Assembly: GCF_900109465.1 (NCBI RefSeq)
Contig: NZ_FOAZ01000012.1
Coordinates: 186,001 to 250,000, forward strand
Reading direction: 5' to 3'
DNA from: Streptacidiphilus jiangxiensis
GTDB taxonomy: Bacteria; Actinomycetota; Actinomycetes; Streptomycetales; Streptomycetaceae
DNA length: 64,000 nucleotides
Shown: positions 1 through 64,000 of the stretch, one piece after another
How the letters are laid out: every line of letters starts with the position of its first letter
Position numbering within the stretch: the stretch's first letter is position 1
Program-made: the position numbers and the translations under genes
Notes under the pieces: model-generated
What the model was told of the DNA's origin: nothing
The model's input: only the letters and a program-made list of their open reading frames with translations
Databases searched by the model: none

Positions 1-56
1 GCATGCTGAAGGGCCTGACGACGGTCACCGTCAGCGCCACCTTCACACGCGCCTGA
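1..56 (+). CDS. 3' end of an unidentified CDS (partial)
   Basis: An open frame enters from the left edge and ends with TGA at 54-56; the last residues read MLKGLTTVTVSATFTRA. The codons have the high G/C third position expected of this genome, and the gene converges on the response regulator gene whose stop lies at 84. Too little is present to name a family. It could also be a chance open frame, since only 18 codons are visible. Confidence 0.4.
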   Translation, partial: MLKGLTTVTVSATFTRA

Positions 57-83
57 GCGGCCTGCTCCCGTTACCGCGTCCTG

Positions 84-794
84 CTACCGCTGCTGCTGCT
101 CGTCCTCGTCCAGCCCCGCCGCGATGGCGTAGCGCACCAGCTCCACCCGGTTGTGCAGCTGGAGCTTGCCCAGGGTGTTCTGGACGTGGTTCTGCACGGT
201 GCGCGGCGAGAGGACCAACCGGTCGGCGATCGCCTTGTACGGCAGGCCCTTGGCCACCAGGCGCAGGACCTCCGTCTCGCGGTCCGTCAGCTTCGGGGCG
301 CTGGAGCGGTCCTGGCCCGCCGGAGCGGGCTCGGCCGCGAGGCGGCGGAACTCGCCCAGCACCAGGCCCGCCAGGCCGGGGGTGAAGACCGCGTCCCCGG
401 CGGCGGTGCGGCGCACCGCGTCGATCAGCTCCTCGCGGCTCGCGGACTTGACCAGGTAGCCGATCGCGCCCGACTTGACCGCTTCCAGCACGTCCCCGTG
501 CTCCCCGCTCGCGGACAGCACCAGGACGCGCGGCGCCGGCTCGGCCGCCATCAACTGACGGCAGACCTCGACGCCCGGCTTGTCGGGCAGGTTCAGGTCC
601 AGCACCACGACGCCCGGCCGGCTCGCCCGGCCGCGCTGCACGGCCTCGCGGGCGTCGCCCGCCGTGGCCACCACGTCGAAGCCGGCGTCGGCGAGGTCCC
701 GGGCCACCGCCTCGCGCCACATCGGATGGTCGTCGACCACCATCACCCGCACGTCGGCACCGACACCCGCCTCGGCGGCGCTCGCCTCGCTCAT
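84..794 (-). CDS. NarL/LuxR-family response regulator (MacR-like)
   Basis: This 236-residue DNA-binding response regulator pairs with the histidine kinase directly upstream. The receiver domain has the acidic pair D21-D22, the predicted phosphoacceptor D66 in VVVLDLNLP and the conserved lysine in YLVKSAS. The C-terminal LuxR-type helix-turn-helix (about 165-230) carries the TDRETEVLRLVAKG and SPRTVQNHV motifs. The start overlaps the kinase stop as ATGA (791-794), so the pair should be translationally coupled. Family and position beside plsC match the MacRS (SCO2120-2121) system of S. coelicolor, which affects morphology and actinorhodin production; orthology is inferred. Confidence 0.93.
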   Translation of the reverse strand: MSEASAAEAGVGADVRVMVVDDHPMWREAVARDLADAGFDVVATAGDAREAVQRGRASRPGVVVLDLNLPDKPGVEVCRQLMAAEPAPRVLVLSASGEHGDVLEAVKSGAIGYLVKSASREELIDAVRRTAAGDAVFTPGLAGLVLGEFRRLAAEPAPAGQDRSSAPKLTDRETEVLRLVAKGLPYKAIADRLVLSPRTVQNHVQNTLGKLQLHNRVELVRYAIAAGLDEDEQQQR

Positions 795-2023
795 CGCTTC
801 CCCTCCCGCTGACCGCTGTGCTGACTGCCGTGCTGACGCTGCTTCGGCACCCGCAGCTCCACCTCGGTGCCCTGACCGGCGGCGGAGAAGAACTCGGCGC
901 TGCCGCCCAGATCACGCAGGCGGCCGCGGATCGACTGCGACACCCCGAGCCTGCCCTCGCGCTCGGCCTCGGCCAGCCGGGCCGGGTCGAACCCGGGGCC
1001 CTCGTCGCGGACGCTGACGACCACCTGGTCCGGCTCGTCCTCGACCAGGATCCAGGCCTGGGCCTGCTCGCCGACGTGCCGACGGACATTGTCCAACGCG
1101 GCACCGACGGCCGCCGCCAGCTCGCCCGCCGCGGCGTACGGCAACAGCACCTCGGTGCCGGGCTGGGCGAGGCTCACGCGGGAGTCGGAGAGCGGAGCGA
1201 GCAGGGCCCGCAGATCCTGCGGAGTCGTCGGGTCCACGGCGGCCGCGGTGCCCGTGCCACCGGGCGCGGGCCCGTCCGGCGCACTCAGCCCACTCGCGAT
1301 CAGCCGGCGCAGCGCCACCTCCTGCTCCCCGGCCAGCGCGGCGATCTCCGCCGCCTCCCCGCCGAGCTCCGCGCCGCGCCGACTGACCAGGCTCAGCACC
1401 TGGAGCACGCCGTCGTGGATGTCCCTGGCCAGCCGTTCGCGCTCGCGCGTCGCGGCCTGGATCTCCAGGGCGCGGGCCAGCGTCTCCTCACTCTTGCGGG
1501 CCAGGTCTATGACGAAGCCGATGGCCACACCCGCGAGCAGCAGCAGCACGATGTTGTGCAGGTTCGAGGAGTCGAGCTTGCCCGCCTCGATCACGTTCGC
1601 GACGCCGACCACGACCCCGGCGAAGGCCGCCGGCAGCCAGCCGCCGTAGACGGCGAAGCCGAGCACCGCGCTGGCCGCCCGGATCGTGGGCAGGGTGACG
1701 TCCCCGCCGGCGACCCAGTGCGGCGCGTCGAAGGCGCGGGTCAGCAGGATGCCGAGGACGATCAGCGCGAGGTCGACGACCAGCCAGCGGCGGGTGCAGG
1801 TCTCCTTGGACCAGAACACCCTGACCGTGCCGAGGGTCCAGGCCGACAGCACGCCCATGTAGATCCATGCGCCGAGCTGGTTGGTGTAGTGCTGCTCGTG
1901 CTCGGCGTAGCGGCCGATCGCGTAGAGCAGCGTCAGCACGCGGAAGGCGCTGATCGCGATCCACAGCGGCTGTTCGACGGAGAACGAGCCGCCGACGGCG
2001 ACACTCCTCGGCTTTCCCCCCAC
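791..2023 (-). CDS. Membrane sensor histidine kinase, HisKA_3 type (MacS-like, DUF5931 N-terminus)
   Basis: A 410-residue sensor kinase. Residues about 20-175 contain five or six hydrophobic helices, as in the DUF5931 sensor family. The dimerisation/phosphoacceptor helix follows with H203 in LARDIHDGVLQVL. The ATPase domain has the N box LDNVRRH and the G1 box DEGPGFD. It is expected to phosphorylate D66 of the coupled regulator. The signal is unknown, and the sensor part has little outside the membrane, so an intramembrane cue is plausible. The stop is 26 bases from the acyltransferase stop-to-start junction, suggesting an acyltransferase-kinase-regulator transcript. Confidence 0.92.
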   Translation of the reverse strand: MGGKPRSVAVGGSFSVEQPLWIAISAFRVLTLLYAIGRYAEHEQHYTNQLGAWIYMGVLSAWTLGTVRVFWSKETCTRRWLVVDLALIVLGILLTRAFDAPHWVAGGDVTLPTIRAASAVLGFAVYGGWLPAAFAGVVVGVANVIEAGKLDSSNLHNIVLLLLAGVAIGFVIDLARKSEETLARALEIQAATRERERLARDIHDGVLQVLSLVSRRGAELGGEAAEIAALAGEQEVALRRLIASGLSAPDGPAPGGTGTAAAVDPTTPQDLRALLAPLSDSRVSLAQPGTEVLLPYAAAGELAAAVGAALDNVRRHVGEQAQAWILVEDEPDQVVVSVRDEGPGFDPARLAEAEREGRLGVSQSIRGRLRDLGGSAEFFSAAGQGTEVELRVPKQRQHGSQHSGQREGKR

Positions 2024-2049
2024 GGTCCCCTCCTGCTGACCTACTGGTC

Positions 2050-2829
2050 CTACTGGTCCTTCTGGTCCTTCTGGTCCTTGTGCTGGGCGGCCTGGGCAGC
2101 CTGTTCGGCCTGCTTCGCCGCCTGCTTCTCCGCCTTCTTGGCGTCCTGCATCGCGCGCTTGGCGGCCGTGGCGTAGACGTCCACGTACTCCTGGCCGGAG
2201 AGGCGCATGATCTCGTACATCACCTCGTCGGTGACCGAACGCAGGATGAAGCGGTCGTTCTCCATGCCCTGGTACCGCGAGAAGTCCATCGGGCGGCCGA
2301 TCCGGATGCCCGGACGGACGCCGAACTTCGGCAGCACCTGGCCGGGAGGCTGGAGCTTCTCGGTGTCGATCATCGCGACCGGGATCACCGGCGCGCCGGT
2401 GGCCAGCGCGATACGGGCCACGCCGCCGACCTTGCCGCGGTAGAGACGCCCGTCGGGCGAGCGGGTGCCCTCGGGGTAGACGCCGAAGAGCTCCCCGCGC
2501 TCGATCACCGCGATGCCGCTCTGGATCGCCGCCTCACCGGCCCCGCGCACCCCCGAGCGGTCGACCGGGAGCTGGCCGACGCCCTTGAAGAAGGCCGCCG
2601 TCAACTTTCCCTTGATCCCCGTCCCGGTGAAGTACTCGGACTTGGCGATGAAGGTGACCCGCCGCCTCGGGATCAGCGCAGGCAGGAAGAACGAGTCGGA
2701 GAAGGAGAGGTGGTTGCTGGCCAGGATGGCCGGCCCCTCCTCGGGGATGTTCTCCATGCCCTCGACCCACGGACGGAAGAAGACCTTCAGCATCGGGGCG
2801 ACGATCATCTTCATCAGCCGGTAGAACAA
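2050..2829 (-). CDS. 1-acyl-sn-glycerol-3-phosphate acyltransferase (PlsC family)
   Basis: This PlsC-type acyltransferase (259 residues) would transfer an acyl group from acyl-CoA or acyl-ACP to lysophosphatidate or a related lipid at the membrane. The catalytic HX4D motif is H40-D45 (NHLSFSD) and the acceptor motif EGTR is at 120-123. The chosen start is TTG at 2829, eight bases after GGAGG; an in-frame ATG at 2841 would add four residues. The last 35 residues are a Lys/Ala/Gln-rich tail ending in three KDQ repeats coded by near-identical 9-bp units. The family occurs in the same neighbourhood in mycobacteria (Rv2182c). It is probably the first gene of the operon with the kinase and regulator. 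Confidence 0.9.
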   Translation of the reverse strand: MFYRLMKMIVAPMLKVFFRPWVEGMENIPEEGPAILASNHLSFSDSFFLPALIPRRRVTFIAKSEYFTGTGIKGKLTAAFFKGVGQLPVDRSGVRGAGEAAIQSGIAVIERGELFGVYPEGTRSPDGRLYRGKVGGVARIALATGAPVIPVAMIDTEKLQPPGQVLPKFGVRPGIRIGRPMDFSRYQGMENDRFILRSVTDEVMYEIMRLSGQEYVDVYATAAKRAMQDAKKAEKQAAKQAEQAAQAAQHKDQKDQKDQ

Positions 2830-3009
2830 CCCTGACCTCCATACTCACCTGACCACCGAGAACCTTAGTCGGCTTCGCGGCAATCTCCCTCCACCGCGTA
2901 GGGGTCGGGAACAGGAAGCTGTACGGGCGCGTTGCCGACATGCGACGATGACGTTGACTGGGGCTTCCGTTTCGCCCCCACTTGGCCCATGGCCCGGAAG
3001 GACCACGAC

Positions 3010-3771
3010 ATGCCGCTGCTGCCCGGCGCCGAACCGTACCGCCACCACGGCGGGCCGGTGGGAATCCTGGTCTGCCACGGCTTCACCGGGTCGCCCAACT
3101 CGATGCGCCCGTGGGCCGAGCGGGCCGCGGCCGAGGGTTACAGCGTCTCCCTTCCGCTGCTGCCGGGGCACGGCACGCACTGGAAGGACCTCAACACCAC
3201 CCGGTGGCCGGACTGGTACGCGACGATCGAACGCGAGTACCTGAGCCTGGCCGAGGAGTGCGACCAGGTCTTCGTCTTCGGCCTCTCCATGGGCGGCCTG
3301 CTCTCCCTGCACCTCGCCGCGGAGCGCGGGGCCGGCATCAGCGGCCTGGTGCTGGTGAACCCGCTGGTCAGGATGCCCGGACAGGCCCACGTGGCGCTGC
3401 CGGTCGTCCGCCACCTGGTGCCCAGCTTCCCCGGCATCACCAGCGACATCGCCAAGCCCGGCGTCGACGAGGGCGGCTACACCCGCACGCCCCTGCACGC
3501 GGCGCACTCGATGAAGCAGCTGACGAAGATCGTCCAGTCGCAGCTGCCGTCGGTGACGCAGCCGCTGCTGCTCTTCCGCAGCCCGCAGGACAACGTGGTC
3601 TCCCCCGACAGCGGCCGGATGCTGCTGGAGCGCGTCGGCTCCAAGGACGTCGAGGAACGGCTGCTGGAGCGCAGCCGCCACGTGGCCACCCTGGACTGGG
3701 ACGCCGAACTGATCTTCGACGGGAGCATGGACTTCGTCCGTCGCCTGACCGTCCCCGCGACGAAGGGCTGA
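3010..3771 (+). CDS. Alpha/beta-hydrolase (carboxylesterase/monoacylglycerol lipase type)
   Basis: A soluble 253-residue esterase. Starting at ATG 3010, preceded by GGAAGG at eight bases, the protein begins MPLLPGAEPY as expected for the family. The triad is S93 (GLSMGG), D194 (SPQDNVV) and H224 (SRHVATL), a spacing very close to the Geobacillus Est30 esterase. It probably hydrolyses medium-chain esters or monoglycerides. It is divergent from the acyltransferase and is followed after five bases by a small membrane protein gene, so the two are likely cotranscribed. Earlier in-frame starts (ATG 2989, TTG 2932) would add unlikely extensions. Confidence 0.88.
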   Translation: MPLLPGAEPYRHHGGPVGILVCHGFTGSPNSMRPWAERAAAEGYSVSLPLLPGHGTHWKDLNTTRWPDWYATIEREYLSLAEECDQVFVFGLSMGGLLSLHLAAERGAGISGLVLVNPLVRMPGQAHVALPVVRHLVPSFPGITSDIAKPGVDEGGYTRTPLHAAHSMKQLTKIVQSQLPSVTQPLLLFRSPQDNVVSPDSGRMLLERVGSKDVEERLLERSRHVATLDWDAELIFDGSMDFVRRLTVPATKG

Positions 3772-3776
3772 GGGCG

Positions 3777-4301
3777 ATGACCGAGCCGGAGGGCGTGGAG
3801 CGCCCCGAGCAGTCCCAGCCCGAGTCGCAGCCGCAGTCCGAGCCGAGCCGTTCCGACGACGAGCTCTTCGCGGAGCTGGTCGCCGGATTCGACGAGCCGG
3901 TCGCCGAGGGCGACCGCAGCTGGCCGGAAGCGGAGGACGTCGCCGATCTCGCGCCGCAGGCGCGTCCGCGACCGGTGATCCGCGCCCTCCCGGTGGTGCG
4001 CGCGGTCCCGCCGGTCGACCCGCGGGCGTGGACGCCCGAGGAGGACCCGGACGACGAGCACTTCACCCCTCCGGAGCCGCCACCGCTGCCGCAGGCGCAG
4101 GCCGCGACGAAGCTGTCGCTGCTGGCGCTGGTGGTCGGCATCGCCCTGATCGTCCTCGGCGAGATCGGCGAGCTGCCCGGCATGGCCACGTTCCTCGGCG
4201 TCTGCGCGGTCGCGGGCGCGGTCGCGACGCTGGTCTTCCGCATGCGGGATCCCGACCCCGAGGACCAGGACGACGACCCGAACCACGGAGCTGTGGTCTG
4301 A
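3777..4301 (+). CDS. Small membrane protein of unknown function
   Basis: A 174-residue protein. The first 110 residues are acidic and Pro/Gln/Glu-rich with no recognisable domain. Two hydrophobic helices follow (about 112-133 and 138-158), and the tail is acidic (DPDPEDQDDDPNH). Two closely spaced C-terminal helices with a disordered N-terminal arm suggest a cytoplasmic arm on a hairpin membrane anchor. Its ATG follows the esterase stop after five bases and has a GAGGG ribosome site inside the esterase end, so the two are probably one transcript. No function can be assigned; similar membrane proteins are common in streptomycetes. Confidence 0.8.
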   Translation: MTEPEGVERPEQSQPESQPQSEPSRSDDELFAELVAGFDEPVAEGDRSWPEAEDVADLAPQARPRPVIRALPVVRAVPPVDPRAWTPEEDPDDEHFTPPEPPPLPQAQAATKLSLLALVVGIALIVLGEIGELPGMATFLGVCAVAGAVATLVFRMRDPDPEDQDDDPNHGAVV

Positions 4302-4320
4302 CAGCCAGTTGCAGCGACCT

Positions 4321-4424
4321 CAGGGGCGCGAGGAACTGCGCGACAAGCCACCGGCGTGCGGATGGTCCCCCGTAACAGGGCCATCCGCACCGGGGGGTTA
4401 CTCGTGCAGTTCCTCGCGCCCCTG
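4321..4424. repeat. Palindromic intergenic repeat, copy A
   Basis: Inverted repeat with 23-base arms at 4321-4343 and 4402-4424 (22 of 23 paired, the exception being a G-T wobble), beginning CAGGGGCGCGAGGAACTGCG. A second perfect 10-bp stem (4356-4365 with 4381-4390) sits inside. It lies between convergent genes and should act as a bidirectional terminator. The right arm overlaps the 3' end of the phosphatase gene and encodes its last residues. Copies B (20061-20163) and C (53635-53763) belong to the same family. Confidence 0.9.
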
Positions 4425-5192
4425 AGCGGGGATCCGTAGGACGCCCACCACGGGTAGATGATCCGTCGCCAGGAGCAGGTCCTTCGCCCGTAGTCCCGGG
4501 AAGCCCTCGCCCGCGACGCCGCAGGCGAGGACCTCGATGCCGCGGGTGGCGAAGACGCCGTCGATGCGTTGGTGCGGGTTCTTCGGCACGCTGCTGTACT
4601 CGTCGCCCCACGGGCGTGTCGCCCAACCGTCCCGGAGGCGGCTCGCGAGAAGGTCCCAACCCCGTTCGCCCGGGTGTTCGTTGAAGTCGCCGCCGACGAC
4701 CGAGTGGGCGACGCCCAGGCCGTCGAGGTGGTCCAGCAGGAGCTGGAACTGTTCGTGGCGTTCGTCGGCGTCCAGGGACAGATGACAGCTCGTCACCGAG
4801 AAGGGCGCGGCCGCGCCCAGGCGGAGCACGGTGGTGGCGAAGCCGCGCTGGTGGAGGTCGGGGCGGCGGGGCAGCCAGATGTCGTGGGTGGAGAGCGGCA
4901 CCGCCCGCAGGCGGCCCAGGAGGAGCGGGCCGGAGGCCGACTTGCCGCCGCTGAGGACCATCAGTCCGGCCTGGCGGGCCAGCCACGCGGCCTGGGGGCG
5001 GGGGAACCAGAAGCGCGGGGACTCCTGGATGCACACCAGGTCGGGCCGCAGCGCCCGTAGCACCCGGACCACCGCCGTGCGGTCGTCGCGCAGGCTGCGG
5101 ATGTTGTAGCTGACGACCCGGACGATCTCGGAGCCGTCCGCCTGCGGGCCCGACTCCGGAAGGTCCCACTTCTGTCCCACGAGGGCATCCAT
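4398..5192 (-). CDS. Endonuclease/exonuclease/phosphatase (EEP) family protein
   Basis: A 264-residue Mg-dependent phosphoesterase of the EEP superfamily. Visible motifs are the N-terminal SYNIRSL, the metal-binding Glu in CIQESPRFW, the GGDFNEHPGE motif and the C-terminal ATDHLPVVG with the catalytic Asp-His. There is no signal peptide, so it is cytoplasmic; the substrate (phosphodiester in DNA, lipid or nucleotide) cannot be deduced. The ATG at 5192 was chosen because the protein starts just ahead of the EEP fold. The last residues, AQGREELHE, and the TAA stop are contributed by one arm of repeat A. Confidence 0.85.
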   Translation of the reverse strand: MDALVGQKWDLPESGPQADGSEIVRVVSYNIRSLRDDRTAVVRVLRALRPDLVCIQESPRFWFPRPQAAWLARQAGLMVLSGGKSASGPLLLGRLRAVPLSTHDIWLPRRPDLHQRGFATTVLRLGAAAPFSVTSCHLSLDADERHEQFQLLLDHLDGLGVAHSVVGGDFNEHPGERGWDLLASRLRDGWATRPWGDEYSSVPKNPHQRIDGVFATRGIEVLACGVAGEGFPGLRAKDLLLATDHLPVVGVLRIPAQGREELHE

Positions 5193-5215
5193 GCTTCGAG
5201 TCTGACAAAGGATGA

Positions 5216-5244
5216 GCGCCCGTGCCGGGGAGCGGCACGGGCGC
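5216..5244 (-). terminator. Hairpin terminator after glkA
   Basis: A perfect 11-bp stem (GCGCCCGTGCC with its complement) and a 7-base loop lie 35 bases past the glkA stop. There is no long T-tract, which is usual for actinomycete terminators. The next gene on this strand starts only 24 bases further on, so some readthrough may feed the phosphatase gene. Confidence 0.75.
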
Positions 5245-5278
5245 GTCGTGTGAAGAAGTGCGCGGGGATTGCGGGGGA

Positions 5279-6217
5279 TCAGAAGCGGGCGAGGTCCGCG
5301 GCGCCGATGATGCCGGCGGCGGAGCCGATGGTGGCGAGGACGACCTCGGCGCGGGGGCGGTGGACGCCGCCCACGATGTACTTCTCGAAGGCCTTGGCGA
5401 CCGGGTCGAGCAGCAGGTGGCCGGAGTCCGAGACGCCGCCGCCGAGGACGAAGACGGCGGGGTCGAAGAGGGAGGCGAGGTCGGCCAGGCCCCGGCCGAG
5501 CCAGTCGGCGAGCTCGTCGTAGACGTCCAGGGCCATCGGGTCGCCCTCCTGGGCGGCCTGGGTGATCTGGCTGCCGGTGATCGTCTCGGCGACGCCCTCG
5601 TTCAGCTCGAGCAGGCGGGCGCCGCGGGCGGGATCGGCCGCGGCGGCCTCGCGACCGTAGCGGCGCAGCGCGCGGCCGGAGCCGTACTGCTCCCAGCAGC
5701 CCTTGGAGCCGCAGCCGCAGAGAAGGCCGTCCGGGACCATGTTCAGGTGGCCGATCTCGCCGGCCACGCCGAAACTTCCACGGTGCATCCGGCCCTCGAT
5801 GACGATGCCGCCCCCGATGCCGGTGCCCACCGTCACCATGATCATGTCCTGGTGGCTGGCCGCGGCCCCGAACCGGAACTCGCCCCAGGCGGCCGCGTTG
5901 GCGTCGTTCTCCACCACCGTCGGCAGGTGGACCAGGTCCTCGATGCGGGTCTTGAGCGGCTCGTTCTCCCAGTCGATGTTCGGCGCCATCAGCACCGTCG
6001 ACCGGTCCCGGTCGATGTAACCGGGGGCGCCGACGCCGACGGCGACGACGTCGTGCTGCTCGCGCAGCTCCTTGATCGCGTCCGCGATGGCCCCGACGGC
6101 CCACTGCGGATCGGCGGGCGTGGGCACGCGGGTGCGCGCCAGGATCGCCCCGTTCTCGTCCACGACCCCAGCCGCGATCTTGGTGCCGCCGACGTCGACG
6201 CCGATGGTGAGTCCCAT
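5279..6217 (-). CDS. glkA: ROK-family glucokinase
   Basis: ATP-dependent phosphorylation of glucose to glucose-6-phosphate in the cytoplasm. At 312 residues it matches streptomycete GlkA (SCO2126). Motifs are the N-terminal phosphate loop GVDVGGTKIAAG, the catalytic END-containing VVENDANAAAWGE, the ROK signature, and the zinc site HLN...CGCGSKGCWEQYGSG. GlkA is also known to be central to glucose repression in Streptomyces. The start at 6217 has GAGGGA four bases upstream. A TAATGT sequence near 6259-6264 on this strand could be its -10 element, though no clear -35 partner was found. It is terminated by the hairpin at 5216-5244. Confidence 0.95.
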   Translation of the reverse strand: MGLTIGVDVGGTKIAAGVVDENGAILARTRVPTPADPQWAVGAIADAIKELREQHDVVAVGVGAPGYIDRDRSTVLMAPNIDWENEPLKTRIEDLVHLPTVVENDANAAAWGEFRFGAAASHQDMIMVTVGTGIGGGIVIEGRMHRGSFGVAGEIGHLNMVPDGLLCGCGSKGCWEQYGSGRALRRYGREAAAADPARGARLLELNEGVAETITGSQITQAAQEGDPMALDVYDELADWLGRGLADLASLFDPAVFVLGGGVSDSGHLLLDPVAKAFEKYIVGGVHRPRAEVVLATIGSAAGIIGAADLARF

Positions 6218-6355
6218 GTGTCCCTCAGTCTTCGGTGAATCCCCGCTGGGCGGTACCGTACATTAGCCGAAGACAGGAAGGCGAGAGTGTTCCGGGCAGA
6301 CTTCATAAGTCGAAAACAAATCTCTCGGATCTGCCTCACCCGGACCGCATGAGGT

Positions 6356-6835
6356 CTAGTCCAGGTCGATGTGTTCGGTGCCGTCCTTCTTCGGGGCCGC
6401 CCATCGGCGTTCGGAGGCTGAAACCGCAGCCCGGTACGCCGCGATCAGCTCGCCCCCCGCCGCCAGCAGATGGCCGTACACGGCGGGATTGGAGCTGCGC
6501 AGCGGTGCAGCCAGGTTCTGCAACACCTCCATCGGGTCGCCGGCGCCGGAGCTGAGGGAGGTCACCTTCTCGCTCACCGCCGACGCGAACCGGCGCACCT
6601 CGTCGACGAGCGGGCCCAGTTCCTGGCCGAAGGGAAGCTCCGCGCCGAACGGGGACTCCTTGCCGTCGCCGGCCGCGCCTGCGGTCCCAGTCTCATCGAC
6701 CGCCCCGGGCTCCGCCACCGGGGTGGGCTCCGTGGTGTGCTCCGCCTCGACCGGGGCCGCGGTCCGCTCCTGATCGGCGACCGCCTCCGCCCACACGTCG
6801 CCACCGCGCCCGTCGTTCTCCTCGGCGCTGCTCAT
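6356..6835 (-). CDS. DUF5304-family conserved actinobacterial protein
   Basis: A 159-residue acidic cytoplasmic protein. The first 80 residues are Glu/Ala/Pro-rich and probably disordered. The conserved C-terminal part contains an amphipathic region (LGPLVDEVRRFASAVSEKV) and a helix ending in SERRWAAP. I recognise it as DUF5304, a Streptomyces protein found beside glkA and the ArsA-like ATPase; its function is unknown. ATG 6835, five bases after GGGGAG, is preferred over an in-frame GTG at 6841. It is 35 bases downstream of the ATPase stop and likely part of that operon. Confidence 0.78.
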   Translation of the reverse strand: MSSAEENDGRGGDVWAEAVADQERTAAPVEAEHTTEPTPVAEPGAVDETGTAGAAGDGKESPFGAELPFGQELGPLVDEVRRFASAVSEKVTSLSSGAGDPMEVLQNLAAPLRSSNPAVYGHLLAAGGELIAAYRAAVSASERRWAAPKKDGTEHIDLD

Positions 6836-6870
6836 GTCCACTCCCCTCGTCGGCGTCTACGCCTTCGACG

Positions 6871-8055
6871 CTACCTGAGGGGGGCGGGCCACAGGGACGG
6901 GTCGGGTGCGAATCGCACGGTCAGCTCACCGTCGCGCAGGGCCGCGCCAGCGACGGTGCAGCGTCGCAGCGCGGAGGGAAGGGGGACGGCACGGCGGTGC
7001 CCGGCGACACCGAGGACGAGCTCGTCGCCTCGGCGCAGCAGGTCGAGGTCGCCGCGTTCGGCGCCGGGCAGCGGGATGTGCCAGACCAGCACGCCGTCGG
7101 GCGTGTCGAGGCGGTCCTCCACCCCCCAGGCGGTGGCCTTGCGGGCGGCCCGGACCGGCCCCTCGGGCCAGGTGGCGAGGGCGCCGGGTTCGGTGAGCCC
7201 GGTCAGGTCGCCGCGTTCGGGCTCCCGCCCGAGGTCCGGCACCAGGTGCACCGGCACGTCCCAGCCGTCGAGCGCCTCGGCCCCGGCCGGTGCCGCGTCC
7301 GCGCGGTTGACCAGCACCGACTCCAGCGGCAGCTGCTGCAGGGCCAACGCGGCGCGGATCCGCCGCTGCCCCGCGCGGGCGCGCGGGCCACGCGCGGGCG
7401 GGACCACCAGACGCAGCGTGGTGCCGGGTGCCTCGAGCGCGGCGCGGACCCCGGCCAGCTCACCCGAGGCCCAGGCGCGGGCTTCGAAGAGCCACTGCGA
7501 GGGCATCGGCACCCCGGCCAACCCGGCCAGGACGGGACGCAGCGCGCGGGCGGCCTGCCGCTCGTCCGGCAGCAGCCGGGCCAGGTAGGCGTCGACCTGC
7601 GTCGGGAGCGCGAGGGTGGAGAGCAGTTGGGCGACCGGCGGCGCGTCGACGACGACGAGGTCGTGGCGGTCCGTTCCCGGCAGTGCGCGCAGCAGCTCCA
7701 GCAGGGCCAGTTCGCGCGCGCCGGGAAGCGCGGTGAGCTCGTCGGCGTCCAGCGGCTCGACACCCAGGAAGTCGAACAGCGGCTTGGCCCGCTCCATCAG
7801 CCGCATGCCGGCCGCACGGAAGGAGGTCTCCACGTCCAGCCGCATCGCGAACAGCCCGGGGGCCGATCCGATCCGCGCAGGCTCGGCGCCCAGCCGCTGG
7901 TCGAGCAGCGCGTCCGCGTCACGGAAGGGGTCGTCGGCGGCGACGAGCAGCACCCGTTCCCCCGACTCCGCGGCCAGGGCGGCGGTCGCGGCCGCGAGGG
8001 TGGTGCGACCGGCCCCGCCCGGGCCGCTGACGAGGACGAGCCGGGGCATGGGCAT
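6871..8055 (-). CDS. ArsA/Get3-like ATPase with degenerate P-loop
   Basis: A 394-residue member of the anion-transporting ATPase (ArsA) family. The N-terminal P-loop reads SGPGGAGRTTLA (10-21): the usual signature lysine is P12 and the Walker lysine is R17. A switch-II-like VVVDAPPVAQLLSTL and a C-terminal HSP20-like ArsA domain (about 315-390, DGVLVWHIPLPG) are present. The start codon shares one base with the stop of the SRPBCC gene upstream (TGATG at 8053-8057), showing coupling. The same ATPase-SRPBCC pair occurs in mycobacteria (Rv2184c-Rv2185c). Because both lysines are missing, ATP hydrolysis is doubtful and a nucleotide-binding or scaffold role is possible. Confidence 0.85.
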   Translation of the reverse strand: MPMPRLVLVSGPGGAGRTTLAAATAALAAESGERVLLVAADDPFRDADALLDQRLGAEPARIGSAPGLFAMRLDVETSFRAAGMRLMERAKPLFDFLGVEPLDADELTALPGARELALLELLRALPGTDRHDLVVVDAPPVAQLLSTLALPTQVDAYLARLLPDERQAARALRPVLAGLAGVPMPSQWLFEARAWASGELAGVRAALEAPGTTLRLVVPPARGPRARAGQRRIRAALALQQLPLESVLVNRADAAPAGAEALDGWDVPVHLVPDLGREPERGDLTGLTEPGALATWPEGPVRAARKATAWGVEDRLDTPDGVLVWHIPLPGAERGDLDLLRRGDELVLGVAGHRRAVPLPSALRRCTVAGAALRDGELTVRFAPDPSLWPAPLR

Positions 8056-8495
8056 CAGGCGGCGAGGCCCTCGACGCGCTTCTTCAGTCCGGCCAGCGCG
8101 CGGTCGATGATGACCTTCTCGGCCTTGCGCTTGATCATGCCCAGCATCGGGATCTTGACGTCCACGGCGAGCTGGTAGGTGACCTCGGTCCGCGTGCCGG
8201 CCGGGGTCAGCGTGTAGGAGCCGTCGAGCGACTTGAGCATCTGGCTCTTGACCAGGGTCCAGCTGACCTTGCGGTCGCCGTCCCAGGTGTAGGCGAGGAC
8301 GTGCTCGTCCTTGATCGCGCCGGCGTCCAGCACCAGGCGCACCTCCTCCGCGCGGCCGTCCCCGGTCTCGGCCAGGACCTCGACCTCCTTGACCTCACCG
8401 GTCCACACCGGGTACGCGGAGAAGTCCGCGATCACCGCCATGATCGCGGCAGGGTCGGCCTCGATCGTGGTGCTCGACCTGGTGTGCTCCGCCAT
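8055..8495 (-). CDS. SRPBCC (polyketide cyclase/START-like) family protein
   Basis: A 146-residue single-domain SRPBCC protein. The fold pattern is clear: an N-terminal strand (TRSSTTIEADPAAIMAVIAD), the FSAYPVWTGEVKEVEV segment, central strands and a long C-terminal helix (RALAGLKKRVEGLAA). Such proteins bind hydrophobic ligands in a cavity; no enzyme activity can be deduced. ATG 8495 is preferred because GGAGG lies seven bases upstream; an upstream start at 8522 lacks a good site. It is translationally coupled to the ArsA-like ATPase, so the two products probably act together, for example as a lipid-binding partner and a nucleotide-switch protein. Confidence 0.87.
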   Translation of the reverse strand: MAEHTRSSTTIEADPAAIMAVIADFSAYPVWTGEVKEVEVLAETGDGRAEEVRLVLDAGAIKDEHVLAYTWDGDRKVSWTLVKSQMLKSLDGSYTLTPAGTRTEVTYQLAVDVKIPMLGMIKRKAEKVIIDRALAGLKKRVEGLAA

Positions 8496-8608
8496 CGGGT
8501 GGCCTCCGCCTCTCGCCCTCATGCTGCCTGGGACTGCATACCTCGTACTGCTGCCGCGAAGAGGCTATCGCGTCCACGCCTGCGGGCTGCGATCAGATGT
8601 CCGGCACC

Positions 8609-9376
8609 TCAGATGTCCAGCACCCAGGGCCGTCCGGTCGCGTTGAAGTGGCCGACGTTGACGCACTCGGTACGGCCGATCCGCATCCGCCGGGCCAGCG
8701 GCTGGTGCACGTGACCGAACAGGGCGTACGCGGGCCGGGTCTCCCGGATCGCCGCCAGCACCGCCTCGCTGCCGCGCTCGAAACGGCGGGCCACGGTGTC
8801 GTAGGTGAGCTCGGGGACGGCGGGCGGGATGTGGGTGCACAGCACGTCGACCGGACCGAGCGCGGCGACCTTGGCGGCGTACTCCTCATCGCTCACCTCG
8901 AACGGCGTGCGCATCGGGCTCGGCAGCCCGCCGCCGACGAAGCCGAAGGTGAGGCCGCCGATCTCCACGGTCTGCCCGTCCAGCACGGTCACCCCGGCGC
9001 GGGCGAACTCCGGCCACAGCCGCGGCAGGTCCACGTTGCCGTAGGTGGCGTAGGTCGGCGCGGGGAAGGCGGCGAACAGCTCCGCGTACTGGCGGCGCAC
9101 GGCGCCCTCGATGGCCTCGGCGCGGTCCATGCCGACGCCCGCCCACAGCTCGGCGGAGAAGGCGCGGGCCTCCTCGAAGCGGCGCTCGGTGCGCATCCGC
9201 ACCAGCCGGGTGGCGTTCTCCGCGCCGAACAGATCGGGGAAGATGCCCCGGCTGTGGTCGGCGTAGTCGAGGAAGAGGATCAGATCCCCGAGACAGACCA
9301 GCGCGTCGGCGCCCTCCCCGGCGCGCGCCAGCGCCTCGCTGTTGCCGTGCACGTCGCTGACCACATGGACCCGCAT
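8609..9376 (-). CDS. Metallophosphoesterase (calcineurin-like)
   Basis: A 255-residue calcineurin-type phosphoesterase with the five metal-ligand blocks visible: SDVHGN at the N-terminus, LGDLI, YGNVDLP, CTHIPP and FGHVHQP. It is cytoplasmic. Substrate is unknown; the family includes nucleotide, phosphoprotein and phospholipid phosphatases. The ATG at 9376 starts just before the first metal motif; an in-frame GTG at 9385 would add three residues. The gene is divergent from fadD, whose start is 150 bases away, and downstream of it lies the SRPBCC gene start. Confidence 0.85.
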   Translation of the reverse strand: MRVHVVSDVHGNSEALARAGEGADALVCLGDLILFLDYADHSRGIFPDLFGAENATRLVRMRTERRFEEARAFSAELWAGVGMDRAEAIEGAVRRQYAELFAAFPAPTYATYGNVDLPRLWPEFARAGVTVLDGQTVEIGGLTFGFVGGGLPSPMRTPFEVSDEEYAAKVAALGPVDVLCTHIPPAVPELTYDTVARRFERGSEAVLAAIRETRPAYALFGHVHQPLARRMRIGRTECVNVGHFNATGRPWVLDI

Positions 9377-9525
9377 GGGCCCCACCCTAGGCCCACTACG
9401 CTGGTCAGCGAGTGTGACCCTGGGAACACCTGGCTTCTACATCTATCCCCCTGGTGCTACCCGCTAGTAACGTCCTGGCGTCCCAGCAGCGTCGCCGTGG
9501 CAGCCAGACGATCGAGGAGCAAGCT

Positions 9526-11322
9526 TTGCGCGAGTTCAGCCTTCCGGCCCTGTACGTGGTGCCGAGCGGCGGAAACCTCACCGATCTCATCCACGCCAAC
9601 GCGCAGGCCCACGCCGACCTGCCGCTCGTCGCGCGCAAGGTGGACGGCGCCTGGCAGGACCGCACCGCCGAGCAGTTCCTCGCCGAGGTGCGAGCCGCGG
9701 CCAAGGGCCTGATCGCCTCCGGCGTCGCCGCGGGCGACCGGGTCGGACTGATGGCGCGCACCCGCTACGAGTGGACCCTGCTGGACTTCGCCATCTGGTG
9801 CGCGGGCGCGATCACCGTCCCCGTCTACGAGACCTCCTCGGCCGAGCAGGTCGAGTGGATCCTCGGCAACTCCGGCGCGGTCGCCTGCGTCGCCGAGCTG
9901 CCGCGGCACGAGGCCGTCATCGCCGAGGTGCGCGAGCGGCTGCCGCAGCTGAAGCAGGTCTGGCAGTTGGAGGCCGGCGGCCTGGACGAGCTGGTCGCAG
10001 CCGGCGCGGACGTCGCCGACGAGGCGATCGAGGAGCGCCGGGCCACCCTGGGCCCGGACACGGTCGCGACGATCGTCTACACCTCCGGCACCACCGGCCG
10101 CCCCAAGGGCTGCATGCTGACCCACGCCAACTTCATGGCGGAGCTCGGCAACATCACCCAGCGCCTGGAGCCGCTGTTCCGGCCGGGCCACTCCTCGGTA
10201 CTGCTCTTCCTCCCGCAGGCGCACGTGCTGGGCCGGATCGCGGAGATCGCCGCCGCGATGGCGCCGATCCGGATCGGCCACGTCCCGGACATCAAGGAGG
10301 TCACCGCCGAGCTGGCCTCGTTCCGCCCGACGCTGATCCTCGGCGTGCCGCGCGTCTTCGAGAAGGTCTTCAACTCCGCCCGCGCCAAGGCGCAGGCCGA
10401 GGGCAAGGGCAAGATCTTCGACCGGGCCGCGGACACGGCCATCGCCTACAGCCGCGCACTGGACACCCCCGGCGGCGCCTCGCTCGGCCTGAAGCTGCGC
10501 CACCGGCTGTTCGACGCGCTGGTCTACAGCAAGCTGCGCAACGCGCTGGGCGGCCGGGCCACCCATGCCATCTCCGGCGGCGCACCGCTGGGCGAGCGGC
10601 TGGGCCACTTCTACCGGGGCATCGGCTTCACGGTGCTGGAGGGCTACGGGCTGACGGAGACCTGCGCGGCCACCGCCTTCAACCCGCACGACAAGCCGAA
10701 GATCGGCACGGTCGGCCAGCCGCTGCCGGGCTCCGCGGCCCGGATCGGCGACGACGGCGAGATCCTGCTCAAGGGCCCGCAGGTCTTCACCGGCTACTGG
10801 GAGAACCCGGAGGCCACCGCCGAGGCGCTGCACGACGGCTGGTTCGCCACCGGCGACATCGGCGAGCTGGACGAGGACGGCTACCTGCGGATCACCGGGC
10901 GCAAGAAGGAGATCATCGTCACCGCCGGCGGCAAGAACGTCGCCCCGGCCGTGATCGAGGACCGGATCCGGGCGCACCCGCTGATCGGCGAGTGCATGGT
11001 GGTCGGCGACCGCCGCCCGTTCGTGGCCGCGCTGATCACCGTGGACGAGGAGTTCTTCCCCGCGTGGAAGAAGCTCCACGGCAAGCCGGAGGGCGCCACC
11101 GTCTCCGACCTGATGGCCGACGCCGACCTGCTGGCGGCCGTGCAGTCCGCGGTGGACGACGGCAACGCGGCGGTCTCGCACGCCGAGGCGGTCAAGAAGT
11201 TCCGCGTCATCGACACGGTGCTGTCGGAGGACTCCGGCCACCTGACGCCGTCGCTGAAGCTCAAGCGCGGCGTGGTGATGAAGGACTTCGCCGACGAGGT
11301 CGAGGCGCTCTACCAGAAGTAG
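9526..11322 (+). CDS. fadD: Long-chain fatty-acid--CoA ligase (AMP-forming)
   Basis: Activates long-chain fatty acids to acyl-CoA through an acyl-adenylate. The 598-residue protein starts at TTG 9526, six bases after GAGGAG, and begins LREFSLPALYVVPSGGNLTD, the usual start of streptomycete FadD. Motifs: the AMP-binding loop YTSGTTGRPKG from residue 185, GYGLTET, and the ATP-site TGDIGELDEDGYLRITGRKKE near 450. The neighbourhood resembles mycobacterial fadD15 (Rv2187), which also lies next to pimB. It probably feeds acyl groups to membrane lipids or to degradation. Transcription ends at the hairpin at 11337-11367. Confidence 0.94.
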   Translation: MREFSLPALYVVPSGGNLTDLIHANAQAHADLPLVARKVDGAWQDRTAEQFLAEVRAAAKGLIASGVAAGDRVGLMARTRYEWTLLDFAIWCAGAITVPVYETSSAEQVEWILGNSGAVACVAELPRHEAVIAEVRERLPQLKQVWQLEAGGLDELVAAGADVADEAIEERRATLGPDTVATIVYTSGTTGRPKGCMLTHANFMAELGNITQRLEPLFRPGHSSVLLFLPQAHVLGRIAEIAAAMAPIRIGHVPDIKEVTAELASFRPTLILGVPRVFEKVFNSARAKAQAEGKGKIFDRAADTAIAYSRALDTPGGASLGLKLRHRLFDALVYSKLRNALGGRATHAISGGAPLGERLGHFYRGIGFTVLEGYGLTETCAATAFNPHDKPKIGTVGQPLPGSAARIGDDGEILLKGPQVFTGYWENPEATAEALHDGWFATGDIGELDEDGYLRITGRKKEIIVTAGGKNVAPAVIEDRIRAHPLIGECMVVGDRRPFVAALITVDEEFFPAWKKLHGKPEGATVSDLMADADLLAAVQSAVDDGNAAVSHAEAVKKFRVIDTVLSEDSGHLTPSLKLKRGVVMKDFADEVEALYQK

Positions 11323-11336
11323 CGAATCAGGACATT

Positions 11337-11367
11337 ACTCCCCGGAACACAAGATTCCGGGGAGTTT
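11337..11367 (+). terminator. Rho-independent-type terminator after fadD
   Basis: A perfect 11-bp stem (ACTCCCCGGAA, 11337-11347, with 11355-11365) and 7-base loop followed by TTTCCTG, 14 bases after the fadD stop. It isolates fadD from the glycan cassette downstream. Confidence 0.88.
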
Positions 11368-11479
11368 CCTGTGAACGGCGCGTATATTCTGGCGCAATCC
11401 CCCTCGGTTCGCGCACAGCGGTTGGAATGCTGACCCCGCGCATTCCGCGCCAACCGGACGAGGGGGGACTTCGTCAGAG

Positions 11480-14400
11480 ATGTCCGTACGTTCCGCGCTG
11501 CCCAAAATAGTGGCTGCCTTCTCATTGGCCGCAGGTCTGCTCTCCGGCGCCGCCGTGACCGCACACGCCGACGAGACCACCGTGTCCCAGGACACCTACC
11601 GCACCGGATGGGACCAGAACGAGCCGGGCCTGACGCCCGCGCAGGTCTCCTCCTCCGACTTCGGCCAGCAGTTCTCCACCGCCGTCGACGGGCAGGTCTA
11701 CGCGCAGCCCGTGGTCGTCGGCAACACACTGGTCGTCGCGACCGAGACCAACCACGTCTACGGTCTCGACCCGGTCAGCGGCGCGATCAGGTGGACCGAC
11801 GCCTACGGCGCGCCGTGGCCCGCCTCCGGGGTGACCACCCCGGGCGCCACCTGGTCCTGCGGTGACCTCGCCCCGTACATCGGCATCACCGGCACCCCCG
11901 TCTACGACCCGGCCTCCGGCTACGTCTACCTGGTCTCCAAGGAGGACGGCGGCCAGTACCACGACGCACCGGTCTACAAGATGCACGCCGTGGACCCGGC
12001 CACCGGCAACGAGAAGCCCGGCTTCCCGGTCGTCATCTCCGGCTCCCCGAGCAACGACCCCTCCACCGTCTTCACCCCCGTCCAGGAAGGCCAGCGGCCC
12101 GGCCTGCTGCTGCTGAACGGCGTGGTCTACGCCGGCTTCGGCTCGGTCTGCGACCACGGCAACTGGCGCGGTTTCGTCGTCGGCGTCAACACCTCCGGCC
12201 AGCAGACCGCGATGTGGGCCGACGAGACCGGTGCCGCCAACCAGGGCGGCGGCATCTGGGCCTCCGGCGGCGGTCTGGTCGCGGACGCGCAGGGCCACAT
12301 CGAGTTCTCCACCGGCAACGGCGTCTCGCCGCCCGTCGGCCCGGGCTCCAGCCCGCCGGCCACCATGTCCGAGTCGGTGATCTCGCTGACCGTGCAGAGC
12401 AACGGCTCGCTGAAGGCGAACGACTTCTTCGCCCCCTCCAACGCGGCCTATCTGGACCAGAACGACCGCGACCTCGGCTCCGGGGGCGTCATGGCCGTCC
12501 CGGACGGCTACGGCACCACCGCGATCCCGCACCTCGCCGTCACCGAGGGCAAGGACGGCCGGATCTTCCTGCTCAACCGCGACAACCTCGGCGGCATGGC
12601 GCAGGGCAGCGGCGGCGGGGACGCGAACGTGCAGACGCTCGGCCCCTACACCGGCTGCTACTGCCACCCGGCGTTCTGGGGCGGGGGCGGCGGCTACGTC
12701 TACTACTCCAGCAACGGCGGCCCGCTGCAGGCGTTCCACCTCGGCGTCGACGGCAGCGGCAACCCGGCGCTCGCCCTGGTCGGCCAGGGGTCGATCAACT
12801 TCGGCTACCTCAACGAGGGTTCACCCGTCGTCACCTCCACCGGCACCACCGCCGGCAGCTCGGTGGTGTGGGTCTCCAAGGCCAACGACATGTACGGCAA
12901 CGGCGCCACCCTGTACGCCTACAACGGCACCCCGAACGCGGACGGCTCGCTCAGCATGCTGTGGTCCGCGCCCTACGGCGTCGCTTCCAAGTTCGCCACG
13001 CCCGCCACCAGCGGCGGCCGCGTCTACATCGGCTCCCGCGACGGCCACGTGCTGGCCTTCGGCCGCCCGGCCACCTCGGTGCTGACCGGCCAGCCCGTCT
13101 CCATCGGCCAGGTCAACGTCGGCGCGAACGGCAGCGGGACGCTCACCGTCACCGCCTCGCGCGCGCTGAACGTCACCGGCGTCACCACCTCGGCGCCGTT
13201 CGCGGTGACCGCGCCGACGCTGCCCGACGCGCTCGCGACCGGCGGCACGCTCACCGTCCCGGTCACCTTCACCCCGACCGTGGCGGGAGCCACCACCGGC
13301 ATCGTCAACATCGCCACCGACCAGGGCACGGTGGGCTTCTCGGTCAGCGCCACCGGCGTCAAGGCGGGCTTCGCCACCGCCCCGGCCACCGTGAGCTTCA
13401 CCGGCCAGCCGACCGGCGTGCCGATCTCGACGTCCGTCCAGTTCACCAACACCGGCACCGGCAGCGAGACCGTCTCCGCGACGGGAGCGCCGTCCGCGCC
13501 GTGGAGCGTGACGGGCGCACCGGCCGCCGGCACCGTGGTCCCGGCAGGCGGCTCGTTCACCGAGTCCGTCACCTACGACCCGACGACGGCCGGCAGCTCC
13601 ACCGACCAGCTCTCGGTCACCTCCACCTCGGGCACCTTCACGGTGCCGCTCAGCGGCACCTCGGTGACCGGGCAGGGGCATCTGACGATCACCCCGGCCT
13701 CGCTCAGCTTCGGCTCCGTGCCCGTCGGTACGACCTCGCCGCAGCTGAGCTTCACCGTCACCAACGACGGCAACATCCCGGTCACCCTCAACAAGGCCAA
13801 GGCGCCGGTCGGCACCTTCTCCAGCCCGAACGCCATCGCCGAGGGCCAGGTGCTCGGCCCCGACCAGTCGGTCCAGGTGCCCGTGGTCTTCTCGCCGACC
13901 ACCGCGGGCGCGCTCAGCGACAGCTACGAGATCACCGGCAACACCGGCCAGGGCGACCTGTACGTCCAGCTGTCCGGCACCGGACTCGCCACCCTGCCGC
14001 AGCCGCCGACGAGTTGGCAGGCCAACGGCTCCGCGACGCTCTCCGCGGGCGCGATCACGCTCACCCCGGCCACCACCCAGCAGTCCGGCTCCGCGTTCTA
14101 CACCGGCGCCGTCCGGACCGACGGCCTGACCGCCTCGTTCACCTCGACCTTCAGCGGCGGCACCGGCGGTGACGGCGCCACCTACGCGCTGGTGGACGCC
14201 ACCAAGGGCACCGACACCGGCACCGGCGTCGCCGGCGGCGGCATGGGCTTCTCCAAGCTGCCGGGCCTGGCCGTGGTGCTCTCCAGCAGCTGGAACGGCA
14301 CCGCCGGGATGGGCAACTTCGTCGGCATCGCCCAGGGCCCCGGCTCGGGCGCCGACAACCTCACCTACCTGGCCTGGGCCAAGGTCCCCACCTCGCTGGA

Positions 14401-15538
14401 GACCGGGAGCCACGCGGTGACCGTCACCACGGCCGGCGGGCACGTCAAGGTCGGCGTCGACGGCACCGCGCTGCTCGACTACGTCCCGGCCGCCGGGGTA
14501 CTGCCCAGCAACGCCTACGTCGGGTTCACCGCCGGCACCGGCGCCAGCACCGACGTGCACGCCATCTCGAACATCACCATCACCCCGCCGGCCGCGGCCA
14601 CCACCGGACCGCAGATCCTGACGGCCACGCCGAGCGCGGTCGCGTTCGGCGCGGCGACCGTCGGCAGCACCGGCAGCCAGTCGGTGACGCTGATGAACAA
14701 CGGCACCGGCACCGAGACCGTCACCGCCGTCACGGCACCGGCCGCACCCTTCGGCGCGACCCTGCCGGCGGTCGGCACGGCCGTCGCCCCGGGCTCGTCC
14801 GTCACCGTCCCGGTCACCTTCGCGCCGACCCTGACGGGCGCCCAGAACAGCTCCTTCGCGGTCACCACCACCAGCGGCACCGTCACCGTCTCGCTCGCGG
14901 GCACCGGCCAGCCGGGCGGGACCGGCGGCACGCTGCCCGGCTTCACCGACGCGAGCTGGCACCTGAACGGCGTGGCGAGCCAGTCCGGCGGCGTCGTGGC
15001 GCTGACCACGGACGGGATGCACTCGTCCAAGGGCGACGTCGTCAACGCCACCGCGGTCAACCCGATCGGCCTGCACGCCAGGTTCACCGAGTCGATCAGC
15101 TCCACCGGCACCCAGACCGGCGACGGCATGACCTTCGCCCTGCTGAACGCCGCCACGATGAGCACCTCGTCCCTCGGCCACGACGGCAGCGGACTGGGCG
15201 CCACCGGTCTCGACGCGACGGTGGCCGGATTGGCGGTGTTCTCGAACTTCGGCGCGGGAAGCTCACCGGATCTGGGAGTGGCCACGACAAGTTCCGGCAC
15301 CACCGGTTTCAGCACCCTCGGCTACACCACGAATATCCCGGCGTTGCAGGGGGCGACCCACACGATCGATATCCAGGTGACGGCCGCGAGCCATCTCGTG
15401 GTCTCGGTCGACGGCGTCCAGGAGCTCGACGAGGCGGTGACGCTGCCCAACAAGGTGCTGGTCGGCTTCACGGCCGGGGTCGGCGCCTCCACGGACACCT
15501 TCGCCGTCTCCGCGCCGACGATCACCTACAGCTCCTGA
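11480..15538 (+). CDS. Giant secreted beta-propeller / Ig-like / lectin-like protein
   Basis: A 1352-residue exported protein. A Sec signal peptide covers 1-30 (cleavage predicted after AHA). Residues about 33-530 resemble a PQQ/WD-type propeller with repeats such as NHVYGLDPVSGAIRWTD. Three Ig-like 'choice-of-anchor D' modules follow (about 532-628, 629-730, 731-835), then an L-type-lectin-like jelly roll (840-1037), a fourth Ig-like module (1043-1145) and a second lectin-like domain (1153-1352). There is no membrane anchor or sortase signal, so it is secreted or held by sugar binding. The ATG has only a distant GAGGGGGG site. It precedes a GT2 and two GT-C genes, suggesting a role as a glycan-binding or glycosylated surface protein. 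The true function is unknown. Confidence 0.87.
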   Translation: MSVRSALPKIVAAFSLAAGLLSGAAVTAHADETTVSQDTYRTGWDQNEPGLTPAQVSSSDFGQQFSTAVDGQVYAQPVVVGNTLVVATETNHVYGLDPVSGAIRWTDAYGAPWPASGVTTPGATWSCGDLAPYIGITGTPVYDPASGYVYLVSKEDGGQYHDAPVYKMHAVDPATGNEKPGFPVVISGSPSNDPSTVFTPVQEGQRPGLLLLNGVVYAGFGSVCDHGNWRGFVVGVNTSGQQTAMWADETGAANQGGGIWASGGGLVADAQGHIEFSTGNGVSPPVGPGSSPPATMSESVISLTVQSNGSLKANDFFAPSNAAYLDQNDRDLGSGGVMAVPDGYGTTAIPHLAVTEGKDGRIFLLNRDNLGGMAQGSGGGDANVQTLGPYTGCYCHPAFWGGGGGYVYYSSNGGPLQAFHLGVDGSGNPALALVGQGSINFGYLNEGSPVVTSTGTTAGSSVVWVSKANDMYGNGATLYAYNGTPNADGSLSMLWSAPYGVASKFATPATSGGRVYIGSRDGHVLAFGRPATSVLTGQPVSIGQVNVGANGSGTLTVTASRALNVTGVTTSAPFAVTAPTLPDALATGGTLTVPVTFTPTVAGATTGIVNIATDQGTVGFSVSATGVKAGFATAPATVSFTGQPTGVPISTSVQFTNTGTGSETVSATGAPSAPWSVTGAPAAGTVVPAGGSFTESVTYDPTTAGSSTDQLSVTSTSGTFTVPLSGTSVTGQGHLTITPASLSFGSVPVGTTSPQLSFTVTNDGNIPVTLNKAKAPVGTFSSPNAIAEGQVLGPDQSVQVPVVFSPTTAGALSDSYEITGNTGQGDLYVQLSGTGLATLPQPPTSWQANGSATLSAGAITLTPATTQQSGSAFYTGAVRTDGLTASFTSTFSGGTGGDGATYALVDATKGTDTGTGVAGGGMGFSKLPGLAVVLSSSWNGTAGMGNFVGIAQGPGSGADNLTYLAWAKVPTSLETGSHAVTVTTAGGHVKVGVDGTALLDYVPAAGVLPSNAYVGFTAGTGASTDVHAISNITITPPAAATTGPQILTATPSAVAFGAATVGSTGSQSVTLMNNGTGTETVTAVTAPAAPFGATLPAVGTAVAPGSSVTVPVTFAPTLTGAQNSSFAVTTTSGTVTVSLAGTGQPGGTGGTLPGFTDASWHLNGVASQSGGVVALTTDGMHSSKGDVVNATAVNPIGLHARFTESISSTGTQTGDGMTFALLNAATMSTSSLGHDGSGLGATGLDATVAGLAVFSNFGAGSSPDLGVATTSSGTTGFSTLGYTTNIPALQGATHTIDIQVTAASHLVVSVDGVQELDEAVTLPNKVLVGFTAGVGASTDTFAVSAPTITYSS

Positions 15539-15592
15539 ATTAAGTACGGCTCCTGAATCACGTAAATCCGGCCCCACTTGGCCGAAAACATC

Positions 15593-15653
15593 GCGGCCGC
15601 TCGTTAAATCCCGTGGAAGGGCGTGTTAATACCCCGGGATTGCGAGCGGCCGC
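15593..15653 (+). terminator. Long hairpin between the lectin gene and GT2 gene
   Basis: Arms GCGGCCGCTCG (15593-15603) and its complement (15643-15653), continued inward by AATCCCG/CGGGATT (15607-15613, 15635-15641), give about 18 bp of stem. It begins 55 bases after the lectin-gene stop, with no T-tract. It may be a terminator, an attenuator or an mRNA-end stabiliser, since the next gene starts 32 bases later. Confidence 0.65.
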
Positions 15654-15684
15654 GCCATAGGTTGTCCCACGGGGAGGGACTTCA

Positions 15685-16926
15685 ATGATTTCCGCGTTCA
15701 TCGTGGTGTGCTCGCTCGCGTTGTTCTGGGTCGCCGTTTTCACCCTGTGGTGGATGTTGCACGCGTGGCGCACACCGGAGACGCTCGCCGGCACCCGCTT
15801 CGGCGCTCCGGACGACACCGGCGCGCTCGCGTTCTCGCTGCTCGTGCCCGCGCGGCACGAACAGGAGGTGCTGGAGCACACCGTGCTGCGGCTGCTGGAA
15901 TCCACGCACCTCGACTACGAGGTGATCGTCATCGTCGGCCACGACGACCCGGACACCGCCGCCGTCGCCCACCGGCTCGCCGCCGAACACCCGCGGCTGG
16001 TCAGCGTGGTGACCGACCACCACGAGAAGAAGAACAAGCCGAAAGCGCTCAACAACGCGCTGCCCGCCTGCCGCGGCGACGTCGTCGGCGTCTTCGACGC
16101 CGAGGACCAGGTGCACCCGGAACTGCTCGCCCACGTCGACCACGCGTTCCGCGACACCGGCGCCGACGTCGTCCAGGGCGGCGTGCAGCTGATCAACTTC
16201 CACTCCAGCTGGTACAGCCTGCGCAACTGCCTGGAGTACTTCTTCTGGTTCCGCTCGCGGCTGCACCTGCACGCCGAGAAGGGCTTCATCCCGCTCGGCG
16301 GCAACACCGTCTTCGTCCGCACCGAGCTGCTGCGGCGCAACGGAGGCTGGGACGAGGCCTGCCTGGCGGAGGACTGCGACCTGGGCGTGCGGCTGTCCAG
16401 CCAGGGTGCCAAGGTCGTCGTCGCCTACGACTCGGAGATGGTCACCCGCGAGGAGACCCCGGACTCGGTGGTCTCCCTGTTCAAGCAGCGCACCCGCTGG
16501 AACCAGGGCTTCCTGCAGGTGTACCGGAAGAAGGACTGGAAGCGGCTGCCGTCGCTGCGTCAGCGGATGCTGGCCCGCTACACGCTGGCGACGCCCTTCA
16601 TCCAGGCGCTGTCGGGGCTCGCGCTGCTGGCCGGCGTGGGGCTGGCGTTCGTCGCCGAGGTGCCGGTCGCGGTCGCGCTCGTCTCCTTCTCGCCGCTGGT
16701 GCCGATGGCGGCGATGACCGCGTTCGAGGTGGTCGGCCTGCACGACTTCGGCAAGCAGTACCAGCTGCGGATCCGGTTCGGCCACTACCTGAAGCTGCTG
16801 CTGGGGGCACCGTTCTACCAGCTGATCCTGGCGGGCGCGGCGCTGCGCGCGGTCTGGCGCGAGCTGCGCGGCCGCAAGGACTGGGAGCTGACCCGGCACG
16901 TCGGCGCACACCTGGCCGAGGGCTGA
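15685..16926 (+). CDS. Membrane glycosyltransferase, family 2 (processive type)
   Basis: A 413-residue GT2 enzyme. One N-terminal helix (about 3-27) is followed by the cytoplasmic catalytic domain and two or three C-terminal helices (about 300-400). Catalytic motifs are D138-A-E-D141 (FDAEDQVHPE), the base-region AEDCDLGVRL and Q268-R-T-R271-W272 (QxxRW). The QxxRW motif with C-terminal membrane helices is typical of processive synthases such as cellulose or poly-GlcNAc synthases, so it may extend a polysaccharide or load a lipid carrier. ATG 15685 follows GGGGAGGGA closely. Sugar donor and product are unknown. It is the second gene of the glycan cassette. Confidence 0.88.
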   Translation: MISAFIVVCSLALFWVAVFTLWWMLHAWRTPETLAGTRFGAPDDTGALAFSLLVPARHEQEVLEHTVLRLLESTHLDYEVIVIVGHDDPDTAAVAHRLAAEHPRLVSVVTDHHEKKNKPKALNNALPACRGDVVGVFDAEDQVHPELLAHVDHAFRDTGADVVQGGVQLINFHSSWYSLRNCLEYFFWFRSRLHLHAEKGFIPLGGNTVFVRTELLRRNGGWDEACLAEDCDLGVRLSSQGAKVVVAYDSEMVTREETPDSVVSLFKQRTRWNQGFLQVYRKKDWKRLPSLRQRMLARYTLATPFIQALSGLALLAGVGLAFVAEVPVAVALVSFSPLVPMAAMTAFEVVGLHDFGKQYQLRIRFGHYLKLLLGAPFYQLILAGAALRAVWRELRGRKDWELTRHVGAHLAEG

Positions 16927-16964
16927 CACACACTCATGCACGTTCCTGAGGGGGGAAATCCGCG

Positions 16965-18584
16965 ATGACGTCTGTCGTCGAGGCCGTCGTCACACACCCG
17001 CCCGCCGAGCAGCCCGCCGCCGCACCGCCACGCGGGCGCCTGACGCGCTGGGCGGCGTCCCGGCCCGACCTGGTGGTCGCGCTGCCGATCCTGCTGGTGA
17101 TCGTCCTGGTCCAGGCCGTCAACATCGGCAACTTCCCGACCGTCAGCGACGACGAGGGCACCTACCTGGCCCAGGCGTGGGCGGTCCAGCACGAGGGGGC
17201 GCTGGCCCACTACAGCTACTGGTACGACCACCCGCCGCTGGGCTGGCTGCAGATCGCCGCGCTGTCGTGGATCCCCGCCCTGTTCGACCACGGCATGAAC
17301 GTGGTCATGCAGGCGCGCGTCATCATGGTGCCGGTCACCGCGGTCGCCGCGTCGCTGGTCTACGTGGTGGCGCGCCGGATCGACCTGCCCCGCTGGGCGG
17401 CGGCGCTGGCCATGGTGGTCTTCGGGCTCTCGCCGCTCTCGGTGACCATGCAGCGGGAGATCTACCTCGACAACTTCGCCGTGCCGTGGATGCTGGCCGC
17501 CTTCGCCTTCGCGCTGTCACGGCGCAGGCACCTGTGGCACCACATCGCCGCGGGCGTGTGCGCGGGCGTCTCGGTGCTCTCCAAGGAGACGATGATCATC
17601 ACGCTGCCGGCCCTGGCGCTGGCCCTGTGGCGCGGCTCCCACCGCTCGACGCGGATCTTCAGCCTGGTCGGCTTCGCCATGAGCTTCGTCCTGCTGAGCT
17701 TCCAGTACCTGCTCTACGCCACGCTCAAGGGCGAGCTCCTCCCCGGCCCGGACCACAACTCGCTGATCGGCGCGCTCCAGTTCCAGCTCGGCCGGGGCGG
17801 CAACTCGGGCTGGATCCTGCAGAGCGGCTCGGTCACCAACATGACGCTGCACTGGTGGGTGGTCCGCGACCCGGTGATCCTCGTCGTCGGCGTCGGCTGC
17901 ACCCTGCTGGCGCTGCTGGTGAAACGCCTGCGCGAGGTCGCGGTGGCCTCGCTGCTGCTGGTGATCGTGGCCTGCCGCCCCGGCGGCTACCTGCCCGCCA
18001 TGTACGTGCTCCAGGCGCTGCCGTTCTTCGCCCTGTGCACGGCCGGCGTCGCGGACGCGATCGCCCGTCAGTTCCTCACCGGGCGGGTCTCGGCGTGGCT
18101 TCCGCAGTCCCGCAACGTCCTGGCCTTCTGCGCGGTGATCGTGGCCGGACTGGTCGCCCCGCACTGGGAGACCGGCGACGAGACCGCCGACACCGCCTAC
18201 AGCAACACCGAGTACAGCCAGGCCTCCGCCTGGATCAAGGCCAACGTCGCCGACAAGCCGCACGTCCGCATCGTCTCCGACGACGCGATGTGGCCCGACC
18301 TGGTCGCCCAGGGCTTCCGACCGGGGCTCGGCGCGATCTGGTTCTACAAGGTCGACCTCGACCCCGCCGTCACCCGAACCCTCCCGCACGGCTGGAAGGA
18401 CATCGACTACGTCGTCTCCTCCTCCATCATCCGTGAGGACCCCAACGGCCTGCCGACCGTCCGCGCCGCGATGGAGCACTCCGTGGTCGTGGCCAGGTTC
18501 GGCACCGGAACCCAGGAGATCGACATCCTTCGCGTGGACAAGACCGGCCGGACGGACAACCCGCAGGCAGGAGGCGGGCAGTGA
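16965..18584 (+). CDS. GT-C membrane glycosyltransferase (PMT/ArnT-like, GT39 family)
   Basis: A 539-residue polytopic protein with about ten hydrophobic helices after a 38-residue cytoplasmic start. The first extracytoplasmic loop holds the acidic GT-C signature SDDEGTYLAQAW (about 61-72) and the YWYDHPPLGWLQ motif seen in dolichyl-phosphate-mannose-type transferases. These enzymes use a polyprenyl-phosphate sugar and glycosylate proteins, lipids or polymers outside the membrane. A soluble C-terminal domain (about 410-539) follows. ATG 16965 has GAGGGGGG nearby. It overlaps the next GT-C gene by GTGA (18581-18584), so the two are coupled and may form a pair. Confidence 0.85.
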   Translation: MTSVVEAVVTHPPAEQPAAAPPRGRLTRWAASRPDLVVALPILLVIVLVQAVNIGNFPTVSDDEGTYLAQAWAVQHEGALAHYSYWYDHPPLGWLQIAALSWIPALFDHGMNVVMQARVIMVPVTAVAASLVYVVARRIDLPRWAAALAMVVFGLSPLSVTMQREIYLDNFAVPWMLAAFAFALSRRRHLWHHIAAGVCAGVSVLSKETMIITLPALALALWRGSHRSTRIFSLVGFAMSFVLLSFQYLLYATLKGELLPGPDHNSLIGALQFQLGRGGNSGWILQSGSVTNMTLHWWVVRDPVILVVGVGCTLLALLVKRLREVAVASLLLVIVACRPGGYLPAMYVLQALPFFALCTAGVADAIARQFLTGRVSAWLPQSRNVLAFCAVIVAGLVAPHWETGDETADTAYSNTEYSQASAWIKANVADKPHVRIVSDDAMWPDLVAQGFRPGLGAIWFYKVDLDPAVTRTLPHGWKDIDYVVSSSIIREDPNGLPTVRAAMEHSVVVARFGTGTQEIDILRVDKTGRTDNPQAGGGQ

Positions 18585-20056
18585 ACCCCACCGCCGTGCG
18601 CGCCGCGCTCCGCGACCGCGCGCCCCTGCTCGCCGTCCTGGCCCTGCAGATCGCCCTCGCCTACCTGCTCACCAACACCGCGTTCGAGGACGAGGCGCTC
18701 TACCTGTACGCGGGCCACCGCGAGCTGGACTTCCTGCTCCACCACACCCCGACCTACGACACCTACTCCTCCTACTTCTCCGGCGCGCCCTTCCTCTACC
18801 CCGTGCTGGCCGCGCTGGTCGACAGCGCGCTGGGCCTGGAGGGCGCACGGGCGCTCAGCCTGCTGTTCATGGTCGGCGCCACGGCGCTGGTGTGGATGAC
18901 GGCCCGTCGGCTGTACGGCCGCCGTTCGGCCGCCGTCGCCGCGGCGCTGTTCGGCGTCTCCGCGCCGACGCTGTTCATGAGCCGCCTCGCCACGTACGAC
19001 GCGATGTGCGTCTTCCTGCTGGCCGCGGCGCTGTGGCTGGTCGTGCGGACGGCGCGGGCCAACCCGGCGTGGGCGCTGATGGCCGCCCCGGTGCTGGTGC
19101 TGGCCGCCGCGACGAAGTACGCCTCCGCGCTCTACCTGCCGACCGTCGTGGCCGTGGCCCTCCTCGTCGTCCCCGCGGCGGGCGGCACCTGGCGGCGTGC
19201 CTGCGTGCGGGGCGTACTGCTGGCCGCGGCAACGGCGGCGCTCGCCTGGGTCGCGCTGGTGGCCTGGCCCTCGCTGCGGCAGGGCCTGGAGCAGACCACC
19301 GTCAACCGCGCGGCCGGCGCCGAACCGCTCTCCAACATCCTGCGGCTGTCCGCGGTCTGGGGCGGCTGGATCGCGGTCCTCGCCGTCGTCGGCGTCGGCT
19401 TCGCCGCGAGGACGCAGTCGCGCAGGGTACCGGCCACCCTGCTCGCGGGCGCGCTGACCGTGACTGCGGCCTTCGCCACGCTCTACCAGGCGCACCTGGG
19501 CACGTCCGTCTCGCTCCACAAGCACATCGGCTTCGGGCTCCTCTTCGCCGCCCCTGTGGCCGGCCTGGGCCTCGCCTCGGCCGCGCGGCTGGGTGCCTCC
19601 CGCGCTCGCGCGCTGCCGGGCTTCGCGCTGGGCGTCTGCGTCCTGCTGGCGTTCTACGCGAACCACGCCGTCGCCCCCATGTACGGCGGCTGGCCGGACT
19701 CCTCCGGCGAGGTGGCCGCGCTGCGGCCCCTGGTCGGGCTGGGAACGGACCAGCGCTACCTGGTGGAGGAGAACGAGATCCCCCGCTACTACCTAGCCGC
19801 CCGGACCGAGCCCTTCCAGTGGCTGACGACGTACTACTTCCAGTACAAGTCCCTGACGGGCCTGCCGGCCTACCAGGCGGCGATCCGCGACGGGTACTTC
19901 AACCTGGTCGTCCTGGACTACGGCCCGACGGCCGCGCTGGACCGCCAGTTGAAGGCGGCGCTGAAGGCCGACCCGGCGGGGTACCGGCTGCTCGCGAGCG
20001 TGCCGGGGAAGACCTCCCATGGAACGCAGACGTACGACATTTGGCAGAGGGTGTAA
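18581..20056 (+). CDS. GT-C membrane glycosyltransferase (PMT-like), second paralogue
   Basis: A 491-residue polytopic membrane protein, starting at a GTG that overlaps the preceding stop. It has about ten helices and the GT-C acidic motif FEDEALYLYAGHRELDF near residues 35-51. The HHTPTYDTYSS segment parallels the YDHPP loop of the preceding gene, but the sequences are otherwise divergent, so this is an old duplication or a hetero-pair. The C-terminal soluble part (about 385-491) is shorter. It should move a sugar from a polyprenyl carrier to an outside acceptor. The TAA stop lies four bases before repeat B. Confidence 0.83.
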   Translation: MNPTAVRAALRDRAPLLAVLALQIALAYLLTNTAFEDEALYLYAGHRELDFLLHHTPTYDTYSSYFSGAPFLYPVLAALVDSALGLEGARALSLLFMVGATALVWMTARRLYGRRSAAVAAALFGVSAPTLFMSRLATYDAMCVFLLAAALWLVVRTARANPAWALMAAPVLVLAAATKYASALYLPTVVAVALLVVPAAGGTWRRACVRGVLLAAATAALAWVALVAWPSLRQGLEQTTVNRAAGAEPLSNILRLSAVWGGWIAVLAVVGVGFAARTQSRRVPATLLAGALTVTAAFATLYQAHLGTSVSLHKHIGFGLLFAAPVAGLGLASAARLGASRARALPGFALGVCVLLAFYANHAVAPMYGGWPDSSGEVAALRPLVGLGTDQRYLVEENEIPRYYLAARTEPFQWLTTYYFQYKSLTGLPAYQAAIRDGYFNLVVLDYGPTAALDRQLKAALKADPAGYRLLASVPGKTSHGTQTYDIWQRV

Positions 20057-20060
20057 CCAG

Positions 20061-20163
20061 CAGGGGCGCGAGGAACTGCGCGACAAGCCACCGACGAGCA
20101 GATGGTCCCCCAGCAACAGGGCCATCCGCTGGGTGGTGACTCGCGCAGTTCCTCGCGCCCCTG
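20061..20163. repeat. Palindromic intergenic repeat, copy B
   Basis: The two 23-base arms, 20061-20083 and 20141-20163, are perfectly complementary and start with the same CAGGGGCGCGAGGAACTGCG as copy A. The first 33 bases equal copy A, and the core GATGGTCCCC...CAGGGCCATCCG is also shared. The element starts four bases after the stop of the rightward GT-C gene and ends ten bases before the stop of the leftward pimB gene, so it is well placed as a two-way terminator. Confidence 0.92.
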
Positions 20164-20173
20164 GTTGGTGCAA

Positions 20174-21304
20174 CTACAGGAGTCCCTCGAGGCGCTCCGC
20201 CAGGAGGTCCCAGCGCCAGGCCTCCTCCACCCACCTGCGGCCCGCCGCGCCCATCCGCGCGCGCAGCGACTCGTCCCCCAGCAGTTCGACCAGCCGCTCC
20301 GCGAGCTCGCCGCGGTCCCGGCCCGGGACGACGTAGCCCGTCTCGCCCTCGCGGACCGCGTCCGGCGCGCCGCCGGAGTCGCCGGCGACGACCGGGAGGC
20401 CCGTCGCGGAGGCCTCCAGGTAGACGATGCCGAGGCCCTCGACGTCCAGCCCGCCGCGGCGGGTCCTGCACGGCATCGCGTAGACGTCGCCCGCGCCGTA
20501 GTGCGCCGCCAACTCCTCCCACGGCACGGGGCCGGTGAAGACGACGGAGGAGGCCACGCCCGTCTCGGCGGCCAGCTTCTCCAGGTCGGCACGGTAGGGG
20601 CCGCCGCCGACGATCAGCAGGACCGCGTCGGGGAACCGGCGCAGCACGCTCGGCCAGGAGCGGATCAGGGTGTCCTGGCCCTTGCGCCGCACCAGGCGGG
20701 AGACGCAGACGACGACGGGCCGGTCGGTCAGGCCCAGTCGGGCGCGGACGGCGTCACCGCCCGACGCGGGGTGGAAGGTCCGCTCGTCGACGCCCGGCGG
20801 TACCTGCACCATCCGGGCCGCCGCCTGCGGGCCCACCGCGGCGGCGATCCGGGAGCGGGTGTACTCGCCGAGGTAGGTCAGCGTGTCCGTGCCGGCGCCG
20901 ATCCGGCGCAGCAGCTGCCGCGAGCCCGGCAGCTGCGCCCAGGCGGCCTCGTGGCCGTGCGTCATGCCGACGATCCGCTCCGCGCCCGCGCGGCGGAGCG
21001 TCGGCGCCATCAGTCCCAGCGGCGCGGCCGCGCCGAACCAGACCGAGGAGCAGCCGTGTGCGCGCAGCAGCTCCGCCGCCCGGCGGGTCACTCTCGGAGT
21101 CGGCAGCAGCATCGTGGTGCGGTCGCGGACGACCTCGAAGGGCTGCTCGGCGTCGAACTTCCGCACCTCGCTGCCGTCACGCCAGGTGGAGGCGTAGACG
21201 ACGAGCCGGTCGGCGGGCAGACGCAGCGCCATGTTGTGCACGAAGGTCTGGATCCCGCCCTGGCGCGGCGGGAAGTCGTTGGTGACGATCAGGGTCTTGT
21301 TCAC
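20174..21304 (-). CDS. pimB: GDP-mannose-dependent alpha-mannosyltransferase, PimB-like (GT4)
   Basis: A 376-residue GT-B fold enzyme predicted to add a mannose to phosphatidylinositol monomannoside. With the GTG start at 21304 (GAGG seven bases upstream) the protein begins VNKTLIVTNDFPPRQGGIQT, nearly the same opening as mycobacterial PimB' (Rv2188c). The donor-site motifs GVDERTFHP, CVSRLVRRKGQDTLI and EGLGIVYLEASATGLPVV (E-x7-E type) are present. It has no membrane helix and should work at the inner membrane face. Thirty-eight bases separate it from the divergent GT87 mannosyltransferase, and both probably serve mannolipid synthesis. Substrate is inferred by family and gene order only. Confidence 0.88.
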   Translation of the reverse strand: MNKTLIVTNDFPPRQGGIQTFVHNMALRLPADRLVVYASTWRDGSEVRKFDAEQPFEVVRDRTTMLLPTPRVTRRAAELLRAHGCSSVWFGAAAPLGLMAPTLRRAGAERIVGMTHGHEAAWAQLPGSRQLLRRIGAGTDTLTYLGEYTRSRIAAAVGPQAAARMVQVPPGVDERTFHPASGGDAVRARLGLTDRPVVVCVSRLVRRKGQDTLIRSWPSVLRRFPDAVLLIVGGGPYRADLEKLAAETGVASSVVFTGPVPWEELAAHYGAGDVYAMPCRTRRGGLDVEGLGIVYLEASATGLPVVAGDSGGAPDAVREGETGYVVPGRDRGELAERLVELLGDESLRARMGAAGRRWVEEAWRWDLLAERLEGLL

Positions 21305-21336
21305 TGGCCTACCTCGGTACGGCACTGTCCGATCCG

Positions 21337-21349
21337 TACGATATGGCAA
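21337..21349 (+). promoter_or_regulatory. Candidate leaderless promoter for the GT87 gene
   Basis: TACGAT at 21337-21342 is a good actinomycete -10 element and predicts transcription starting at or near 21349, the second in-frame ATG. The -35 region (TCGGTA, 21314-21319) is weak. No ribosome site precedes either ATG, in keeping with a leaderless start. Inference from sequence only. Confidence 0.35.
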
Positions 21350-22620
21350 TGCGCCTCGAGACCAGCGGCATTGTGCGTGTGTGGGCGGGCTGGACCGTCG
21401 GCCGGGCCGTGCTGCTCATACTGGTGCTCGGCGCGCTGAAAGTGCCCCACGTGGATGTCACCAGCGACGTGAAGGTGATCTACCAGGGCTGGGCCGAGGT
21501 GCTGCGCACCGGAACCTACCCGATGGACGACGTCACCTGGCAGTACCCGCCGTTGGCGGGGCTGGTGATGCTGCTGCCGCTGTGGCTGCCCGGCTCCTAC
21601 TTCACCGCCTTTCTCACGCTGCTGGTGCTGTGCGACGCGGCGGCGCTGCACCTGCTGGTCCGGGCCGAGCGGCGGCACCGGCCCGGAGGGCGGCCGACCG
21701 CGGCCTGGCTGTGGGTGGTGGCGGTCCCGCTCGTCGGGCCGACCGTCTACTGCCGGTTCGACCTGGTGGTCACCGCGGTCGCGATCGCGGCGACCCTCGC
21801 GCTGGTCGCCCGGCCGCGCCTGGCGGGGGTGCTGGCAGGGCTCGGCGCGATACTGAAGGTCTGGCCGGTGCTGGTGCTCATCGGCGCCGCCCCGCGTGAC
21901 CGGGCGGCCCGGCGGTCGTGGCTCGCCTGTGCGGCGACCTGCGCGGCGGTCTGCTTCGCCGTGGCGGTGACCACCCATGGCGCCTTCTCGTTCCTGGGCT
22001 TCCAGGGCTCGCGCGGCGTGGAGATCGAGTCGCTGGGCGCGCTGCCGTTCTACTTCGCCTCACTGGCCGGCCTCCACTGGGGCCGCGCGCAGATGCACTA
22101 CGGCTCACTGGAGTTCCTGGGCCGCGACGTGCGCGTCATCGGCTACGCCATGATCGGGCTGACCGTGCTGGCCTTCGGGTTCCTGCTGCTGTGGCGGCTG
22201 CGCCACCGGGTGTGGACCGCCGCCACGACGGCGGACGCGGCGCTGACGGCGGTGCTGCTGTTCACCGTCACCAGCCGGGTGATCAGCCCGCAGTACCTGA
22301 TCTGGCTGCTCGGCGCGGCGGCGGTCGCGCTGACCGTGCCGGACACCCGGATAAGGCCGGTGGCCTGGATGCTGGCCGTGGCCGCGCCGCTGACCTTCCT
22401 GGAGTTCCCGCTCTGGTTCGGCGAGCTGGTGAAGCGCTCGGTGCTGGGCACCTCGCTGATCTCGGCGCGCGACCTGCTGCTGGTCGCGGCCGCGCTGGTG
22501 GCCTGCGTCCGGTTGTGGCGGGCCGGGCCCGAGGACGCGGCCGTCGTCGCCACCGCGCGGACGGCTACCGCGCAGCAGCCCCCAGTGCCGACAGCACGTC
22601 CGACCGCCACTGTGCGGTGA
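21343..22620 (+). CDS. Polyprenol-phosphate-mannose-dependent mannosyltransferase (GT87, DUF2029)
   Basis: A 425-residue polytopic GT-C protein with about ten helices. The N-terminal loop has the acidic motif DVTSDVKVIYQGW and the segment MDDVTWQYPPLAGLV, typical of GT87 alpha-mannosyltransferases such as mycobacterial Rv2181 and PimE. It should use polyprenyl-phosphate mannose to extend phosphatidylinositol mannosides or lipomannan outside the membrane. Two ATGs (21343, 21349) lie directly after TACGAT (21337-21342), which would place the transcription start at the second ATG, giving a leaderless mRNA. The 3' end overlaps the convergent metallopeptidase gene by 56 bases. Confidence 0.86.
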   Translation: MAMRLETSGIVRVWAGWTVGRAVLLILVLGALKVPHVDVTSDVKVIYQGWAEVLRTGTYPMDDVTWQYPPLAGLVMLLPLWLPGSYFTAFLTLLVLCDAAALHLLVRAERRHRPGGRPTAAWLWVVAVPLVGPTVYCRFDLVVTAVAIAATLALVARPRLAGVLAGLGAILKVWPVLVLIGAAPRDRAARRSWLACAATCAAVCFAVAVTTHGAFSFLGFQGSRGVEIESLGALPFYFASLAGLHWGRAQMHYGSLEFLGRDVRVIGYAMIGLTVLAFGFLLLWRLRHRVWTAATTADAALTAVLLFTVTSRVISPQYLIWLLGAAAVALTVPDTRIRPVAWMLAVAAPLTFLEFPLWFGELVKRSVLGTSLISARDLLLVAAALVACVRLWRAGPEDAAVVATARTATAQQPPVPTARPTATVR

Positions 22621-23926
22621 AGGTGTCGGTGCCGACGCCGAGGGTGCGGCGAAGGGCCCGGTCCACGACGGCGTCCTGGCCGAGCTTCCCGGCGGCGCCC
22701 TCGGCCGCCACCGCGGCGTAGAGGGCGACGAGCTTCGCCTGCCCGTACCGGTCGACGACCGTACGGCAGGCGAACCAGGCCTTCTGATAGGCCTGCTGCA
22801 GGGCCGTGCCGGGCGCGCCGCCGTCGAAGGCGGAGTCGCGCGGCAGGGACGCGAGCAGGCGGGCCGCCCCGGGCCCGGCGGCGGTCAGGGCAGCGGCGAG
22901 CTCAGGGGTGGTCTGCGCCGGGGTCCGGCCGGTACCGAGGTAGCCGGTCCAGTCGGCGACGCCCTCGGAGAGCCAGCGGGGCGTCCACGACTCGGTCAGG
23001 GTGCGGGTGGCGACGTGGGTGGTCTCGTGGGTGATCACGACGCGGCGGCCGAGCGCGCTGAGGCCGTCCCATGCGTCGGGGTTGACGGTGATCCGGTCCG
23101 TGCGGCGCCCGTCGGCCGCGCCGAGTTCGCCGGTGCAGACGGCGGCGATACCCGCGAAGGCGGAGGGGTCGGCGCCGAGCAGGGTGCCGAACTGGTCGGC
23201 CGTCTGCGGCGCGAGCAGCACCGTCCGCTGCCCCCAGCCGCCGCCCCAGACGCCGCTGACGGCCGGCACGGCCTGGTCCGCCTCCGCGCCCAGCGCGGCC
23301 AGGCTGGCCTGGTCGCGCAGCCCGAGCACCAGGCTGTAGCGGCCGCGCACCACGCGCACCGGTCCGAGGTCCCACAGCAGCACGTCGCCGCCGTCGTGGT
23401 CCCGGTCGGCGGCGAGCCGCCAGGTGCCGTCGCCGCCGCGCTCGAAGGTGAGGTACTGGGTGGCCGTCATCGCCTGCTCGTCGAAGCCGGCGAGGCGGTA
23501 GTCGAGCTCCGCGGCGACCGCAGCGCGCTCCCCCGCTCCCCCGCCCGCCTCCAGTGCCGGAGGCAGGGGGTAGGCGTCGAGCGAGAGGACGCGGTAACTC
23601 CACTGCGCCAGCGGCACCTGGGCGAGGTTGGCGAGCAGCTCGTGCTGGCGCCGCACCAGGTCGGCCGGGGCGCTCGGGGCGAGCGTCGCGGCCAGGGCGC
23701 GGGCGTCCCGGGCGCGGATCGCGACCGTCCGGGCGTCGAGGGCCGCCTGCACGCCCGCGGCCCGGGCCCGGCGGTCCTCGCGCTCGTCGTCGACCGCGTC
23801 GGCCCAGGCCTGCCACGCGGTCGTGCCGCCGATCCCGGCGACCGCGACCCCGGCCCCGTAGAGCAGGACCCGTCTGCGGCTGAGGCCCGCGCCCGCGCCG
23901 CTCCGGTCTATGGATCCGCGCGCCAT
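22565..23926 (-). CDS. Tat-exported HExxH metallopeptidase-like protein
   Basis: A 453-residue protein. The N-terminus MARGSIDRSGAGAGLSRRRVLL with a hydrophobic stretch to about residue 42 looks like a Tat signal or anchor. The zinc motif H300-E-T-T-H304 (VVITHETTHVAT) is followed about 20 residues later by WLSEGVADWTGY, giving the third ligand Glu of a gluzincin peptidase. Residues 45-240 form an unassigned N-terminal domain. The start shares a base with the upstream NlpC/P60 stop (TGATG at 23924-23928), so the two exported proteins are made together, probably for cell-wall or surface-protein processing. The 3' end overlaps the GT87 gene on the other strand. Confidence 0.82.
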   Translation of the reverse strand: MARGSIDRSGAGAGLSRRRVLLYGAGVAVAGIGGTTAWQAWADAVDDEREDRRARAAGVQAALDARTVAIRARDARALAATLAPSAPADLVRRQHELLANLAQVPLAQWSYRVLSLDAYPLPPALEAGGGAGERAAVAAELDYRLAGFDEQAMTATQYLTFERGGDGTWRLAADRDHDGGDVLLWDLGPVRVVRGRYSLVLGLRDQASLAALGAEADQAVPAVSGVWGGGWGQRTVLLAPQTADQFGTLLGADPSAFAGIAAVCTGELGAADGRRTDRITVNPDAWDGLSALGRRVVITHETTHVATRTLTESWTPRWLSEGVADWTGYLGTGRTPAQTTPELAAALTAAGPGAARLLASLPRDSAFDGGAPGTALQQAYQKAWFACRTVVDRYGQAKLVALYAAVAAEGAAGKLGQDAVVDRALRRTLGVGTDTFTAQWRSDVLSALGAAAR

Positions 23927-24993
23927 CAGGGGCGGACCACCGCGACGACCGGCATGTCGTTGACACTCTCGTAGCGGACCCGGGCACCCGGGTAGGGAGC
24001 GTGGATGATCATGCCGTTCCCGGCGTACATGCCGACATGGTGCATGTCTCGGTAATACACCACGATGTCCCCCGGACGGGCCTCGGAGAGCGGGACGCGC
24101 CGCCCAGCGAAGGCCTGCTCCTGGGAGGTCCGCGGCAGCGACACCCCGCCGTGCCGCCAGGCCCAGTACATCAGACCCGAACAGTCGAAGGAGCCCGGAC
24201 CCGTCGCCCCGTACACGTACGGCTGGCCCAGGGCGGCGCGGGCCGCCGCCAGCGCGGCGGCCGCGCGGGCGCTCGTGGGCCCGTCGTCGGCGGGCAGCGG
24301 CTGGTCCGCGACCGCGGCGGCGGCCTGCGCGGCGTCGTCCTCCTGCTGCTGCAGGAAGGCCCGCTGGTTGGCCGTCAGGCTGCCCAGCAGCGCCTGCGCG
24401 CGGCCCAGGCGCCGCTGCACGTCGGCCTTGTCGGTGGTGATCGAGTGGCGCAGCCGCTCCAGCCCGTCCAGCTGCTCGGTGACGGCGGTGCTGTCGCGCT
24501 GCACCCGTCGCTCGTCGTAGCGCAGCTCCGCGAGGTGGGCGGCGACGTCGGAGTCGACCTGCCCGAGCCCGGCGGCGCGGTCGAGGTAGTCCGCCGGATG
24601 GGCGCTGAGCAGCAGCTGCACGACCGGGTCGATGGTGCCGCCCTGCTCGTACTCGGACCGCGCGAGCGCGCCGAGCTGCGCCGCGACGTCGTTGGCCTGC
24701 TGCTGCTCCTCGGCGAGCCGCTGCTCCAGCAGCGCGGCCCGGCGCTGCAGCGCGGCCTGCTGCTCCTGGGCGCCGGCGGCGCGCTGACCGGCCGTCTCCG
24801 CCTGGGCGTAGAGCGCGTCGACCTGCCGACGCACCTCGTCCGGGCTGCTGCTGCCGGCGCCGCCGGCCGGCCCCGGCTGCGCCTCGGCGCCGCTCTGCGC
24901 GGTCAGCACCGCGGCGGTCGCGGCGGCCACGGTGACGGCGGCCCGGGAGAGCACGGAGGGGCCGAGGCGTCTGCCTCGTCGATGGGAAGCCAC
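23926..24993 (-). CDS. NlpC/P60 peptidoglycan endopeptidase (paralogue 1)
   Basis: A 355-residue secreted wall hydrolase. GTG 24993 was chosen because it gives VASHRRGRRL, the start shared with two paralogues downstream on the map; a signal peptide follows to about residue 38. A coiled-coil region (about 50-220) carries the linker, and the C-terminal NlpC/P60 domain (about 245-355) has catalytic Cys in SFDCSGLMYW, His in HHVGMYAGNG and the third polar residue in IIHAPYP. It is expected to cleave D-Glu/meso-DAP-type stem peptide bonds. No good ribosome site precedes the GTG. It is coupled to the metallopeptidase gene. Mycobacterial Rv2190c is the syntenic relative. Confidence 0.9.
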   Translation of the reverse strand: MASHRRGRRLGPSVLSRAAVTVAAATAAVLTAQSGAEAQPGPAGGAGSSSPDEVRRQVDALYAQAETAGQRAAGAQEQQAALQRRAALLEQRLAEEQQQANDVAAQLGALARSEYEQGGTIDPVVQLLLSAHPADYLDRAAGLGQVDSDVAAHLAELRYDERRVQRDSTAVTEQLDGLERLRHSITTDKADVQRRLGRAQALLGSLTANQRAFLQQQEDDAAQAAAAVADQPLPADDGPTSARAAAALAAARAALGQPYVYGATGPGSFDCSGLMYWAWRHGGVSLPRTSQEQAFAGRRVPLSEARPGDIVVYYRDMHHVGMYAGNGMIIHAPYPGARVRYESVNDMPVVAVVRP

Positions 24994-25169
24994 GAGCGGA
25001 GACGCTAGCGAGTGGGACAGAAGCAGTCCAAGCTCCCAGGAGCTGAAAAATCCCCACGAAAACCGCGCATCTGAACCAATCCGCAGGTCGTCACCGAGAC
25101 GGACGGCGTGCGAAGCCCTCGACACGCCCCCGTGGGCGACGCGGGATTGCACCCGACGGAGTGAACGCG

Positions 25170-25202
25170 CGAGCCCGCCGTCGGTGTTCGACGGCGGGCT
25201 CG
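25170..25202 (-). terminator. Terminator hairpin after NlpC/P60 paralogue 2
   Basis: A perfect 14-bp stem (CGAGCCCGCCGTCG with its complement) and 5-base loop, 23 bases past the paralogue 2 stop. It separates paralogue 2 from paralogue 1 and implies that paralogue 1 has its own promoter in the 170 bases before its start. Confidence 0.82.
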
Positions 25203-25225
25203 GGGACCTCGGAGGATCGCGGCGA

Positions 25226-26275
25226 TCAGAGGTGACGCATCGCGTAGATGGAGCCGATCCAGTCCAGGCGCTCGTACTTGACGACAGTGCCGGTGTGCGG
25301 GGCGTGCAGCACCATGCCGTTGCCCGCGTACATGCCGACGTGGCTGTCGTTGTTGAAGAAGATCAGGTCGCCGACCTGCAGGTCCGCGGTCGAGTTCACC
25401 GGGGTGCCGTCGTTGATCTGGTCGTAGGTGGTGCGGCCCAGCGAGACGCCCGCCTGGGCGTAGGCCCACTGCATCAGACCCGAGCAGTCGAAGGAGTCCG
25501 GGCCGGTCGCGCCGTAGACGTAGGGCAGGCCGAGACGGGTCTGCGCGGCGGCGAACGCGGCGGCCTCGACGGAGTCGCCGGCCTTGCTGCTGCCGCTGCC
25601 ACCCGCCAGCGGCGGACGGCTGGAGCCGCGGCTCGCGGCGCCACCGGAGCTGCTGCCGCCGTTGACGACGGCGGCGCGCTGGGCGGCGGTCATCGAGTCG
25701 AGCAGCGCCTGGGTCTGCTGGACCTTCTTCTGCGCCTCGGCCTTCTGCGCGGCCAGCTGCTTGGTGGTGGCGTCCATCTGCTGGAGCGTCTGCTCCGCCT
25801 GGGACTTCTGGCCGTCGAGCTTCTGCTCCTCGGCCTGCAGCTGCGAGATCGCGGAAGCCTGGTTGGACGTCAGCTGACCGAGCGAGGAGGCCTTGCTCAG
25901 GTAGTCGTCCGGGGTGGCCGAGAGGAGCAGCTGGACGGTCGGGTCGACCTGACCGGTCGCGTACTGCTGGTTGGCGATCTCGCCGAGCTGCTCCAGGCGC
26001 GTGTTGACGTCGGCCTGACTGCGGGCGATCTGGTCCTGGAGGCCGCTGACCTTGGTCTGCTGCTGCTGGAGCTGCTCCTGGGACTGGTCGTACTTCTGGA
26101 CCGCCTGGTCGGCCTCGGTGTTCAGCTGCTGGAGCTGGGAGCGGAGCTGGTCCGTGGTCGGCTTCGGGGCGGCCTGCGCGCTCTGCGCGGACACCGCGAC
26201 GGCGGTGGCGGCTGCGGCCGTGAGCACGGACATCCGGGCGCGGCTGGGAGACTTGGGACGACGATGGGACGCCAC
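25226..26275 (-). CDS. NlpC/P60 peptidoglycan endopeptidase (paralogue 2, riboswitch-controlled)
   Basis: A 349-residue secreted hydrolase with the same plan as paralogue 1: a signal peptide to about residue 35 (ending QSAQA), a Gln/Lys-rich coiled coil (about 38-190), a Ser/Gly linker and a C-terminal NlpC/P60 domain (about 240-349) with Cys in SFDCSGLMQWAY and His in DSHVGMYAGNGM. The GTG start at 26275 is nine bases after AAGGAG. The 247-base leader holds a ydaO-type riboswitch, so synthesis should respond to cyclic di-AMP, a second messenger tied to wall and osmotic homeostasis. A strong hairpin ends the transcript. Confidence 0.93.
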   Translation of the reverse strand: MASHRRPKSPSRARMSVLTAAAATAVAVSAQSAQAAPKPTTDQLRSQLQQLNTEADQAVQKYDQSQEQLQQQQTKVSGLQDQIARSQADVNTRLEQLGEIANQQYATGQVDPTVQLLLSATPDDYLSKASSLGQLTSNQASAISQLQAEEQKLDGQKSQAEQTLQQMDATTKQLAAQKAEAQKKVQQTQALLDSMTAAQRAAVVNGGSSSGGAASRGSSRPPLAGGSGSSKAGDSVEAAAFAAAQTRLGLPYVYGATGPDSFDCSGLMQWAYAQAGVSLGRTTYDQINDGTPVNSTADLQVGDLIFFNNDSHVGMYAGNGMVLHAPHTGTVVKYERLDWIGSIYAMRHL

Positions 26276-26290
26276 GAGGGCGATCTCCTT

Positions 26291-26437
26291 CTTCCTACGT
26301 CCGCCTACCGGGTGAGCTGACGGGTTCGGACCAGGAAGCAGGTCCTACGACGCCTCACTCGGCCCGGAGTCGCACCGGCCCGCCCCTGGCGTCGATTCAC
26401 CCCGGGAACCATTGGTTCCCCGGCTCCGACGAAGTGG
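26291..26437 (-). promoter_or_regulatory. ydaO/yuaA-type (cyclic di-AMP) riboswitch
   Basis: On the minus strand the leader shows the conserved blocks of the ydaO class in order: CCGGGGAACC (26414-26423), GGGGTGAATC (26394-26403), GTAGGACC with its partner GGTCC, and CCCGTCAGCTCACCCGGTAG (within 26303-26324). These parallel the B. subtilis ydaO blocks CGGAGGAACC, GGGGTTAATC and CACCCGACAGCTAACTCCGG. The aptamer ends right at the ribosome site, fitting control of translation or of a terminator-like fold near the start. In Streptomyces this class is known upstream of wall hydrolase genes. Exact borders are estimated. Confidence 0.85.
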
Positions 26438-26528
26438 CCCTCCCCCTGACGGCCATGACGTCGAACTCGACGGTGACCACCGTTGCCACCCTGGATGGGT
26501 GAACGACCGCACGGCGGTTCGATGAGTG

Positions 26529-26558
26529 ACCCTAGTAACCCAACCGTGATCGGTTCAA
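26529..26558 (-). promoter_or_regulatory. Promoter of NlpC/P60 paralogue 2
   Basis: TTGAAC (26553-26558 reversed) and TAGGGT (26529-26534 reversed) are separated by 18 bases, matching the vegetative-type TTGACN/TAGRRT pattern of streptomycetes. The predicted start near 26522 gives a leader of about 247 bases that contains the whole riboswitch. Confidence 0.6.
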
Positions 26559-26719
26559 ATCCTTGTCAGAAAAAACTTCCGTCACTTTCGACACGGCGTC
26601 AGAGGATCAACGCTCCGTAGTCGGAATCTGACCGGGCGCCGACGACATGAGGGAGAATTCGGTCATTCCATCGCTCTCCGTACGGGAGCTGTGAGAGTCT
26701 TCACAGGCCCGTCGGCGTG

Positions 26720-27760
26720 TCAGATCCGGCGAATCGCCACGATCCCACCGAAGTAGCTCATCGGCTGAACCGACACGTCGTACCCGTACTCGGGGGCGTT
26801 GAGGAGCATGCCGTGGCCGGCGTAGAGGCCCACGTGGCCGCCGTTCTCCATCACGATGATGTCGCCCACCTGCGCGTCCGCGAGGGACGGCACGTAGGTG
26901 CCGACGTTCTCGTCGGCGTAGGAGGAGTGCGGCAGCGAGACGCCGGCCTGGGCGTAGGCCCACATCACCAGGCCCGAGCAGTCCATCCCCGCCGGGGTCG
27001 AGCCACCCCAGAGGTAGGGGGTCTTGCCGATGCGGCTCATCGCGGCCAGCATCGCGGTGCGGGCGGTGGAGGATATGCCGGTCAGGTCGATGTTGCCGGT
27101 GTAGCCGCTGCTGGAGACCGAGCCGTAGCCGCCGCCCCCGCCGCCGTTGACGGCGACCTGCTGAGCCGGGGTCAGCCCGTCCAGGACGGACTGGGCGTGC
27201 TTGAGCTTCGCCAGCGCCTCGGACTTGGCCTGGCTCATCTGCCCGAGCAGCTGCTGCTCCTGCTGGAGCTCGGTGGTCGCCTCCGCCTTCTCCCGCTGGA
27301 GGGTCTTCTCCTGGGCGACCAGCTCCTGGAGCAGTCCGGCCTGGTTGCTGGTGAGCTCGTCCTGCGAGGCGGCCTTCTGCAGGAAGGCGTCCGGCGAGCT
27401 GGAGAGCATCAGCTGCAGCGTCGGGTCGATCTCGCCGCCCGCGTACTGCGCGCTGGCGATCTGCCCGAGCTGGTCCAGCTCCGTGTTGATCTGTGCCTCC
27501 TGGCGGGCGACCTCGTCCTGGAGGATCGCCACGCGCGACTGGAGCGCCATCTGCTGGGTGTGCGCCTGGTTCCACTGCTCGGTCTTGGTCGCGGCATCCT
27601 GGCGGTCCGCGTCGACCTGGCTCTTGGCGTCCTTGACGGAGATCGCCGGGGCGGCCTGGGCGGCGGTCTGGGCCGAGATCGCCACCAGGGTGGCGGCGGC
27701 TGCCGTCATCACGGAGACACGGGCACGGCTGACCTCGCGGGGCCGGCGGTGAGAAGCCAC
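26720..27760 (-). CDS. NlpC/P60 peptidoglycan endopeptidase (paralogue 3)
   Basis: A 346-residue secreted hydrolase. GTG 27760 gives VASHRRPREVSRARVS, aligning with its two paralogues, with AAGGGA about 12 bases upstream. A signal peptide ends near AAQAA (about 35), a coiled coil runs about 40-200, a Gly/Ser linker follows, and the C-terminal P60 domain has Cys in GMDCSGLVMWAY and His in GGHVGLYAGHGM. The domain is more diverged than in paralogues 1 and 2. No ydaO motif is present; instead the leader has a 10-bp hairpin (27788-27828). The three genes look like a tandem expansion of one ancestral hydrolase. Confidence 0.9.
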   Translation of the reverse strand: MASHRRPREVSRARVSVMTAAAATLVAISAQTAAQAAPAISVKDAKSQVDADRQDAATKTEQWNQAHTQQMALQSRVAILQDEVARQEAQINTELDQLGQIASAQYAGGEIDPTLQLMLSSSPDAFLQKAASQDELTSNQAGLLQELVAQEKTLQREKAEATTELQQEQQLLGQMSQAKSEALAKLKHAQSVLDGLTPAQQVAVNGGGGGGYGSVSSSGYTGNIDLTGISSTARTAMLAAMSRIGKTPYLWGGSTPAGMDCSGLVMWAYAQAGVSLPHSSYADENVGTYVPSLADAQVGDIIVMENGGHVGLYAGHGMLLNAPEYGYDVSVQPMSYFGGIVAIRRI

Positions 27761-27787
27761 GACGGATGCAGTCCCTTCGCACACGGA

Positions 27788-27828
27788 AACGCCCGCAGGT
27801 ACGAAAAGGGAACGCGAGTGCGGGCGTT
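27788..27828 (-). promoter_or_regulatory. Perfect hairpin in the leader of NlpC/P60 paralogue 3
   Basis: AACGCCCGCA (27788-27797) pairs perfectly with 27819-27828 across a 21-base loop, ending 28 bases before the GTG. Its place between the likely promoter and the ribosome site suggests a leader structure (attenuator or binding site) rather than a terminator of the gene before it, which has its own hairpin at 27896-27923. Confidence 0.45.
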
Positions 27829-27895
27829 GAGCGATGAGAATAGTGAGCACAGGGTCGCTTGTCTCCCCCCGTGGGGGTTCCGGCCGGCTCTCTTA

Positions 27896-27923
27896 ACAAA
27901 CCCTCAAGATCCGGAGGGTTTGT
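27896..27923 (-). terminator. Terminator after the NYN-domain gene
   Basis: ACAAACCCTC (27896-27905) and its perfect complement (27914-27923) with an 8-base loop lie 16 bases past the NYN-domain gene stop. On the minus strand the stem ends in GGGTTTGTTAAG, a short T-rich run. Confidence 0.85.
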
Positions 27924-27939
27924 CGATCACGCCGGTCGA

Positions 27940-29319
27940 TCACGACCGCACGAGCCGGCGCAGCAGCATCGAGGAGGGCAGCGGGCGCGCGCCCGCGGCC
28001 TTCACCCCGTCCGCGACCTCGCGGTCGGTGGAGACCACGACGACCGGCCGGCCCTCCGGCTCGGCCCGCACCAGACGGCGGATCAGCTCGTCGGCCGTCT
28101 CCCCGGTCCGGCTGAACAGCACCCGCACGCCGCGCGGCGGCGGCGCCATCGGGATCGGGCCGTCCAGGTCCTTGCCGTCGAAGACACAGGTGATCTCCGC
28201 GCCGGTCTGCGCGGCCAGCAGACCGAGCCCGCGCGTCAGCTGCTGGCGCTGACGGTCCAACGGCATGTCCGGCCAGCCGGTCTTGGTGACGTTGTACCCG
28301 TCCACCAGCAGGTGCACCTGCGGCAGTTCGAGGAGCTGGTCCAGCAGGGCCGGGTCGTCGCCCTCGATGGCGCGCCGGGCCACGTCGTGCGGGGAGGCCG
28401 TCACCGGGGCCACCGCCTCCACCGAGTCGGCCGGACGGCCGCTGAGCGGCGCGAGGCCCAGCTCCCGCTGCAGCCCCTGGGCGCCCTGCACCACGGTGTC
28501 CAGCAGCAGCCGAAGCCGCATCTCCTCCGTGGAGCGGCCCTCGCGCACCGCTCGCCGGGACGCCTCCAGAGCCGTCTCCAGCTCACCCACCCGGTGCTTG
28601 AGCCGACGTACCTCGCTGTCCTGGGCGCCACGTTCGGTGGCCCCCGTGGCGCGCAGCGCCTCGAGCTCGGCCACGGCCTTGCGGGTGGCCGCCTCGGCGC
28701 GCTTGGTGTCGGCGGAGAGCGAGCGCAGCTGACGGCGCAGGCTGTCGCTCTCCTTCTTGAGGGTCTCCAGCTCGGCCTTGGCCCGCTCGGCGTCCGTACG
28801 GGCGGCGGCCCGGAGCGTCGCCAGCTCCTCCTGGAGCTTGTCCGCCAGCCGGGCCGACTCCGCCGCCGCGCCCTCGTGCTCGGCGCGCTCGACCTCGTCC
28901 CCGGCCTCGCCGACGATCCTGGTCCAGCCCGGGGTGCGCAGCAGGTACGCGGCGGCGGCCACGTCCTGCGGATCGGCGGCAGCGGGGACGGTACCGCCCT
29001 CCAGCGCCGCCACCAGGTCGGGCTGGCCCTGCCGGACCCGCTCCGCTATCCGTGACCGGAAGCCCGGCTCGGTCTCCAACGCCGCGGCGATCGCGGTGGC
29101 GCCGCGCTTGACCCGGGCCTCACGGGTGAACTTGACGTAGGGGCGCAGCCGGGCGGGCAGTTCGGCAGCGGTGAACGCGCCGAGGGCGTCGGCGGCGATG
29201 CCGACCACGCGCTTGCGCACCCCCTCGGGCAGCGGCCGCTCCAGCGCCTCGGCGCCGTCGCCGCCCAGGGCACCGTCCACGCCGTCCTCCGGCGTCGGCG
29301 CCTGGTCTCGCTGCTCCAC
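27940..29319 (-). CDS. NYN-domain (YacP/Rae1-like) putative RNase with central coiled coil
   Basis: A 459-residue cytoplasmic protein. Residues about 25-130 form an N-terminal helical domain, 135-275 a Lys/Glu/Arg-rich coiled coil and about 310-459 a NYN nuclease domain of the YacP type (PIN-like). Acidic residues for metal binding are visible in LLVDGYNVTK, CVFDGKDLDG and VVVSTDREVADG. YacP/Rae1 proteins cleave RNA at the ribosome, so a role in RNA processing or decay is likely. The GTG start has GGGAG close by. It stands between the hydrolase cluster and a zinc-ribbon gene and ends in a strong terminator. Confidence 0.87.
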   Translation of the reverse strand: MEQRDQAPTPEDGVDGALGGDGAEALERPLPEGVRKRVVGIAADALGAFTAAELPARLRPYVKFTREARVKRGATAIAAALETEPGFRSRIAERVRQGQPDLVAALEGGTVPAAADPQDVAAAAYLLRTPGWTRIVGEAGDEVERAEHEGAAAESARLADKLQEELATLRAAARTDAERAKAELETLKKESDSLRRQLRSLSADTKRAEAATRKAVAELEALRATGATERGAQDSEVRRLKHRVGELETALEASRRAVREGRSTEEMRLRLLLDTVVQGAQGLQRELGLAPLSGRPADSVEAVAPVTASPHDVARRAIEGDDPALLDQLLELPQVHLLVDGYNVTKTGWPDMPLDRQRQQLTRGLGLLAAQTGAEITCVFDGKDLDGPIPMAPPPRGVRVLFSRTGETADELIRRLVRAEPEGRPVVVVSTDREVADGVKAAGARPLPSSMLLRRLVRS

Positions 29320-29441
29320 GTCTCCCGCTCCGATCCGCCGTGCTCCCCAGGCCCCGGTCCCTCGTCACCTGGAGAGCCATTGTCCCCGTTGCCGCCCCCC
29401 GCCGTTCAATCCGCCACGATCACTGTCGCGCTCAGGCGCGC

Positions 29442-29708
29442 TCAGGCGCGCTTGGCCTGCTCCGCCGCCTCAGCGGCCGCGCCCGGGCGGTCCACCAGCT
29501 CGATCTGGTCCACGGCGTTGCACCAGCGGCAGCGCACCGACTCGACCGTCTCGCTCAGCACCTCGCGCTCCTCCACGCTCGGCTCCCCCGCCAGGTCCAG
29601 GTGGACGAACTCGACGACCCGGGAGGACCGGGTGACGTCGAAACGGGTCAGATTGCCGCAGAGCGTGCAGCGCCATCTGGTCGCCTCGGTGGGCAGCGGA
29701 ACGGCCAT
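29442..29708 (-). CDS. Small zinc-ribbon protein
   Basis: An 88-residue protein with two CxxC knuckles, C14-C17 (CTLCGN) and C60-C63 (CRWCNA), that should bind one zinc. The middle (about 20-55) is strand-rich and the C-terminus Ala/Glu-rich. The family is conserved in streptomycetes without known function; nucleic acid or protein binding is likely. ATG 29708 follows GAGAGGA by nine bases. It sits 122 bases upstream of the NYN-domain gene on the same strand, so a shared transcript is possible. Confidence 0.78.
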   Translation of the reverse strand: MAVPLPTEATRWRCTLCGNLTRFDVTRSSRVVEFVHLDLAGEPSVEEREVLSETVESVRCRWCNAVDQIELVDRPGAAAEAAEQAKRA

Positions 29709-29834
29709 GGCGAGATCCTCTCGTCGTTGTCTCTACCCGGAAACCCTATGGCCTCACGACCTGGCGCGGGCACGGTCCCCCACACGCCCCAGTGGGCGGG
29801 TGTCAGATTCGTCCCGAGAAGGAATGCTTCGTCC

Positions 29835-30650
29835 ATGGTCACCCTCGCGGCCCAGGGCCACTCGACGCGTCTGCCCCGTCCCGTTCCGTACCTACCGCTG
29901 GTGACCTGCTCGCTCATCGCGCTGTGCGTGGTCGTCTTCGTCATCGGCCCGGTCTCGGGGCTGGACCCCTTCTACGGCTCCGGCGCGTCCGCGGCCTGCG
30001 CGCAGACGCTCTACTACCACCGCTGGGGCGTGATCCCGGCCGAGCTGCTGACCAACTCGCCGCTGTCCGCCCGGCTCTCGCACCTGCACCACTGCGCGCC
30101 GGCCGGCGGCCTGCCGAAGATCCCGGCGCTGTCGGTGCTGACCGCCATGTTCGTGCACGGCGGCTGGCTGCACCTGGCGGGCAACATGGTCTTCCTCTTC
30201 GTCTTCGGCGCCATGGTGGAGCGCCGGGTCGGCCCGCTGGCCTTCCTGCTCTTCTACATCGCGCTCGGCTACCTCGCGACGTACGGCTACGCCCTGTTCG
30301 AGTCGGGCAGCCCGCAGGCGACGCAGACGCTCGTCGGCGCCTCCGGGGCGATCGCGGGCGTGCTGGGGGCGTACCTGTGCCTGTATCCCCGGGCGCGGAT
30401 CACCAGCCTGATCCCGCTGCTGCTCTTCCTGCCGCTGCGCTTCCCGGCCTGGCTCGTCCTCGGGTTCTGGTTCGCGGTGCAGTGGCTCTCCGTCCGCGCC
30501 ACCGACCCGTCGACGCCCGGCATCGCCTACGCCGCCCATCTGATCGGCTTCACCGGCGGCTTCGCCTTCGCCTGGCTGCTGTGGCGCGGCGGCGCCCGCC
30601 GGATCGTCGGCTCGGTCCGCGGCCGAGTGCCCCGACGGGCCAGGGCCTAG
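29835..30650 (+). CDS. Rhomboid-family intramembrane serine protease
   Basis: A 271-residue polytopic membrane protein with six or seven helices. The rhomboid signature HGGWLHLAGNMVFLFVFG, the catalytic S170 in GASGAIAGVLG and H235 in AAHLIGFTGG are all present, so it should cut membrane-protein substrates within the bilayer. A large outward loop (about 48-105) with several cysteines and histidines separates the first two helices. ATG 29835 has GAAGGA 11 bases upstream; ATG 29748 would add 29 residues and is less likely. The substrate is unknown; exported proteins coded nearby are possible targets. Confidence 0.88.
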   Translation: MVTLAAQGHSTRLPRPVPYLPLVTCSLIALCVVVFVIGPVSGLDPFYGSGASAACAQTLYYHRWGVIPAELLTNSPLSARLSHLHHCAPAGGLPKIPALSVLTAMFVHGGWLHLAGNMVFLFVFGAMVERRVGPLAFLLFYIALGYLATYGYALFESGSPQATQTLVGASGAIAGVLGAYLCLYPRARITSLIPLLLFLPLRFPAWLVLGFWFAVQWLSVRATDPSTPGIAYAAHLIGFTGGFAFAWLLWRGGARRIVGSVRGRVPRRARA

Positions 30651-30689
30651 CATGTGAGACGCAGGCCCTCGCGCGCGACAGGAGACCCC

Positions 30690-30971
30690 GTGATCACCGC
30701 CATCGTCCTCGTCAAGTCCAGCGTCGACAAGATCCCCGAGATCGCCGAGCAGATCGCGGCGCTGGAGAGCGTGACGGAGGTCTACTCCGTCACCGGCGGC
30801 TGGGATCTGATCGCGATCGTGCGGGTGCGCGCCCACGAGGAGCTCGCGGACGTGATCCCCGGTCAGGTCAACAAGGTGCCCGGGGTGGAGCACACGGAGA
30901 CGCACGTCGCGTTCCGCACCTACTCCACCCACGACCTCGACGCCGCGTTCGCCATCGGGCTGGACGACTGA
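30690..30971 (+). CDS. Stand-alone Lrp/AsnC ligand-binding (RAM) domain protein
   Basis: A 93-residue protein that is only the C-terminal effector domain of the Lrp/AsnC family: the beta-alpha-beta-beta-alpha-beta order is clear (ITAIVLVKSS, VTEVYSVTGGWDLIAIVRV, TETHVAFRTY). It lacks the DNA-binding helix-turn-helix. Such domains oligomerise and bind amino acids, and may modulate other regulators or enzymes. The GTG start at 30690 has AGGAG six bases upstream. It follows the rhomboid gene by 39 bases and is probably cotranscribed. Confidence 0.88.
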   Translation: MITAIVLVKSSVDKIPEIAEQIAALESVTEVYSVTGGWDLIAIVRVRAHEELADVIPGQVNKVPGVEHTETHVAFRTYSTHDLDAAFAIGLDD

Positions 30972-31002
30972 CCGGACGACCGAGGCGACCGCCGACGGGC
31001 GA

Positions 31003-32388
31003 CTAGCGCCGGGTGTCCGGCACGCAGCGGCCGCCCTCGGTCCGGTAGGACCAGGCGGAGCCGCCCGCGACCAGCTCCCGCACCGCGGCGAGGAAGCGGT
31101 CCACGTGCTCGTCGGGCGTGCCCGCGCCGAAGCTGACCCGGATCGCGTTCAGGCTGCGCTCCCCCGGCAGCGACGGCTCCGGCGCGCCGCACTCGCTCGG
31201 CGCCGCCTCCTCGCCGCCCAGCAGGGTGCGCACCAGCGGGTGCGCGCAGAAGAGGCCGTCGCGCACGCCGATCCCGTACTCGGCCGAGAGCGCGGCGGCG
31301 AAGTGCGAGCTGTTCCAGCCCTGCACCACGAAGGAGAGCACGCCGACGCGCGGGTGGTCCTCGCCGAACAGCGTCAGCACCCGCACCTCGGGCACCTCGG
31401 CGAGCCCGGCCCGCAGCCGCTCGATCAGCTGCTGCTCGCGCGCCTGCAGGGCGTCGAAGCCGGCCTCGGTGAGCGCCCGGCAGGCGGAGGCGATGGCGTA
31501 GGCGCCGATGACGTTGGGCGAGCCGGCCTCGTGGCGCGCCGGGCCCTGGTGCCACTCGACGGCCACCGAGCCGTCGATCTGCCGCGCGACGGTGCGGCTC
31601 GCGCCGCCGCCCGCCAGGTACGGCTCGGCCGCGTCCAGCCAGTCGGCCCGACCGGCCAGCACGCCCGCACCGAACGGCGCGTAGAGCTTGTGGCCGGAGA
31701 AGGCCACCCAGTCCACGTCCAACTCCCGCACCGAGACCCGGTGGTGGGGCGCCAGCTGGGCCGCGTCCAGGACGATCCTGGCGCCGCGGCCGTGGGCCAC
31801 GGCGGCGAGTTCGGCGACCGGCCAGATCTCACCCGTCACGTTGGAGGCACCGGTCACGCAGACCAGCTTGGGCCCCTCGCCGGCCGTGCTGAGCGCGGCG
31901 TCCAGCGCGGCGACGGCCTCGCTGACGGAGCGCGGCGCGCGCAGGTAGGCGACCTCGAGCCCGCGGCCGGGCCAGGGCAGCAGGGAGGCGTGGTGCTCGG
32001 TCTCGAAGGCGAAGACGCGGGTGCCGCTCGGCAGGGCGGCGGCCAGCAGGTTGAGCGAGTCGGTGGTCGCCCGGGTGAAGACGACCTGGTCGTCCTCGCG
32101 CAGGTCCAGGAAGTCCGCGACGGCGGCGCGGCTCTGCTCGAACAGGTCGGTGGAGAGCTGCGAGAGGTACCCGGCACCGCGGTGGACGCTGCCGTAGTAC
32201 GGCGCGTAGGCGGCGACGTCGTCCCAGACCCGCTGCAGCGCGGGCGCGCTGGCGGCGTAGTCGAGGGCCGCGTAGGTGACCTTCTCACCGTTGACCAGCG
32301 GGACCTCGACGTCTCGGCCGAGGACGGCGAGCGGCTGCTGAACCTGGACATCGGGGCAAACGGTGACATTACGGGCGACGACAGACAT
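31003..32388 (-). CDS. SufS-like aminotransferase class V / cysteine desulfurase family enzyme
   Basis: A 461-residue PLP enzyme. The N-terminal LDYAASAPALQRVWD, the cofactor-site DAAQLAPH and the lysine in AFSGHKLYAPFG are the class V hallmarks. The loop VRDGLFCAHPLVRTL places a cysteine where SufS has its catalytic Cys (HCAQPL), supporting a desulfurase-type reaction on cysteine or selenocysteine. An insertion of about 20 residues follows this loop (GGEEAAPSECGAPEPSLPG). ATG 32388 has GGAGGT six bases upstream. It stands alone, without suf genes. It could instead use another amino acid. Confidence 0.83.
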   Translation of the reverse strand: MSVVARNVTVCPDVQVQQPLAVLGRDVEVPLVNGEKVTYAALDYAASAPALQRVWDDVAAYAPYYGSVHRGAGYLSQLSTDLFEQSRAAVADFLDLREDDQVVFTRATTDSLNLLAAALPSGTRVFAFETEHHASLLPWPGRGLEVAYLRAPRSVSEAVAALDAALSTAGEGPKLVCVTGASNVTGEIWPVAELAAVAHGRGARIVLDAAQLAPHHRVSVRELDVDWVAFSGHKLYAPFGAGVLAGRADWLDAAEPYLAGGGASRTVARQIDGSVAVEWHQGPARHEAGSPNVIGAYAIASACRALTEAGFDALQAREQQLIERLRAGLAEVPEVRVLTLFGEDHPRVGVLSFVVQGWNSSHFAAALSAEYGIGVRDGLFCAHPLVRTLLGGEEAAPSECGAPEPSLPGERSLNAIRVSFGAGTPDEHVDRFLAAVRELVAGGSAWSYRTEGGRCVPDTRR

Positions 32389-32677
32389 GGCGGTACCTCC
32401 GGAAGCTGCACGTGGGTATGGCGAAACAGCCCCGCCTGGCAGGGGGCATGGGTGTACTACGGAGATGTGGAGGCCGGGACGGCCTCTACCGCATTCGCTT
32501 CTGCACGGGAGAACTCCTCGAGGGACACGCGCTTGCCTGGCGGCACCTCACCGCAGGCCTGGTCGTCACCCGGAGGCACCCCACCACGGTCGGAGGGTTG
32601 CCGGACAGCGAGCCGGGGCTTCAGCGGCGAACGCCGCGTGCTGTCACTCGTGACCTGATCAGGAGTATGCCAGAGGC
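32389..32677. other. 289-base gap between the SARP gene and the SufS-like gene
   Basis: On the minus strand this holds the leader and promoter of the SufS-like gene, including a hairpin of GCCCC...GGGGC followed by TGTTT close to the start, and a short hairpin GCGGCG-AA-CGCCGC at 32624-32637 just past the SARP stop. The plus strand carries the weak open frame at 32418-32711. No certain promoter could be fixed. Confidence 0.45.
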
Positions 32678-32711
32678 TCACTCCGTGGGCGAAGGGCGTC
32701 CCGCGATGTGA
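32418..32711 (+). CDS. Possible small ORF of unknown function (weak)
   Basis: A 97-codon frame from ATG 32418 overlaps the 3' end of the SARP gene on the opposite strand. It is Arg/Gly/Leu-rich with two Cys, no recognisable domain and no good ribosome site. G/C at third positions is lower than in neighbouring genes. It fills an otherwise empty 289-base gap. It may be non-coding. Confidence 0.2.
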   Translation: MAKQPRLAGGMGVLRRCGGRDGLYRIRFCTGELLEGHALAWRHLTAGLVVTRRHPTTVGGLPDSEPGLQRRTPRAVTRDLIRSMPEAHSVGEGRPAM

Positions 32712-35521
32712 GAAAGACGCACCAACTCGGCCCGGACCGACGCCGCACGCTCGGGGCCGAGCTCGACGTACAGGGCCTCCGCCTCCGCATGGCAGCGGTC
32801 CGCCTCGGCCGTCCGGCCCTCCACCGCGTGGGCGCGCGCCGCCGTCTCCTGGACCAGGGCCAGCAACTCCTTGGCCCGGCTCTGCCGCAGCACCGGCACC
32901 GCCTCCTCGCAGGCCCGCAGCGCCTCCCCGGTTCGGCCGCCCACGAGGTGGATCTCGGCCAGGCTCTGCAGGGTCTTGCCCTCACCCGCCACGTCGCCCA
33001 GCTCCCGCTTGATGCGCAGCGACTCCTCCAGATGGCCGACCGCCTCCGCCGAACGCCCGCCCACGTGGCAGGCCACCCCGAGGTTGTTCAGCACGACGGC
33101 GACCTTGGCGGTCTCCCCGGAACGCCGGAACGCGGCAAGCACGGTCTCCAGGCCGGCGATCGCCCGGTCGTGGTCGCCCATCTTGCTGTAGGCGCAGGCC
33201 AGGTCCACGGTGCAGGCCAGGGCGCCGGGCTCGTCGCCGAGCCGGGCCCGGATCGCCCGGCTGCGCTCGAACTGCTCGGCCGCCGCCTCGGGGCGGCCGG
33301 TCGCCAGCCGCACGATGCCGAGCGTCTTGCGCACGCTCGACTCGGCCGCCTCGTCACCCAGGTCGGCGACGGCCCGCACGACGGTCTCGCAGAGCGTCTC
33401 CCACTCCGGCGCGTACTCGCCCCGCGTGTAGACGTCCGCCCAGAACGCCCACACCAGCCGCGGGGCCAGCTCCAGCAGGTGACGCTCGGTCGCGAGGCAG
33501 GCCACGGAGCAGGCGTGGACCACCGCCACCAGGTTGCGGTTCTCCGCCTCGAACCAGGAGTGCGCCTCGGCAGGATCGCCGAAGGTCAGCCAGGACGCCG
33601 GGAGCGGCCGCCCGGCCGCGTCCCAGAACCCGTCGTCCGCCGCCGGCGCCCGCGCGGGGAGCACCGCCCGCGCCGCGGAGTCCGCGGTGTAGAGGTACCA
33701 GTGGGCGAGCCGGGCGAACGCCTCACGACTCTCCCGGGCGCGCGCCGAGGCCAACTCCTCGGCGTAGACCCGGACCAGGTCGTGCATGCGGTAGCGCGCC
33801 GGACCGGCGGGCTCGACCAGGTGCGCGGCGAGGAGCGTCCACAGCGCCCGCTCGGTCCGCGTCCGGTCCTCGCCCGCGAGCGCGAGCACCGCCGGCAGGC
33901 CGACGGTCGGCCCCGGCGCGGCCCCCAGCTGCCGCAGCAGCCGCGCCGAGTCCTGCGGCAGCGCCGCGTAGCCGACGGCCAGCGTGGTCCGCACCGCACG
34001 GTCCTCCACCTGCAGTTCGTCCAGCAACCGACCCTCGTCGAGCAGGCGCTCGGCGAGCATCGCCACCGTCCAGCCCGGCTGACACACCAGGCGGCTGCCG
34101 GCCACCCGGATTGCCAACGGCAGCCCGGCGCAGACCGCCAGCACGGTGGCGACGGCCTCCGGCTCGGCGCCCACCGCTTCCTTGCCGACGATCCGGACGA
34201 ACAGCTCGAAGGCCTCCGCCTCGTCCAGGACGTCGACCGCCAGCCGGGTCGCCCCGTCGAGCCCCGGCAGGGTGCTGCGGCTGGTGACCAGTACCGCGCA
34301 GCCGCCGGACCCCGGCAGCAGCGGTCGCACCTGTGCCGCGTCGCGCACGTTGTCGAGCAGGACCAGCACCCGGCGTTCGGCCAGCATGCTGCGGTAGAGC
34401 ACGGCGCGCTCCTCGGCGTCCACCGGGATCTCGCCGTCCGGCACACCGAGCCCGCGCAGGAGCCGGGCCAGCACGTCGTGCGGGTCCGCCGGCGCGCCGC
34501 CCACCCCGCGCAGGTCGGCCTGGAGCTGGCCGTCCGGGTAATGGGCGAGCACCCGGTGCGCCACGTGCACGGCCAGCGAGGTCTTCCCCACCCCGCCGGC
34601 GCCGTCCAGCGCGGACAGCACCAGCGGTGCGCCGGGCCCGGCCGCCCCGGAGAGCAGCGCGACCAGCCGCGCGACGAGCTCGTCGCGGCCGGTGAAGTCC
34701 GCCAGGTCCGCCTGGAGCTGACGCGGCACCACTCCGCGGCCGGACACCGGAGCGGGGGCGGCGGCGGGCGGTGCGGGCAGCGCGAGGGAGGGGTCGGCGT
34801 CGAGGATGCGGGCGTGCAGACGGCACAGTTGCGGTGTCGGCTCCACCCCCAGCTCCTCGGCGAGCACTGCGCGCAGCCGCCGGAAGACAGCCAGCGCCTC
34901 GCTCTGCCGACCGCTGCGGTAGAGCGCGAGCATCGCCTGCTCGGCGATCTCCTCGTCGAGCGGGTGCTCCCGGAGCAGGAGGGTCAGCTCGTCGGTCAGC
35001 TCGCGGTGCCGCCCGAGGATCAGTTCGGCCTCGACGCACTCCTTGCGGACGGTCAGCCGCAGGTCGTTCAGCCGCGCCGCGTCGAGCTCCAGGGCCCGTC
35101 CCGGCATGCCCGCGAGCGCGGGGCCGTGCCAGCGGTCCAACGCCTGCCGCAGCAGCACCACCCGCTCCGCGGTCCGGCCCGCCGCCTGGGCGCGCCGTCG
35201 GTCCTCCTCGAAGGCCAGCAGGTCGAGTGCCTCCGTGGGCAGGCGCAGGGTGTAGCCGCCGCGGACGGTGCCGAGCGGATCGCCTTCCGCGCCCGCCAGC
35301 GCGAGCTCACGACGGAGCCGTGAGACGAGGTCCTGCACCTGCCTGACCGCCGTCGAGGGCGCGTCGCCGTCCCAGACGGACTCGACGAGCGCGTCCATCG
35401 GCACCATCCGGTTGGCGCCCAGCAGCAGGGCCGCGAGCAGCTTCTCCTGCCGTGCCCCGCCGAGCGGCAACTCCCGGCCGCCGACCTCGGCATGCAGCGG
35501 TCCCAGCACCCTGAACTGCAT
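32678..35521 (-). CDS. AfsR-type SARP regulator (wHTH-BTAD-NB-ARC-TPR)
   Basis: A 947-residue transcription activator of the large SARP/AfsR class. Order: OmpR-type winged helix (about 1-95, MQFRVLGPLHAEVGG), BTAD domain (about 98-245), a NB-ARC ATPase with Walker A GAGGVGKTSL (K313) and Walker B VLVLLDN, a winged/helical part (about 520-600), and C-terminal TPR repeats (about 690-930). ATP binding should drive oligomerisation and DNA binding at direct repeats near the -35 of targets. It faces a small secreted protein gene across 148 bases, the most likely target. No antibiotic cluster is visible here, so its wider regulon is unknown. Confidence 0.92.
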   Translation of the reverse strand: MQFRVLGPLHAEVGGRELPLGGARQEKLLAALLLGANRMVPMDALVESVWDGDAPSTAVRQVQDLVSRLRRELALAGAEGDPLGTVRGGYTLRLPTEALDLLAFEEDRRRAQAAGRTAERVVLLRQALDRWHGPALAGMPGRALELDAARLNDLRLTVRKECVEAELILGRHRELTDELTLLLREHPLDEEIAEQAMLALYRSGRQSEALAVFRRLRAVLAEELGVEPTPQLCRLHARILDADPSLALPAPPAAAPAPVSGRGVVPRQLQADLADFTGRDELVARLVALLSGAAGPGAPLVLSALDGAGGVGKTSLAVHVAHRVLAHYPDGQLQADLRGVGGAPADPHDVLARLLRGLGVPDGEIPVDAEERAVLYRSMLAERRVLVLLDNVRDAAQVRPLLPGSGGCAVLVTSRSTLPGLDGATRLAVDVLDEAEAFELFVRIVGKEAVGAEPEAVATVLAVCAGLPLAIRVAGSRLVCQPGWTVAMLAERLLDEGRLLDELQVEDRAVRTTLAVGYAALPQDSARLLRQLGAAPGPTVGLPAVLALAGEDRTRTERALWTLLAAHLVEPAGPARYRMHDLVRVYAEELASARARESREAFARLAHWYLYTADSAARAVLPARAPAADDGFWDAAGRPLPASWLTFGDPAEAHSWFEAENRNLVAVVHACSVACLATERHLLELAPRLVWAFWADVYTRGEYAPEWETLCETVVRAVADLGDEAAESSVRKTLGIVRLATGRPEAAAEQFERSRAIRARLGDEPGALACTVDLACAYSKMGDHDRAIAGLETVLAAFRRSGETAKVAVVLNNLGVACHVGGRSAEAVGHLEESLRIKRELGDVAGEGKTLQSLAEIHLVGGRTGEALRACEEAVPVLRQSRAKELLALVQETAARAHAVEGRTAEADRCHAEAEALYVELGPERAASVRAELVRLSHIAGRPSPTE

Positions 35522-35669
35522 CTTTCCCCCCGGCCGTGCTCTTCTGCCGAGAAACCTAGGCGCACGGACGATCGCTGTCCAGTACCCGACAAGGACGGCA
35601 CGAGGACGCGCTGAGGACGGCGCTTCCTAGCGTTGCGGCATCCGCTCCACCCAACGAAGGGAACACGCC

Positions 35670-36131
35670 ATGCAGCTGCCCCGTCTCCTCTCCGGTGCCA
35701 TGGCCGGCACCGCACTCGCGGCGCTGGCGACCGCCGGCGGCCTCGCCGTCGCCGCCCCCGCCAGCGCGGCGACCTCGGCGAACATCTGCCGCTCGGGCTC
35801 CGTCCCCAACGACGGCGAGTACGTGCTGCCGTGCATCTACGGCAACGGCGGCAAGAGCATCTACGGCCTCGCCGACATCAGCGGCTCCAACCACACCTCG
35901 GTCAACCTCTGCGTCGACATCATCAACGCCTCGACCGGCGCGGTCGTGCCGGGCACCGCCACCTGTGCCTACGTGTCGGACGCCGCCAACGGCGGCTCGG
36001 TCACCACCAGCTGGGTCTCCCCCGGCTACGGCACCTACGTCTCGCACGCCTGGTTCACCAGCCCCACCTACTACGACGGCGGCGAGAGCGGCCGCCTCTC
36101 CATCACCGTGGGCTGCCCCCCGGCCTGCTGA
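35670..36131 (+). CDS. Small secreted cysteine-rich protein
   Basis: A 153-residue exported protein. The Sec signal peptide ends near ASA (31-33). The mature part of about 120 residues has six cysteines (C40, C55, C81, C99, C149, C153), enough for three disulfides, and is Ser/Gly/Tyr/Thr-rich with a predicted all-strand fold. No domain was recognised. ATG 35670 follows GAAGGGA. The gene is divergent from the SARP regulator, sharing a 148-base promoter region, and convergent with trpD. A surface, inhibitor or toxin-like role is possible but unproven. Confidence 0.85.
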   Translation: MQLPRLLSGAMAGTALAALATAGGLAVAAPASAATSANICRSGSVPNDGEYVLPCIYGNGGKSIYGLADISGSNHTSVNLCVDIINASTGAVVPGTATCAYVSDAANGGSVTTSWVSPGYGTYVSHAWFTSPTYYDGGESGRLSITVGCPPAC

Positions 36132-36168
36132 CCGCTCCCGCCGACGACCGTCCGGGCCTGCACGGGGT

Positions 36169-37242
<1,074 letters not shown>

Positions 37243-37341
37243 GACTGTCGCCTCTCGAAGGCCGGGGTGGATCAGCTAGGACGGCCCCAGCCTATCGAGA
37301 CGCACACCTCGTGAGACCACTCATCTCACGCAGGCGGATTC

Positions 37342-37752
37342 TCAGGCGGCCAGGCCCGCGCGTCCGCGCAGCAGCGCGGTCGCCGCGCCGGCCAGCGCGA
37401 CCGGGTCGACGGGGGCGGGGACCGCCGCGTCCGCGTGGCTCCAGGTGGCGAGCCAGGAGTCCTGGGGGCGGCCGATCAGCACCAGCACCGGCGGGCACTG
37501 GTAGACCTCCTCCTTCAGCTGACGGGTCAACCCCATGCCGCCGAGCGGCACCGCCTCGCCGTCGAGCACCAGCAGGTCGACCTTGCGGGTGCCCTTCTGG
37601 TACTCGTCCATCGCCCGGACGACCGCCGGGGCCGTCGCGCACTCGTGGTAGACCAGCTCCGGCAGCTCCGCGTCCGGCCGCTTGCCGAGAGCCAGGCGCA
37701 CCTGCTCCCTGGTGTTGCGGTCGTCGCTGTAGACAAGGATGTTCAGTGCCAT
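37342..37752 (-). CDS. Atypical response-regulator receiver-like protein
   Basis: A 136-residue single-domain protein with a receiver-like fold: strand 1 ILVYSDDRN gives an acidic pair (D10-D11) and D64 in LLVLDGEAVPLGG sits at the phosphoacceptor position. The switch Thr/Ser is Gly (VLIGRP) and the conserved Lys is replaced in DAAVPAPVDP, so normal phosphorylation signalling is unlikely. There is no output domain. Its ATG has GGGAGAG close by, and it is divergent from ctaE across 281 bases. A role linked to respiration is possible from context only. Confidence 0.82.
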   Translation of the reverse strand: MALNILVYSDDRNTREQVRLALGKRPDAELPELVYHECATAPAVVRAMDEYQKGTRKVDLLVLDGEAVPLGGMGLTRQLKEEVYQCPPVLVLIGRPQDSWLATWSHADAAVPAPVDPVALAGAATALLRGRAGLAA

Positions 37753-38033
37753 CGCTCGTACTCTCCCCGCTGGGACTGTGACCGGAACCACTGCGCGGTG
37801 CTCGGTTCGGATGCTACTCGCGTCCCGCGCGCCACAACACCGGGTGAACGACGATCTCTGGTAGGAAGGTCCGGTCGGCCCCGCACCCTTCACCACTTCG
37901 AGCGACACCCTGTCGCCCGGCGGTGTCGCACGCCCGCTCCGACCTGCCCGGACGGCGCGTCGGAGGGTACGTCATACCCCAGACACACCGAGGAAGACCC
38001 CCCGGCGTTAGTGCGGAATAAGGGACCGACATA
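37753..38033. other. Divergent promoter region of the receiver-like gene and the ctaE-qcr operon
   Basis: A 281-base gap with no gene. It must carry promoters for both directions. Candidate -10-like sequences for ctaE include CATACC and TTAGTG upstream of AAGGGA, but none has a clear -35. No operator palindrome stood out. Confidence 0.4.
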
Positions 38034-38654
38034 ATGTCGGTCGTGGCGACAGCAACTGCAGTAGAAACCGGGCACGCGCACGGTTCGGTCAACCGGCCGA
38101 ACCTGACCAGCGTCGGAACCATCGTCTGGCTGAGTTCCGAGCTGATGTTCTTCGCGGCCCTCTTCGCGATGTACTTCACGCTTCGTTCCGTGACGGGTAC
38201 CGCCTTCTGGCACTCGCAGAACGACGCGCTGAACGTTCCCTTCTCCTCCGTGAACACCACGATCCTGGTGCTCTCCTCGTTCACCTGCCAGATGGGTGTC
38301 TTCGCCGCCGAGCGCGGCGACGTGAAGAAGCTCCGGGCCTGGTTCGTCGTGACCTTCATCATGGGCGCGATGTTCATCGGCGGTCAGATCTACGAGTACA
38401 CCGAGCTGGTGAAGCACGACGGCCTGTCGCTGTCGTCCTCGCCCTACGGCTCGGTGTTCTACCTCACCACCGGCTTCCACGGGATGCACGTGACGGGTGG
38501 TCTGATCGCGTTCCTGCTGGTCCTCGGCCGTACCTACGCGGCCAAGCGGTTCACCCACGAGCAGGCGACCGCGGCGATCGTCGTGTCCTACTACTGGCAC
38601 TTCGTCGACGTGGTCTGGATCGGCCTCTTCGCGACCATCTATCTGATCAAGTAG
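38034..38654 (+). CDS. ctaE: Cytochrome c oxidase subunit III
   Basis: Subunit III (206 residues) of the aa3 terminal oxidase, an integral membrane protein with five helices. Typical segments are [42 protein letters not shown] and the C-terminal [14 protein letters not shown]. It stabilises subunit I and its oxygen and proton channels. AAGGGA lies upstream of ATG 38034. It leads the ctaE-qcrC-qcrA-qcrB cluster, the standard actinobacterial order (Rv2193-Rv2196), which makes the bcc-aa3 supercomplex. Confidence 0.96.
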
Positions 38655-38724
38655 CAGGGTCGGACCGTCAGGGACGGTCTACCGGACTCCAGACGCTCCA
38701 GATCCTCACACCGGGGTTTATTCC

Positions 38725-39528
38725 GTGAAAAAGCTCTCCGCACGACGGCGCCACCCGCTGGCAGCGCTCGTCGTCCTTATCTTTGCCCTGGCGGCCGTCG
38801 GCTCGCTGTACGCGGCCCTCGCGCCGACCAACAGCGCCTCGGCCGACGCCAGCCAGTCCCTCCAGGTGGAGGAGGGCAAGCGGCTCTACCAGGTCGGCTG
38901 TGCCAGCTGCCACGGTCTGAACGCCGAGGGCACCAAGGACGGCCCGTCCCTGATCGGCGTCGGCGGTGCCGCCGTCGACTTCCAGGTCGGCACCGGCCGT
39001 ATGCCGGCGCAGCAGCCGGGCGCCCAGGTCCCGAAGAAGAAGGTCATTTACGACCAGGGGCAGATCGACCAGCTGGCCGCGTACGTCGCCAGCCTCGGTG
39101 CCGGTCCGGCCCAGCCGGTCGCGAGCCAGCTCACCGGTGGTGACGTCGCTCGCGGTGGCGAGCTGTTCCGCACCAACTGCGCGCAGTGCCACAACTTCGC
39201 GGGCGCCGGTGGCGCACTGAGCGAGGGCAAGTTCGCACCGAGCCTCGCCGGTGTCAGCGCCAAGCACATCTACGAGGCCATGATCACCGGCCCGCAGAAC
39301 ATGCCGTCCTTCCCCAACTCCACCATGCCGGAGCAGGCCAAGAAGGACATCATCGCGTACGTCAACCACACGACGAACAGCGACAGCAACCCGAGCTACG
39401 GCGGGATGACCCTGGGCTCCATCGGCCCGGTCTCCGAGGGTCTCTTCGGGTGGATCTTCGCGCTGGGCGCCCTGATCGGCGTTGCCATCTGGATCGCCGC
39501 CCGCACCCCCAAGGCCAAGAAGTCATGA
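38725..39528 (+). CDS. qcrC: Cytochrome bc1 complex diheme cytochrome c subunit
   Basis: A 267-residue diheme cytochrome c that passes electrons from the Rieske protein straight to CuA of the oxidase, replacing a soluble cytochrome c. It has an N-terminal helix (about 12-33), heme sites C59-A-S-C62-H63 and C152-A-Q-C155-H156, and a C-terminal helix (about 240-260). The heme domains face outside. GTG 38725 begins MKKLSARRRH. It overlaps qcrA by ATGA (39525-39528). Confidence 0.96.
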   Translation: MKKLSARRRHPLAALVVLIFALAAVGSLYAALAPTNSASADASQSLQVEEGKRLYQVGCASCHGLNAEGTKDGPSLIGVGGAAVDFQVGTGRMPAQQPGAQVPKKKVIYDQGQIDQLAAYVASLGAGPAQPVASQLTGGDVARGGELFRTNCAQCHNFAGAGGALSEGKFAPSLAGVSAKHIYEAMITGPQNMPSFPNSTMPEQAKKDIIAYVNHTTNSDSNPSYGGMTLGSIGPVSEGLFGWIFALGALIGVAIWIAARTPKAKKS

Positions 39529-40592
39529 CGAGCCAGGACAACATGTCTGAAGAACACCTGCCGGAGGCCGCGCACGGTCACGGGGGCGGACCCGTCGTCA
39601 GCAAGGACGGATACTTCGCCGACCCGGGCCTGCCGCCCCACGAGCACCGCCGTACCGACATCGACGAGAAGGCCGCCCGCCGTGCGGAGCGCCAGGTCGC
39701 GATGTGGTTCCTGCTGTCGATGCTGGCCACCGTCGGCTTCATCGCCAGCTATGTCATCTTCAAGCCGGGCCCGACGCACCACGTCTTCATCTGGCCGATC
39801 GGCAACGTCTCCCCGCTGAACTTCGCGCTCGGCGTCACGCTGGGCATCTCGCTGTTCGCGATCGGCGCGGGTGCGGTCCACTGGGCCCGCACGCTGATGT
39901 CGGACGAGGAGCACATCGCCGAGCGTCACCCGATCGAGGCGACCCCCGAGGTCCGCGAGCAGGTCTTCGCCGACTTCCGCCAGGGTTCCAAGGAGTCGGG
40001 CTTCGGCCGTCGCAAGCTGATCCGCAACACGATGATCGGCGCCATGGCGATGGTCCCGCTCTCCGCGGTCGTGCTCTTCCGCGACCTCGGTCCGCTGCCG
40101 GAGAAGAAGCTGGACACGACCGGCTGGAAGGCCGGCATGCTCCTGAAGAACATGAACACCGGTGAGCCGATCCAGGCCTCCGACGTGCAGGTCGGTTCGC
40201 TGACCTTCGCGATGCCGGCCGACCTCTCCGAGGACGACGAGGACTTCCAGGAGCGCATCGCCAAGGACGCGCTCATGCTGGTCCGTCTTCAGCCGGGTGA
40301 CATCAAGGACAAGAAGTCCGCCGACTGGGGCTACCACGGCGTGCTCGCCTTCTCCAAGATCTGCACCCACGTCGGTTGCCCGATCTCCCTGTACGAGCAG
40401 CAGACGCACCACGTCCTCTGCCCGTGCCACCAGTCGACCTTCGACCTGTCCGACGGCGCTCGCGTCATCTTCGGTCCGGCCGGGCACGCTCTGCCGCAGC
40501 TGCAGATCGGTGTCGACAACACCGGCAACCTGGAGGCCCTCAACGGCTTCACCGTTCCCGTCGGCCCCGGCTTCTGGGAGCGCAGCGAATGA
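39525..40592 (+). CDS. qcrA: Cytochrome bc1 complex Rieske iron-sulfur subunit
   Basis: A 355-residue actinobacterial Rieske protein with three membrane helices (about 58-78, 95-118, 165-188) and a C-terminal [2Fe-2S] domain. Cluster ligands are C280-T-H282 (CTHVGC, with C285) and C299-P-C301-H302. It takes electrons from menaquinol and hands them to QcrC. The start overlaps the qcrC stop and the stop overlaps the qcrB start, both as ATGA, so the three subunits are made in step. A His/Gly-rich N-terminus (HGHGGG) precedes the first helix. Confidence 0.96.
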   Translation: MTSQDNMSEEHLPEAAHGHGGGPVVSKDGYFADPGLPPHEHRRTDIDEKAARRAERQVAMWFLLSMLATVGFIASYVIFKPGPTHHVFIWPIGNVSPLNFALGVTLGISLFAIGAGAVHWARTLMSDEEHIAERHPIEATPEVREQVFADFRQGSKESGFGRRKLIRNTMIGAMAMVPLSAVVLFRDLGPLPEKKLDTTGWKAGMLLKNMNTGEPIQASDVQVGSLTFAMPADLSEDDEDFQERIAKDALMLVRLQPGDIKDKKSADWGYHGVLAFSKICTHVGCPISLYEQQTHHVLCPCHQSTFDLSDGARVIFGPAGHALPQLQIGVDNTGNLEALNGFTVPVGPGFWERSE

Positions 40593-42259
40593 GCACTCAC
40601 ATCAGCGACGCCACCTCCGGCGCGCACGAGGAGATCGGCCACAGCGAGGCCGGTGTCGAGCAGAAGCACCTGGGCGAAAAGTCGGCCGACTGGGTCGACG
40701 GTCGTCTGGGCGTCTACAACCTGGCCAAGGCCAACCTCCGGAAGATCTTTCCGGACCACTGGTCCTTCATGCTGGGCGAGATCTGCCTCTACAGCTTCAT
40801 CATCATCATCCTGACCGGCGTCTACCTGACGCTGTTCTTCAACCCCAGCATGGGCGAGGTCGTCTACCACGGCACCTACACCCCGCTGCAGGGCATCAAG
40901 ATGTCCGAGGCGTACAAGTCGGCGCTGGACATCAGCTTCGACGTGCGCGGCGGTCTGCTGATCCGTCAGATCCACCACTGGGCGGCGATCGTCTTCGTCG
41001 CGGCCATGCTGGTGCACATGATGCGCGTCTTCTTCACCGGCGCGTTCCGCAAGCCGCGTGAGATCAACTGGCTGTTCGGCTTCCTGCTGCTCTTCCTGGG
41101 CATGTTCGACGGCTTCATGGGCTACTCGCTCCCGGACGACCTGCTCTCCGGTACGGGTATCCGCTTCATGGAGGGCGCGATCCTGTCGGTGCCGCTGGTC
41201 GGTACCTACCTGCAGATGTTCCTGTACGGGGGTCAGTTCCCGGGCAACGACATCATCCCGCGCTTCTTCACGATCCACGTGCTGCTGATCCCGGGCATCA
41301 TGCTGGGCCTGCTGGTGGCCCACCTGATCCTGGTCTTCTACCACAAGCACACCCAGTTCGCGGGCCCCGGCCGCACCGAGAAGAACGTCGTCGGCATGCC
41401 GCTGATGCCGGTCTACATGGCCAAGGCCGGTGGCTTCTTCTTCCTGGTGTTCGGTGTCATCGCGTTCGTCTCGGCGATCGCCTCGGTCAACCCGATCTGG
41501 GAGTACGGTCCGTACCGCCCCGACCAGGTGTCCACCGACGCCCAGCCGGACTGGTACATGGGCTTCTCCGAGGGCCTGATCCGCATCATGCCGGGCTGGG
41601 AGATCCGCGCCTGGGGTCACACCCTGGAGCTGGGTGTCTTCATCCCGCTGGTGATCTTCGGTCTGATGTTCGTCGTCATCGCGATCTACCCCTTCCTCGA
41701 GGGCTGGATCACCGGTGACAAGCGCGAGCACCACATCCTGGACCGCCCGCGCAACGCCCCGGTCCGCACCGGCCTCGGCGTCGCGTGGATCGCGGAGTAC
41801 ATCATCCTGCTGGTCGGTGGTGGCAACGACCTGTTCGCCACGCACCTGCACCTGTCGATCGACGCGATCACCTGGGCCTGCCGGGTGCTGTTCTTCGTCG
41901 GCCCGGTCATCGCCTTCATGGTGACCAAGCGTTGGTGCATGGGCCTGCAGCGCCGCGACAAGGACAAGATCCTGCACGGTCGCGAGACCGGCACGATCAA
42001 GCGTCTGCCGCACGGCGAGTTCATCGAGGTCCACGCGCAGCTGCCGCAGGAGGAGCTGTTCCGCCTCACCGCCCACGAGCAGAGCGCCCCGGCCGAGCTG
42101 CCGGCGGCGGTGGACGAGAACGGCGTCAAGCGCAAGATCGGCAGCATCACCAAGCTCCGCGCGAAGCTCTCGGCCGGCTACTTCGGCCCGCAGAGCCAGA
42201 TCGCGAAGCCGACCGCCGAGGAGCACGCCGAGATCACCTCCGGCCACGGCCACCACTGA
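40589..42259 (+). CDS. qcrB: Cytochrome bc1 complex cytochrome b subunit
   Basis: A 556-residue cytochrome b with eight or nine helices. It holds two b hemes (ligands include RQIHHWAA and HVLLIPG/VAHLILVFYHKHTQ) and the quinol site with the PDWYMGF variant of the PEWY motif. The C-terminal extension of about 130 residues is typical of actinobacteria. It couples menaquinol oxidation to proton release. Start overlaps qcrA by ATGA. A strong hairpin 38 bases past the stop ends the operon. QcrB is the target of the mycobacterial drug Q203. Confidence 0.96.
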   Translation: MSTHISDATSGAHEEIGHSEAGVEQKHLGEKSADWVDGRLGVYNLAKANLRKIFPDHWSFMLGEICLYSFIIIILTGVYLTLFFNPSMGEVVYHGTYTPLQGIKMSEAYKSALDISFDVRGGLLIRQIHHWAAIVFVAAMLVHMMRVFFTGAFRKPREINWLFGFLLLFLGMFDGFMGYSLPDDLLSGTGIRFMEGAILSVPLVGTYLQMFLYGGQFPGNDIIPRFFTIHVLLIPGIMLGLLVAHLILVFYHKHTQFAGPGRTEKNVVGMPLMPVYMAKAGGFFFLVFGVIAFVSAIASVNPIWEYGPYRPDQVSTDAQPDWYMGFSEGLIRIMPGWEIRAWGHTLELGVFIPLVIFGLMFVVIAIYPFLEGWITGDKREHHILDRPRNAPVRTGLGVAWIAEYIILLVGGGNDLFATHLHLSIDAITWACRVLFFVGPVIAFMVTKRWCMGLQRRDKDKILHGRETGTIKRLPHGEFIEVHAQLPQEELFRLTAHEQSAPAELPAAVDENGVKRKIGSITKLRAKLSAGYFGPQSQIAKPTAEEHAEITSGHGHH

Positions 42260-42297
42260 GGTAGCCGAACTGCAGTAACGCCGCCGCCACAGCGGTA

Positions 42298-42325
42298 GAG
42301 GCCCCCTCCTTCGGGAGGGGGCCTC
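42298..42325 (+). terminator. Terminator of the ctaE-qcrCAB operon
   Basis: A perfect 12-bp stem (GAGGCCCCCTCC with its complement) and a TTCG tetraloop, followed by GTGCGTT. It lies between the qcrB stop and the convergent esterase stop and may work in both directions. Confidence 0.92.
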
Positions 42326-42333
42326 GTGCGTTC

Positions 42334-43704
42334 TCAGGGCAGCAGCAGACCCCAGTACAGCGCCCAGGGGACGAAGACGGCCGCCGCGGCGAGCAGCGGC
42401 AGCGCGTCCCGGCGGCGGGCGAACGCCACCTGCACCGCGCCCGCGACGCAGCCCAGCGCCAGCAGCTGCAGCGCCAGCCACGGCAGCGGCCGCCCCAGCA
42501 CCACCGGGCCGATCGCGTTCGCGGCCGTGACGACGCAGAAGAGCAGGTAGCCCAGTGCCCCGAGCAAGGCCGCCAGGCCCGCCGCGGCGGTCCGGAAGGC
42601 CGCCCGGCCCAGCCGTCGCCCGCCGCGCAGCAGGGTGCCCCCGAACCCGGCCACGAGGAGCGTCAGGACGGCCGACTGGACCCACCCGGTCTCGTACCAG
42701 GCGAGTGGCGTGAGCGGGGCGCTCGTGCGGTCCTGGCGGTCCGGGGTGCCGACCACGGCGGAGGCGGGCGCCGCGCCACGAGTCACCGCGCCGATCCACG
42801 CCGCCTCGTAGGCCGCGTAGTCGGCGGGCAGCGCGTCGATCCGGTCGAAGCCGTCGTCGTCCGTCAGGTTCAGGTTGTGCCGCACGTCCGGAACGAAGCG
42901 GAGCACGTGGTGGGTGTTGCCGCCCGCGTCGAGGGCCGCGCCGATGATCCGGGCGCTCTCCTGCGGCGCCGCCTCGCGGTCCAGCGCGCCCCACTCCGCC
43001 AGCACCGGCACGTGGACCCGCCGCCAGGCCGGCACCGGGTCGTAGTCCGCCTCGGGGAAGAGCCCGGCGCCGACCAGCTGCCGGCTCCCGGTGGTCGCCA
43101 GCGCGTCGGTCAGCGAGCCGGAGACGTGGTGGTGGCCGAGGAACTCGCCGTAGGCCCAGGCCTGCTGGCGGGCCGGGGTGAGGCCGACGGCCCCGGCGGT
43201 GATCAGGAAGGCGACCTCGCCCGAGCCGCCCGAGCCGCTCCCGGCGGCGATCGACGCGGGCCAGGCGCCCTCCGAGAGCCCCCACAGGCCCACCTCGTGC
43301 GGGGCGACGTCCGTCCGGGCCCGCAGCAGCGCGACGCCCGCGAGGGCGTCGGCGGCGAGCTGCCCGTAGTCCCGGTGCGTCATCGAGTACCCGACGGTGC
43401 GCTTGTCGTACACGAGGGCGACGACCCCGCGCCGCGCGTACGCCCGCGCGGCGGGCAGCAGCGCCGCCTGACCGCCGGGGCCCGCGCCCGGCAGCATCAC
43501 GACCCCGGCCCTCGGCGCGGTGGTGGCCCCGGCCGGGGCCACCACCGTCCCGTGCAGTCGCACCCCGCCCTCGCCGGTGAAGACCACGGGGGTGGCCACC
43601 GTCCCCGCTCCGTCGGCGGCGCGGGCCGCAGCGATCGGCTGAAGCAGGGTCAGGACGCAGAGCAGAATCGCGAGTCGGACGGTTCGCAGGAGGTGTCGTC
43701 TCAT
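42334..43704 (-). CDS. Membrane-anchored alpha/beta-hydrolase
   Basis: A 456-residue protein with a Sec signal peptide (about 1-29), an outside alpha/beta-hydrolase domain (about 40-300) and four C-terminal membrane helices (about 335-455). The triad is visible: Ser in GLWGLSEGAWPAS, Asp in EWGALDREAAP and His in VPDVRHNLNL. It likely cleaves an ester or amide outside the cell, or acts as a lipase or dienelactone-hydrolase-type enzyme. The C-terminal membrane block is an unusual partner for this domain. It converges on qcrB and lies downstream of the NCS1 permease. Confidence 0.82.
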   Translation of the reverse strand: MRRHLLRTVRLAILLCVLTLLQPIAAARAADGAGTVATPVVFTGEGGVRLHGTVVAPAGATTAPRAGVVMLPGAGPGGQAALLPAARAYARRGVVALVYDKRTVGYSMTHRDYGQLAADALAGVALLRARTDVAPHEVGLWGLSEGAWPASIAAGSGSGGSGEVAFLITAGAVGLTPARQQAWAYGEFLGHHHVSGSLTDALATTGSRQLVGAGLFPEADYDPVPAWRRVHVPVLAEWGALDREAAPQESARIIGAALDAGGNTHHVLRFVPDVRHNLNLTDDDGFDRIDALPADYAAYEAAWIGAVTRGAAPASAVVGTPDRQDRTSAPLTPLAWYETGWVQSAVLTLLVAGFGGTLLRGGRRLGRAAFRTAAAGLAALLGALGYLLFCVVTAANAIGPVVLGRPLPWLALQLLALGCVAGAVQVAFARRRDALPLLAAAAVFVPWALYWGLLLP

Positions 43705-43758
43705 GGCGTAGAGCCTCGCGAACCGGCGGCCCGCGAACCATCGAGCGCTCCCCCGAGC

Positions 43759-43779
43759 CGGGGGTGGGGACAGCCCCCG
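43759..43779 (-). terminator. Possible terminator after the NCS1 permease gene
   Basis: A 6-bp GC stem (CGGGGG/CCCCCG) with a 9-base loop directly after the permease stop. Short and without T-tract, so only a candidate. Confidence 0.4.
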
Positions 43780-45309
<1,530 letters not shown>

Positions 45310-45390
45310 CGCACGCCACCTCGCTTCGCTGCGCGGAGAGGCCGGAAACCGTCAGTAGAGCAGAGCCCTTGTCTCCGCGCATAGACAGCG

Positions 45391-47316
45391 TCAGCGAGGT
45401 TCGTGCACGGTCTCCAGGTGGGCGCCGACCCGGCCCAGGAACTCCTCCCAGCGCGCCACGAACTCCGGGTCGTGCGGGGAGAGCCCCGTCGCCATCCGGG
45501 TGACCTGTGGCAGCAGCGTCGGGTAGCTGGCCAGGCCGAAGCACATCAGTCGGAAGAGGGCCGGGTCCAGCTCCGGGTCGAGCCGACCGGCCGCCTGACG
45601 GCGGGCGATCTCGGCGATCTGGGCCTGGATGACGGGCGTGCGGTCCTCCTCGTGCGGGATCGGCCGGTCTCCGTAGGCGAGGGCCTCACGCTGCAGGTAG
45701 GCCAGCCACGTCGCGTCGGCCTCCTCCTGGTGGCGGTAGTGGAACGCGAGGAACTCCCCGAACGGCTCCGGCGCCTGCCCGGCCCGGTCCAGACGCTGGC
45801 CGCGCACCTTGGCCAGCAGCTCGTTGAAGAGCTGGTCCCCCACCCGGCCGCCGGTGGCCAGGAACATCGACCAGGCGAAGCCGCCCGCCCAGCCCGGCAG
45901 CCGCTCGATGAGCGCGTTCGCGGGCTGCCCCGGCGCCTGCGGCATCCGGTACACCAGAACGGCCGCCGCCAGCAGCAGCACCGCGCTGAGCGGCATCAGC
46001 TCGCCGAACGCGGTGGAGTAGGCGGCGCCGTGGGCCGCCCGGCCGACGAGGGTGAAGTAGCTCAGCCCGAACAGGGCGACGCCGAGCACGTTGCCCGTCT
46101 GCATCGAGGTGGTGACCACCCCGGAGGCGCCGCCCGCGTCCTTCGGCGGCACGCTGGACAGGATCGTGCCGACCAGCGGGCTCATGCCCAGGCCCTGCCC
46201 GACACCGGTCAGCAGCATGGTCGGCGCCAGCGCCCACACCGACAGCGTGGTGCCGGCCGCGGCGGCCGTCGCGGCCGTGCCCAGCAGCCCGAAGGCGGCC
46301 AGCACGTAGCCGATCGCCAGCACGTGCCGACCGAGCACCGGCACCAGTCGGGGCGCCAGCAGCGAGGTGCAGAAGAAGCCCACCGCGCTCGGGGTGTAGA
46401 CCAGCGCCGACCTCAGCGGCGAGAAGTCCAGCCCCGTCTGCAGGTAGACGGCGAGGGTGAACAGGAAGCCCGCGTAGGACAGCTGGAACAGCACCGCGAT
46501 CGGCACGCCGCTCGCGAAGCCCCGGTTGCGGAACAGGTCCAGCCGCACCAGCGGCTGCCCGCCCCGGGCCGCCACCGCCTTCTCCCAGCGCAGGAAGCCC
46601 CAGCCCACCGGGAGCGCCGCGACGAGCATCAGCACCAGCCAGAGCGGCCAGCCCAGGTCCCGGCCGAGCAGCAGCGGCACCGAGAGCAGCAGAAGCAGGG
46701 TCGTCACCAGGCCCGCTCCGCCGAGGTCCAGCCGGGTCCGCGACTCGTCGCGGTCGTCCGGCAGCCAGACCAGGGCGGCCACCGCCGCCACGATCCCGAC
46801 CGGGACGTTGACCAGGAACACCGGCCGCCAGGTCCAGCCGAACAGGTCCAGCGCCAGCAGCGCACCGCCGATCAGCTGCCCCGCGATGGCCGCGATCCCG
46901 ATCACCGCGCCGAAGGCGCCGAGTGCCCGGCCGCGCGCCTCGCCCTGGTAGCTGGTCTGGATGATGGCCAGCACCTGCGGGTAGAGCATCGCCCCGCCGA
47001 CGCCCTGCAGCACGCGCGCGACCACCAGCACGGTGGTGTCCGGGGCCGCCCCGCACAGGGCCGAGGCGGCGGTGAACACCAGCAGCCCCGCGACGAACAT
47101 CCGCTTGCGCCCGAGGATGTCCCCGAGCCGCCCTCCGGTCACCAGCAGCGAGGCGTAGGCGATGGTGTACGCGGACACCACCAGCTCCACCGCGCCGAAA
47201 CCGGCGTTCAGGCCGGAGCTTATGGACGGGATCGCCACGTTGACGATCGCCACGTCCAGGATCGCCATGAACGTGCCGACCAGCACGATCGGCAGGACGA
47301 ATTTTCTGCGCTCCAC
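45391..47316 (-). CDS. DHA2-type MFS drug exporter fused to a TetR-like C-terminal ligand domain
   Basis: A 641-residue protein. Residues 1-460 form a 14-helix drug:H+ antiporter with motif A GGRLGDILGRKRM, motif C-like GIAAIAGQLIGGALL and the opening PIVLVGTFMAILDVAIVNVA. After a short linker, residues about 475-641 have no membrane helix and look like the ligand-binding half of a TetR regulator (LQREALAYGD, then AGRLDPELDPALFRLMCFGL, then FVARWEEFLGRVGAHL), without the DNA-binding helix-turn-helix. The domain could sense the exported compound in the cytoplasm and gate the pump, or recruit a partner. The GTG start has GGGGGAGGG close by and TAAGAAT upstream. Confidence 0.85.
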   Translation of the reverse strand: MERRKFVLPIVLVGTFMAILDVAIVNVAIPSISSGLNAGFGAVELVVSAYTIAYASLLVTGGRLGDILGRKRMFVAGLLVFTAASALCGAAPDTTVLVVARVLQGVGGAMLYPQVLAIIQTSYQGEARGRALGAFGAVIGIAAIAGQLIGGALLALDLFGWTWRPVFLVNVPVGIVAAVAALVWLPDDRDESRTRLDLGGAGLVTTLLLLLSVPLLLGRDLGWPLWLVLMLVAALPVGWGFLRWEKAVAARGGQPLVRLDLFRNRGFASGVPIAVLFQLSYAGFLFTLAVYLQTGLDFSPLRSALVYTPSAVGFFCTSLLAPRLVPVLGRHVLAIGYVLAAFGLLGTAATAAAAGTTLSVWALAPTMLLTGVGQGLGMSPLVGTILSSVPPKDAGGASGVVTTSMQTGNVLGVALFGLSYFTLVGRAAHGAAYSTAFGELMPLSAVLLLAAAVLVYRMPQAPGQPANALIERLPGWAGGFAWSMFLATGGRVGDQLFNELLAKVRGQRLDRAGQAPEPFGEFLAFHYRHQEEADATWLAYLQREALAYGDRPIPHEEDRTPVIQAQIAEIARRQAAGRLDPELDPALFRLMCFGLASYPTLLPQVTRMATGLSPHDPEFVARWEEFLGRVGAHLETVHEPR

Positions 47317-47386
47317 GCGCCCTCCCCCAAGATCAGGCCAAAGTGCCTATTCTTACCGGGAGTTGTGCGCGGGCGCAGAGATTTTC

Positions 47387-48667
47387 TCAGGCCCTGGGAC
47401 GCAGGTACCCGACCGAGGACGCGACGCTCGCGGCGGCGCCGGCGGCGGGCGCGTTCGCGGGGTCCGTCGTGGCCGGCTGCGTGGTGACCGTCCTGCCGAG
47501 CGCGCTGCCCTTGATCCAGTCGGACCAGGCCAGGTTCCAGTCGCCGAAGCCGTTGCCGAACGGCTCCATCTGGTGGCCCAGGCTGTTGACGACCTGGACG
47601 ATGTCGCCGCGCCGGAAGTTGTCGTAGAACCACTCCGCGTTGCCGGTGCTCATGCCGGTGCAGCCGTGGCTGACGTTGGACACGCCCTGCGAACCCTCCG
47701 ACCACGGGGCGGCGTGCACGTACTCGCCGCTCCAGGTGACCCGGGTGTCCCAGTAGACGTCGAGGTGGTAGGCGTTGGGGCTGTCGGCGGCGATGCCGAC
47801 GGTGGAGGAGTTCATGAACACCTCCTGCTGCTGCTCCAGGACGACCTTGATGCCGTTGCGGGTGGAGAAGCCGGGCTTGCCGGTGGTGATCGGGATCGAG
47901 CGGATCTTCTCGCCGTTGCGGTAGACCGACATGTAGTCGCTGCCCGCGTCGGTGAGGGCGAACATCTTGTCGCCCGTCCTGAACCCGACCGCGGCGGGGG
48001 CGCCGCCGTAGAGGCCGTCCTGCACCTTGGCGCCGCCGAGGTCGAAGGAGGCCTGGACCGTGGCGTGGGTCGGCCAGTAGTCCTTGGGCCGGAAGTGCAG
48101 GGTCGAGTCGTCCACCCAGTACCACGAGCCGGTGACGGACGGCGTGGAGCGGACGGACAGCCCGCGCTCGACGACCTGCCGGGCGGCCTGGTCGTGCACG
48201 GGGTGGCTGAGCGCCACCGTGATCGGCTCACCGACGCCGTACACGGCCTTGTCGCCGGGCGTCAGCGTCGCGGTGAGGGTCGCAGCCGCGGTGAGGGTCG
48301 TGAAGCCCTTCTGGACCCCGCCACGGCCCGTCCCGTCCCCGTCGGCCGCCTGCACCTTGACGGTGTAGTGCGTGCCGGCCGCCAGCGGGCCGGTGGAGCG
48401 CCAGGAGGCGCCGTCGGCGGCCAGCTTCCCGGCCACCTGGCGTCCGCCGTCGGCGACGACGGTGACGTCGGTCAGGTGCCCGCCGTGCTGGGCGGTGATC
48501 ACGACCGGCAGCGCCGGGTCGACGTTCGTGCTGCCCGCCGGGGTGACCTGCACCAGCGCGCTCGCGTCGACCTGCTGCTCGGGCCCGACGTCGCCACCGC
48601 CGCTGCAGGCCGTCAGCGGAGCGGCGCTCAGGACCGCGCCCGCGACCAGAATCCTTGCCGACTTCAT
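47387..48667 (-). CDS. L,D-transpeptidase lipoprotein
   Basis: A 426-residue exported enzyme that makes 3-3 cross-links in peptidoglycan or anchors proteins to it. A lipoprotein signal ends with LTAC (C21). Two Ig-like domains (about 35-240) lead to a YkuD catalytic domain (about 245-385) with the motif S333-H334-G335-C336 (SHGCTGM). An Ala/Thr-rich tail follows. ATG 48667 has GAGAGG six bases upstream. The order Ig-Ig-YkuD equals mycobacterial LdtMt2-type enzymes. It stands between the cta operon terminator and the accessory transporter genes, with its own promoter region. Confidence 0.93.
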   Translation of the reverse strand: MKSARILVAGAVLSAAPLTACSGGGDVGPEQQVDASALVQVTPAGSTNVDPALPVVITAQHGGHLTDVTVVADGGRQVAGKLAADGASWRSTGPLAAGTHYTVKVQAADGDGTGRGGVQKGFTTLTAAATLTATLTPGDKAVYGVGEPITVALSHPVHDQAARQVVERGLSVRSTPSVTGSWYWVDDSTLHFRPKDYWPTHATVQASFDLGGAKVQDGLYGGAPAAVGFRTGDKMFALTDAGSDYMSVYRNGEKIRSIPITTGKPGFSTRNGIKVVLEQQQEVFMNSSTVGIAADSPNAYHLDVYWDTRVTWSGEYVHAAPWSEGSQGVSNVSHGCTGMSTGNAEWFYDNFRRGDIVQVVNSLGHQMEPFGNGFGDWNLAWSDWIKGSALGRTVTTQPATTDPANAPAAGAAASVASSVGYLRPRA

Positions 48668-48767
48668 GTGCAGCCTCTCCGAAGAACCGACGCTCCGTCA
48701 CATCGTAGGAAAGCTGCACATTCGGCACGCGCTACGTCACCCACCCGAGTGAGCCGGGCACGCCGAA

Positions 48768-48804
48768 GGGCCGAGTACCACGCCCGTAGGCGGGTACTCG
48801 GCCC
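48768..48804 (-). terminator. Terminator of the ctaCDF operon
   Basis: GGGCCGAGTAC (48768-48778) pairs perfectly with 48794-48804; the loop itself can form a short CGCCC/GGGCG stem. It lies 21 bases past the ctaF stop. Confidence 0.88.
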
Positions 48805-48824
48805 CTCGTGCGGTCCGACTCAGA

Positions 48825-49223
48825 TCACTGGGTCTGGTTCTCGCCGCGGTAGTACTCGAACGTCCAACCGAAGAGCCCCATGAGGATCACCGGCATGGCG
48901 AACATCATCAGCCACCAGCCGAAGATGACACCCAGGAAGGCGAGCGTGCCGCCGAGGCCCAGGGCCAGCGGCTGCCAGCTGTGCGGGCTGAAGAAGCCCT
49001 GCACGCCCGCGTCGTCCGAGACCTCGGCCTGCGGGTTGTCGCCCGCGCCCGTGTCCACGCGCTTGGCGGTGAACAGCAGGTAGAAGGCGATGAACGAGCC
49101 CAGGGCGAAGGCCAGGAACAGGCAGGTGGTGCCCGTCGGGTCCTTCGACCAGATGCCGTACCAGATCGCCATGCCCAGGACGAAGACCGCGAAGCCGGCG
49201 AAGATCTTGCCTTGCTCCCTCAT
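48825..49223 (-). CDS. ctaF: Cytochrome c oxidase subunit IV (actinobacterial)
   Basis: A 132-residue membrane protein with four helices (about 5-24, 33-52, 86-105, 107-122), matching actinobacterial CtaF (Rv2199c). It is an accessory subunit of the aa3 oxidase. The conserved [14 protein letters not shown] loop is present. Its ATG overlaps the ctaD stop as ATGA (49220-49223), completing the ctaC-ctaD-ctaF unit, and a hairpin terminator follows. Confidence 0.95.
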
Positions 49224-50959
49224 CGGTCACCCGCCTCCTTCTTCTCCAGTGCGGCCTGCAGGTGGGCCGGCACCTCGCCGTGGTTCTCCAGGTAGTCGCG
49301 CGCCGCGATCTCCGGGTGGTGCAGGTCGAACGCCGGGGATTCGCTACGGATGCGCGGCAGCGTGAGGAAGTTGTGCCGCGGCGGCGGGCAGGAGGTCGCC
49401 CACTCCAGCGAGCGGCCGTAGCCCCACGGGTCGTCGACCTCGACCTTCTTGCCGTACTTGGCGGTCTTCCAGACGTTGTAGAGGAACGGCAGGATCGACG
49501 CGCCCAGGATGAAGGAGCCGATGGTCGAGATCAGGTTCAGCGTGGTGAAGCCGTCGGTGGGCAGGTACGTCGCGTAGCGGCGCGGCATGCCCTCCGCACC
49601 CAGCCAGTGCTGGACCAGGAAGGTGGTGTGGAAGCCGACGAACAGCAGCCAGAAGCAGATCTTGCCCAGGCGCTCGTCCAGCATCTTGCCGGTCATCTTG
49701 GGCCACCAGAAGTGGAAGCCCGCGAACATCGCGAAGACGACGGTGCCGAAGACCACGTAGTGGAAGTGGGCGACGACGAAGTACGAGTCCGAGACGTGGA
49801 AGTCGATCGGCGGGGAGGCGAGCAGAACGCCCGTCAGACCACCGAAGACGAAGGTGACCAGGAAGCCGACGGTCCACAGCATCGGGGTCTCGAAGCTGAG
49901 CGAGCCCCGCCACATGGTGCCGATCCAGTTGAAGAACTTGACGCCGGTCGGAACGGCGATCAGGAACGTCATGAAGGAGAAGAACGGCAGCAGGACCGCG
50001 CCGGTGACGTACATGTGGTGGGCCCACACCGTCACGGACAGACCGGCGATCGCGATGGTCGCCGCGATCAGCGAGGAGTAACCGAACATCGGCTTGCGCG
50101 AGAAGACCGGCACGACCTCGGAGATGATCCCGAAGAACGGCAGCGCGATGATGTACACCTCGGGGTGACCGAAGAACCAGAACAGGTGCTGCCACAGGAT
50201 GGCGCCACCGTTGGCCGGGTCGAAGACGTGCGCACCGAACTTGCGGTCGGCCTCCAGCGCGAGAAGCGCGGCGGCGAGGACCGGGAACGCGAGCAGGACC
50301 AGGACGGCCGTCAGCAGGACGTTCCACACGAAGATCGGCATCCGGAACATGGTCATGCCCGGGGCACGCATGCACAGGATGGTGGTGATGAAGTTCACCG
50401 AGCCGAGGATGGTGCCGAAGCCCGAGAGGGCCAGACCCATGATCCACATGTCGCCGCCGACACCGGGGCTGTGGATCGCGTCGGACAGCGGCGCGTAGGC
50501 GAACCAGCCGAAGTCGGCCGCACCCTGGGGGGTGAGGAAGCCGCCGACGGCGATCAGCGAGCCGAACAGGTACAGCCAGTAGGCGAACATGTTCAGACGC
50601 GGGAAGGCCACGTCGGGGGCGCCGATCTGGAGCGGCATGATCCAGTTCGTGAAGCCGGCGAAGAGCGGCGTCGCGAACATCAGCAGCATGATCGTGCCGT
50701 GCATCGTGAACGCCTGGTTGAACTGCTCGTTCGTCAGGACGCCCGCGTTGGGCTGCGCCAGCTGGGCACGCATGGTCAGCGCCAGGATGCCGCCGACCAG
50801 GAAGAAGGCGAACGACGTGACCAGGTACAGGGTACCGATGGTCTTGTGGTCGGTCGTCGTCATCCACTTGATGATCGACGTACCGGCCTTCGTCTCCTTG
50901 GCCGGCCGGGCCGCGGCGGTACCCCCGCTGAGCCCATGGGGTTCATTGAGGATGGTCAT
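49220..50959 (-). CDS. ctaD: Cytochrome c oxidase subunit I
   Basis: The 579-residue catalytic subunit of the aa3 oxidase, reducing oxygen to water and pumping protons. Twelve helices. Signatures: the heme a ligand in [12 protein letters not shown], the CuB/Tyr cross-link motif H265-P-E-V-Y269 ([10 protein letters not shown]), [10 protein letters not shown] (two CuB His) and HFHYVVFG (heme ligands). It starts at ATG 50959, which overlaps the ctaC stop as ATGA, so a weak ribosome site (GGGGA, ten bases) is compensated by coupling. Unlike in M. tuberculosis, ctaD is here together with ctaC and ctaF. Confidence 0.97.
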
Positions 50960-51828
50960 TTCTGGAGGTTCCCCGCTCCCGTGGTAACGATGCCGGACGG
51001 AACGTTGCCGCCCTGACCCATGGCGCGAAGAGCCGCCAGGTGGGCCTGGTAATCCGCCGGAGAGACCACCTTGACGTTGAAGAGCATCTGCGAGTGGTCG
51101 ACGCCGCAGAGCTCGGTGCACTTCCCGCGGAACGTGCCCAGCTCGGTCGGGGTGACCTCGAAGTGGTTCACCACGCCCGGGATGACGTCCATCTTCATGA
51201 GGAAGTCCACCGGCCAGAAGCCGTGGATCACGTCACGCGAGGTCAGGTCGAACTCCGTGGTCACACCCTCGGGCAGCCACAGCGTGGGCGGCTGGCCCGG
51301 CGTGCCGACGTCGTAGGCGCCGGGGCCGTTGGGGTTGTCCGCGGTCTGGTTGTGCGGGTCGACCTGGAAGCCGTAGTTGAACGCCCAGCTCCACTGGAAA
51401 CCGACCACGTTGACGTGGTTGGTCGCGTTGTTGGTCTTGAGCAGGTAGTTCTCGTCACGCGCCGTGTAGAAGAAGAAGACCGACACCATGATCAGCGGGA
51501 CCACGGTGAACAGTGCCTCGAGCGGCATGTTGTACCGGAACTGCGGAGGCACCTCGACCTTGGTGCGGCTGCGCCGGTAGAAGACGACAGCCCACAGGAT
51601 CAGCCCCCAGACCAGCGCCCCGACCGCCAGCGCGGCGATCCAGGAGCCCTGCCACAGGAAGAGGACCGTGCGGCCCTCCACGTCCCGAGGGGTGGGCAGG
51701 CCGAGGCGCGGCAGGTCGTCGGACGAGCAACCTGTGGCGGTGGCAAGGACGAGGCCCAGCGTCAGCGCTGAAAGCAGCTTCCGCCGCATCGAGCGCCGCG
51801 GCGAGCGGTCGGAGCCGTTGGGACTCAC
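50956..51828 (-). CDS. ctaC: Cytochrome c oxidase subunit II (CuA)
   Basis: A 290-residue lipoprotein subunit receiving electrons from QcrC. The lipobox ends ATGC (C34). Two membrane helices (about 62-85, 103-122) precede the outside cupredoxin domain. The CuA ligands are C237, C241, H245 and M248 ([14 protein letters not shown]) plus the upstream [12 protein letters not shown] His. GTG 51828 follows GGAAGG by six bases. First gene of the ctaC-ctaD-ctaF unit. Two inverted repeats in its leader/promoter region (51875-51890, 51916-51946) may regulate it. Confidence 0.96.
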
Positions 51829-51874
51829 TTAGCGCCTTCCCGAAGTCTCGCCCGCTCACCAGCCGACCGAAGAG

Positions 51875-51890
51875 CCGGAGAGCTCTCCGG
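51875..51890. promoter_or_regulatory. Perfect 16-bp palindrome in the ctaC leader
   Basis: CCGGAGAGCTCTCCGG is fully self-complementary and lies 47-62 bases upstream of the ctaC GTG. It may be an operator or form a short leader hairpin. Chance palindromes of 16 bp are rare, but function is unproven. Confidence 0.45.
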
Positions 51891-51915
51891 GATTTCCAGT
51901 GGCATGGTCACGGGC

Positions 51916-51947
51916 AGGGTTTGGATGTTTATGCGGCCCAAACCCTA
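51916..51947 (-). promoter_or_regulatory. Inverted repeat and candidate promoter upstream of ctaC
   Basis: AGGGTTTGG (51916-51924) is repeated inverted at 51938-51946 with a 13-base spacer. On the ctaC strand the outer end reads TAGGGT (51942-51947), a good -10, with a poor -35 (GCGAAC) 17 bases upstream. If so, the repeat covers the transcription start and would be a fitting operator for control of the oxidase operon. Confidence 0.4.
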
Positions 51948-52104
51948 CTCCAGCCCGATCGACGGTTCGCGGGCAGGTCCCACTAACGCGCCGATCATCA
52001 CCCCGCACTGCGCTCGTTCGGGCGATTTCGCAGGTCAGAAGGGGTGCACGCGAGCCCGCCCGGGCACCTGCGACACGCCGGACGACGACCCCGGGGGGCG
52101 CCTC

Positions 52105-52132
52105 CTGACGCCGCATGAGGACGTAATACGAT
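52105..52132 (+). promoter_or_regulatory. Promoter of the desulfurase-TusA gene
   Basis: CTGACG (52105-52110) and TACGAT (52127-52132) with a 16-base spacer fit a vegetative-type streptomycete promoter and predict a start near 52139, about 84 bases before the GTG. Confidence 0.5.
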
Positions 52133-52222
52133 CAGGGGGCCGGACGGGCGACCGACGGCGCCACCGGCCGGCCGGCCCCGCAGCTGACATGCTGCCATCT
52201 CCGGTCTGGTTACCGTGGGGCC

Positions 52223-53632
52223 GTGCCGAATTTCGACGTCGCGTCCACCGCACCGCTGCACCCGCTGGCCAGGCAGGCCCTGCTCGCCGCGCTCGACGAG
52301 GGCTGGGCGGACCCGGCGCGGCTCTACCGTGACGCGCGCCAGGCCCGCCTGCTGCTGGACTCGGCCCGCGAGAGCCTCGCCGGCGACCTCGGCGTCCGTG
52401 CGGACGAGCTCGCCTTCACCGCGTCAGGAACGCAGGCGAACCATCTGGCGGTGCTCGGACTGCTCGCCGGAAATCACCGGAAAGGGCATCATCTCGTCCA
52501 TTCCGCCGTCGAACACTCCTCGGTGCTCCACGCGGCCGAGCGATTCGAGGCCGACGGCGGCTCCGTGACGGTCGTCCCCGTCGACGCCGGCGGCCGCGTC
52601 GCACTGGACGCGTTCGAGGACGCCCTCCACTCCCCCGGCACGGCCGTGGCCTGCCTCCAGTCGGCCAACCACGAGGTCGGCACCGTGCAGCCGGTCGTCC
52701 GGGCGGCGGAGCTGGCGGCGGAGGCGAACGTGCCGCTCTTCGTGGACGCCGCCCAGTCCGTCTCCTGGGGCCCCGTCGAGGGCCCCTGGTCGGCGCTGGC
52801 CGCCTCCGCGCACAAGTGGGGCGGTCCCGCCGGCGTCGGCGTCCTCGCGGTCCGCAAGGGCGTCCGCTACCGCAGCCCGCTTCCCGCGGACGAGCGGGAG
52901 GGCGGCCGCGTCCCCGGCTACGTCAACGTCCCCGCGATCGTCGCCGCGGCGGTCGCGCTGCGCGCCGCCCGCCAGGAGGCCGCGGCGGCGTCCGCACGAC
53001 TGCGGCCCCTGGTCCGCCTCCTGCACGAACGCGTCCCCGCGCTGGTCCCGGACGTCTCGGTGCTGGGCGACCCGGCGATCGACGACCCGAGCCGGCGGCT
53101 GCCGCACCTGCTGACGTTCTCCTGCCTGTACGTGGACGGCGAGTCGCTGCTGGGCGCCCTGGACCGGGCCGGCTTCGCGGTCTCCTCCGGCTCCTCCTGC
53201 ACCTCCAGCACCCTGACGCCGAGCCACGTGCTGGCCGCGATGGGGGCGCTGACGGAGGGGAACGTGCGCGTGTCGCTCGGGCGCGAGGCCACGCGGGAGC
53301 AGGTCGAGGAGTTCCTCCGGGTCCTGCCCGCGGCCGTCGCCGAGGTCCGGGCATCCCTGAACCCGACGGCTGCCAGCCACACCGCTCAGGGTGCCATCGT
53401 CGTGGACGTCCTCGGCACGCTGTGCCCCGTCCCGGTCATCGAGCTCGCGAAGGCCTTCGAGGGCGTCCCCGTGGGCGGCCTGGTCGCCGTGCTCAGCGAC
53501 GACGAGGTGGCGGCGGTCGACATCCCCGCCTGGTGCCACCTGCAGCATCAGTCCTACGAGGGAACGGCTCCGGCGAGTGAGTACCTCGCGGGAGCGCACG
53601 GAACCGCCTATCTGGTACGGCGGGAGGCATAG
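52223..53632 (+). CDS. Cysteine desulfurase fused to a TusA sulfurtransferase domain
   Basis: A 469-residue two-part protein. Residues 1-about 385 are an IscS/NifS-type PLP enzyme with SANHEVGTVQP, the PLP lysine K198 (SAHKWGG) and the catalytic cysteine C326 in VSSGSSCTSSTLTPSHVL. Residues about 392-469 are a TusA domain with the sulfur-carrying C401-P-V-P motif. Sulfur taken from cysteine could pass straight to TusA and on to tRNA thiolation, molybdopterin or Fe-S assembly. The fusion is known in streptomycete annotations. GTG 52223 has only a weak GTGGGG upstream. It ends two bases before repeat C. Confidence 0.92.
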   Translation: MPNFDVASTAPLHPLARQALLAALDEGWADPARLYRDARQARLLLDSARESLAGDLGVRADELAFTASGTQANHLAVLGLLAGNHRKGHHLVHSAVEHSSVLHAAERFEADGGSVTVVPVDAGGRVALDAFEDALHSPGTAVACLQSANHEVGTVQPVVRAAELAAEANVPLFVDAAQSVSWGPVEGPWSALAASAHKWGGPAGVGVLAVRKGVRYRSPLPADEREGGRVPGYVNVPAIVAAAVALRAARQEAAAASARLRPLVRLLHERVPALVPDVSVLGDPAIDDPSRRLPHLLTFSCLYVDGESLLGALDRAGFAVSSGSSCTSSTLTPSHVLAAMGALTEGNVRVSLGREATREQVEEFLRVLPAAVAEVRASLNPTAASHTAQGAIVVDVLGTLCPVPVIELAKAFEGVPVGGLVAVLSDDEVAAVDIPAWCHLQHQSYEGTAPASEYLAGAHGTAYLVRREA

Positions 53633-53634
53633 CA

Positions 53635-53763
53635 AGGGGCGCGAGGAACTGCGCGGGAAACCACCGGCGTGCGGACGGCCCTGCGCGTTGCGGACCATCC
53701 GCTCATCAGTGGCTGGTCGCGCCCGCGCGGCGGAGCCGCATATGGGCAGAGCCTCGCGCCCCT
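53635..53763. repeat. Palindromic intergenic repeat, copy C (composite)
   Basis: The left half (53635-53705) follows copies A and B, opening AGGGGCGCGAGGAACTGCGC and keeping CCACCGGCGTGCGGA and CCATCCG. The right half (53711-53763) differs, GGCTGGTCGCGCCCGCGCGG and GGAGCCGCAT, and ends GCCTCGCGCCCCT. Only the outer 12 bases pair perfectly. It looks like a hybrid of two repeat subtypes. It lies between the convergent desulfurase-TusA and kinase genes as a likely two-way terminator. Confidence 0.8.
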
Positions 53764-53773
53764 GACCGTGCGA

Positions 53774-54787
<1,014 letters not shown>

Positions 54788-54917
54788 CTACCGTACCGGC
54801 CGTCGCCGCCGACGACACGCCCGCGTTACCGCGAGGTAGGGCTGGCCGGGCGACCATCGGGGTTCTAGTGTCGACGGTGTGACCGCCATGTGATGCGAGT
54901 CACGAGGAGGCCCGGAG

Positions 54918-55136
54918 ATGATGCCCGAGCACAACCCCGTCCACGTTCCCGCATACCTGCGCGGTGAGGCGGATGTCGACACGCTGGCGGGTCTGGTGGA
55001 GCGCGGGCGCAGACTCGGCCGGTTCTGGCCGCAGCTCGCGGTGGAGCCCCCGAAGCACCCCGAGCCCCTGCGGCGGCACCCGGTGTTCCGGATCGGGGCC
55101 CGCGAAGCCCGCCTCTTCGGCGACGTCTCGGACTGA
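54918..55136 (+). CDS. Small hypothetical protein
   Basis: A 72-residue basic protein (opening MMPEHNPVHVPAYLRG). It is helical in the middle (DVDTLAGLVERGRRLGRFW) and Pro/Arg-rich after, without signal or domain. GAGGAGG precedes ATG 54918 with good spacing, and TAGTGT some 45 bases upstream could be a -10. The ribosome site and codon pattern favour a real gene. It is followed 81 bases later by a lipoprotein gene. Confidence 0.55.
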   Translation: MMPEHNPVHVPAYLRGEADVDTLAGLVERGRRLGRFWPQLAVEPPKHPEPLRRHPVFRIGAREARLFGDVSD

Positions 55137-55217
55137 GACGCAGCGCCCCGGGGAACCGGTCGGGCTCCCTCCGCGTCCCATGCACGCACTGCAAGGGACA
55201 GACCAGGAGGCCGCACC

Positions 55218-55790
55218 GTGCACACCCATCGTCGTACCCGCGTCCGCGTCCGCGTTCTCGGCGCGCTGGCCGTGCTGGCGGTAGGCGCCGCCGGGCTGAC
55301 CGCCTGCTCCTCCGGCTCGGTGGCGACCGGCACGCCGGCGAGCAGCGTGGCGAGCGGGTCCCCGTCCGGCGGGATCACCCCCGGCGGACCGATCCTGCAC
55401 CCGTCGCCGACCTCGCCGACCTCGCCGACCTCGCCGACCGGCACGGCCTCGCACCCGGCGCCGGGCCACGGCGTCCCCGTCTCCGGCTACAGCACCCGCG
55501 GCACGGAGCTGACCGTCTACTACTTCGCCGGCGTCTGCGACAAGTACGGCGTGACGGCGGACCAGTCGCAGCCGGGCGAGGTGCGGGTCACCGTGGTGGT
55601 CACCCAGCACGCGCCGGTCGGGCAGATGTGCCCGCAGGTGATCACCGCCCAGCACGCCACCGTGGACCTGGGGCAGCCCCTGGGCGGCCGCAAGGTGATC
55701 GACACCAGCAACGGCCAGCCGGTGCCGGTGTCGACCGGCAACACCTACTCCGGGATGGAGTCCCACGGCCCGGTCGGCAACCAGAACTGA
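55218..55790 (+). CDS. Secreted lipoprotein of unknown function
   Basis: A 190-residue lipoprotein: Arg-rich start, hydrophobic helix and lipobox LTAC (C30). Residues 35-90 are a Ser/Thr/Pro/Gly-rich spacer with four SPT repeats, which may span the wall or be O-glycosylated. The C-terminal domain (about 90-190) has two Cys (VCDKYG, QMCPQV), probably a disulfide, and no recognised family. GTG 55218 follows AGGAGG by seven bases. A near-perfect terminator lies after it. Confidence 0.82.
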   Translation: MHTHRRTRVRVRVLGALAVLAVGAAGLTACSSGSVATGTPASSVASGSPSGGITPGGPILHPSPTSPTSPTSPTGTASHPAPGHGVPVSGYSTRGTELTVYYFAGVCDKYGVTADQSQPGEVRVTVVVTQHAPVGQMCPQVITAQHATVDLGQPLGGRKVIDTSNGQPVPVSTGNTYSGMESHGPVGNQN

Positions 55791-55798
55791 GCCAGGAC

Positions 55799-55837
55799 AA
55801 CGACGACGCCCCGGCCGTCGGCCGGGGCGTCGTCGTT
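55799..55837. terminator. Bidirectional terminator between the lipoprotein and erpA genes
   Basis: A perfect 18-bp stem (arms 55799-55816 and 55820-55837, AACGACGACGCCCCGGCC and its complement) with a 3-base loop GTC. It sits nine bases past the lipoprotein stop and 18 bases past the erpA stop, serving both strands. Confidence 0.93.
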
Positions 55838-55854
55838 CACGCGGGCGCGGGCGC

Positions 55855-56208
55855 TCAGCTGAAGGAGTCGCCGCAGGCGCAGGAGCCGGTCGCGTTCGGG
55901 TTGTCGATGGTGAAGCCCTGCTTCTCGATCGTGTCCACGAAGTCGACGGTGGCGCCGGAGAGGTACGGGGCGCTCATACGGTCGGTGACGACGTTCACGC
56001 CGTCGAAGTCGGCCACGACGTCGCCGTCGAGCGAGCGCTCGTCGAAGAAGAGCTGGTAGCGCAGGCCCGAGCAGCCGCCGGGCTGCACGGCGACGCGCAG
56101 CGCGAGGTCGTCGCGGCCTTCCTGCTCCAGCAGGCTCTTGACCTTCGCCGCGGCGGTGTCGGTGAGGATGATCCCGCTCTCGACGGTGGTCTCGTCCTGG
56201 ACGGTCAT
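55855..56208 (-). CDS. erpA: Iron-sulfur cluster insertion protein (ErpA/HesB type)
   Basis: A 117-residue A-type carrier that gives Fe-S clusters to target proteins. The three conserved cysteines are in QPGGCSGLRYQLFF and the C-terminal SCACGDSF. The start is ATG 56208 with GGGAG seven bases upstream; it overlaps the PadR gene stop as ATGA. The same protein (Rv2204c) closes the mycobacterial cta neighbourhood. It could serve the Rieske protein and other respiratory Fe-S enzymes. Confidence 0.93.
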   Translation of the reverse strand: MTVQDETTVESGIILTDTAAAKVKSLLEQEGRDDLALRVAVQPGGCSGLRYQLFFDERSLDGDVVADFDGVNVVTDRMSAPYLSGATVDFVDTIEKQGFTIDNPNATGSCACGDSFS

Positions 56209-56852
56209 CTGCTTACTCCCGGGTTTGACGACGTACTTCCACCGGCGGAAACCGCCGACGCCCCGGAGGTATTCCGGGAAAGGTCCGTAGCGTCCATGCT
56301 CGCACACTCGGCACCACGCATCACCGCTGCGTTCGCCACATCAGCCAGCCGCGCCTCGGCGCTGTCCACGATGGCCAGATCGGCCTTGGTGTGCGCGACC
56401 GCGGCGTCGATCAGCAGCGCGACCAGCGGCTCCTCGCCACGCTCGCGCCGCAACCGGGTGAGCGCGCCGATCTCGGCGAGGTAGGTCTCGCGCTGCGCGG
56501 CGACGAGCGCCGCCAGGGACTGCGGGCCGAGCCGGGCGGCGCCGAGCAGCTTGAGGAAGAGCTCGTCGCGGAAGCCGGAGGTGCGCACCCACGGACTGGT
56601 GGCCCACTCCTCCAGCTCCTGCCGGCCCTGCCCGGTGAGCTGGTAGGCGTTCTTGTCGGGCCGGTCGGACTGCGCCACATGGACCCGGGTGACGTGGCCG
56701 TCGCGGACGAGGCGGTCCAGTACCTGGTAGAGGTGCCCGATGTTCAGGCCACCCCACTGCGGGCCGATGGCCTCCTCGAAGCGTCCCTTGAGCTCGTAGC
56801 CGTGGCTGGGGCCGTCGGCCAGCAGCGCCAGCACCGCGTGGTGAAGCGGCAT
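56205..56852 (-). CDS. PadR-family transcriptional regulator with C-terminal extension
   Basis: A 215-residue regulator. The winged helix (about 1-90, VLALLADGPSHGYELKGRF, NIGHLYQVLDRLVRDGHV) and C-terminal helical dimerisation part (about 95-175) are typical of PadR. A further 40 residues, Ser/Gly/Asn-rich and low in complexity, run to a stop inside the erpA start (ATGA). AGGAGG precedes ATG 56852. It likely represses the divergent ABC exporter and itself via the repeat at 56869-56898. Readthrough into erpA would tie Fe-S supply to this promoter. Confidence 0.9.
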   Translation of the reverse strand: MPLHHAVLALLADGPSHGYELKGRFEEAIGPQWGGLNIGHLYQVLDRLVRDGHVTRVHVAQSDRPDKNAYQLTGQGRQELEEWATSPWVRTSGFRDELFLKLLGAARLGPQSLAALVAAQRETYLAEIGALTRLRRERGEEPLVALLIDAAVAHTKADLAIVDSAEARLADVANAAVMRGAECASMDATDLSRNTSGASAVSAGGSTSSNPGVSR

Positions 56853-56868
56853 TTACACACCTCCTAGC

Positions 56869-56898
56869 TTGTGACAATGTACTCCTGCATTGTCACAA
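56869..56898. promoter_or_regulatory. Perfect 11+11 inverted repeat, probable PadR operator
   Basis: TTGTGACAATG (56869-56879) and CATTGTCACAA (56888-56898) are perfect inverse copies around TACTCCTG. The inner part resembles the ATGT-N8-ACAT core bound by PadR proteins. It lies in the 88-base gap between padR and the ABC genes, so one bound dimer or tetramer could shut both promoters. Confidence 0.85.
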
Positions 56899-56940
56899 TG
56901 CATGGCCGTGCACGGGGTGAGCCAGGGCAAGGGGGAGCAG

Positions 56941-57639
56941 ATGCCGATCGGTCTGCGCGGCGTCAGCCGCGGCTATCCGGGGCTGACCGCGCTCGACGCG
57001 GTGGACCTGGAGATCGCGGACGGCACCGCCGTCGCCCTGACCGGGCCCTCCGGCGCCGGCAAGTCCACGGTGCTGCACCTGCTCGGCGGGATGGACACCC
57101 CCACCGCCGGCTCCGTCGAGATCGACGGAAAGCCGCTGACGGCCAAGGACCTGGACGCGCACCGGCGCCGGGTCGGCTTCGTCTTCCAGCGCTTCCACCT
57201 GCTGCCCGCGCTGACCGTGCTGGACAACGTGCTCGCACCGGTACTGCCGCGCCGGGTGGACTACGACCGCCGGGCCAGGGCGGCAGAGGTGCTGGAGGCG
57301 GTGGGCCTCGCCGCCCGGGCGCAGGCGCTGCCGGCCGAGCTCTCCGGCGGCCAGCAGCAGCGCGTCGCCATCGCCCGCGCCCTGGTCGCGCGCCCCCGAC
57401 TGCTTCTCGCCGACGAGCCCACCGGCAACCTCGACAGCGTCACCGGCCGCGAGATCGTCGAGCTGCTGCTCTCGCTGCGCGAGCGCTACGGCACCACGCT
57501 GGTCCTGGCCACCCACGACGCCGAGGTCGCGGCGAGCTGCGACCGGGTGCTGCGGCTGCAGGACGGCCGGATCACCGCCGACACCACGATCGAGCCCGCC
57601 GGCGACGTGCTCGACCGGCTCGGAGGGCTGCGGCCGTGA
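56941..57639 (+). CDS. ABC transporter ATP-binding protein (MacB/LolD type)
   Basis: A 232-residue ATPase with Walker [11 protein letters not shown]-loop VFQRFHLLP, signature LSGGQQQR and Walker [14 protein letters not shown]. This subclass pairs with FtsX-like permeases. ATG 56941 gives the usual start [17 protein letters not shown] 56902 and a TTG inside the operator are less likely. The stop overlaps the permease start as GTGA (57636-57639). It probably powers export or mechanical work on a peptide, lipid or drug. Confidence 0.92.
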
Positions 57640-60428
57640 TCACGATCATCCTCGCCCAGCTGCGCCGCCGACGGGGCCGCGCGCTCGCCCTGGCCGCCGG
57701 CATCCTGGTCGCCGCCACCAGCTTCTCGCTGCTGACCGCGGCGGTGACCACCAGCCGCGCCGAGACCGTGGGCACGGTCTCCGCCAACGCCCGCTCCGCC
57801 TACGACCTGCTGGTCCGCCCGCCGGGCACGCGCACCGCACTGGAACGGCAGCGCGGCCTGGTCGAGGCGGACTTCCTGTCCGGCGTCTTCGGCGGCATCA
57901 CCCTGGCCCAGTACCACCGGATCGCGGGCCTGGCCGGGGTGGACACGGCCGCGCCGGTCGCCAACCTCGGCTACCTCACGGTCAACAGCCACCTGCGGCT
58001 CGACCTGACCGGCCTGCTCGCCCCGGGCGTGCGCAACCAGCTGCTCCGCGTCCGCCCGGTGCTGACCGCCGGACCGAACCGGTTCACCCTGGCCGACCAG
58101 TACCTCTACGTCACCCGCGACCCGCTCACCGACGTCGACGCCCGCCCCCGGGGCGGCATCGAGCCGTCCGTCCAGGTGCAGCGGACCGCCACCGGCGAGC
58201 GGCCGGTGTGCTGGTACTACGACGAGGACTCCGCCGGGGTGCCCAGCACCGGCCCGTTCAGCCAGTGGGACCCGGCGGCCCAGGAGGGCACCTCCGGCAC
58301 CCCGTTCACGATGCCCGCGCGGACCATGCTGAGCTGCGCCTCCGCGGGCGGCCGGACCTACGCGGACCTGCCGGTCGCCTTCCCGGTGATGCTCTCCGCG
58401 ATCGACCCGGCCGCCGAGGCCCGGCTGGTCGGCCTGGACCGGGCGGTCACCTCCGGCCGGATGCTGCGCAGCACGGACCGGCCCACCGACGTCACCCAGG
58501 GCCCGGAGACCCTCGCCCGGGTGCCGGTGCTGCTGAGCGACCACGCGCAGAGCGCCGGCACCGTCTCCGCCACCGTCCAGCGCCTCGCCGCGGGTGACCC
58601 GGCCGCCCTGCCCGGCCGGCTCTCCTCCCCCGGCGCCCGTGCCTTCGTGGACGGCCTCGGCGGCACCACCGCGGGCACCCTCCGCGTCGATCTCGACACG
58701 GCCTTCCGCACCCTCGGCGCCGACGCCCCGTTCAGCTCCGGCACCTACTGGACCGTCGGGCCCGTCACCTACCGGGCCAGCGCCTCCGGCGACCTGGAGG
58801 CCGTGCCACGCGGCGCCCAGCCGCTGTCGACCTGGCGCGGCGGCGCCGAGCAGGGCTGGATCCGCGACGTGCCCGAGGAGAACACCGGCACCCAGTTCCG
58901 CGCCGTCACCGCCCGGGCCGAGGTCGGCTGCGCGGGCATCGAGGGCACCTGCACCGACGGCTCCGGCACGCCGACACCCGTCCTCGACTTCGTCGGCCGC
59001 TACGACAGCGCCGAGCTGGACCGGTTCTCCACGCTCAGCGGCGTCCCGCTGGACACCTACCAGTCCCCCGCCGTCACCGGGGCCGACGCCGCGAGCCGGG
59101 CCGCGCTCGGCGGCAAGCCGCTGCTGCCCGACCGCAACCTCGGCGGCTTCCTCAGTCAGCCGCCGACGCTGCTGACCACGCTCGACTCCGTCGGCGCGTT
59201 CTTCGCCAGCCGGCTCGTGCCGACCCCGCAGGCCGCCGCGCCGATCAGCGCCGTCCGGATCCGGGTCGCGGGCGTGACCGGTGTCGACGCCGCGTCGCGG
59301 GCCCGGGTGAACGCCGTCGCCGCGGCGATCCGCGCCGCCTACCCGGACCTGGTCGTGGACGTCACCGCCGGCAGCTCGCCCGCGCCGCAGACCATCGCGC
59401 TGCCCGGTGGCCTGCGGGTCAGCGAGGGCTGGACCGACAAGGGCGTGGCGCTGCGGATCATGTCCGCCGTCGACACCAAGAGCGCGGTGCTGTTCGTGCT
59501 GGTGCTGGTGGTCTGCGCGCTCTTCCTCGGACAGTCGGCCCTCGCCTCGGTGCGGGCCCGGCGCGGCGAGATCGGCACGCTGCGCTGCGTCGGCTGGAGC
59601 ACCGGCGAGGTGTTCCGGCTGATCCTGGGCGAACTGCTGCTGATCGGCACCGTCGCGGGCGCGGCCGGGGCGCTGCTGGCCTACCTGCTGGCCGTCGGGT
59701 TCGGTCTGCACGCCTCCGCCGCCAAGGCCGCGCTGGTCCTGCCGACGGCGGTGCTGCTCGCCCTGGCCGCCGGGCTGCCGCCGGCCTGGCGGGCGACCCG
59801 GCTGGGACCGCTGGACGCCGTCCACGCGCCGGTCGTGGCCGCCCGGCGGGCCCGACCGGTGAGGTCCGTGCGCGGACTGGCGCTGCGCAACCTGATCCGG
59901 GTGCCCGGACGCAGTCTCCTCGGCGCCTGCGGGCTCGCCCTCGGCGTCGCGGCGTTCACCGTGCTGCTCGGGGTCACCCTGGCCTTCCGCGGCGAGGTGG
60001 CCGGCTCACTGCTCGGCGACGCGGTCGTGGCACAGGCCCGTGGCGTCGACTACGCGAGTGTCGTGCTCTCGCTGCTGCTGGGCGCCGCGGGCGCGGTCGA
60101 CGTGCTGGTGCTCGCGCAGCGCGAACGCGCGGCGGACCTGGCCGTGCTGCGCGCCTGCGGCTGGAGCGGCGGGGAGCTGTCGCGGCTGGCGCTGCTGGAG
60201 GGCGTCTGGCTCGCCGCGTTCGGCGGCCTGCTCGGGGCGGGCGCCGGTCTCGGCACCCTGGCCCTGCTCGGACGCGGCCTGCTCGACGGCGGCCGGGCCG
60301 TCGGCCTCGGCGCGGCGGGCCTGCTCGCGGCCGGCGCCGGGGTGGTGCTGGTCTGCGCCGCCCTCGCCGTCCCGGCCCGGGCTCTGGGCCGCCTCGCCCC
60401 GGCCCGGCTGCTGGCCACGGACGGCTGA
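57636..60428 (+). CDS. FtsX-like ABC transporter permease
   Basis: A 930-residue permease. One N-terminal helix (about 15-38) is followed by a large outside region (about 45-605) with no known domain. Then come two FtsX modules of three or four helices each (about 610-730 and 745-925), with cytoplasmic motifs RRGEIGTLRCVGWS and ERAADLAVLRACGWSGGEL. It acts with the ATPase to form a MacB/YknYZ-like machine, possibly for peptide antibiotic resistance or lipid release. The GTG start is coupled to the ATPase stop. Likely repressed by PadR. Confidence 0.9.
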   Translation: MITIILAQLRRRRGRALALAAGILVAATSFSLLTAAVTTSRAETVGTVSANARSAYDLLVRPPGTRTALERQRGLVEADFLSGVFGGITLAQYHRIAGLAGVDTAAPVANLGYLTVNSHLRLDLTGLLAPGVRNQLLRVRPVLTAGPNRFTLADQYLYVTRDPLTDVDARPRGGIEPSVQVQRTATGERPVCWYYDEDSAGVPSTGPFSQWDPAAQEGTSGTPFTMPARTMLSCASAGGRTYADLPVAFPVMLSAIDPAAEARLVGLDRAVTSGRMLRSTDRPTDVTQGPETLARVPVLLSDHAQSAGTVSATVQRLAAGDPAALPGRLSSPGARAFVDGLGGTTAGTLRVDLDTAFRTLGADAPFSSGTYWTVGPVTYRASASGDLEAVPRGAQPLSTWRGGAEQGWIRDVPEENTGTQFRAVTARAEVGCAGIEGTCTDGSGTPTPVLDFVGRYDSAELDRFSTLSGVPLDTYQSPAVTGADAASRAALGGKPLLPDRNLGGFLSQPPTLLTTLDSVGAFFASRLVPTPQAAAPISAVRIRVAGVTGVDAASRARVNAVAAAIRAAYPDLVVDVTAGSSPAPQTIALPGGLRVSEGWTDKGVALRIMSAVDTKSAVLFVLVLVVCALFLGQSALASVRARRGEIGTLRCVGWSTGEVFRLILGELLLIGTVAGAAGALLAYLLAVGFGLHASAAKAALVLPTAVLLALAAGLPPAWRATRLGPLDAVHAPVVAARRARPVRSVRGLALRNLIRVPGRSLLGACGLALGVAAFTVLLGVTLAFRGEVAGSLLGDAVVAQARGVDYASVVLSLLLGAAGAVDVLVLAQRERAADLAVLRACGWSGGELSRLALLEGVWLAAFGGLLGAGAGLGTLALLGRGLLDGGRAVGLGAAGLLAAGAGVVLVCAALAVPARALGRLAPARLLATDG

Positions 60429-60460
60429 CAAGCCCGGACGCTGCTGCCAGGATCGGGCAC

Positions 60461-61309
60461 GTGCTGCTGCGACCCGTCCACGACTCCGCCGCCGACACCG
60501 CCGCCGTGCGGGCGATCGACGCCGCCGCGTTCGACCGGACGCTGGAGGGCCGCGAGGCCGCCCGCGCGGACGTGCGGACCAGACGCCTGGCCGGCGCCGA
60601 CCAGGCCGGCTGCTGGTTCGCCGAGGAGGACGGGCAGGCCCTGGGCGTCGCGCTGTCGCTGCGACGCGAGGGGCTGTGGGGGCTGGCCCTGCTCGCGGTG
60701 CGTCCCGAGGCGCAGGGCAAGGGCGTCGGCCGCACCCTGCTCGACCACGCGCTCACCCACGCCCACGGCTGCCTGCGCGGCATGATCGTCGCCTCCGCGG
60801 ACCCGCGGGCGGCCCGCCGCTACCACGGCGCGGGCTTCAGGCTCCACCCCACCATGGCGCTGACGGGCCGGGTCGACCGCGCCGGCCTGCCCGGTACCGG
60901 CGGCATCGCGATACACCTCGGCGACGCCACCCACTTCGACCTGCTGGACTCCGTCGACCGCCGCTGCCGCGGCGCCGCACACGGCGAGGACCACCTCGCA
61001 CTGCTGCGCACCAGCGACGAACTGCTGGTCGCGGACACCCTCGCCGGCTCCGGCTACTGCTACCGCCTGGGCGGCCGGGTGATGCTGCTGGCCGCCACCT
61101 CGCGCCGGGTCGCCTCCGCGCTGCTGACGCAGACGCTGGCCCGGATCCCCGACGCGGAGACGGCGGACGTGCGCACCGTGACGGCCGAGCAGGACTGGGC
61201 CGTGGACGTGGCCATGGCCGCCGGGCTCACCCCCGAGACCCGCGGCTGGCTGGCCCTGCGCGGCATGAAGCCCCCGACGCACTACCTGCCGTCGGGGGCC
61301 TACCTGTGA
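60461..61309 (+). CDS. GNAT-family N-acetyltransferase (tandem domains)
   Basis: A 282-residue acetyltransferase. The first GNAT domain (about 1-140) has the acetyl-CoA motif VRPEAQGKGVGRTLL. The second half (about 145-282) is a weaker GNAT-like fold without a clear pyrophosphate loop, a pattern seen in tandem GNAT enzymes. The GTG start lies 32 bases after the permease stop, with AGGA nine bases upstream, so it may be in the ABC operon. The acceptor (small molecule, peptide or the exporter's substrate) is unknown. Confidence 0.85.
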   Translation: MLLRPVHDSAADTAAVRAIDAAAFDRTLEGREAARADVRTRRLAGADQAGCWFAEEDGQALGVALSLRREGLWGLALLAVRPEAQGKGVGRTLLDHALTHAHGCLRGMIVASADPRAARRYHGAGFRLHPTMALTGRVDRAGLPGTGGIAIHLGDATHFDLLDSVDRRCRGAAHGEDHLALLRTSDELLVADTLAGSGYCYRLGGRVMLLAATSRRVASALLTQTLARIPDAETADVRTVTAEQDWAVDVAMAAGLTPETRGWLALRGMKPPTHYLPSGAYL

Positions 61310-61325
61310 CCGTTCCGGGAACGGC

Positions 61326-62699
61326 TCAGACCATCGTGTCCAGGATCTCGCGGACCATCTCCATGGTCGTGCCCGGGTGCAGGAACGCGAAGCGGGCGAC
61401 GACCTCGCCCTCCCAGCCGGTCGGGGTGACGAAGCCGGTCTGGTCGGCGAGCAGGCGCTCGGACCAGGCGTAGTAGTCCTTCGCCGTCCAGCCCTTGCGC
61501 CGGTAGACCACGCTGGACAGCTCCGGCTCGCGGACGACCTCCAGGTCCGGGTACTCGGCGCGGATCAGCGCGGCGGTGTCGCGGGCCAGCGCGATGCCGG
61601 TCTCGATCGCCTCGGAGTAGGCGTCGGTGCCGTGCACGGCCAGCGAGAACCAGAGCGGCAGGCCGCGGGCGCGCCGGGTGAGGTGGTAGGCGTAGTCGGT
61701 CGGGTTCCACTCCTGGTCGTGGTCGGCGGTGTGCAGCACGTCCAGGTAGGAGGCGTCCTGGGTGTGCACGGCCTTGGCCAGGCGCGGGTCGCGGTAGATC
61801 AGCGCGGCGCAGTCGAACGGCGCGAAGAGCCACTTGTGCGGGTCGACGACGAAGGAGTCGGCGTGCTCGATGCCGCGGTACTTCTCCCGCACCGAGGGCG
61901 CGAAGAGACCGGCGCCGCCGTAGGCGCCGTCGACGTGGAACCACAGGCCGTGCTCGCGGGCGACCTCGGCGATGCCGGCCAGGTCGTCGACGATGCCGGC
62001 GTTGGTGGTGCCCGCGGTGCCGACCACAGCGATGATCGTGCCCGGGTCCTCGTCGGCGGCGATGGCCGCGCGCAGCGCCTCGCCGGTCAGGCGGTGGTTC
62101 ACCGTCGGGACGACGAGCTTCTCGACGCCGATGATGTTGAGGGTGTTGGTGACCGAGGAGTGGGTCTGGTCGCTGACCGCGACGCGCAGCCGCGCGCCGA
62201 TGCCGACGCCGAGGCGCTGGCGGGCGACGTCACGGGCGACGACGAGCGCGGAGAGGTTGCCGGCCGAACCGCCGGAGACGAAGCAGCCGCCGGCGGTGGC
62301 GGGCAGCCCGGCCCGGTCCGCTATCAGGCGCAGCACCTGGTTCTCGGCGGCGATGGCGCCGGCCGCCTCCAGCCAGGAGATGCCCTGGAGCGAGGCGCAG
62401 GAGACCACCATGTCGAACAGCAGCGCGGCCTTGGTCGGCGCGCAGGGGATGAAGGACAGGTAGCGGGGGCTGTCGGCGGAGATGACGGCCCGCGACAGCT
62501 CGTGGTCGTAGAGCTTGAGCACGTCCGCAGGATCGTTTCCGCGGTCGCTGAGCAGGCCGTCCAGCGCGGCGCCCAGCTTCTCGCCGTCGCCCGGGTGGTC
62601 CAGCGGGACCGGGTCGTACTGCAGGCGCTCCCGCATGTAGTCGAAGACCAGGTCGACCATGCGGGCGTCGTACCGGTGCATGCGGTCGGCGTGGGGCAC
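61326..62699 (-). CDS. PLP-dependent group II amino-acid decarboxylase
   Basis: A 457-residue decarboxylase of the aromatic/2,4-diaminobutyrate class. The substrate-site AASLQGISWLEAAG-like stretch, the WFHVDGAYGGAGLF aspartate and the PLP lysine in FVVDPHKWLFAPFDC are clear. The product would be an amine from tryptophan, tyrosine, phenylalanine or a similar amino acid. GTG 62699 has AAGGA seven bases upstream. An Lrp/AsnC gene on the same strand lies just upstream (138-base gap) and may adjust it to amino acid supply. Confidence 0.9.
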   Translation of the reverse strand: MPHADRMHRYDARMVDLVFDYMRERLQYDPVPLDHPGDGEKLGAALDGLLSDRGNDPADVLKLYDHELSRAVISADSPRYLSFIPCAPTKAALLFDMVVSCASLQGISWLEAAGAIAAENQVLRLIADRAGLPATAGGCFVSGGSAGNLSALVVARDVARQRLGVGIGARLRVAVSDQTHSSVTNTLNIIGVEKLVVPTVNHRLTGEALRAAIAADEDPGTIIAVVGTAGTTNAGIVDDLAGIAEVAREHGLWFHVDGAYGGAGLFAPSVREKYRGIEHADSFVVDPHKWLFAPFDCAALIYRDPRLAKAVHTQDASYLDVLHTADHDQEWNPTDYAYHLTRRARGLPLWFSLAVHGTDAYSEAIETGIALARDTAALIRAEYPDLEVVREPELSSVVYRRKGWTAKDYYAWSERLLADQTGFVTPTGWEGEVVARFAFLHPGTTMEMVREILDTMV

Positions 62700-62836
62700 G
62701 GGAGTTCCTTCGGTGCACAGGGGGTGAGGGGCAATGCCACCCTAGGCACCACACCGCGCACGCCGCCTGTCGGAACCGTGCGGCCCGCGCACGATTCCTG
62801 CGCAGTCAGGCCACTCGGCGAAGGATTCCCAAGCGA

Positions 62837-63301
62837 TCAACCGATCAGTCGGCTGAGGGCGACGGTGCTGCGGCTGCGCTGCACGCCGGGCTCGCGCCGG
62901 ATCCGCTCGATGACCGCCTCCAGGTGCCGCATGTCCGCCGCGCGCAGATGGACCAGCGCGTCCGCGTCGCCGGTCACCGTCCAGGCGGCGACGACCTCGG
63001 GGAACTGCCGCAGCGAGGAGAGGATCTCCTCGGGCGGGGTGCGCTCACGGCAGAAGACCTCGACGAAGGCCTCCGTCGTCCAGTCCAGCACGCCCGGGTC
63101 GAGCACCACGGTGAAGCCGCGCACCACGCCGCGCTCGCGCAGCCGGTCGACGCGGCGCTTGACCGCGGTGGCGGAGAGGTTCACCAGCAGACCGATCTCC
63201 GCATAGGAGGCCCGTCCGTCCCGCCCGAGCAGTTCCAGCACCCTGCGGTCGACGTCGTCGAGGCTGGCGGCAGGACTGATCGGCGTTCTCGGTGCTGGCA
63301 C
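62837..63301 (-). CDS. Lrp/AsnC-family transcriptional regulator
   Basis: A 154-residue regulator with an N-terminal helix-turn-helix (about 15-60, LDDVDRRVLELLGRDGRASY, SATAVKRRVDRLRERGVV) and a C-terminal RAM effector domain (about 75-150). It would bind an amino acid and control nearby genes, most likely the decarboxylase downstream. The GTG start has AAAGG about eight bases upstream. A GCGCA...TGCGC inverted repeat in the gap is a possible binding site. Confidence 0.92.
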   Translation of the reverse strand: MPAPRTPISPAASLDDVDRRVLELLGRDGRASYAEIGLLVNLSATAVKRRVDRLRERGVVRGFTVVLDPGVLDWTTEAFVEVFCRERTPPEEILSSLRQFPEVVAAWTVTGDADALVHLRAADMRHLEAVIERIRREPGVQRSRSTVALSRLIG

Positions 63302-63328
63302 ACGCCCAGCCTTTCACAGGTCACGCCG

Positions 63329-64000
63329 TCACAGGTCGCCCGACGCCTCCTCGCCCTGGAGCTTGTGGATCACGATGCCGAGCGCCACCGAGGCCGCGCA
63401 GACGATGCCGGCCACCAGCACCGTCGGCGAGACCAGCACCAGCGCCGCGCTCACCGGCAGCACCCACAGCGCCACCCCGCGCTTGGTGTGGCGCGAGTGC
63501 AGCGCCCAGACCGTGAACAGGTAGACGGCGGCCGGAACCGTGACCGCCAGGGTGGCCGTGTGCGCCGCGACGTGCGCCTTGCCGACCGCGTGCTCGACGG
63601 CCACCTCCAGCCCGGCGCCGATCGCGGCGGCGGACAGGAAGACCAGGTAGTGGCCGTAGCCCCAGACGAAGGCCCGCCGGTTGCCGCTCAGATGCTCCTC
63701 CACCGACCGGGCGAAGTAGATCCACCAGGCGGAGAAGCAGATCAGCAGCCCGCCCGCCGCGATCGGCAGCAGCTGCCCGACCGCCTCGTGCTCGTCCACC
63801 GCCGACTGGACCGCGATGGTCGCCGCCGAGACCGACTCCCCCAGCACGATCAGCGTGAAGCAGCCGTACCGCTCCGCGATGTGCCCGGGATGCCAGGCCG
63901 TCGCGGCCGGCCGCTCCGCGAAGACCGGGACCGCCAGCTCGCCCACCACGCCGACCAGGAAGGTCGGCAGCTTCGCCTGGCCCGGGATGTCGAGCATCCA
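63329..64000 (-). CDS. Low temperature requirement protein A (LtrA) family, partial
   Basis: The C-terminal 223 residues of a polytopic membrane protein; the 5' end lies beyond the window edge at 64000. Six hydrophobic helices are visible. The motif HIAERYGCFTLIVLGESV is the LtrA hallmark, as is the following WWIYFARSVEEH segment. LtrA was named in Listeria for growth in the cold; its molecular role is not known. It ends 28 bases before the Lrp gene start. Confidence 0.9.
   Translation of the reverse strand, partial: WMLDIPGQAKLPTFLVGVVGELAVPVFAERPAATAWHPGHIAERYGCFTLIVLGESVSAATIAVQSAVDEHEAVGQLLPIAAGGLLICFSAWWIYFARSVEEHLSGNRRAFVWGYGHYLVFLSAAAIGAGLEVAVEHAVGKAHVAAHTATLAVTVPAAVYLFTVWALHSRHTKRGVALWVLPVSAALVLVSPTVLVAGIVCAASVALGIVIHKLQGEEASGDL

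Follow-up and report, generated by a model that had tools for sequence, protein, structure and literature searches.

The window, a 64,000-nucleotide stretch of the Streptacidiphilus jiangxiensis genome, encodes an ArsA-like protein with a nucleotide-binding loop that reads GPGGAGRTT. The question raised by this locus is whether such a protein can still split ATP and, if not, what it may do together with the SRPBCC (START-like) protein encoded directly upstream. The locus comprises the following features:

6871..8055 (-): ArsA/Get3d-like protein, 394 aa, P-loop lysines absent (ORF; Pfam ArsA_ATPase and ArsA_HSP20; AlphaFold model)
7999..8025 (-): degenerate P-loop GPGGAGRTT, residues 11–19 (ORF translation; profile alignment)
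7501..7563 (-): client-domain helix region, residues 165–185, ERQAARALRPVLAGLAGVPMP (conservation profile; pLDDT 60–67)
6910..7095 (-): alpha-crystallin/HSP20-like tail, residues 321–382 (Pfam)
8055..8495 (-): SRPBCC (START-like) partner, 146 aa counted from the conserved Met (Pfam Polyketide_cyc2; model)
6356..6841 (-): DUF5304 neighbour, found in 71 of 77 Streptomycetaceae loci
5279..6217 (-): ROK glucokinase, syntenic, found in 77 of 77 Streptomycetaceae loci
8609..9385 (-): calcineurin-like phosphoesterase, syntenic, found in 67 of 77 Streptomycetaceae loci
9454..11322 (+): AMP-binding enzyme (long-chain acyl-CoA ligase type), divergent, syntenic, found in 77 of 77 Streptomycetaceae loci

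Pfam assigns the 394-aa ORF to ArsA_ATPase (84.9 bits; cut-off, 24.3) and its residues 321–382 to ArsA_HSP20 (67.8 bits; cut-off, 22.5). The HSP20-like tail is therefore retained, as had been proposed from the sequence, and supplies the C-terminal crystallin domain that Get3d also has. The SRPBCC ORF matches Polyketide_cyc2 (63.8 bits; cut-off, 27.4) and, based on comparison with homologues, starts at Met10 of the listed ORF (base 8495). Its stop codon overlaps the first possible ATG of the ArsA-like gene by one base (TGATG, 8057–8053), but a second ATG (8049) is equally compatible with the start in homologues, so the overlap reported previously holds only if the first ATG is used and may instead be a short gap.

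The P-loop and its orthologues

The translated ORF reads G11-P12-G13-G14-A15-G16-R17-T18-T19 through the loop, confirming that both lysines are missing; set against the canonical motif GKGGxGK[ST], P12 occupies the position of the intradimeric (trans-acting) lysine and R17 that of the Walker A lysine. Orthologues were fetched from genomes sampled by order, class, and phylum, with the motif scored via profile alignment, and after dropping rows with less than half of the tail or less than 85% coverage the tally held 157 copies from 155 genomes and 53 family codes. These copies were chosen for diversity or as best matches, so the counts below are not frequencies. A further 80 loci from a contig scan were omitted from the tally because the peptide patterns of the scan were partly derived from the eroded loop, though they do enter the analyses of loop deletion (118 loci), core and tail identity, and column conservation.

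Both lysines are present in 84 of the 157 copies, neither in 64, only the first in eight, and only the Walker lysine in one. All 59 copies from the window's own family lack both, excluding a lone mutation or a sequencing error, and 48 of the 53 sampled actinobacterial families keep both lysines in every copy. The original prediction was to fall if orthologues kept the canonical loop and this copy were a lone mutant; the former is indeed seen elsewhere in the Actinomycetota, while the latter is contradicted by the whole family. All eight rows of genus code f5/g8, probably mycobacterial judging from the acyl-CoA ligase neighbour, are intact and read GKGGVGKST in the profile alignment.

The erosion extends beyond the lysines. 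Nearly all of the intact copies carry a DPAHSL-type switch I and a DCAPTAETLR-type switch II, both of which are lost as well in the eroded copies. Within the window's family the intradimeric position is occupied by P, A, Q, L, or S, while the loop Gly and Thr are kept, the Walker position is Arg in 57 of 59 copies, the switch II Asp is present in all 59, and 45 have Asp at the position corresponding to the Get3 catalytic Asp. A site with no remaining use would not require this much conservation, which counts against the explanation favoured below, as does the retention of the intradimeric lysine in the eroded f92 copies and in two f3 rows.

Repeated erosion at a single orthologous locus

A tree of 74 actinobacterial rows (44 intact, 29 eroded, and one unscored), from which the P-loop and switch columns had been excluded, requires at least five changes between the intact and eroded states, all five forced by well-supported branches and constant in 200 bootstrap trees; an earlier tree without the eroded f105 member required four. 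As most other Actinomycetota families are intact, loss is the likely direction. The eroded rows fall into a Streptomycetales-type group of f1 and f3 with f117 (17 rows), f92 (six rows), f5/g18 with f5/g347 (four rows), f5/g17 (one row), and f105/g310 (one row), with the exact placement of the long branches (f117, f5/g347, and f105) being unsure. The frame of the unscored f101 row gives GSGGAGTST, which makes it a likely sixth case of erosion. The aligned sequences show that the catalytic lysines have eroded along with switch I and switch II in the Streptomycetaceae and related groups, as well as in four or more separate lineages.

In places the erosion has gone further. Eleven of 118 Streptomycetaceae loci (five Kitasatospora and six Streptomyces by record title) have a deletion that removes the P-loop, and the switch II Asp is lost in 11 of the 118. 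In one f105 genome the frame at 1921–2758 (+) of the locus, downstream of a typical SRPBCC gene, encodes 279 aa whose match to the family profile is confined to the vicinity of the crystallin tail; it appears to be a C-terminal remnant without the nucleotide domain. The SRPBCC gene was detected in 15 of 29 genomes tested, and at 13 of these 15 loci no ArsA-like partner was detected within the fetched flank (~1.5 kb or less), the other two being the remnant and the positive control; it follows that the SRPBCC gene outlives the ATPase-like gene. In six genomes the sole match was a Get3-like protein with no tail, and an SRPBCC of this type was absent from all six.

The eroded and intact copies belong to the same locus. 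Among loci spanning 7 kb or more, the acyl-CoA ligase (on the opposite strand) and the ROK glucokinase bracket the pair in every one of the 77 from Streptomycetaceae, and the same neighbours recur in intact families and in other eroded ones, though not every neighbour is present in every locus. This shared synteny marks the eroded copy as the same orthologous gene rather than a drifted paralogue. Drift after duplication is further excluded by the Get3-like paralogues that lie elsewhere: the same genome has two, one reading GSGGVGKTT, with the Walker lysine, and the other GKGGTGKTT, with both lysines, and those in other eroded genomes also keep the Walker lysine. Since one paralogue within this genome lacks the first lysine (GSGGVGKTT), loss of that lysine alone is no proof of inactivity. 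The paralogues of this and other genomes occur in pairs in which one member (GSGGVGKTT or GAGGVGKTT) lacks the intradimeric lysine only and the adjacent one has both lysines, possibly forming an asymmetric dimer.

All 73 eroded copies have the SRPBCC gene directly upstream in the same orientation, as do 69 of the 84 intact ones, and the 15 intact exceptions consist of 14 from distant families and one with short flanks. The loci examined contained no fused form of the two genes. Two genomes of the distant actinobacterial family code f28 have tandem intact crystallin-tailed ATPases with no SRPBCC neighbour.

Constraint on the core, client helix, tail, and partner

Coverage of at least 88% was required for the motif alignment, the earlier tree, and the comparisons of core and tail identity and of clades, and these comparisons also left out rows without an adjacent SRPBCC. 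Where the SRPBCC proteins were 60–65% identical, core identity was 0.56 in 64 intact pairs vs 0.36 in 234 eroded pairs, and tail identity was 0.51 vs 0.48; at 70–75% SRPBCC identity, the core was 0.69 in 20 intact pairs vs 0.51 in 141 eroded pairs, and the tail 0.71 vs 0.68. As pairwise identities are not mutually independent, clade means were also computed. The difference of core minus tail ranged from -0.09 to +0.16 in 11 intact clades and was -0.13, -0.10, and -0.08 in three eroded clades, with an exception in the eroded clade f3 (two rows; +0.07). The intact clade f5/g9 (-0.09) falls inside the eroded range and the mixed clade f5/g17 stands at -0.25. Judged from these identities, loss of the lysines goes with faster divergence of the ATPase core, and the alpha-crystallin tail keeps pace with the SRPBCC protein.

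One part of the core runs counter to this pattern. Over profile columns 150–179, conservation reaches 0.90, 0.96, and 0.88 in 126 Streptomycetaceae rows vs 0.55, 0.52, and 0.44 among 43 intact rows from the class, while the switch II block is reversed (0.67 in the Streptomycetaceae vs 0.89 in the intact rows of the class); because the Streptomycetaceae set is less diverse, it is this reversal and not the level of conservation that is informative. The helix of the client domain is the best conserved part of the core in the Streptomycetaceae. It corresponds to about residues 161–190 of the model, where the low confidence (pLDDT 60–67) might reflect a mobile client-binding segment.

Measured against Streptacidiphilus at three compared loci, dN/dS was 0.25–0.32 in the core, 0.05–0.17 in the client helix, and 0.12–0.13 in the tail, with dS being rough in such GC-rich genes. 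These values point to purifying selection, so the ArsA-like gene is no pseudogene, and collectively the alignments indicate that the partner, the tail, and part of the client domain have remained under selection in the eroded lineages. Near the C-terminus of the SRPBCC protein, the stretch VDVKIPMLGMIKRKAEKVIIDRALAGLKKRVE is near-invariant in 140 rows from eroded clades (mostly Streptomycetaceae) and the region is much looser in 69 intact rows, which are themselves more diverse; an SRPBCC interface was perhaps tightened upon loss of the lysines.

Likeness to Get3d and competing explanations

The AlphaFold models have a mean pLDDT of 86.8 (ArsA-like) and 85.4 (SRPBCC). The best fold match of the ArsA-like model is NosGet3d (8egk; Z, 31.9; 349 residues aligned; rmsd, 3.3), including the tail, followed by 3igf (Z, 31.5), 8elf (Z, 27.7), and the archaeal TRC40 (Z, 23.0). 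The placement originally given, in the ArsA/Get3/MinD class, therefore needs narrowing to a Get3d-like parent family bearing an alpha-crystallin tail, rather than simply ArsA/MinD. With Get3d (At1g26090 and Nostoc All4481; 8elf, 8egk, and 3igf) the protein shares the SIMIBI core, the alpha-crystallin tail, the whole-length fold, the absence of a CXXC pair (the window protein has a single cysteine), and, in NosGet3d, an Arg at the Walker lysine position (R17). Get3d, however, keeps the intradimeric lysine and hydrolyses ATP, whereas the window protein has P12, so the latter is not filed as a Get3d ATPase, though homologous to Get3d. Further, Get3d is tied to photosynthetic organisms in PMC10248533, while the present family is actinobacterial and mostly accompanied by an SRPBCC partner. 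That source describes a Get3d that is closed even without nucleotide, that binds tail-anchored proteins with or without the crystallin tail, and that has a closed hydrophobic chamber with a copurifying lipid modelled inside, and by analogy the window protein may resemble Get3d in client binding.

Other relatives are more distant. BagA and BagB (Rv3679/Rv3680; 6bs3) are also actinobacterial Get3-like ATPases, but differ in keeping the Walker lysine, in having no crystallin tail, and in their genomic location; the window protein scores 57.1 against the NCBIfam BagB model (cut-off, 521) and 38 against BagA (cut-off, 400), and the two Get3-like paralogues at one other locus of the genome are, we infer, the Bag proteins. 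An ArsA arsenite pump was excluded, as the protein is a single half of 394 aa with one cysteine and scores 41.5 bits against TIGR04291 (cut-off, 650). Cluster 10 of Castillo and Saier 2010, described as an orthologous set of Actinobacteria-only ArsA homologues of 400–436 aa (PMC2963123), is probably the intact form of this family based on size and taxa; the relevant passages of that paper mention neither the P-loop state, an SRPBCC partner, nor Streptomyces. The SRPBCC model has the helix-grip fold of the START superfamily, with the START protein MSMEG_0129 as best match (5z8o; TMq, 0.84) and closest solved structure by both sequence and fold, a likeness that at 24% identity in the fold alignment is one of fold and sequence and not of established orthology. 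The 'lipid pocket' ascribed to the partner likewise derives from its fold, and lipid binding is putative. The literature searched, which included few subscription papers, held no account of P-loop loss in this family, of an SRPBCC–ArsA/Get3 pair, or of SCO2128.

Given that the ATP-splitting residues have been lost family-wide while the partner gene and the other domains are conserved, the protein probably works without burning ATP, and with moderate confidence we consider it to have a Get3d-like fold that has given up hydrolysis and to bind a client or lipid, independently of ATP, as the partner of the SRPBCC protein. That hydrolysis is lost, that the two proteins touch, and what they bind are all inferred. 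The pseudo-ATPase/SRPBCC module proposed earlier thus gains from the repeated loss of the catalytic site, the purifying selection on the remainder, and the constant upstream gene in eroded copies; its premise that the lysines are normally needed for hydrolysis has to be qualified, as replacement of the Walker lysine by Arg is not enough on its own to abolish activity, NosGet3d with such an Arg and the intradimeric lysine being described as hydrolysing ATP slowly (kcat 0.28 per min; PMC10248533). The same precedent, together with the near-invariant loop Gly/Arg/Thr and switch II Asp in the 59 family copies, would allow a slow but working NTPase in which Arg17 substitutes for the Walker lysine and the trans lysine is replaced by another residue or unneeded. 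We regard this as improbable, because the trans lysine conserved in Get3d has given way to P/A/Q/L/S, the DPAHSL and DCAPTAETLR motifs are gone, sister Kitasatospora-type copies have no loop yet keep the rest, and the ATPase core has been released from constraint.

For copies with R17 the favoured explanation has a sub-case, in which the protein would bind nucleotide without hydrolysing it and stay locked closed on the SRPBCC protein and a client for as long as ATP or another anion remained in place. This accords with a loop in which the glycines, Arg (57 of 59), and Thr are near-invariant and only the first lysine position varies freely, and with the nucleotide-free closed state of Get3d (PMC10248533), which makes binding without turnover a real alternative for such copies, though a somewhat unlikely one; the deleted loop precludes it, via this loop, in the Kitasatospora-type copies. 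Least probable of all is a decaying gene heading for loss, with an eroded motif of no positive meaning. Although the gene is not detected beside a retained SRPBCC in 13 of 15 loci of other lineages, survives in one lineage as a C-terminal remnant, and evolves faster in its core after lysine loss, the dN/dS ratios in the core and client helix, the full length of the 59 counted copies (which had already passed the coverage filter), and the newly sharpened conservation of the client helix all argue otherwise.

Under the favoured non-hydrolysing explanation, the ancestor would have been an ATPase paired with an SRPBCC/START-like protein across much of the Actinomycetota, and the window protein would have lost ATP hydrolysis and persisted as a closed, Get3d-like dimer. 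The helical chamber and tail might hold a hydrophobic client, either a membrane-protein helix or an acyl lipid, to be exchanged to or from the SRPBCC protein; as an acyl-CoA ligase adjoins the pair, an acyl lipid is a reasonable candidate. Most of the Streptomyces copies, keeping the loop Gly, Arg, and Thr, may still hold a nucleotide or anion as a structural ligand that stays in place, while Kitasatospora-type copies, with the loop deleted, would bind no nucleotide through it. The pair would then be built around the SRPBCC protein, with the Get3d-like protein as its dispensable member. A bolder reading, offered tentatively and held almost as likely to be right as wrong, is that a Get3d-type ATP-driven chaperone working with a START-like protein has become an ATP-independent carrier through at least five convergent losses of the same lysines, that in the Streptomycetaceae the weight of selection has moved from the nucleotide site to the client helix and crystallin tail, and that an ATP-powered cycle has been replaced by passive client or lipid hand-over.

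At a single orthologous locus, the copies form a natural series that runs from an intact site through the loss of one lysine, of both, of the loop, and of the nucleotide domain to absence of the gene, with the partner SRPBCC gene retained throughout, and comparison along it can ask which Get3-type functions need ATP hydrolysis and which only the client chamber. The locus also connects Get3d-like proteins, hitherto discussed with photosynthesis, to a START-like partner that streptomycetes and other actinobacteria encode next to an acyl-CoA ligase.

Among the other features of the window and its genome, the DUF5304 protein (6356–6841, -) that sits between the ArsA-like gene and the glucokinase resembles the S. 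coelicolor neighbour of glkA that we take to be SCO2127. The title of a reference in PMC11043171 states that deletion of SCO2127 led to a regulator of actinorhodin production. A 1352-aa ORF at 11480–15538 (+) contains several similar internal stretches. A second, weak ArsA_HSP20 match occurs elsewhere in the genome, in a 158-aa frame (contig C67, 10090–10326) that is probably a small heat-shock protein.

Follow-up and report, generated by a model that had tools for sequence, protein, structure and literature searches.

A co-inherited, apparently mobile four-gene glycosyltransferase cassette between fadD and pimB in Streptacidiphilus

Results

Gene content of the locus

The window, by which we mean the whole 64-kb stretch of DNA analysed here, comes from the 9.5 Mb genome of Streptacidiphilus jiangxiensis and contains a run of four genes between fadD and a pimB-like gene (Table 1). 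These encode a large protein (BIG), a membrane synthase-type glycosyltransferase (GT2) and two GT-C glycosyltransferases (GTC1 and GTC2). A preliminary description of this DNA had placed four co-oriented genes from 11480 to 20056 and a terminator at 11337, and our analysis recovered all four open reading frames on the plus strand as well as a hairpin 3' of fadD. Because the T tract of this hairpin is short it was not picked up by a consensus terminator scan of the window, and a promoter scan gave no match. The genes are separated by gaps of 146 bp (BIG/GT2) and 38 bp (GT2/GTC1) while GTC1 and GTC2 overlap by 4 nt, so that transcription of all four on one transcript is likely.

Table 1 Features of the cassette and its flanks, with window positions and the basis of each assignment
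Feature	Position	Strand	Basis and remarks
fadD, long-chain acyl-CoA synthetase	9454..11322	+	Left flank, outside the cassette; AMP-binding PF00501, 247 bits
Hairpin 3' of fadD, rho-independent type, short T tract	11337..11366	+	Fold -25.3 kcal/mol, z = -5.0 versus shuffles
BIG, 1352 aa, predicted secreted	11480..15538	+	Pfam/NCBIfam, hydropathy, AlphaFold and Foldseek
GT2, membrane synthase-type glycosyltransferase	15685..16926	+	Pfam, motifs, BcsA as nearest solved relative
GTC1, GT-C (PMT_2) glycosyltransferase	16965..18584	+	Pfam PMT_2/PMT, alignment, hydropathy
GTC2, second GT-C (PMT_2) glycosyltransferase	18581..20056	+	Pfam PMT_2, alignment, hydropathy
Inverted pair of dispersed repeat (repeat B)	20052..20172		pimB-side gap; repeat search
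pimB-like GT4 glycosyltransferase	20174..21304	-	Right flank, outside the cassette; Pfam GT4
GT87 mannosyltransferase-like gene	21343..22620	+	Flank beyond pimB; Pfam GT87, 57 bits

The BIG protein

Pfam and NCBIfam matches show BIG to contain a PQQ/BamB-like propeller, several ASH Ig-like domains and two L-type lectin regions. Its parts are arranged as a signal peptide (residues 1-33), the propeller (about 35-525), ASH/Ig domains (about 545-830), a first L-type lectin (about 833-1038), ASH (about 1049-1142) and a second L-type lectin (about 1155-1352). A hydrophobic segment at residues 10-28 of the hydropathy profile fits a signal peptide, and the protein is rich in Thr, Ser and Ala. As phmmer found no homologue of BIG among solved proteins, the matches to these come from profile and fold comparisons only. 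The AlphaFold model of the propeller is of medium confidence (pLDDT 74), with BamB as the best Foldseek matches and quinoprotein alcohol dehydrogenases and tetrathionate hydrolase matching less well; by profile, a quinohaemoprotein is only marginally similar (E 0.0025). The lectin half was modelled with a pLDDT of 81 and a pTM of 0.47, the latter making the placement of its domains uncertain. It resembles the L-type lectins VIP36, Emp47, ERGIC-53 and the archaeal 7elv, and several of its fold matches are structures solved with mannose-containing ligands. The L-type beta-sandwich fold is recognisable both by structure (7elv, TM 0.77 by target) and by profile (7elv, E 5e-11). In the alignment the GDG and GG-G motifs are kept and one metal-site Asp is apparently replaced, for which reason sugar binding may be altered. 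A Cys-Tyr-Cys stretch and other candidate residues vary across BIG types. Two BIG relatives of the window genome (C57 and C76), and several in other genomes, have no GT gene next to them, which suggests that BIG-like proteins can act alone.

The glycosyltransferases

GT2 belongs to the Glyco_tranf_2_3 family (PF13641, 148 bits) and carries the motifs HDD (86), DAED (138), ED (229) and QRTRW (268), all invariant in 10 homologues. Its nearest solved protein by sequence is the cellulose synthase BcsA (E 6e-10), and this, together with the lectin folds of BIG, agrees with the glycan function proposed in the preliminary description. Hydropathy analysis gives three clear hydrophobic segments, fewer than in BcsA, so that processivity is not certain.

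Both GT-C proteins match PMT_2 in Pfam and GTC1 also matches PMT (PF02366). These matches are partial, and neither the PMT C-terminal family nor the NCBIfam PMT models matched either protein. GTC1 has about 10 hydrophobic segments and a nearly invariant SDDE motif (61-64) in its first outside loop, and GTC2 has about 11 segments and an FEDE motif (35-38) that is invariant in the alignment. A profile of GTC1 had no match among solved structures. Sharing 28% identity over a short stretch (E 5e-5), the two GT-C genes are not recent duplicates of one another.

Conservation of the four genes as a unit

The GTC2 alignment was searched against 298 Streptomycetaceae genomes, with close orthologues defined by E below 1e-200; counts of presence refer to one genome per species and to one draw of 298 genomes. 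Close orthologues were found in 8 of the 298, the window genome included, and BIG-GT2-GTC1-GTC2 occurs in the same order in all eight. This presence/absence comparison across the family bears out the earlier suggestion that the four genes form one unit, and they were not found scattered independently in related genomes. The flanks of the cassette vary by locus except in two pairs, namely the window genome and Streptacidiphilus pinicola, which share the same site, and Kitasatospora humi and a second genome (G222), where the lengths of the neighbouring genes look alike. A GtrB-GtrA fusion gene adjoins the cassette in two relatives (L035 and L051). Two Catenulispora genomes contain all four genes with BIG in divergent orientation, and a Catenulispora metagenome-assembled genome has BIG-GT2-GTC1 and no called GTC2; our home-made gene caller missed some genes (for example the GT87 gene in the window), and absences of small genes in relatives are uncertain. 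We conclude that the four genes are a co-inherited unit which is apparently mobile, its movement between loci probably reflecting horizontal exchange and not repeated loss.

Insertion between fadD and pimB

A single-copy pimB match was located in each of 23 relatives searched, and 20 of the pimB neighbourhoods were read. In 15 of the 20, fadD directly adjoins pimB in convergent orientation and the cassette is absent, ten of these being members of the same genus with pimB 83-94% identical; the other five contain rearrangements or unrelated genes between the two. In one same-genus genome (G011) nothing lies between fadD and pimB on contig 3, and the full cassette is on contig 2. The fadD-pimB site is common to the window genome and a genome that we take to be that of S. 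pinicola. Given the 15 empty neighbourhoods and the cassette at another site in G011, the cassette is an insertion in the lineage of these two species. The preliminary description had likewise read the locus as an insertion, and the contrary outcome named there, fadD and pimB apart in close relatives lacking the cassette, did not occur.

That description also took repeat B, at 20061, as a boundary of the cassette, which does not hold. This inverted repeat is dispersed, the window having five copies where none is expected by chance, and in one relative (G012, L161) it also lies between fadD and pimB with no cassette there. Insertion by a plasmid or phage was rejected as well, there being no match of GT2 to plasmids (E 1e-80) or of GTC1 to phages, no tRNA gene in the 64-kb window and a base composition of the cassette similar to that of its flanks.

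A widespread operon with a different partner gene

Scanning with the GTC1 alignment found 559 relatives, and the best 80 of these loci were read; among the 298 family genomes, 78 have a GTC1 relative. Seventy of these 80 have the order GT2, GTC1, a GtrB/GtrA fusion (GtrBA) and a GlxA-like copper radical oxidase (GLX). In 78 of the 80, GTC1 is immediately preceded by GT2, and the other two loci start at contig ends. The best solved relative of GLX, a kelch protein, is 4unm (E 1e-87), an entry titled 'secreted protein' that we take to be S. lividans GlxA. In the alignment GLX retains the positions of the copper-radical ligands (Cys, Tyr, Tyr-His and His). In the GTC1 tree the BIG-type loci cluster together (support 100/99), and the GT2 tree gives the same cluster with weaker support (76/92). 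This grouping in both trees fits a single switch of partner between GLX and BIG.

The cassette is a variant of a widespread Streptomyces operon in which a large lectin protein replaces the copper oxidase. In the literature outside subscription journals we found no published description of the GT2-GTC1-GtrBA-GlxA-like operon or of the BIG cassette. The cassette had been put forward as an undescribed kind of system, a claim that has to be narrowed in that its GT2-GTC1 core is a variant of this common operon and its likely working resembles that of CslA-GlxA.

The GtrB-GtrA fusion of the parent operon points to polyprenyl-phosphate donors. At the cassette locus of the window there is no GtrB or GtrA gene, and searching the window genome with the fusion gave a best match that is 35% identical and covers the GT part only, with no GtrA part. 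It is therefore doubtful that the cassette is self-contained, as first described, since the donor synthase and flippase are missing locally and no close homologue lies elsewhere in the genome.

Recurrence of the BIG-GTC2 pair

In other genomes relatives of GTC2 are the GT-C members of triads that also comprise a cellulose-synthase-like GT2 and a GH26-like lipoprotein, and BIG relatives adjoin such triads in five genomes (L230, L231, L232, L237 and L240). BIG relatives also adjoin a GT2::GH26-like fusion and GTC2 at three loci (L214, L215 and L216), and L213 has the same order with BIG called only as a short fragment. Across the 298 genomes 14 of 71 BIG matches lie at most 15 kb from a GTC2 match, as against 0.25 expected by random placement, a count that treats related genomes as independent and spans three differing architectures. 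The BIG-GTC2 pair is thus also found with two further types of GT2 that have GH26-like parts, and the cassette appears to be a hybrid in which such a pair has joined a GT2-GTC1 core.

Discussion

Proposed function and alternatives

We think it reasonably probable that the cassette is a mobile synthase-dependent surface-glycan module, in which GT2 extrudes a polymer, the GT-C enzymes decorate it on the outside and BIG binds the product. GT2, as a CslA/BcsA/PgaC-like membrane synthase, would convert a nucleotide sugar into a glycan polymer and extrude it. GTC1 and GTC2 would then transfer sugars from polyprenyl-phosphate carriers, supplied in trans, to the extruded glycan on the outer side of the membrane, as in multi-component transmembrane glycosylation systems. 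BIG, which occupies the position of the GlxA-like oxidase in the parent operon, would be exported and bind the decorated glycan through its two L-type lectin domains, with the propeller serving as a binding platform or a modifying domain. A review suggests that a GT-C of small size may depend on another protein for binding its acceptor (PMC8035078), a role that BIG would fit. Such a module could have originated when the GT2-GTC1 core of the parent operon was joined to the BIG-GTC2 pair and then moved between loci and lineages.

Protein glycosylation seems unlikely to us. Here GTC1, GTC2 or both would be protein O-glycosyltransferases acting on BIG or other secreted proteins, with GT2 extending or preparing the sugar. 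The Pfam matches of the two GT-Cs and the Thr/Ser/Ala-rich composition of a BIG that is predicted to be secreted are in keeping with this, and O-mannosylation of secreted proteins through Ppm1/Pmt does occur in actinobacteria (PMC5882110, PMC6593405). However PMT_2 is the usual label of polymer-decorating GT-Cs too (PMC8035078, Table 2), and neither the PMT C-terminal family nor any NCBIfam PMT model gave a match. GTC2 relatives moreover occur with GH26-like proteins and without BIG. That GTC1 is kept in 70 of the best 80 of 559 loci without BIG, and that BIG relatives occur without GT-C genes and away from GT genes altogether, disfavours BIG as the acceptor.

It is rather improbable that the enzymes decorate an existing wall polymer or lipid, such as a teichoic acid or lipoglycan, with GT2 belonging to the sugar-transfer chain, not being a polymer synthase, and BIG acting as a wall-bound receptor. 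GtrB/GtrA with a GT-C is the classic set for such decoration (PMC8035078, PMC11127046) and relatives do carry the GtrB/GtrA fusion beside the GT2 and GTC1 genes, but GT2 has the QxxRW motif with BcsA as its nearest solved protein, and its retention before GTC1 in 78 of the 80 loci besides GtrBA would leave two sugar-charging enzymes. We regard it as very unlikely that BIG is itself catalytic and acts on the polymer as a quinoprotein-like or other oxidase, taking over the function of the copper radical oxidase: it shares the partner position of GLX and its propeller model has the quinoprotein and tetrathionate hydrolase likenesses given above, but the best fold matches are to the non-enzymatic BamB, the quinohaemoprotein similarity is marginal, the model is of medium confidence and candidate residues such as Cys-Tyr-Cys vary across BIG types.

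Extending the surface-glycan reading beyond this locus, we find it plausible, without leaning towards it, that actinomycetes carry exchangeable synthase-dependent glycan modules drawn from a small kit. Each would consist of a GT2 synthase with one or both of the GT-C types and a single secreted partner, which could be a propeller-ASH-lectin protein, a GH26-like protein or a copper radical oxidase. The partner would determine how the glycan is completed or retained on the surface, and the cassette would be a natural chimera of two such modules.

Comparison with known systems

Surface glycans of Streptomyces, such as those of CslA-GlxA and MatAB, control tip growth, aggregation and attachment, and to our knowledge few of their synthases have been studied so far. 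CslA-GlxA makes cellulose and is stimulated by c-di-GMP. CslA and GlxA together form a working cellulose synthase complex (PMC11022532). The cassette is like this system (cslA-glxA-cslZ) in combining a membrane GT2 synthase with a secreted or membrane-anchored propeller protein, in the D, DxD, ED and QxxRW motifs of its GT2 and in that the partner in the parent operon is a GlxA homologue. A GlxA homologue with an adjoining GT2 match is present in the window genome as well (C64); this GT2 and that of the cassette are only about 26% identical. Further differences are the two added GT-C enzymes, the lack of a GH6 endoglucanase and a partner that joins ASH and lectin domains to a BamB/PQQ-type propeller, in place of a kelch copper oxidase; GLX partners are confined to the parent operon.

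With multi-component (three-component) transmembrane glycosylation (GtrB/CsbB, GtrA/GtcA and a GT-C) the cassette shares PMT_2-type GT-Cs with an acidic motif in the first outside loop, whose 10-11 or so hydrophobic segments fall within the 8-13 transmembrane helices of that class, and the GtrB-GtrA fusion of the parent operon and of the BIG-type relatives noted above. It differs in having neither a GtrB/CsbB-type enzyme nor a GtrA flippase at the window locus and in containing a predicted polymer synthase, two GT-Cs and a large lectin protein. Actinobacterial O-mannosylation (Ppm1/Pmt, GT39) is similar in its GT-C fold, PMT_2 match and presumed polyprenyl-phosphate donor, whereas the cassette enzymes are not full-length PMTs with the C-terminal domain and have no NCBIfam PMT match, are always found with a GT2 synthase and have no protein acceptor conserved across the family.

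The cassette is also like the GT2-GTC1-GtrBA-GlxA-like operon, common in Streptomyces, with GT2 66-76% identical, GTC1 about 50% identical and the two genes in the same order; it differs in having BIG and GTC2 where the operon has its oxidase and, in the case of the window locus, GtrBA. The partner appears to have been swapped once on the tree with GT2 and GTC1 kept together, which gives a testable point, that the partner acts on the product of the same synthase and GT-C pair, and the occurrence of the BIG-GTC2 pair with other synthases offers independent comparisons.

Relatives of the cassette in other loci

An operon of GT2, GTC1 (a PMT_2-type glycosyltransferase), a GtrB/GtrA fusion and a GlxA-like copper radical oxidase is conserved in named Streptomyces and Streptacidiphilus loci (L054-L128), and no description of it was found in the papers covered by our literature search. 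A thioredoxin-domain (YyaL/SPATA20-like) gene often adjoins the operon, which in some cases (L039, L041) is extended by an excalibur-type protein together with a copper chaperone of the Sco1 type. A sibling cassette in L213, L214, L215 and L216 combines relatives of the secreted protein BIG and of GTC2 with a GT2 protein of ~920 aa that carries a GH26-like part at its C-terminal end; the BIG relative in L213 was called as a short fragment only. Triads of a cellulose-synthase-like GT2, a GH26-like lipoprotein and a GTC2-family GT-C occur in L220, L221, L222 and L227, in the first two next to ribosomal protein genes.

Paralogues and repeats in the window genome

The GlxA-like gene on contig C64 and its preceding GT2 match are probably the genome's own cslA-glxA locus. 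No glycosyltransferase genes adjoin the BIG paralogues. The stretch between the paired GTC2-family genes holds a GT2-like gene and one for a lipoprotein, and another copy lies on C46. Two of the dispersed repeat copies are inverted pairs, in gaps between genes.

Coordinates of related genes and repeats (G000 denotes the window genome)
Feature	Location
GT2-GTC1-GtrB/GtrA fusion-GlxA-like operon, example	L084:8784-15272
GT2/GH26-like lipoprotein/GT-C triad	L221:6549-10875
GlxA-like gene, GT2 match immediately before	G000:C64:187552-190571
BIG paralogues (n=2, ~50% identity)	G000:C57:285758; G000:C76:259357
Two additional GTC2-family genes, 7 kb between them	L218 (G000:C57:374000-393900)
Dispersed repeat (CCAGGGGCGCGAGGAACTGCGCGA)	window 4320-4425; 20052-20172; 53633-53656
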